In this document: positions 1-21,031 of the stretch, in pieces
Numbering within the stretch: the first letter of the stretch is position 1
Layout: each line of letters begins with the position of its first letter
From: a virus
Strand: one strand, 5' to 3'
Virus record (IMG/VR): IMGVR_UViG_3300046557_000778
Coordinates: 1 to 21,031 of that record
Length of the DNA: 21,031 nucleotides
The notes under the pieces: model-generated
The model's database searches: none
What the model saw: only the letters and a program-made list of their open reading frames with translations
What the model was told of the DNA's origin: nothing
Position numbers and translations under genes: made by a program

Positions 1-38
1 CGCCGGACGACAATCCCAAACCTAAAAACAAGAAATGA
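1..38 (+). CDS. C-terminal end of an upstream gene (partial)
   Basis: Reading from base 3 gives an open frame encoding PDDNPKPKNKK and ending in TGA at 36-38. That stop overlaps the next ATG as ATGA, the same tight arrangement seen at 3839-3842. The other two forward frames do not give a comparable gene end here. The Lys/Pro-rich tail is typical of many small phage proteins but says nothing about function. Only about 11 codons are visible, so this is an inference from the overlap architecture. Confidence 0.35.
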   Translation, partial: PDDNPKPKNKK

Positions 39-1282
39 ACGACTGGACACAGAATGAAATCGCTTTGCTCGCCTCCGGGCTGAGCAACAAAGAAGTGGCC
101 GCCCGAACCGGGCGCTCGGAACCCGCCATCCGCGGCAAGCGGCAACGCCTCGCCGCCGAAGCGGAGGCGACGCCCGTAGCCTCCAAGGGGGCGCCCACCA
201 CGTTCGAGCAGGACAAGACGGCGAAGTCCAATGAATTTTGGAAGGGCGAATACCAAAATCTCGAGAAGAAATACAAGCAGGCGGTCGCGCATGCGTCCAT
301 CGCCGAGCAGCTCGTGGAGCTGGCGCGCGAAGTCGCGCCCGTGAGTTACAACCCGTTCCCCGCGGCGGTGCCCTACAAGGCCGGCGAGGACAAATCGCAG
401 TCCGCCGTCCTCATTCTGAGTGACACGCATGTGGGCCAGGAAATCACGCCCGACCAGACCCTCGGGTTTGGCGGCTACAATCTGGACCTTTTTCTCGCGC
501 GCCTGAAGACCGTGGAGTCGTCCATCACGTCCATCGTCACGCGGCACACCACCACCCAGGTCGACGAGCTCGTCGTCTGTTTCGGCGGTGACCTTATCCA
601 CGGTGCGTTGAACCACGGAGCCGAGGCCGCGCAAAAAATGACGCTGTTCGACCAAACGTATGCCGCCGGCCACGCCTTCGCGCAGTTCTTGCGCAACCTC
701 GCGCCACGTTTTCCCTTGGTCCGCGTTGTGGGGACCGTGGGCAACCATCCCCGGTTCGCGAACCAGAAACGCATGCCGACAGAAAACCGTTTCAGCAATC
801 TCGATATGTTCTGCCTCTCGTATACCGAAGCGCTGACCCGCGAGCTGGCCAACGTGCATTGGACGCTCGACAAGCAACCCACCGCGCTGTTCGACGTGCA
901 GGGGTTCCGCTTCGAGCTGCTCCACGGGGACACACTCCGTGGCGGCGACCGCGCGCTCGGCATCCCGAACCATTCTGTAGCTCGGCACGTCTCGGGCCGC
1001 TCGCAGCTGTTCGCCAAATACGGGCAGCGCTCGCCCGACTACTACCTGTGCGGGCATCTGCACCGGGACATTGTGCTTCCACACGCGAAGGGTCGCTTTA
1101 TTGTCAACGGCGGCTTCCCCGGCATCGACGGCTACGCGCTGGCGGAAAACTTTTCGCCGGTCGACCCCACGCAAACTTTCTTCTTGATGCACCCCAAATA
1201 CGGGCAAACCGCGAGCTACAGCATTTCCCTGAAGTTCGCGGAGGTAGGCTCCACGCCGCCGTATGTGCTGCCGAAAATTTGA
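35..1282 (+). CDS. HTH-fused calcineurin-like metallophosphoesterase
   Basis: This 415-aa protein has an N-terminal Myb/SANT-like helix-turn-helix (residues 3-40, with WTQNEIALL and LSNKEVAARTGRS), a Lys/Glu-rich helical linker, and a metallophosphoesterase domain from about residue 124. All metal-binding blocks are visible in order: D130-x-H132 (LILSDTHVGQ), GGD186, GN237-H238, H297-G-D299 and CGH341-L-H343. The set is complete, so the enzyme is probably an active two-metal phosphoesterase or nuclease. The HTH suggests a DNA substrate or DNA targeting, which is inference. It begins at an ATG overlapping the preceding stop (ATGA) with no clear SD. Its own TGA lies inside the -35 box of the next promoter. 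Homologues of this fold include SbcD/Mre11-type nucleases and phosphodiesterases, and the exact substrate cannot be read here. Confidence 0.85.
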   Translation: MNDWTQNEIALLASGLSNKEVAARTGRSEPAIRGKRQRLAAEAEATPVASKGAPTTFEQDKTAKSNEFWKGEYQNLEKKYKQAVAHASIAEQLVELAREVAPVSYNPFPAAVPYKAGEDKSQSAVLILSDTHVGQEITPDQTLGFGGYNLDLFLARLKTVESSITSIVTRHTTTQVDELVVCFGGDLIHGALNHGAEAAQKMTLFDQTYAAGHAFAQFLRNLAPRFPLVRVVGTVGNHPRFANQKRMPTENRFSNLDMFCLSYTEALTRELANVHWTLDKQPTALFDVQGFRFELLHGDTLRGGDRALGIPNHSVARHVSGRSQLFAKYGQRSPDYYLCGHLHRDIVLPHAKGRFIVNGGFPGIDGYALAENFSPVDPTQTFFLMHPKYGQTASYSISLKFAEVGSTPPYVLPKI

Positions 1283-1307
1283 CAGGATAAACAACCTGGA
1301 GTAAACT
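1279..1307 (+). promoter_or_regulatory. Sigma70-type promoter giving a leaderless start
   Basis: A perfect -35 TTGACA (1279-1284), a 17-bp spacer and a -10 TAAACT (1302-1307) are followed by exactly 6 nt before ATG 1314. By standard spacing the +1 falls on or next to the A of the start codon. No SD is present. The stop TGA (1280-1282) of the upstream gene lies inside the -35 box. A near-copy occurs at 1895-1923. Confidence 0.8.
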
Positions 1308-1313
1308 CGCCGT

Positions 1314-1898
1314 ATGAACGAAATAAACGAATTGTCCGTCCAAAGAATTCTTGAAACCGTCGACGCCGGTCTGGTCTGCGGCATGGGCGTGCCCATCCCG
1401 GGGCAAATGTGCGTGGAAGCCGCCGTCTGTTATGGCCTGAACCTTCCCCACGGGGATGACCCGTTGTGCGTGGCCAGCGCCGTCCGGGAATTAAAAATCA
1501 TGCTGAATGACAGCAGCTGGTCCTCCAACGCCGCCCGCGCGAAGGGCCTGCGCCGGCTGGCTATCGCTCAGCTCGGAACGCGCGAGAACTTTGACATGAT
1601 AACGTTTGTCCAGCGGGTGGCGGTCGAAGCCCTCGCACTCGCTCGCGAGAGCGACTCCGCGAGCGCCGTAGACTATGCCGAATCCGCCGTTCGTTTCGAC
1701 CCCTTCCTGGGTAGCGCCGTGACCGCCGCCGTCAATGCCTGCACTGCCGTTCGGCGCGCAGCGTTTGCCATCTCATACAAGTCGCGGGGCGGCACGCTGG
1801 CCTACGATGGCGTCCTCGCGGACTTCGCGGAGAAAGTGGTGCAAATTCTTATCTCGATGGGAACCCCCGGGTCCAAGTTTTTGCCCGAGAAAATTTGA
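1314..1898 (+). CDS. Unknown 194-aa protein with a conserved-looking Cys/His-Asp block
   Basis: Function is not recognised. The N-terminal third contains the distinctive run GVPIPGQMCVEAAVCYG (about residues 25-41), followed by LPHGDDPLC and a helical segment with LNDSSWSSNAARAKGLRRLA. The remainder is predicted to be mostly alpha-helical and ends LPEKI. From memory, similar blocks occur in unannotated phage proteins, but no function is attached to them. Clustered Cys, His and Asp residues (MCVEAAVC and PHGDDP) could form a metal or catalytic site, though this is speculative. There is no signal peptide or membrane segment. The start ATG lies exactly 6 nt below the -10 box and lacks an SD, so it is probably translated from a leaderless mRNA. 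The C-terminal codons double as the promoter for the next gene. Confidence 0.75.
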   Translation: MNEINELSVQRILETVDAGLVCGMGVPIPGQMCVEAAVCYGLNLPHGDDPLCVASAVRELKIMLNDSSWSSNAARAKGLRRLAIAQLGTRENFDMITFVQRVAVEALALARESDSASAVDYAESAVRFDPFLGSAVTAAVNACTAVRRAAFAISYKSRGGTLAYDGVLADFAEKVVQILISMGTPGSKFLPEKI

Positions 1899-1923
1899 CA
1901 GGACAAACCCCCTGTCGTAACCT
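1895..1923 (+). promoter_or_regulatory. Second leaderless promoter, near-copy of the first
   Basis: TTGACA (1895-1900), a 17-bp spacer and TAACCT (1918-1923) are followed by 6 nt before ATG 1930. Spacer and flanks match the 1279-1307 copy closely: AAAATTTGACAGGA, then T or C, then AAAC, and later CCTG, GTAA and CT. As before, the upstream gene's TGA (1896-1898) sits inside the -35 box. The conserved spacer suggests duplication, or selection by an additional DNA-binding factor. Confidence 0.8.
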
Positions 1924-1929
1924 ACAGAC

Positions 1930-2343
1930 ATGAAATACATCATCGCAATCGCGGCGCTGCTCGGACTTGCAGCGGTTACCCCTGCCACGGCTGGCACCAA
2001 GAAAATCTCCACCATCAACGGCGTGGACATCTACCGTATCAAAAACTGCGGGCTGTTTTGCCCGTCCCTGACCACGCTGGTGGCTGCGGACCCGAAGCAC
2101 CCCGGTGAGGTGTCCGTCCTGGCGCATGGCGCGAGCGGCGGCATCGTTCCGAGCGTCGCCCAGGCCGGCGGCATCGCGGGCGGCGCGGCGCTGTTGCGTC
2201 CCTCGCGAAGCAAGACGTCGGTCAACACCACGGCGTCCCCGAGCACCACGGTGAACAGCGGCAACCCCGTTGTAAACACCACGGTGAACCCGGGCGGCAC
2301 CACGGTGAATAACGGCGGTAGCCACAATCACCACAACAACTAA
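1930..2343 (+). CDS. Secreted or envelope protein with Thr/Asn repeat tail
   Basis: This 137-aa protein starts with a convincing Sec signal peptide: a Lys at position 3, the hydrophobic core IIAIAALLGLAAV and a cleavage site near ATAG (about residue 22). A short domain with two Cys (KNCGLFCPS) follows, which could form a disulfide after export. A Gly/Ala-rich stretch (ASGGIVPSVAQAGGIAGGAA) could insert in or associate with membrane. The C-terminal 40 residues are a low-complexity tail built on TTVN units ending SHNHHNN. There is no lipobox Cys directly after the signal core. The gene has its own strong leaderless promoter, implying independent expression. A role at the infected cell's envelope, such as superinfection exclusion or lysis control, is possible but unproven. 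Confidence 0.7.
   Translation: MKYIIAIAALLGLAAVTPATAGTKKISTINGVDIYRIKNCGLFCPSLTTLVAADPKHPGEVSVLAHGASGGIVPSVAQAGGIAGGAALLRPSRSKTSVNTTASPSTTVNSGNPVVNTTVNPGGTTVNNGGSHNHHNN
2226..2309 (+). repeat. In-frame repeats of CACCACGGTGAA
   Basis: Three exact copies of CACCACGGTGAA lie at 2244-2255, 2277-2288 and 2298-2309, with a degenerate copy starting at 2226 (CACCACGGCG). Offsets of 18, 33 and 21 bp are all multiples of three, so the unit encodes repeated TTVN-type peptides in the tail of the secreted protein. Confidence 0.75.
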
Positions 2344-2347
2344 AACC

Positions 2348-2704
2348 ATGGACGCGACCACACCCATCCTGGCGTCGAAATACCACGTCATTAACGAAGC
2401 GCCGCTGTCCGACGAGGACAAGGCCGCTATCCTCGAGTGCGCGAAATCGCACACCGTCGAAGACCGGGCAAATGTCCGTGAGGCGTTCCTGAATGACCTC
2501 CTGCAGGACAGCCAAATCCTTGGCATCGCCCTGCGTCGGGCCGCGGGTCACCTCACCGCCCCCGTTTGCTTCGCGGGGTTCCCCGCGGAAGTGGATGCGG
2601 TCGCGCTCGAGGCCAAGCTCCGCGAAATCCACAACCACATCGCCAACGCGGCGTGGGCGCTGACCGAGGCGAATGAAATCGCCACCAAGGGTCTGCCGGA
2701 GTAA
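2348..2704 (+). CDS. Unknown 118-aa helical phage protein
   Basis: Function is not recognised. The sequence is acidic to neutral and predicted to be almost entirely alpha-helical, with segments around DEDKAAILECAKSH, ANVREAFLNDLLQDSQILG, ALRRAAGHL and a long C-terminal helix including LEAKLREIHNHIANAAWALTE. There is no signal peptide or membrane segment. It starts 4 nt after the upstream TAA (TAAAACCATG) without an SD, so it is probably translated with the secreted-protein gene from the 1895 promoter. Small helical phage proteins of this size include anti-defence sponges and regulators, but no diagnostic motif was found. Confidence 0.65.
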   Translation: MDATTPILASKYHVINEAPLSDEDKAAILECAKSHTVEDRANVREAFLNDLLQDSQILGIALRRAAGHLTAPVCFAGFPAEVDAVALEAKLREIHNHIANAAWALTEANEIATKGLPE

Positions 2705-2714
2705 CTTCCCCATC

Positions 2715-2759
2715 CCCGCACCAGCGGGCATCTGGGAAACGTCGGGCCACGGATGGCCC
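2715..2759 (+). promoter_or_regulatory. Two tandem short hairpins in the longest gap
   Basis: The 65-nt gap 2705-2769 holds CCCGC-ACCA-GCGGG (2715-2728) and GGGCCA-CGGA-TGGCCC (2744-2759). Both are perfect stems with 4-nt loops. The second ends 10 nt before ATG 2770 and 4 nt before an in-frame TTG at 2764. Only a weak T run (TGATTTG) follows, so an intrinsic terminator is not well supported. Masking of the downstream start or an mRNA processing signal is an alternative. No SD or promoter boxes are seen in the gap. Confidence 0.5.
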
Positions 2760-2769
2760 TGATTTGAAA

Positions 2770-3375
2770 ATGAAAAACATCCTCCCATACATCAAGGCGC
2801 TCGGCGTCGTATTCGGCTTCATCATCGGCTTTGTGTTGTTCAACTTCCTGGCGGTCGAATACCCGGGTCCGCTTTTTTGTGCTCTTGCTCTGGCGATGCT
2901 CGCCCTGGTCACTATCGGGCTCAGAAAATATTTTTTCGGTTTGGCCCTGGCGGCGTGTATCTCGTCGTCCGCCAACGCCGCCCCGCTGCCGACGTTCAAA
3001 CACCTGCCCGGTTATATGGTCCTCCGTCAGTGTGACCCCTTCAGCTGTGACGCGGTCCGCATGCTGCAGGCCCGCGGTATCCCGGCACGCCAAATCCTTT
3101 TCAAGTGGTCACAATACGGGGGCCAGCAGGGTTTCCACGCCGCGGTGTTGTTCCAGTTCGAGGGTAAGTTCTATTTCATGGACAACCAGCGCATGGGCGC
3201 GCGCCCGGTCGCCGGCAAGACGGACCTGGGCTGCGTGAACCACATTGCGATGGACTTTTACACACAGTGCTGGATGGTGGACCGACAGGGCCGGCGGGTC
3301 GCGCCGCGGAAGATGGCGGACCTTTTTGCGCCGGCCCCCGCGTGGATGAAACAATTACAGGAGAACACCAAGTGA
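2770..3375 (+). CDS. Membrane-anchored transglutaminase-like cysteine peptidase
   Basis: The 201-aa product (ATG 2770; an in-frame TTG at 2764 would add two residues) begins with two or three hydrophobic segments (about residues 5-25, 33-50 and 55-70). The last resembles a signal peptide ending ANAAPLP. A small domain follows with a plausible catalytic triad: C93 in SCDAVRMLQARGIP, H123 in GFHAAVLF and D138 in FYFMDNQ. The C..(A)..L...GIP, HAxVL and DN pattern matches the bacterial transglutaminase-like cysteine proteinase fold (BTLCP/LapG-type). A second Cys, C88, precedes it. The domain is likely exposed outside the inner membrane, where it could cleave host surface or envelope proteins, or assist lysis. 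The substrate is unknown. It overlaps the next gene by 4 nt. Confidence 0.6.
   Translation: MKNILPYIKALGVVFGFIIGFVLFNFLAVEYPGPLFCALALAMLALVTIGLRKYFFGLALAACISSSANAAPLPTFKHLPGYMVLRQCDPFSCDAVRMLQARGIPARQILFKWSQYGGQQGFHAAVLFQFEGKFYFMDNQRMGARPVAGKTDLGCVNHIAMDFYTQCWMVDRQGRRVAPRKMADLFAPAPAWMKQLQENTK
3359..3363 (+). promoter_or_regulatory. Shine-Dalgarno deciding a GTG start
   Basis: AGGAG lies 8 nt upstream of GTG 3372. Together with the GTGA overlap with the preceding stop, it selects this GTG over an in-frame ATG at 3267 that sits deep inside the upstream gene. It is one of few clear SD sequences in the window. Confidence 0.65.
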
Positions 3376-3842
3376 GCGCCATTGTTTTTCTTCCGTTAAC
3401 GCAGGGACAGGTCGCGGTTATCGACTTCGCCGACATGGAAGAATTTGGGCGCCGCAAATGGCACGCCTTGTGGAATCCCCGGTCGAACACATTCTACGCA
3501 CTGCGAAAGGAGGGCTGGGGGCACGTTTGGTTGCATTGTGAACTGTTGAACACCAAAGGCGTTGACCACCGAGACGGAGATGGGTTAAACAATCAACGGG
3601 CCAATCTCCGTCCGGCCACCCATGCCCAAAACATGCGCAACCGTGTCAAACGCGCGGCGGCGACCTCGAAGTTCAAGGGCGTCTATTGGTGCCCTGACGC
3701 TCGGAAGTGGCGCGCGAATCTACAGGTCGCCGGAAGACGGATATACCTGGGAAAATTTCATAGGGAGGAAGACGCCGCGCGGTCGTATGATGCAGGTGCC
3801 CGCGCATATTTTGGCGAGTTCGCGAAACCCAATTTTCCATGA
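3372..3842 (+). CDS. HNH endonuclease with C-terminal AP2 DNA-binding domain
   Basis: The 156-aa protein has a central HNH-type block, with D65-H66 in VDHRDGDGLNN followed by NLRPATHAQNMRNR. A C-terminal AP2/ERF-like domain follows (about residues 98-156: FKGVYWCPDARKWRA, YLGKF, EEDAARSYDAGARAYFGEF). This HNH-AP2 architecture is well known from phage free-standing homing endonucleases, where AP2 supplies DNA binding. The start is GTG 3372, chosen from the SD and the GTGA overlap. The stop overlaps the glycosyltransferase start (ATGA). It probably acts as a selfish mobile gene nicking or cutting homologous phage DNA. The target site cannot be deduced. Confidence 0.88.
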   Translation: MSAIVFLPLTQGQVAVIDFADMEEFGRRKWHALWNPRSNTFYALRKEGWGHVWLHCELLNTKGVDHRDGDGLNNQRANLRPATHAQNMRNRVKRAAATSKFKGVYWCPDARKWRANLQVAGRRIYLGKFHREEDAARSYDAGARAYFGEFAKPNFP

Positions 3843-4933
3843 CCCCGCTTCGGATACATCTGCTCGGCTTGCCGAATTGCCCCGTCAGCGAAGACTTTTC
3901 ACTCGACGGGTTCGCCGCCGCCGGCCACCGGTTCTGCCGCATGATGCGCTCCCTGGGCCACACGGTCTACCTTTACGGGGCCGAGGGCTCCACCGCCCCG
4001 TGCACCGAGTTCATCAACGTGATGCCCGAGGGCGACCGCAAGCGCTACCTGGGGCAGACGGAATACCAGCACGCGCCCGTGGACGGAAAAACCCCGCTCT
4101 ACCAACAGTCGAACCCCTGGATGATTGCCGAAATCGCCAAGCGCAAGCAATCGCGGGACTTCCTGCTCTCCATCGGGGGCCACTCGCAGAAGCCAGTTTT
4201 TGACGCGCACAAGGACCTCCTGGGCGTGGAGTATTCCATCGGGTATGAGGGCAACTGGGCGCCGTTCCGGGTGTTCGAGAGCTATGCGTGGATGCACTTC
4301 TGTTATGGGGCGCAACGCATCTCTAACGCGCGTTTCTTCGATACGGTCATCCCCGTCTTTTTTGACCCCGACCAATTTCACCTCGCCACACCGGACGACT
4401 ATTTTCTTTACGTCGGTCGACTGACTCACGAAAAGGGGGTCCGCGTAGCGTGTGACGCCGCGACCGCTGCCGGCGTGAAATTGAAGCTCATCGGTCACGG
4501 CGGCAGCCTGCGGAACATCACCGGGGGTCACGAGTATTGTGGTGCCCCGGACTGGAAGACCCGCAACGAGATGATGGCCCGGGCGCAGGCGGTGTTTTGC
4601 CCGTCACTCTACCCCGAGCCGTTCGGCTGCGTGGCCGTGGAGGCGCAGCTTTGCGGCACGCCGGTCATTTCAACGGACTGGGCTGGGTTTACGGAGACGG
4701 TGGTGCACGGCATGTCCGGGTTCCGATGTCACTACCTGGGGGAGTTTGCGGACGCCTGCCGGCAGGTGAACACCCTGGACCGGAAAGCCATTCGCGCGCG
4801 GGCAATCCAAAAATATTCGATGTATACCCTCAAGCACGACTATCAGCGTTATTTCGAGCGGCTGAGCCTGCTCTGGGGGAAGGGGTGGAACACCCCCGAG
4901 GCCCCCCACGCTTGGTCATACGACTGGTTTTGA
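3839..4933 (+). CDS. GT4-family (GT-B fold) glycosyltransferase
   Basis: This 364-aa protein has the usual length of a single-domain GT-B enzyme. The C-terminal half shows DYFLYVGRLTHEKGV (start of the donor-binding domain, about residue 185), a loop with KLIGHGG, and the GT4 signature YPEPFGCVAVEA. That signature carries E260 and E268 in the EX7E arrangement, followed by GTPVISTDWAGFTE. The N-terminal Rossmann half begins IHLLGLPNCPVSEDFSLDGFA and includes a Gly-rich acceptor loop. It overlaps the HNH-AP2 stop (ATGA) and closes the plus-strand operon. Donor sugar and acceptor are unknown. Phage GT4 enzymes may modify host surface glycans, virion proteins or DNA. No base-modification enzyme is seen next to it. 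Its last 18 bp overlap the convergent gene. Confidence 0.88.
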   Translation: MTPLRIHLLGLPNCPVSEDFSLDGFAAAGHRFCRMMRSLGHTVYLYGAEGSTAPCTEFINVMPEGDRKRYLGQTEYQHAPVDGKTPLYQQSNPWMIAEIAKRKQSRDFLLSIGGHSQKPVFDAHKDLLGVEYSIGYEGNWAPFRVFESYAWMHFCYGAQRISNARFFDTVIPVFFDPDQFHLATPDDYFLYVGRLTHEKGVRVACDAATAAGVKLKLIGHGGSLRNITGGHEYCGAPDWKTRNEMMARAQAVFCPSLYPEPFGCVAVEAQLCGTPVISTDWAGFTETVVHGMSGFRCHYLGEFADACRQVNTLDRKAIRARAIQKYSMYTLKHDYQRYFERLSLLWGKGWNTPEAPHAWSYDWF

Positions 4934-5548
4934 AATCGCGTTGAGCACGCGACCGCGACCGGGCGCCGGACCCGATGTCGGACTGCCGGGCTGCAAATTC
5001 GTCACCCGAGCCGCCAGGAGGCGTTTCTGGGCACCGGCAGGAGCGGGGGGAGCGGAGGGCATCGGAGCGGCTGCGGCTTCACCAGCGGGCGCTGGCGCAG
5101 CGGGCGCCCCCTCTGCGGGAACTTCGGAACTGCCGCCATCCAACCGGGCGGATTCAAATGAGGCCGCCAGCTGCTGAAAGGGCACGGCGATGGAATCGAG
5201 CTGGCCCGCCTTGTCGGCGTCCATAACTTCCTGGGGCTTAACAAGTAGCCCGTTAAAAAGCACGAAGTTCCCCGGCTGGGATTCGGATTCAAACGCGGCG
5301 AAACCCATCTTTTTCAGGGCCTCGGCGTTCTCTTTCTTCCCAATGACCTTGAGCTGAGGGTCTTCCGACTTGAGCGGCCCGTAGGTAGCCGGCGGGGACC
5401 CGTTCGCCAGGGCGGCGAGGGCGGGAATCTTCGCCAGCTCGGGCGGCATAACGGGGGCCTTGGCTTCGGGTTCCTCGGCGGGGGTGACCTCGTCAGCCGC
5501 AGCGGGGGCGGCGGCAACGGGCTGAATGTCTTCGGGCATCACGGGCAT
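4916..5548 (-). CDS. Pro/Ala-rich 210-aa late-cluster protein, unknown
   Basis: Function is not recognised. The N-terminal 50 residues and residues from about 140 onward are Pro/Ala/Glu-rich and probably disordered. The middle (about 55-135: YGPLKSEDPQLKVIGKKENA, LKKMGFAAFESESQPGNFVL, FNGLLVKPQEVMDADKAG) looks folded. The C-terminus is basic. It is the last gene of the virion cluster, starting 2 nt after the 55-aa gene's stop, so a minor virion or assembly role is plausible. The start is the ATG at 5548. No SD is evident, but a TTGACA lies 37 nt upstream. The 3' end overlaps the glycosyltransferase gene by 18 bp in convergent orientation. Confidence 0.7.
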   Translation of the reverse strand: MPVMPEDIQPVAAAPAAADEVTPAEEPEAKAPVMPPELAKIPALAALANGSPPATYGPLKSEDPQLKVIGKKENAEALKKMGFAAFESESQPGNFVLFNGLLVKPQEVMDADKAGQLDSIAVPFQQLAASFESARLDGGSSEVPAEGAPAAPAPAGEAAAAPMPSAPPAPAGAQKRLLAARVTNLQPGSPTSGPAPGRGRVLNAISKPVV

Positions 5549-5585
5549 AGCTACTTAGAAGTGGATGGTTTATCCGCTTTGTCAA
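5549..5585 (-). promoter_or_regulatory. Candidate promoter: TTGACA 37 nt before an ATG
   Basis: TTGACA reads 5585-5580 on the minus strand, inside the 3' end of the 55-aa gene. Candidate -10 boxes are ACTTCT (17-bp spacing) or TTCTAA (19-bp spacing, ending 6 nt from ATG 5548). Neither is strong. The positional match to the two clear plus-strand promoters is the main support. Confidence 0.3.
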
Positions 5586-5718
5586 CGGGCTTTCGGTCCG
5601 TCGAATTGGCGTCCTCGTGGGCCGAGGTGTGCAGGCTTTCGACGATGAACTGCATCAGCTCCGGGCCGAGCGCCTTCATCAATTCTTCCGCCGACACGTC
5701 TTTGTGTTCAGTTTTCAT
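5551..5718 (-). CDS. Small 55-aa acidic/helical protein
   Basis: ATG 5718 begins MKTEHKDVSAEELMKALGPE and the frame ends in TAG at 5551-5553. The first half is an amphipathic helix (AEELMKALGPELMQFIVESL). The second half is a charged tail rich in Asp, Lys and Ser. It sits 5 nt after the giant gene's stop and 2 nt before the next start, filling the only space between them. This compact fit supports a real gene. Function is unknown; a small virion or assembly accessory is possible. Confidence 0.65.
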   Translation of the reverse strand: MKTEHKDVSAEELMKALGPELMQFIVESLHTSAHEDANSTDRKPVDKADKPSTSK

Positions 5719-5755
5719 CAACGTCAATCTTCCACCGGGTTGACCGGAATGTCAA
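5719..5755 (-). promoter_or_regulatory. Candidate promoter before the 55-aa gene
   Basis: TTGACA (5755-5750), a 17-bp spacer and GAAGAT (5732-5727) are followed by 8 nt before ATG 5718. The -10 keeps the conserved A at position 2 and T at position 6 but is otherwise poor. The -35 lies in the Leu-Asp-Ile codons near the giant gene's end. Confidence 0.3.
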
Positions 5756-8700
5756 GTTCGCCCTGAGCGGCATTTTTCCGCTTCGCCGCCGCGCGGGCGC
5801 GTTCCTCGCGGCCTTGGCGAGTGGCTTCTTCCTTGGCCCTGACCGGGATGTTGTAAGTCTCGGGGTGTTCGCCGGGCTCCAGCGACTTCAGCCAATATGC
5901 GTAGTCCGATTTCGCCGCGCCGACATACCCGGTCCAGTCTTTCTGTTCCCAGAGATGTTTTTCCGAGAACCAGACCAACGCTTGCAGCGAGTCCGGCGTG
6001 GTGCCAAACTTTTCAGCGGCTTTTCGGAACGCGGATTGCGCAAGGTTAAAGTTCTCCGCGGAAATTTGCCATCCCGCCGGCGGTGCGACGCGCCAGCGAC
6101 CTTTGAGGGTGTCCTCGGACTGCGCGATACGCATCAGGAATCGTGTGGCCCAAATGTCGATGGTGGCGTCGTGTCCTTCGCCTGTGAGGTTCGCCAAAAA
6201 GTTCCGCACCTTCGGGCCGCCCACGTCCTCGAGCCACGTGCCGGAGATGACATCGAGCACAGGGAACGAATGCATGCCGTAAAGCTTGCCGCCTTCGCGC
6301 TTGGGCAAAATCTCGTGCTTGTCCACCCACCACGTCAAAAAGTTGTTGCGCAGACCTTGGGCCGCGGCACCCGTGCCGGCTTTCCACTTCTTGCCCTTCT
6401 CGGCTTCCCACTCGGCGATTTCAGGCGTGCCACCGGTCTTCCACTGCTCGCGTCCCTCGAGATATTTTTTCACGAACGGCTCATACTCGCCACGCTTCAC
6501 GGCGTTCCAGGCGTCCACCGCGTAGGCGAAGTTCGGTTGCACGCCGTTCTGCGGCGACGTCGCCGCCAACAGCTGCGCGAACAGCGAAGCGTCCTTGCCG
6601 AAAAATTTGTTGATGAGCTTCACCGCGTCGGCATACCACGTCAGGCCGGCCTTCATGGATTCGTCCTTGAGCGCCTCGTGAGCTTCGGCCACGATTTTGT
6701 CCGCGAGCGCGTCCGAAATAACTTCGTGCGCCGGCGCGTCCGGGTTCTCCCGCACCGCGTCAAGCGCGAGCGGCGTTTTGTCGAGAACGGCTTCCTCGTC
6801 ACCGGGGACGAGCTTGCCGCCTTGCAGCTTGAGCTTGCCTTTGGAGTCGCGGATGAACCGCGTGGGGTATGCCTCGGGATACGACTTGGTGTATTCCTCG
6901 TTGTGCTTGTCCGCCGCGGCTTCTGCCGTCTCGGGCGTCAGCTTTTCGCCAGGGAGATACCCGCCGCGTGCCGCGACGTCCGCTTTGCTGCCGAACGTGG
7001 CGTCCTTGACGAAAACCGAGTTGCCCACGCTCACGGCCTGGGTTCCGCCGGTCACCGGTTCGTCGGTTCCCTTCTCGTAGAAATAGTCGTGCTTGGTGGG
7101 ATTGAAACCAACCTCGGTCCACTCGGAGAGGTCCGCCGGCAGTTCACGCGAGGGATTCCATTCGCCCTCGACGGTCGCGATGGGAAACTTCGCCGCGCCC
7201 TCAGCGATTTTTGCCGCGCCCTTGGTGTTGGAGAAAAAGGTCGGGTTGTCCACGGTCGCGATGGAGTCGTAACCAATCCGCTTGCCCACGCGCCCGCCTT
7301 CGGCTTTTTCGTGGACGGTGATGACGTATTTGCCCGTGCGGTTATAAGCCGGGATGTCAATCCGCAGGCCGACCGGGGTGCCTTCATCCAGGTCGCGCGC
7401 GGCTCCGACAAAAGGTTTCTTTTCCTCGCTCAGCGCGTCGGTGATGGCCTCGTCCGTCGGAATTTCCGGCGTGAGGTAACCCTCGCGGCTGCGCGCGATT
7501 TGAATGGCCGAGGGACCCCGCTTCGGAGCGACCTTGTTCGGGTCAACCGCATCCACTAGGTCCATTAAATCCTGTGCCGGATTTTCACTCTCAAAAAGCT
7601 TGTTGTCCGCCATCGTGTCCGTCACCTTGCCCTCGTTATCCAGGAGCGTGATTCGCGCGGAGTCGATGTCTTTGGCGTGGTCGTCGAGCAGCACTTCAAT
7701 CGCGCGCTTGCCCTTGCCACGGAAAAATTTCTGGTTCGCTTCGATGGCCAGCTTGCCGCCGTATTCGCGAACGCGGATGAATCCCTTGTTGAGCGCGGCT
7801 TGTCGGTCCTCGACCGTGGCGTCCTTGGAGAATTCGGTTCCGTATTGTTTGTTCAACTGCTCGGAGTGTTCCCCGAGCCACGTCTGATGATAGTCCGTGT
7901 CGAGTCGGATGAACTGCCCGTCGGGAAGTGCCCAACCAGTCGGTCCCTTGCCCTTCGGCTTTTGTTCCTCGGGCACGTTGTATTTCGAGTAGTCCGTCTC
8001 CGCGACGCGTTTCCGCGCGGCGGCTTCGGATTCTCGGGTAATCGCTTTGACGGTGATATCGAGGTCCCCCTTGATGTCTTCAATCGCCTGACGAACCGGA
8101 CCCTTGCGCCTCGCTTCCGCCGCTTTGAAACGCGCTTTCGTCTCCAGGTAATTTTCCCCGGCCTGCAACGCATCCGCGGCCTGGGCGATTTCTTTCGGGT
8201 CCCGGAGGACCGTGTTACCCGTGCCGCCGGCATCAACCGTTTTGCCGCGGGCCATGTCGAAAATGGCTTCCTGGTTATTCGCACGGGCAAAAGCCAAAGA
8301 CGACTTGCGGTGCTTCTGGTCCACGATGGCGTTCACATCCACGCTGACCTGGGGCCGGCCTTCGGCATCGGGCTCCGACAGCCGGAAGATTCCCGCTTTG
8401 ATGTTCTCATTCCCCAGAAGGCCCTTGTAGGGCTTCAACGCCGCCGCGACGTTCTTCGCGTTCAGCTCTGCCGCCGGCAGGTTCACGCTAGCGAGCGTGA
8501 CGACGTCCAGCGAGGCGTCCTCGGGCGGGACAAAAACGGTTCCGTCCCCGTTGAAAGTTTCACCATCTTTTTCGCCATTGCGAATGGACTTCAGTTCTTT
8601 TTCAGAAAGGAAGCCAGCGCGTTCCGCGGCTGCGGCACTGACTTCCGCGAACGGAGCAGTGCGGTCCGGGAACGCGCGGCGCCAGCCGGATGGACCGGCG

Positions 8701-11700
8701 GCAGAAGCGGTGTCCGTGGCGGCTTCAATCGCCTCACGGAAAAATTGGGCCTTGGTCGCGAGCGCGTAAGCCTCGTCCAGCTTGTCGAGGTTCCCCGCCC
8801 GGGCTTCTGCGAGGGCAGAGACTTGGGCAGCGGACGCCTTGGACTGCGCCTCGCGCAACGCGTTCAACTCGTCCTTCGACGTGAGGTTCAGCCCCAGCTC
8901 ATACGCCGACCCCGTCAACGTATTCTTCGGACCGAACCGTTTCATCCAGTCGTCCGGGGAATCCGCGAGCACGTCTGCGATAGTTTTGTCCACAGGCTGG
9001 TCCGTCAGGTATCCCGCGCGGGCGGTGTCCGTCTGTCCGCCGCGTCCCGTTAATTCGGGGGCGCGTTCGGCTTTGACGATGTCCGCAGCGTTGAGTCGCT
9101 CGACGACCGTGTGCAGGTCCCCCACCGGCATGCCGGCGGCGCGCAGACGATTGCGCAGCGGGTTCGTCTCCTTGATTTCTACGGGTCCGCGGCCCCCGGT
9201 CACCTTCTCGGGATAAATCGGAATGTCGGTCCCCGGCGCGATGCGTTCGGACACGTCGCCCTGGGCAGCGCGGATTTCCTGCGCCTTAATGTTGGCAGGT
9301 AACTTGCCTTTTTGGGCGCGCGCCGTCTCGGGCGGGCCGACGTCTTTACCTTGAAGCAGATTAAGCCATTGTTCCTTGGCGTCGCCTAAAACTTTTCCCT
9401 CGCCTTGCTCACGCGGGATTGCCGCACCGAGCTCGTCGCCGGGACGAACCAGCTGCTTGCCCCCGCCACGAAAACCTCGGTCCTGGTTATCCCAGTAGGC
9501 GTTCAGGTCCGACAAAAGTTCGTTGGTGCCGGCTTCGGTGAGCGCACCGTTCGCGTCCGTCTCCCACGGGATTTCTTCGCCCGCGGATTTCCCCCACTGC
9601 ACCGCGCGGTCCACGTTGGAGAGAACCTTGTCCACGCTACGGGCGACGAGCTGCGGTTCCCCGCTTTTCGTCTGCTCCCATCGCGTGGGATATTTTTTCC
9701 CGGCATGCAGCTCGCGCTGTTCTGGCGGCAACCCGCGGCCTTCTTCCACCTCGGCGGCGCGTTCGGGCTCCGTCGGCTTAAAAGACGCTTTGGGAGCGCC
9801 GGCGTGTTCGACGGTCAGCCCGACGCTTTCATCGAGTGCCTTGTTCACTTCCGTCACCGCTTGCTCGTTGTCCTTGCCTTTGGCCCAGGCCGCACCGACC
9901 CCGGTATTGGTGACCTCGGCACGGGCGGCGGTGGCCTCGGGGGTGGAAACCCCACGGGAGGGAGACACCGTCGGCGGGACTTCGGTGGGTGCCGGCGCGG
10001 GAGGGGTCGCTGCCGGGGCCACTTTCGGTTGTGCCGACGGCGTCTCAAAATTGAGCTCGCCTTGAGCGGGAATTTCTTTGGGCGGGGGCGTGGTAAAATC
10101 CAGCTCCGGCTGCACGGATTCGACGGGAACTTCGACCGGAGCCGCCGGCGCTTCAGCCACCGGCTTCACCTCGGGAGCAGTCGCTTGCTGCGCGGCGCGC
10201 TGGTCACGCTCCGCTAAAATTTCACCGCTCGCGTTCTCGAGCGCCTTGCGCAGGCTATAGCTCGGCTTCAGGTTCAACCCCGGGGTGCCGCGGCCTGCCG
10301 TCATGTCGATACCCAGCGCGTCACCCAAGGTCAACGCCGCGTCCAGCATTTTTGCGCGGAACGAGGATTTCGGTTTCGGCAGCCCGAGTGACTCGAGCGA
10401 CGTGTTGTAAAGCAGGTTCGCCCAATTGTCGGCGATGAATTCGCTGCGGACTTCTTGCATCACGCCCGGCACGTCCGCGGCAAAACGGCTGCCCAAAGAT
10501 TTTTCGTAATGCTGCCGCAAGGCTTCCAGTTCTCCGGGCGTGTATGCCTTGCGGACCGCGTCGTGCAGTGCTTCGCGTCCCGCGGGCTCCATTACGGATT
10601 CCAGGACGTGGGCAAACTCGTGTGGAGCGTTCGCGGAGCCTTTGACGAGCGTAACCATCTCGCCCTTGCCCGCGTCATCTGCCATCCAGATTTTTGAAAC
10701 GCCGCGCGCTTTGGATTCCTGGGTGACCGCCGCCTGTTGTTCCGGCGTGAGCGATTTGCCACCGTTCGCACGGACCGTATCGTCAGCGATGGCCTTGGAA
10801 AAAGCCGCGTCGTCGACGAGGAAAAGTTTCTTGCCGAACGGGCGCAGCGTTTCGCGCAAGCTATCCACCATGTTCCGCGCGTTAGACGGCGTGGACGCGG
10901 CGACCTGCTCGTGAACTTTGTTCAGCTCGGTGAAGTTATCGTAGCCAGGAGACGGGGTCGCTTCCCAGTTGATTTGGCCCGGGTCGAAATATTTTTTCGC
11001 GCCGGCTTCGGCGACCGCGCCTTTGACGGCTCCGAGGGCAGAGTGCACGGCCCCGCCGACGGCACCCACGCCGAGCAGCCCGCCTTGCGGTTCGTCGGTC
11101 GCGAGTGCCAGCGGCGCAGTTCCCACGGCGCCCTTGACGGCGCCGGCCACGGGCGGTTGAACAAATTTTGAAACGGTCTTCGCCGCGTTGACGAGCTTGG
11201 CGCCCGTCGTGGTTTCCAGACCCAGGGACAGCTGCCCTTTAGGGGCGGCCCCGGCGGCTTCGCCGATTTCCCGAACGACCTGTCCCGTCTTCTGTAAAAC
11301 GGGGGCCGCGATACGCGCCGCCAGGATGGCCTTGTGTGGGACGCCTAAAAGACTCAGTCCGGCGCCGACGCTAATGCCCTGGCCCGAGATGGGAAGCGCA
11401 GAGGCGATGACCTTACCGGTTTTTTCGATGCCCGTGCCGACGAGCTGCGTGGTTTTCGCCGCGGCGGTTTGGGAAAGCTGTCCGAGGTAGTTCAGCGCTT
11501 TGCCCGCGCCAACTTCGTTGGCCGCGGTAAAAAGAACTTTGCCACCGACGCCCACGGCCTTGAGTCCGCCGGCAGTGGCGACGAGCGTGACCGGGTCCGT
11601 CAAGCTCAGTAGCTTGATGTTTTCCGGGTTGAGCTGGACGCCTTCGCTGACGAGGTCTTTGACGGTTTGGCCGGACGAGATACCTTGGACGGTGTCGTGC

Positions 11701-12638
11701 CAGCCGAGGTCTTTGAATAACTCGCTTTTGACTTCTTCATCAGAAATTTTGCTCCAGTCTTTGCGCTCCATCGAGACACCCGAAGGGGTCACCTTGAGCT
11801 GTTTCAAATTGAATCCGGGACCCGTCAGCTTGCGCGCGCCCTGGCGCACCATGTCCTGAAGCGAGCCCACGGCGAGCTGCGTTCCGCCGATGGCCTCGGC
11901 GATGGCGGCCTCGCGGTTGTCGTCTGTCATTTTATCCCACTGCGCGCGAAGCGCGGGGTCGGCACTCTCGTGACGAAACTTTGCCGTGATGTCGTTAATC
12001 ACCGGACCAATGGCGATATCAGAAACATTCTCGAGCCGCTTCGGCAAAGATTTGAGAATTTCCAAAAGCAGGGGACCCGTTTCTTTCTTGGCGGATTCCC
12101 AGACCTTGTTCGCCGTGGTGCCCACGACTTTTTGCGCGCGATAAGTGTCGAGCGCTTTTTTGTAGCGATTGGGGTCCTGAAAAATATTGTCGCGGTTCGT
12201 CGCGATGTGCTCGAGCACATTGAACTTCGGGTCCTTGGCGAGAACATCGGGCTTCTCAGTATCGAGTCGGTCGGCCAACGGGACGCCGCGGAATTCGGGC
12301 TCCTCCCCAACAGAGCGGGGGTCGACTTCTTGCAACACGCTAAAAGGGTCCACCTCCTGCAGTCCGGCGAACGCTTTATCTTCCTTTTCTTTTTCAGCGG
12401 CGGCTTTCGCGGCCTCCTCGGGCAGCATCGGCGGGGCTTCGATTCCCTTTTCCGCGAGTGCGGCCCGCATCCCTTTGCTGGACTGGTCGAGCTGCGCCTG
12501 AACTTCCGGCGTGATGGGCTTCGAGGATTTCAGTCCCCGAGCCGTGCCGCCGTAGACGGGCACCTCAGCTGGCACAACCGGGACGGGCGTGTCCGTGAAA
12601 GATTCCCCTGCCCCTAAATCCTCAATGACGCTCGGCAT
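5724..12638 (-). CDS. Giant 2304-aa polyvalent/internal virion protein with zincin motif
   Basis: An uninterrupted 2304-codon gene follows the 417-aa internal protein by 2 nt (TAATTATG). Visible layout: a disordered N-terminus; Ala/Gly-rich, possibly membrane-active segments (about 345-400, 418-450 and 500-543); a metallopeptidase motif H673-E-F-A-H677 with a possible third ligand E733 (SEFIADNW); and a Pro/Glu/Ala linker (about 813-925). Helical regions follow. Domains resembling those of large phage polyvalent proteins come next: about 1566-1680 (GWALPDGQF, TWLGEHSEQL), about 1750-1890 (GYDSIATVDNPTFFSN, TEVGFNPTKHDYFYE) and about 1990-2270 (SPQNGVQPNFAYAVDAWN, FPVLDVISGTWLEDVG). Size and position fit an ejected virion protein that acts in the host after injection. 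Peptidase activity is inferred from the motif only. No transglycosylase or polymerase motif was seen. Confidence 0.75.
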   Translation of the reverse strand: MPSVIEDLGAGESFTDTPVPVVPAEVPVYGGTARGLKSSKPITPEVQAQLDQSSKGMRAALAEKGIEAPPMLPEEAAKAAAEKEKEDKAFAGLQEVDPFSVLQEVDPRSVGEEPEFRGVPLADRLDTEKPDVLAKDPKFNVLEHIATNRDNIFQDPNRYKKALDTYRAQKVVGTTANKVWESAKKETGPLLLEILKSLPKRLENVSDIAIGPVINDITAKFRHESADPALRAQWDKMTDDNREAAIAEAIGGTQLAVGSLQDMVRQGARKLTGPGFNLKQLKVTPSGVSMERKDWSKISDEEVKSELFKDLGWHDTVQGISSGQTVKDLVSEGVQLNPENIKLLSLTDPVTLVATAGGLKAVGVGGKVLFTAANEVGAGKALNYLGQLSQTAAAKTTQLVGTGIEKTGKVIASALPISGQGISVGAGLSLLGVPHKAILAARIAAPVLQKTGQVVREIGEAAGAAPKGQLSLGLETTTGAKLVNAAKTVSKFVQPPVAGAVKGAVGTAPLALATDEPQGGLLGVGAVGGAVHSALGAVKGAVAEAGAKKYFDPGQINWEATPSPGYDNFTELNKVHEQVAASTPSNARNMVDSLRETLRPFGKKLFLVDDAAFSKAIADDTVRANGGKSLTPEQQAAVTQESKARGVSKIWMADDAGKGEMVTLVKGSANAPHEFAHVLESVMEPAGREALHDAVRKAYTPGELEALRQHYEKSLGSRFAADVPGVMQEVRSEFIADNWANLLYNTSLESLGLPKPKSSFRAKMLDAALTLGDALGIDMTAGRGTPGLNLKPSYSLRKALENASGEILAERDQRAAQQATAPEVKPVAEAPAAPVEVPVESVQPELDFTTPPPKEIPAQGELNFETPSAQPKVAPAATPPAPAPTEVPPTVSPSRGVSTPEATAARAEVTNTGVGAAWAKGKDNEQAVTEVNKALDESVGLTVEHAGAPKASFKPTEPERAAEVEEGRGLPPEQRELHAGKKYPTRWEQTKSGEPQLVARSVDKVLSNVDRAVQWGKSAGEEIPWETDANGALTEAGTNELLSDLNAYWDNQDRGFRGGGKQLVRPGDELGAAIPREQGEGKVLGDAKEQWLNLLQGKDVGPPETARAQKGKLPANIKAQEIRAAQGDVSERIAPGTDIPIYPEKVTGGRGPVEIKETNPLRNRLRAAGMPVGDLHTVVERLNAADIVKAERAPELTGRGGQTDTARAGYLTDQPVDKTIADVLADSPDDWMKRFGPKNTLTGSAYELGLNLTSKDELNALREAQSKASAAQVSALAEARAGNLDKLDEAYALATKAQFFREAIEAATDTASAAGPSGWRRAFPDRTAPFAEVSAAAAERAGFLSEKELKSIRNGEKDGETFNGDGTVFVPPEDASLDVVTLASVNLPAAELNAKNVAAALKPYKGLLGNENIKAGIFRLSEPDAEGRPQVSVDVNAIVDQKHRKSSLAFARANNQEAIFDMARGKTVDAGGTGNTVLRDPKEIAQAADALQAGENYLETKARFKAAEARRKGPVRQAIEDIKGDLDITVKAITRESEAAARKRVAETDYSKYNVPEEQKPKGKGPTGWALPDGQFIRLDTDYHQTWLGEHSEQLNKQYGTEFSKDATVEDRQAALNKGFIRVREYGGKLAIEANQKFFRGKGKRAIEVLLDDHAKDIDSARITLLDNEGKVTDTMADNKLFESENPAQDLMDLVDAVDPNKVAPKRGPSAIQIARSREGYLTPEIPTDEAITDALSEEKKPFVGAARDLDEGTPVGLRIDIPAYNRTGKYVITVHEKAEGGRVGKRIGYDSIATVDNPTFFSNTKGAAKIAEGAAKFPIATVEGEWNPSRELPADLSEWTEVGFNPTKHDYFYEKGTDEPVTGGTQAVSVGNSVFVKDATFGSKADVAARGGYLPGEKLTPETAEAAADKHNEEYTKSYPEAYPTRFIRDSKGKLKLQGGKLVPGDEEAVLDKTPLALDAVRENPDAPAHEVISDALADKIVAEAHEALKDESMKAGLTWYADAVKLINKFFGKDASLFAQLLAATSPQNGVQPNFAYAVDAWNAVKRGEYEPFVKKYLEGREQWKTGGTPEIAEWEAEKGKKWKAGTGAAAQGLRNNFLTWWVDKHEILPKREGGKLYGMHSFPVLDVISGTWLEDVGGPKVRNFLANLTGEGHDATIDIWATRFLMRIAQSEDTLKGRWRVAPPAGWQISAENFNLAQSAFRKAAEKFGTTPDSLQALVWFSEKHLWEQKDWTGYVGAAKSDYAYWLKSLEPGEHPETYNIPVRAKEEATRQGREERARAAAKRKNAAQGELDIPVNPVED

Positions 12639-12640
12639 AA

Positions 12641-13894
12641 TTAAGCTGGTAAAACTGGCGGCTCCTCGGTAGCGGGTGGCGTGACTTCGGCGGTAGGCGG
12701 CGGGGTCGCGGGGGCGGGTGCCGCCGCGGCAGGACGATAGTTGGGGTTACGATACAGCTTGCCCTTGGGGGAGTAGAAAAACTCCGCATCCGCGGGAGCT
12801 TCCGTCGGCGTCCGCACCGTAGGAATCGGCTTTTGCTGAACCGGGGCCGCGGGAGCAGCGCCGGCAGCGGCGGGAGCCGCACCAGCGGCAGGAGCGGCAG
12901 CCGGAGCCGCGGCTTTGGCGCGCGCGGCTTCGCGCTCCTCAAATTCTTGGACCATCTCCTGGTGTTCAATCGGAACGACGGAGCCGGGGGCGTGTCCGCC
13001 GGTTTTTTCTTGGGCCTGAAATTGTTTGATGATGGGGGCCACGTTGGCGATTTGTCCATCAACGATATCCTGCGAAGCGTCGAGAATTTCTTTTCGCTGT
13101 TCCGGCGTCAAGATTTGACCGGTGTAGATTTGATTCCACACATTACGAATCCGGTCGGGCACGCCGCGAGCTTTTTCCACGGTCGCGTATTCACCTTCGC
13201 GCACGGTCGAGCCTGGGTCCAGGATTTTCATCCATTGAAAAATCGTGTTCTGGTCTTTCAACGCATTCGGCTCTTTGGTATTAACGGAACGCAAAAGCTT
13301 GTTGTAGCCGGCGTGCACCTTGTTAAAATCGTGCACGGGCGGCTGTGCCGAGTATTCTTTTCGGAGCGGCTCGGTCTGGGGCGCTTCGCTCGTCACCGTT
13401 CGGACCGGGCTAGTCGGCTGTCCGGTCTTCGTCATCATCTGACCCGTGATGGTCTTCTGACCTTGCGGGTTGACGGTCGTGGTCATCTGCTCGGTCGCGC
13501 CGAGCGTGAGCGCGCGGTCGTGCTCTCGCTGTTCAATCGCTTGCTTCGCCTCAAAAATATTTTTCAAGGCCGCCTCGCTGTTGATGACGCCGTCCGGGTT
13601 CACCGGCAGCTCCAGTCCCTCGGGGGCTGCCCACTTCGCATGCGCCTGGGCGATTTCCTGAAGCGAGCCGCCCTTGCGCAGGTTCTGGTATTCCTGGTTC
13701 GCCTTGAGGGAGGCGTTCCGTTGCAGCGCAGGATTCAGCTTGGATTCATCCAGCATTTTGTTCGCCTGGAGATAATGAATCAGGTCCTCGGAGTCCCACT
13801 CGTTGAGCAGGTCCCGTGTGGGCATCTTCGAGTATTTCGAGTCCCACTTCGCAAAAGCCGCTTTGTAGCGCGGGTCATTTTTATCTACGGGCAT
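12641..13894 (-). CDS. Internal virion (ejection-type) protein, 417 aa
   Basis: The N-terminal half is helical and charged (MPVDKNDPRYKAAFAKWDSK, LLNEWDSEDLIHYLQANK). A central block carries DPGSTVREGEYATVE (about residues 232-246), then TGQILTPEQRKEILDASQ. I recall this pattern in phage internal/DNA-transfer proteins next to giant virion proteins. The C-terminal 120 residues are Ala/Pro-rich and low complexity, ending EEPPVLPA. It lies between the 160-aa gene and the giant gene, each junction with a 2-nt TT spacer after TAA. It has one of the few clear SDs in the cluster. A role as an ejection or core partner of the giant protein is inferred from context. Confidence 0.65.
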   Translation of the reverse strand: MPVDKNDPRYKAAFAKWDSKYSKMPTRDLLNEWDSEDLIHYLQANKMLDESKLNPALQRNASLKANQEYQNLRKGGSLQEIAQAHAKWAAPEGLELPVNPDGVINSEAALKNIFEAKQAIEQREHDRALTLGATEQMTTTVNPQGQKTITGQMMTKTGQPTSPVRTVTSEAPQTEPLRKEYSAQPPVHDFNKVHAGYNKLLRSVNTKEPNALKDQNTIFQWMKILDPGSTVREGEYATVEKARGVPDRIRNVWNQIYTGQILTPEQRKEILDASQDIVDGQIANVAPIIKQFQAQEKTGGHAPGSVVPIEHQEMVQEFEEREAARAKAAAPAAAPAAGAAPAAAGAAPAAPVQQKPIPTVRTPTEAPADAEFFYSPKGKLYRNPNYRPAAAAPAPATPPPTAEVTPPATEEPPVLPA

Positions 13895-13896
13895 AA

Positions 13897-14379
13897 TTAA
13901 AGTCCTCCCCCAAACATCGAACCCCAGTCGAACATGCTGTCCGAGTTAAATCCGCCGCCCTGGGTTGCCGGACCCGCATCACTCGCCGGGGTCGGATTGA
14001 TGTCGGTCATGGCACCAAAAGAAACTCCGCTGGATGGCGCCGCGATAGTTGGCGAGGGTGCCGCGGGCGCGACGGGCGCGGGCGGCGTAACTGAAATAGC
14101 CGGCGCAGGCATCGTGGTCGGTTCCATGCCGCCCTCTTCGCCCAATACTTGTCCCTCAATTTTTCCCCGGGAATGCTTCAACAACGCAGCCTTTTGCGCC
14201 GCCGCGTCTATTTCCTTCTGCTCCTTCGTCTGCTGAGCCGTGGCCGCCGAATGGCCGGCGCCCCCGCCGCTTGCGTTCTGCGCAAGGTGCATGTTGTTAA
14301 TCGCCTGAACGAGCGCGCTCGCAGCAAAAGTCTTGGCCTCGGAGTTAACCGGCACCAATGGGATGTTCATCGCCGCCAT
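13897..14379 (-). CDS. Low-complexity 160-aa virion-cluster protein
   Basis: Function is not recognised. The N-terminal 35 residues look helical (EAKTFAASALVQAINNMHLA). A Gly/Ala/Gln stretch and a short charged helix (TKEQKEIDAAAQKAALLKHS) follow. Then a Pro/Ala/Thr-rich disordered middle leads to an aromatic/Gly C-terminus (SMFDWGSMFGGGL). Small, partly disordered proteins at this position in podovirus clusters often belong to the internal core, but this is inference from place. It starts 4 nt (TTTT) after the TAA of the S74 protein gene. An alternative internal Met is at residue 4. Confidence 0.65.
   Translation of the reverse strand: MAAMNIPLVPVNSEAKTFAASALVQAINNMHLAQNASGGGAGHSAATAQQTKEQKEIDAAAQKAALLKHSRGKIEGQVLGEEGGMEPTTMPAPAISVTPPAPVAPAAPSPTIAAPSSGVSFGAMTDINPTPASDAGPATQGGGFNSDSMFDWGSMFGGGL
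13904..13908 (-). promoter_or_regulatory. Shine-Dalgarno of the 417-aa gene
   Basis: GGAGG reads 13908-13904 on the minus strand, 9 nt before ATG 13894. It overlaps the 3' end of the preceding gene. Most neighbouring genes have no SD, so this gene may be translated more strongly or independently of coupling. Confidence 0.55.
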
Positions 14380-14383
14380 AAAA

Positions 14384-15646
14384 TTAAGCTTTGGCCGTCT
14401 TCATCTGTTTGATTTCCTTGACCAGCGCTTTCACGCTGGCCAGGGCCACGCCGATGGCGTCCACGATTGGAATCGTTTTCGCGTCACCGGTGCCGCTCCC
14501 AAAAAGCACGTCCCAGTCTTGTGCCATCGGGCCAGTATGCTGACCTTGCGGCACGTTCTCAACGTCTTTCTTATATTCCCAGTTGGACACGGGCAGCTTG
14601 GATACCTTCTCCAAAATTTTCGCCTCGTCGAGCTCCTTGATGTTTTCCTTGACGTTGCGGTCGGACATCATGCCAGCCATGCCCATCATGGAACCCATGG
14701 AACCCATCGACGAACCCCCGCCACCGCCGCCGGAGCCGCCCGCGCCGCCGTATGCGCCGCTCGCCGTGCCGCCAAAGTTGCCGGCGACTTGGTTCAACGC
14801 GGTATCACGGATGCGCGCAAACTCCAGCGACTTCCATGCCTTCAAATTTGCCAGCTGCGAATTGACGTCGCGCTGTGCGGTTCGGCCACCCAGGTCGAGG
14901 TTTAACACCTCGCGGCCCGTGAGTCCCGTGCTGCTAGCTGGCGTGGCGGCTTCAGTCAGCCCAAAAATGGACGCGGAGCGAGCCAGCCCTTCGCGTTCCG
15001 CGGATTGAATCGTCGGAAAAATCGAGCCGAGAATCTTGGCGCGCGATTCGGTCATCTGCTGCGCGGTGTCCGCGAGTTTCGACGCTTCCATCGTGCGCGC
15101 TTGGCGCAAACGTTCGCCCTCGCTGCCGAGGACCTTGGAGACGACGCCGCCGACCGTGCCCGCCTGGGGCTTAATACCCGCCTGCGCGGCCCCGCCGACG
15201 CCGGCGCGGACGAGCTCGGCCTGATACTCAGCCGGCAAGTTCCCGCCCAACGCGAGGACGTCGTTCGCCCGGGCGATGACGTTTTCCTTGAGCTTGGCGA
15301 GCTCGGGGTTCTGGTCGATGTTTTCCTTGAAAAGTTGCTTGGCCGTCCGCGTGGATTCCAGCGCGGAAACGGGCGTCTGCGCCTGCGCAAGGATGTCCTT
15401 GCGGGCGACTTGGCCGGCGGCATACAAGTCGGGCTCGTATTCCTTCATCAGCGACACTCGGCGGTCGAGGTATCCCTTGTCGTATTGCTGGACGAGCCCG
15501 GAGATACGTTCCAAATCGTAATCCTCCTTCAGGGCCTTGCGTTGCTCGCGCAGCCCATCGCGCATGAAAGCGTATGCCTCGCGCATCGCCTTCTCATCGG
15601 TGAATCGTTCGGCGATTGACGCCGCGGAACCAATTGCGTAACCCAT
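14384..15646 (-). CDS. Coiled virion protein with C-terminal S74 chaperone domain
   Basis: The first 290 residues of this 420-aa protein are mainly helical and charged, lacking fibre-like beta repeats. A Gly/Ser/Met-rich linker (about 290-327) leads to a C-terminal domain starting S328-D-R-N-V-K333 (SDRNVKENIKELDEA). It continues with WEYKKD, TGPMAQDW and VDAIGVALASVKALVKEIK. This matches the peptidase S74/intramolecular chaperone domain, which trimerises and self-cleaves in endosialidases and other phage fibres, with Ser and Lys in the SDxxxK block implicated. Here it is attached to a probable internal or assembly protein. The gene starts 4 nt (TTTT) after the GNAT stop. Retention of self-cleavage is not certain. 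Confidence 0.75.
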   Translation of the reverse strand: MGYAIGSAASIAERFTDEKAMREAYAFMRDGLREQRKALKEDYDLERISGLVQQYDKGYLDRRVSLMKEYEPDLYAAGQVARKDILAQAQTPVSALESTRTAKQLFKENIDQNPELAKLKENVIARANDVLALGGNLPAEYQAELVRAGVGGAAQAGIKPQAGTVGGVVSKVLGSEGERLRQARTMEASKLADTAQQMTESRAKILGSIFPTIQSAEREGLARSASIFGLTEAATPASSTGLTGREVLNLDLGGRTAQRDVNSQLANLKAWKSLEFARIRDTALNQVAGNFGGTASGAYGGAGGSGGGGGGSSMGSMGSMMGMAGMMSDRNVKENIKELDEAKILEKVSKLPVSNWEYKKDVENVPQGQHTGPMAQDWDVLFGSGTGDAKTIPIVDAIGVALASVKALVKEIKQMKTAKA

Positions 15647-15650
15647 AAAA

Positions 15651-16112
15651 TTAAAGTCGTTTCCGAAAACCGAGCTCGATTACTTCGTAACCGCGCTTCT
15701 CAAAAATTGCTCGTCCGCCATCCTCGTTGATGGTGAACGTGTGCCCGTGGACAATGCTCGTGCAGCCACGCAGCCGGGCGTCTGTCTCAGCTTGGTCCAG
15801 CAAGGTGCGCCCGATGCCCTGGCCCCGACACTCCGGCATGACGTAGAGAAAAACCATCATGGCGGTCAGCTCGCCGTTGAACGTGTCGCGCATGTAGGTG
15901 GTCCCCACGATGCCGCGAGCGCCCGCCGTCGGCCACTCGGCCAAAATGCTGCCGTTGCCCCGGGCGATGAGCGGCCCCCAGATTTCTTCCACTGCGCGCA
16001 TGTCCAGCCGCCCGGGATACCGGACGTCCTCAAAGTAACGCTGGAACAGGGGCCGCAAAGCGGGAATCCCGCTCGGAAGGACCTGGGCTAACGCTGTGGC
16101 ATGCTCTTGCAT
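15651..16112 (-). CDS. GNAT-family N-acetyltransferase
   Basis: This 153-aa protein has the length and layout of a single GNAT domain. Motif A is ECRGQGIGRTLL (about residues 94-105), with R96-G97-Q98-G99-I100-G101 forming the acetyl-CoA pyrophosphate loop. The preceding beta-4 strand is AMMVFLYVMP. The C-terminal part shows the usual late motif IFEKRGYEVIELGF. The start is ATG 16112; a GTG at 16115 is an adjacent alternative. The acceptor is unknown: it could acetylate a host or virion protein, or a small molecule. It is an unusual cargo between a fibre gene and an internal virion gene. A TTGACA lies 34 nt upstream, suggesting possible independent expression. Confidence 0.88.
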   Translation of the reverse strand: MQEHATALAQVLPSGIPALRPLFQRYFEDVRYPGRLDMRAVEEIWGPLIARGNGSILAEWPTAGARGIVGTTYMRDTFNGELTAMMVFLYVMPECRGQGIGRTLLDQAETDARLRGCTSIVHGHTFTINEDGGRAIFEKRGYEVIELGFRKRL

Positions 16113-16117
16113 CACTA

Positions 16118-16146
16118 TGAAGTGTGGCCGATTAGTCTTTTGTCAA
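16118..16146 (-). promoter_or_regulatory. Candidate promoter for the GNAT gene
   Basis: TTGACA (16146-16141) lies in the last codons of the tail-fibre gene, 34 nt before ATG 16112. At 17-bp spacing the -10 would be ACTTCA (16123-16118), which is poor. TTCATA at 19 bp is an alternative. Placement inside the upstream gene's end mirrors the plus-strand promoters. Confidence 0.35.
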
Positions 16147-17211
16147 GTGCCACAAATAAACGGTAGGCTGGATGTTATTGTGTCCAACCGCCCCGCCCGT
16201 GTAGCTGGGGGCGTCCTCGAGCGTGAATTGTCGGCTGGTCATCAGCTGTGTGCCCGTGGACCCGAGCGTGGCGCCGCCCTGGCTGCCGTTCGGGTTTGAG
16301 TGAGTCGTCCGGGCGGTCTGGCTGTTCGGCGGCGCCGGCAGCGGGATGCCCGCGTTCTGGATTTCCGTGTCCCCGTCCTCCACCCGGAAAAACACGACGT
16401 TGGCCTGATTGCTGGCCAAAAGGGTCGCGTGCCCGATTAAGTGGGAATGCTGTTCGATTTCCAGGGACGTCAGCACGTGCGTTTCCGCACCGAAGGTGTC
16501 CTGTGTGGCGCGCTGCGTGATGCCGGTCGGAACAGATACCGCGCTCTCAGGCGTCAGCCCGACGTCCTTGGACGCTTGGCCGATGACACGACCGCGACGG
16601 GATTCGTCGTTGTCATAGAGGAGCGACCAGCCGGGATTTTTGGCCAGCGCCGCGGTCAAAACGGTGTCCGTAACCGCTTTCACGTCGCCGGGCGTGCCGG
16701 AGAGAGTGCGCCACTGGTTGCGCTCCCAGTGAATCAAGCAGTTGATGTCCGTGTCCCAATACTGCTCGAGGTCCAGCGGGTTCGTCGGGCGGTTCGCGGT
16801 GTTGCCGCTGTTCGGAACCGTGCCGGCGGCTTCCCACGAGTTGCCGTCCCAACCATACCAGCCGATGGGCCGGCTGCCGACGGTGCGAAACCAAATCAGC
16901 GGGTCGTTCTCACCCGGGATGCCGGGGTCGTTCGGTCCGATGAACGCGAACGCGCTGAGCGAGTCCGAGATGTCGAGCGGGACGTAATGCCCCTCGTTGA
17001 TGTCGAAGACGTAGAGCTTGGTCCCGTTTTTGAACCACGGGCCGCTGTTGCTCGCGGGCTCCACGTCACCGATGACGAAAAAGTTCGTTCCGACCGGGGA
17101 CTGGATGTCCATGCGTTCGAGCATGGCCGCGAAGAATTCCTGGGGCGTCCCTTCCAGGTCTGGCGGCAACTGACTTGCAACGATGACCAAATTAGTTCGT
17201 TGGAGCGGCAT
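16132..17211 (-). CDS. Tail fibre/tip protein with collar-like C-terminus
   Basis: The 359-aa product starts MPLQRTNLVIVASQ. It has a beta-rich body with repeated Trp/Gly/Asn-rich elements (GWYGWDGNSWEAAG, HWERNQWRTLSGTPGDV), typical of phage fibre stalk or carrier domains. The C-terminal 110 residues resemble tail-collar/microcystin-dependent-protein domains: IEQHSHLIGH, a Ser/Thr/Gly-rich loop, then the terminal GHNNIQPTVYLWHLTKD. Such domains often form the receptor-binding tip. It overlaps the HNH gene by 20 nt. Its last codons contain the TTGACA of the candidate GNAT promoter. Host receptor binding is inferred from the family, not shown. Confidence 0.75.
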   Translation of the reverse strand: MPLQRTNLVIVASQLPPDLEGTPQEFFAAMLERMDIQSPVGTNFFVIGDVEPASNSGPWFKNGTKLYVFDINEGHYVPLDISDSLSAFAFIGPNDPGIPGENDPLIWFRTVGSRPIGWYGWDGNSWEAAGTVPNSGNTANRPTNPLDLEQYWDTDINCLIHWERNQWRTLSGTPGDVKAVTDTVLTAALAKNPGWSLLYDNDESRRGRVIGQASKDVGLTPESAVSVPTGITQRATQDTFGAETHVLTSLEIEQHSHLIGHATLLASNQANVVFFRVEDGDTEIQNAGIPLPAPPNSQTARTTHSNPNGSQGGATLGSTGTQLMTSRQFTLEDAPSYTGGAVGHNNIQPTVYLWHLTKD

Positions 17212-17566
17212 ATTTCTTTCGTTGTTCCGTGCGGATGCGATGGCAATTAGAGCACACCACGTCGCACTTATTCAATTCATCAACCAGTCGGTCGATGGGA
17301 ACAGTTCCCAGCGCTTTCGACGGCGTAAAACATTTCTCAGTTCCAGGACGATGGTCCCAGTCCAAACACTCGGGCGGTAACATGGCCCCACAGTCGTAGC
17401 AGCCGCGTTCGGCCTTTAAGAGCTTGACCAGGGCCGTTCGCTTCCGCTGTTTCTCGAGCGCGGTTTGATAATACTCCGCGCGCTTCTCCGGGGTAAGCCG
17501 AGCGCGATTCTTCTCGACCTTTGCGGCCTTCTGTTCCGGCGTTAGCGTTGCGTAATACGTGTCCAT
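17192..17566 (-). CDS. Small HNH-type endonuclease in the virion cluster
   Basis: The 124-aa protein has a basic helical N-terminus with two related segments (LTPEQKAAKVEKNRAR and LTPEKRAEYYQTALEKQR). A zinc-type HNH fold follows: C56-YD-C59, the HNH core LDWDHRPGTEK (D71-H72), and a second knuckle C105-SN-C108-H109. The pattern matches small free-standing HNH endonucleases of phages. The start is ATG 17566 in a TGATG overlap with the upstream stop; a GTG at 17569 is an alternative. Its end overlaps the tail-fibre gene by 20 nt, so the gene is tightly woven into the operon. It is probably a mobile or homing nuclease. Confidence 0.82.
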   Translation of the reverse strand: MDTYYATLTPEQKAAKVEKNRARLTPEKRAEYYQTALEKQRKRTALVKLLKAERGCYDCGAMLPPECLDWDHRPGTEKCFTPSKALGTVPIDRLVDELNKCDVVCSNCHRIRTEQRKKYAAPTN

Positions 17567-17895
17567 CACGGTTGCCCATGTTCTAGAGCAGCGACGCGCT
17601 CTTGTAAAGCAAAAATTTGCGCCAGCAAAAGCTGGATGGGCTTCTCCAAATACTTCGCCAGGGCGTCGCCGTCGTCGGCGGTCACCAGTGCCTCGAAGTC
17701 CGCAATCGCGTTCGTCGAGACGCGGAAGATGGTCCCGTCTTTTCGGTGAAAGTCTTTGCCGAACGCCACGACGAGCGTATCGAGCGCCTTTTTCGCGTCC
17801 GCGGAATTAGCGTGGCCGTTTCCGTGCCCGGGGTTCTGAGGCGCGTTGCCGCCACCGTTTCCATTTCCGTTTCCGTTTGAGTTAGGGTTCGGCAT
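17566..17895 (-). CDS. Small N/G-rich protein with leucine-rich C-terminal helix
   Basis: Function is not recognised. Residues 1-30 are an Asn/Gly repeat (alternating NG units). They are followed by a small folded region (AKKALDTLVVAFGKDFHRKD, FRVSTNAIADFEALVTADDG) and a heptad-like leucine-rich helix (LEKPIQLLLAQIFALQERVA) that could oligomerise. It lies between the Fn3 protein and the HNH gene in the tail-assembly region. The gene starts 4 nt (TTTT) after the Fn3 gene's TAA. A small structural or chaperone role is possible but not shown. Confidence 0.65.
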   Translation of the reverse strand: MPNPNSNGNGNGNGGGNAPQNPGHGNGHANSADAKKALDTLVVAFGKDFHRKDGTIFRVSTNAIADFEALVTADDGDALAKYLEKPIQLLLAQIFALQERVAALEHGQP

Positions 17896-17899
17896 AAAA

Positions 17900-18319
17900 T
17901 TATTCTTCGCATGGCGGCACGACGACCGCCAGGGTTGCGGACGGATTCGAGAGCCCGAAGGAACCGAATGCCGACACTTGAAAATATCCCGTGCCCGCGG
18001 CTGCTGGCAGCGAATACGTCGGGTTCGTCACCGAGGTGAAATAAAAGAACGGGCCTTCCGCCGCCTCGGACGCATACACATTGTAGCCGTCCGCGTCTTC
18101 AATCACGTCCCAGGTCAGCGTCACCACGCGCGGGCAAGCGCTCACGGCAGCAGAAAGTCCGGTCGGCCCGTCAATCGCGACAATGGCGATGAACGCGGGA
18201 ATCGAGTTACCCGAGCCGCTGCCGCTTTCGGCGGGGCTGAGCTGACAAATCAACGGCGACCGGTAATTGATACGCAGCTCCCGGCGGGTGATTGGCTTGA
18301 ACGATTCAAACTGGTTCAT
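17900..18319 (-). CDS. Fn3-domain virion-associated protein
   Basis: The start is ATG 18319, overlapping the nozzle gene's TGA as ATGA. A longer in-frame upstream start exists but would overlap that gene by 64 nt. The first 45 residues (MNQFESFKPITRRELRINY, then a SGSGSGN linker) are followed by one fibronectin type III-like domain: PTGLSA, VTLTWDVIEDADGYNVYAS, YFQVSAFGSFG and SNPSATLAV. Fn3 and other Ig-like domains are common on phage capsids and tails, where they bind surface carbohydrate weakly. The position next to the nozzle and fibre genes supports a virion-surface or tail role. Confidence 0.7.
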   Translation of the reverse strand: MNQFESFKPITRRELRINYRSPLICQLSPAESGSGSGNSIPAFIAIVAIDGPTGLSAAVSACPRVVTLTWDVIEDADGYNVYASEAAEGPFFYFTSVTNPTYSLPAAAGTGYFQVSAFGSFGLSNPSATLAVVVPPCEE

Positions 18320-20286
18320 AGCGGGAGTCCCGTCCCGGTTGAGGCGATGAGCGGAAGCACGAGCTCCAGCTCGTGGCAAGCTTTTCGCCGTGCGATGATG
18401 CGCGCGATTTTATCCGCGTCGTCCTGGCTGATGACCGACTCCGCGTATCCCGTGCCGACTTCGGTGAAGCCCTGCTCGGTTACGCTGACCGTCTGGTTGC
18501 TCGTGAACAGCGGAATGTTTTCGTTCAGCGACGCAACGGAGTCAGAGGCGGCTCCGTCGAATCGGACGAAATTTTGGTCCGGCGTTTCGTTTTCCTCGCA
18601 GCGGCCCGACAGTTCTTTGTTTGGGCCAACCGCGCCCGGAGTGCCGGGAGCGGGTTCCAAGTAAAGACGAAGTCCACGAACAGCACCAGGACCAGAGCCA
18701 ACAATGAGAAGCTGAAAAGATTCATCGAGAAATTCCAGCCGAAAATGTTCAATGTCGCAAGAGGACAAGTCCTCAGCCGATGCCAGCTCTTTCGCGTCCT
18801 GGGTGCGGAGCGGGCGGGTCTGTTTCTTGAACGCAAACAATTTCTGTTCGCTGGTGATGTTATGCCCCTGACGAATGGAGCCACGTGGCGCCTCAATTCG
18901 TTTCGTCAGGATGCGTTTATACCGTCCACGATACGGGCCAGCCCAGAAGACGCCGACGTCCACCGTGCCGGCCAGCTCAGACAAATAGATGTCTGCATAC
19001 CGAACCGTTTTGTCCTTGAGGGGAAGATTCCCGTCATACGCGCGCGTTTCCACGAACCACGTAATCGGACAACCGTCGTCCAGTCGGTCGGGAGTAAACG
19101 CCTCCCAGAGCCGATTCTGGCCGTCGTAATCTTTGCTTGCGAAAAACGCTCGGTTCGAGCCAGCAAAAAGGCCGGTGAACCAGTCCGTCGGACGGGTGCC
19201 CGTCCAGTAGGAATTCCAGGTGAAGGGGTCCTGGCCTTTTTTCATCAGCGTGGCGCCGTCCATGCACCACGTGTGCGAGTTGTAGCGGTCGCAGAAGGGC
19301 ACCGACACAAGCAGATAATGCTCGAACGAACCCATCGCGATGCCGCTCAAGTCCGCGCCCAGGCGGCCTTTGCTGTCCAGCATCTCAGAGTCTTGGTCTT
19401 CCATGATGGACGTGCGGCGCGTCATCTCCGCAGCGTTGATGTTGGTGAGCCCGTCACCGGTGAACCACCACAGCAGCCCGTGATAAGACGTAGTTGCTTT
19501 CGCGGATACACAGCCGATGGCCGGGAACTGCAGGAACTGAAAGTTGGGGGTGTTAATCCACGTCGAACGATTGCGGATTCCCGACTGGATGAGCGTGGTG
19601 GTCGAGTCCGTGAAAACACACAGCGAGGCCAGCTCCGCATTCGCCACTGGCTCGGCCAGTGCGGTGATTTCGCCGGGGAGGGTAAACGCCTCGATGGTGG
19701 CGAAGTATTGCGGCTCGAGAAAATGTCGGGGGTCGTATAAATCGCTGGCGAAAAGTTTTGCGCCCTGGCCGACCCAAAGCCGGTCCCCGGACCAAGCCAT
19801 CGGACCGCCGAGCTTGATGTTGGCGTCGTGCGCGGCGTTGTAGCCGTCGAACACCGCCGGGGCGGTGAGTCCGCCGTCCTGGATGATGATGAGGTTAACC
19901 GCGGGGACGATTCGCAGGCTACCGTCGTCGTTTCGCGTCACGGCTTGCTCGGCCTGGACGAAAAACAGCTGGCGCGCGGTCGGCGAAAACTGAATATCGA
20001 GCTGTCGGTAGGTGCGATACGGAAACTCGGACAAATACACGAGGCCGTCCACCGCAAAGACAATGGATTCCAGTCCGACTTTCGGACGAAAGACAATCCC
20101 ACCTTGCAGGTTGCCGGGCGGCATCACAAACTTGCAGCGATAGCCGGGGCGACACTGGATAATGCCGCCGCGGTTCACCGTGTTCATGCTGCGAGCATAA
20201 AAGCCGGGAGTCGCCTGTTGGGGGTCGGACATGGAATCCATGCCCCCAATAAAGGTAATCTCCCCATCCTCTACGCGCGGCGTCAC
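18316..20286 (-). CDS. Probable tail nozzle/stabilisation protein, 656 aa
   Basis: The start is GTG 20286 (MTPRVEDGEITFIGGMDS) after TAATAA, with GGGAG about 11 nt upstream. The N-terminal GGMDSMSDPQQATPGFYARS, then GGIIQCRPGYR, and alternating beta-strand segments across the protein (SIVFAVDGLVYLSEF, LASLCVFTDSTTTLI, SYHGLLWWFTGDGLTNI) fit a beta-propeller-like tail protein. The pattern recalls podovirus nozzle/tubular-B or DNA-stabilisation proteins. Size and placement upstream of the fibre gene agree. It is probably the tail tip channel of a short-tailed virion. Homology to T7 gp12 or P22 gp10 is structural inference, not demonstrated. Confidence 0.65.
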   Translation of the reverse strand: MTPRVEDGEITFIGGMDSMSDPQQATPGFYARSMNTVNRGGIIQCRPGYRCKFVMPPGNLQGGIVFRPKVGLESIVFAVDGLVYLSEFPYRTYRQLDIQFSPTARQLFFVQAEQAVTRNDDGSLRIVPAVNLIIIQDGGLTAPAVFDGYNAAHDANIKLGGPMAWSGDRLWVGQGAKLFASDLYDPRHFLEPQYFATIEAFTLPGEITALAEPVANAELASLCVFTDSTTTLIQSGIRNRSTWINTPNFQFLQFPAIGCVSAKATTSYHGLLWWFTGDGLTNINAAEMTRRTSIMEDQDSEMLDSKGRLGADLSGIAMGSFEHYLLVSVPFCDRYNSHTWCMDGATLMKKGQDPFTWNSYWTGTRPTDWFTGLFAGSNRAFFASKDYDGQNRLWEAFTPDRLDDGCPITWFVETRAYDGNLPLKDKTVRYADIYLSELAGTVDVGVFWAGPYRGRYKRILTKRIEAPRGSIRQGHNITSEQKLFAFKKQTRPLRTQDAKELASAEDLSSCDIEHFRLEFLDESFQLLIVGSGPGAVRGLRLYLEPAPGTPGAVGPNKELSGRCEENETPDQNFVRFDGAASDSVASLNENIPLFTSNQTVSVTEQGFTEVGTGYAESVISQDDADKIARIIARRKACHELELVLPLIASTGTGLPL

Positions 20287-20289
20287 TTA

Positions 20290-20487
20290 TTACAGGCTCC
20301 CGTTGTATTGGCTGTAGTTGCCTTTGTCGTGCCCGTTTTTCAAACGGTCGACGCGGTCCTTGTCTTCGCAGTTCGCATCCGAGTAATCGAAGATGTCCTG
20401 CGGGGCGGGCATGTTCGCGTTCGTCTTGGCGTTTTCAACCGCGCCACTCGACGGAGCTTTGCCCATGTCTTGCTTCACGTTCTTCAT
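20290..20487 (-). CDS. Small 65-aa polar virion-cluster protein
   Basis: ATG 20487 begins MKNVKQDMGKAPSSG. It lies 2 nt (TT) after the TGA of the partial upstream gene, which selects it over longer frame extensions. The protein is highly polar and Asn/Asp/Lys-rich (NAKTNANMPAPQ, EDKDRVDRLKNGHDKGN), probably partly disordered, with a single Cys. Function is unknown. Small polar proteins between adaptor and nozzle genes can be minor structural parts. Confidence 0.65.
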   Translation of the reverse strand: MKNVKQDMGKAPSSGAVENAKTNANMPAPQDIFDYSDANCEDKDRVDRLKNGHDKGNYSQYNGSL

Positions 20488-20489
20488 AA

Positions 20490-21031
20490 TCAGTCTACGT
20501 TCCAATCGTCTTTTTGCATGATGCTGTTGCGGTCTTCGACCTGCATCGGCATTGCGTTCGGGCTGACGAGCGCCCCCTCTTGTTCGGTGAGAATCCGCGA
20601 CGCGTGGGCCTCGAACTGCATGCCGTTGGCCACGTCGCTGTCCAAATAAAACTTCACGGCTTTCATCGCCATCACTAACGCGAACCGGCTGTGCAAAAGA
20701 ATGCGCGTGTTCAGGCTCGTAATGTCGAAAGACTTCTTCCGATAGACGATGCGGACCCACGGGCAGCCGCGGGAAATCTTGATGCGCCGGTAGCGCGGAT
20801 GCGTTTCGTCCGGGTCGTAGATTCCAATCAGCGTGCCGGAGCTGGACGAGTTGTCGTAGGTCGAGAGCCGGATGATTCCAGCCGAGGGACCTTTGACGAT
20901 GTCAGTGATGCGGCTCACCAGCGGGTCCGTCGACGCGGGGACCGCGTAGCCAAAAATTGTGGGGACCAGAAGCCCGTCCGTCCAGACGCCGTCCTCCAAA
21001 GTTTGCAGCGGCTTGTTCTGGTTGTCGAATC
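20490..21031 (-). CDS. Partial virion-type protein, 5' end outside the window
   Basis: The frame is open to the right edge, so about 179 C-terminal residues are visible and the start lies beyond 21031. A TTG at 20999 could be read as a start, but the frame continues upstream without a stop (FDNQNKPLQ). Visible segments include WTDGLLVPTIFGYAVPASTD, a beta-rich centre (AGIIRLSTYDNSSSSGTLIG, YRRIKISRGCPWVRIVYRKK) and a helix (LLHSRFALVMAMKAVKFYLD) followed by FEAHASRILTEQEGA. The position just before the nozzle gene suggests a head-tail adaptor or another portal-proximal protein. Family not recognised. Confidence 0.6.
   Translation of the reverse strand, partial: FDNQNKPLQTLEDGVWTDGLLVPTIFGYAVPASTDPLVSRITDIVKGPSAGIIRLSTYDNSSSSGTLIGIYDPDETHPRYRRIKISRGCPWVRIVYRKKSFDITSLNTRILLHSRFALVMAMKAVKFYLDSDVANGMQFEAHASRILTEQEGALVSPNAMPMQVEDRNSIMQKDDWNVD

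Follow-up and report, generated by a model that had tools for sequence, protein, structure and literature searches.

A giant gene of an uncultured phage encodes a protein built of a constant N-terminal chassis and, behind it, a string of exchangeable modules. A short hinge motif recurs at the joints of this string, and relatives use four forms of it, here called dialects, each throughout its own lineage. We propose, at close to an even chance, that this is a polyvalent, probably virion-packaged protein whose hinges serve as recognition sites, the most likely use being to free the modules by proteolysis. The inter-module hinge and its lineage dialects are new, and a preliminary description of this DNA had missed them along with the exchangeable modules.

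A giant gene in a virion-structure operon

The window analysed here is a stretch of 21,031 nt. The preliminary description had reported that one gene fills a third of it, and this is borne out: a single open frame with an ATG start runs from 12638 to 5724 on the minus strand (5724-12638), encodes 2304 aa (P0001) and takes up about 33% of the window. All features of the gene given below lie on the same strand. The whole window was recovered in reversed orientation, at 100% identity, at positions 36353-57383 of a 74,199-bp viral contig (G001), and the gene is complete inside that contig. Nucleotide differences between P0001 and its close relative L012 number 132, 80 and 322 at codon positions 1, 2 and 3, a bias toward third positions which indicates that the frame is selected as protein. 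This excess, together with the complete copy in G001, argues that the gene is real. The long plus-strand frames that face it look like by-products of composition.

The source is an uncultured, roughly 74-kb podovirus-like phage, and the gene is part of its virion-structure operon. The same neighbours flank it in ten related contigs, in the order tail-tube B, collar-like, GNAT, S74-chaperone protein and 417-aa protein, with a 210-aa protein where the contig extends; "tail-tube B" and "collar" are names given from gene order, with no profile match supporting either. Across clades the tail-tube and collar neighbours are 48-55% identical and the zincin domain of the giant protein is about 25% identical. 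T7-like phages keep their internal core and ejection proteins at the corresponding position. The gene had been placed in the ejection-protein position, and it does follow the tail-tube genes in an order kept in all ten contigs; searches of Pfam, PHROG and NCBIfam gave no match of P0001 to any ejection protein.

Several other genes in the window were recognised. A stand-alone GNAT acetyltransferase (15651-16115, minus strand) lies within the tail/virion operon and is 35-69% identical in the ten related contigs. Beside it, a 420-aa protein (14384-15646, minus strand) has a C-terminal Peptidase_S74 (intramolecular chaperone) domain and is not obviously a tail fibre. On the plus strand, opposite to the structural genes, a GT4-type glycosyltransferase (3839-4933; PHROG 3408, 2.5e-68) adjoins a protein with HNH endonuclease and AP2 domains (3267-3842; PF13392, 5.7e-6; PF00847, 5.8e-6, below the cut-off), which is likely a homing-type endonuclease. 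A calcineurin-like phosphoesterase/exonuclease (35-1282, plus strand; PHROG 284, 5e-37) has an N-terminal part that looks DNA-binding.

Profile searches say little about P0001 itself. Pfam returned DUF7178 at the C-terminus (E 3e-12), Phage_L5_gp82 just under the cut-off and nothing else, and PHROGs matched these two regions to two uncharacterised families. Searching 50,697 phage records by tblastn with the whole protein gave a single short match, and that collection contains no close relative of the family. Relatives were sought in viral contigs with the entire protein, two of its modules, the core domain, the zincin and DUF7178 as queries, and about twenty distinct ones emerged, mostly of 1.3-3.0 kaa, some cut by contig ends. 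All of them come from uncultured contigs and proteins within a clade are related, so the counts given below are not independent. With the core domain as query, no relative turned up among bacterial and archaeal genomes.

A fixed chassis with a zincin-like domain

Residues 1-1206 are colinear in the clade-1 relatives and form a fixed chassis, while the rest of the protein consists of modules gained and lost. The chassis includes an Ala/Gly-rich stretch (residues 361-545; 11004-11558; 33-38% Ala+Gly), which the preliminary description had called membrane-like. The richness in Ala and Gly is there, and the membrane-like character is weak: no 19-residue Kyte-Doolittle window of P0001 exceeds 1.53, and no classical transmembrane segment was found. 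The long linker described earlier corresponds to a Pro/Ala-rich low-complexity stretch (residues 820-905; 9924-10181) with 27% Pro over residues 841-900. It leads into a core domain (residues 910-1206; 9021-9911), which by alignment is the most conserved part of the chassis.

Between the Ala/Gly-rich stretch and the linker lies a zincin-like metallopeptidase domain (residues 550-798; 10245-10991). The proposed ligand set, H673 and H677 of an HEFAH motif (residues 673-677; 10608-10622) with E733 (10440-10442) as third ligand, was exact in position. Among about 265 columns of the domain aligned across 21 relatives, with identities reaching down to about 21-29%, only R595, H673, H677 and E733 are invariant, which lifts the motif above chance and agrees with the predicted role of these residues in binding zinc. 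The catalytic Glu, E674, is kept in 17 of the 21 and replaced by Asp in the other four (L083-L086, clade 3), whose HDAGH motif retains all three ligands and has an altered general base. The catalytic Glu is thus not universal, and the clade-3 zincins may be weak or inactive, to judge from this substitution.

Comparisons of profiles and structures are less clear-cut. Zincin profiles built from clade 1 only and clade 2 only align over 209 columns (E 1.9e-9) with HExxH on HExxH, and hhalign of the domain against single known polyvalent zincins was not significant. Structure prediction had been suggested as a check, and it gave a divided answer. The AlphaFold2 model (pLDDT 74, pTM 0.70) has the zincin order of elements, namely helices, three strands, the HEFAH helix and a later helix bearing E733 (177-195 of the domain); in the PDB, Foldseek found nothing significant, and the zincin anthrax lethal factor ranked fifth with a weak score (E 0.35). 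Against viral predictions (BFVD) the top matches were giant phage proteins (E 0.016, below significance), followed at lower ranks by polyvalent proteins and an N4-type vRNAP, all likewise below significance.

Exchangeable modules joined by a repeated hinge

Downstream of the core, five modules were delimited in P0001. M1 (residues 1213-1339; 8622-9002) is common to clades 1-3, M2 (residues 1346-1500; 8139-8603) was defined by alignment, and M3 (residues 1541-1717; 7488-8018) is present in some relatives and absent from others. M4 (residues 1724-1890; 6969-7469) resembles Phage_L5_gp82 (PF25735, E 8e-6, just below the cut-off) and has a match in MW202701. M5 (residues 1897-2245; 5904-6950) is the DUF7178 domain (PF23802), named a glycosylase by some depositors; its AF2 model (pLDDT 74), considered for the HhH-GPD fold of DNA glycosylases, had no Foldseek match in the PDB. 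The module strings of relatives hold other families: L065 carries ART-PolyVal (2.7e-18), GNAT (5e-7) and DUF7178 in one string, L018 a possible methyltransferase (a weak nicotianamine-synthase match) and L012 a possible nucleotidyltransferase, recognised by eye; modules without a recognised family occur as well. The resemblance to polyvalent proteins noted earlier is upheld by the zincin, L5_gp82-like and DUF7178 domains of P0001 and by the shuffling among its relatives. P0001 shows three features of polyvalent proteins: disparate domains in one polypeptide, domain shuffling, and a phage, represented by the 74-kb viral contig, as its source.

The joints between these modules bear the motif R-x-[GA]-[FY]-L-[STP], present in four copies in P0001 where about 0.03 would be expected: RAGYLT (residues 1207-1212; 9003-9020), RAGFLS (residues 1340-1345; 8604-8621), REGYLT (residues 1718-1723; 7470-7487) and RGGYLP (residues 1891-1896; 6951-6968). 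At the M2-M3 joint no copy is clear. Each clade-1 protein carries 2-5 copies past its core, compared with 0.01-0.03 in shuffles, and this form was found neither upstream of the core, in the N-terminal chassis, nor in the other ORFs of the phage, nor in clade-2 proteins. Two proteins that have the M4 domain and lack HExxH show no hinge series. In clade 2 the joints instead carry F-S-[VPA], in 4-8 copies per protein vs 0.5-1.9 in shuffles, and in clade 3 F-L-P (7, 7, 3, 7 and 5 copies vs 0.1-0.34 expected). L094 has four copies of F-Q-P against 0.15 expected; L095 is incomplete and gives little information. The motif was first spotted by eye and tested afterwards. De novo enumeration of 3-mers ranked the hinge first or nearly so in P0002-P0005 and L040 and not in P0001, and is too weak to stand alone.

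Modules come and go at these hinges. L012 has one extra hinge and module exactly between two hinges, with the REGYLT hinge as the insertion site. In within-clade pairwise comparisons, 102 of 148 breakpoints of module gain or replacement fall within 15 aa of a hinge, compared with 31% for the nearer of two random positions (15.5% for a single one), the pairs not being independent. Codons of the hinges within a gene agree in 71 of 177 comparisons, where codon usage alone predicts 64.4. Hinge codons are therefore no more alike than codon usage predicts, which indicates that the hinge is conserved as protein and not as DNA.

The hinge dialect follows the core domain

On the core-domain tree the four dialects, R-x-[GA]-[FY]-L-[STP], F-S-[VPA], F-L-P and F-Q-P, require three changes, which is the minimum, so that the tree matches dialect exactly; clades 1, 3 and 4 each form one side of a starred branch. 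Dialect follows neither the zincin tree nor the tree of the C-terminal module M5, on which the clade-1 rows are scattered over several places. M2 and M5 occur in several clades, each time with the dialect of the recipient protein, and the aligned joint upstream of M2 reads FL[ST] in clade 1 and FS[IV] in clade 2. Modules therefore move between lineages and take on the local dialect.

A strict rule in which zincin clade equals hinge dialect holds for clades 1 and 2 and is broken by one protein. L087 is a natural swap: its zincin is of clade-2 type (43-48% identity) and nests in clade 2 with 100/100 support, whereas its core, module string and F-L-P hinges are those of clade 3. The dialect stayed with the core. 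On the evidence of this one protein, whatever recognises the hinges is more likely to be inherited together with the chassis, but the zincin is not singled out.

What the hinges may be for

The architecture, ligand conservation, hinge enrichment, exchange of modules at hinges and switching of dialects are read directly from the sequences; from them we infer packaging, delivery, cleavage, a cutter and functions for the modules. In the mechanism that we favour, the constant chassis (Ala/Gly-rich N-terminus, zincin, linker and core) carries exchangeable modules, of which some belong to enzyme families, and these would act early in infection. One long polypeptide, suited to packaging and to threading through into the host, would be cut by a protease, in the head, during ejection or in the cytoplasm, at the hinges, recognition sequences under selection at the protein level, to give separate module proteins. 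The first candidate for this protease is the embedded zincin and the second is a different factor, of phage or host, whose variation tracks that of the core domain. Hinge enrichment, placement outside the chassis, breakpoints at hinges, rewritten joints and invariant zincin ligands lend support to processing. Against the zincin as the agent stand the L087 dialect, which departs from its zincin, and clade 3, which keeps hinges beside HDAGH. The zincin is thus the obvious candidate and not a secure one, plausible as hinge cutter for the HExxH clades and less so for the HDAGH clade. Self-processing by the zincins of polyvalent proteins has been proposed on other grounds, with P1 DdrB as a processed example (Iyer et al. 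2017, PMC5512222); the N4 vRNAP, with its HExxH domain, is packaged uncut (PMC5512222), which counts against processing, as does the lack of a comparable hinge series in P1 DdrB.

The main rival to processing is docking without cutting, which we consider somewhat unlikely. Here the hinges would be docking or packaging motifs. A virion protein particular to each lineage, such as a portal, inner-core or scaffold protein, would grip F-x-P/T/S/V at every hinge and so impose an order on the packing of the string into the capsid or on its exit. This would fit a dialect that follows core domain and phage lineage and not the zincin, the conserved gene order in the ten contigs and the retention of hinges beside HDAGH zincins; however, the binding partner is hypothetical, and the hinges sit exactly at module borders, where cutting is useful, and are absent from the chassis. 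A purely structural virion protein, with neither effector role nor processing and with modules as decoration, seems very improbable to us. The gene does sit among structural genes and the modules of P0001 itself are without known enzymatic activity, but the strings of relatives hold ART-PolyVal and GNAT modules and the metal ligands are strictly kept.

Two further readings deny the hinge peptide any role in recognition. The zincin could be an effector whose targets, once it has been delivered, are proteins of the host, with the hinges no more than tolerated flexible linkers. Zincins do serve as effectors in other conflict systems (PMC5512222), and both L087 and the HDAGH motif break the link between zincin and hinge. 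If the hinge were a tolerated linker, however, one six-residue motif would not persist at almost all joints while its codons vary, and the joints would not change together from lineage to lineage; we judge this reading distinctly unlikely. Least probable of all is that the hinge is a recombination joint, an inert peptide left by homologous shuffling through short shared DNA. Breakpoints do cluster at hinges, yet the codon scatter led us to reject recombination at the DNA level as the cause, and homologous joints differ between lineages though the adjoining modules are recognisably homologous.

Comparison with known systems

P0001 is a member of the described polyvalent class of phage proteins, and its family seems to be unreported. 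The preliminary description's "undescribed effector" is thus too strong as a class, since zincin-bearing polyvalent proteins were described in 2017 (PMC5512222). Like the P0001 family, these are large multidomain phage proteins with zincin, ART-PolyVal, GNAT and unknown domains, strong domain shuffling and a proposed self-processing zincin (Iyer et al. 2017, PMC5512222). They differ in that the main text of that study does not mention a recurring inter-module hinge or dialect (0 matches to linker, interdomain or short motif), and in the literature that we searched, mainly outside subscription journals, we found no polyvalent protein reported to carry a hinge or linker motif. Phage P1 DdrB is also polyvalent, has an HExxH zincin, there C-terminal, and is processed before packaging (PMC5512222). 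Unlike P0001, it is short (995 aa), with few modules and no hinge series, and as a positive control for the hinge it was negative.

Among virion proteins, the N4-type virion RNA polymerase of the Schitoviridae is likewise a giant protein of the structural block with an HExxH domain, and the N4-type enzyme is ejected with the DNA (PMC12633501); unlike it, P0001 has no RNA polymerase domain that we could find. The single tblastn match linking the two (E 0.3) was set aside as chance, the aligned part being without HExxH. The N4-like vRNAP of Silicibacter phage DSS3phi2 (L024) has two HExxH motifs far apart, at residues 1178 and 2403. As with T7 gp16 and podovirus ejection proteins, the P0001 gene is the last and largest of a block of tail-tube and internal-protein genes; it differs in having no Pfam, PHROG or NCBIfam match to those proteins.

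Short joints of form [FY]-S-[RFQ] stand beside ART and zincin modules in proteins of unrelated phages, F116 gp60 (L076), vB_PaeM_USP_18 gp31 (L074) and the DarB-like protein of Y7 (L072). Judged by motif, these are possibly the same kind of hinge. In F116 gp60 and USP_18 gp31, where the form is [FY]-S-[RF], joints are few and the phages are remote.

Implications for polyvalent proteins

More tentatively than we propose processing itself, we suggest that the family may be a polyprotein of prokaryotic viruses whose joints follow a private code, in which a lineage motif would be read by a cognate protease, traded joints would be rewritten, and the code would drift as a set. Such an arrangement would resemble the polyproteins of eukaryotic RNA viruses. 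Whether the metallopeptidases of polyvalent proteins process their own polypeptides, and at which sites, has been a standing question since 2017. A repeated, lineage-specific joint motif gives exact predicted sites together with natural variants, in the form of four dialects, a zincin swap and a Glu-to-Asp active site, and so allows a direct test of self-processing. The joint motif would also offer an easy way to locate module borders in giant "hypothetical" phage proteins.
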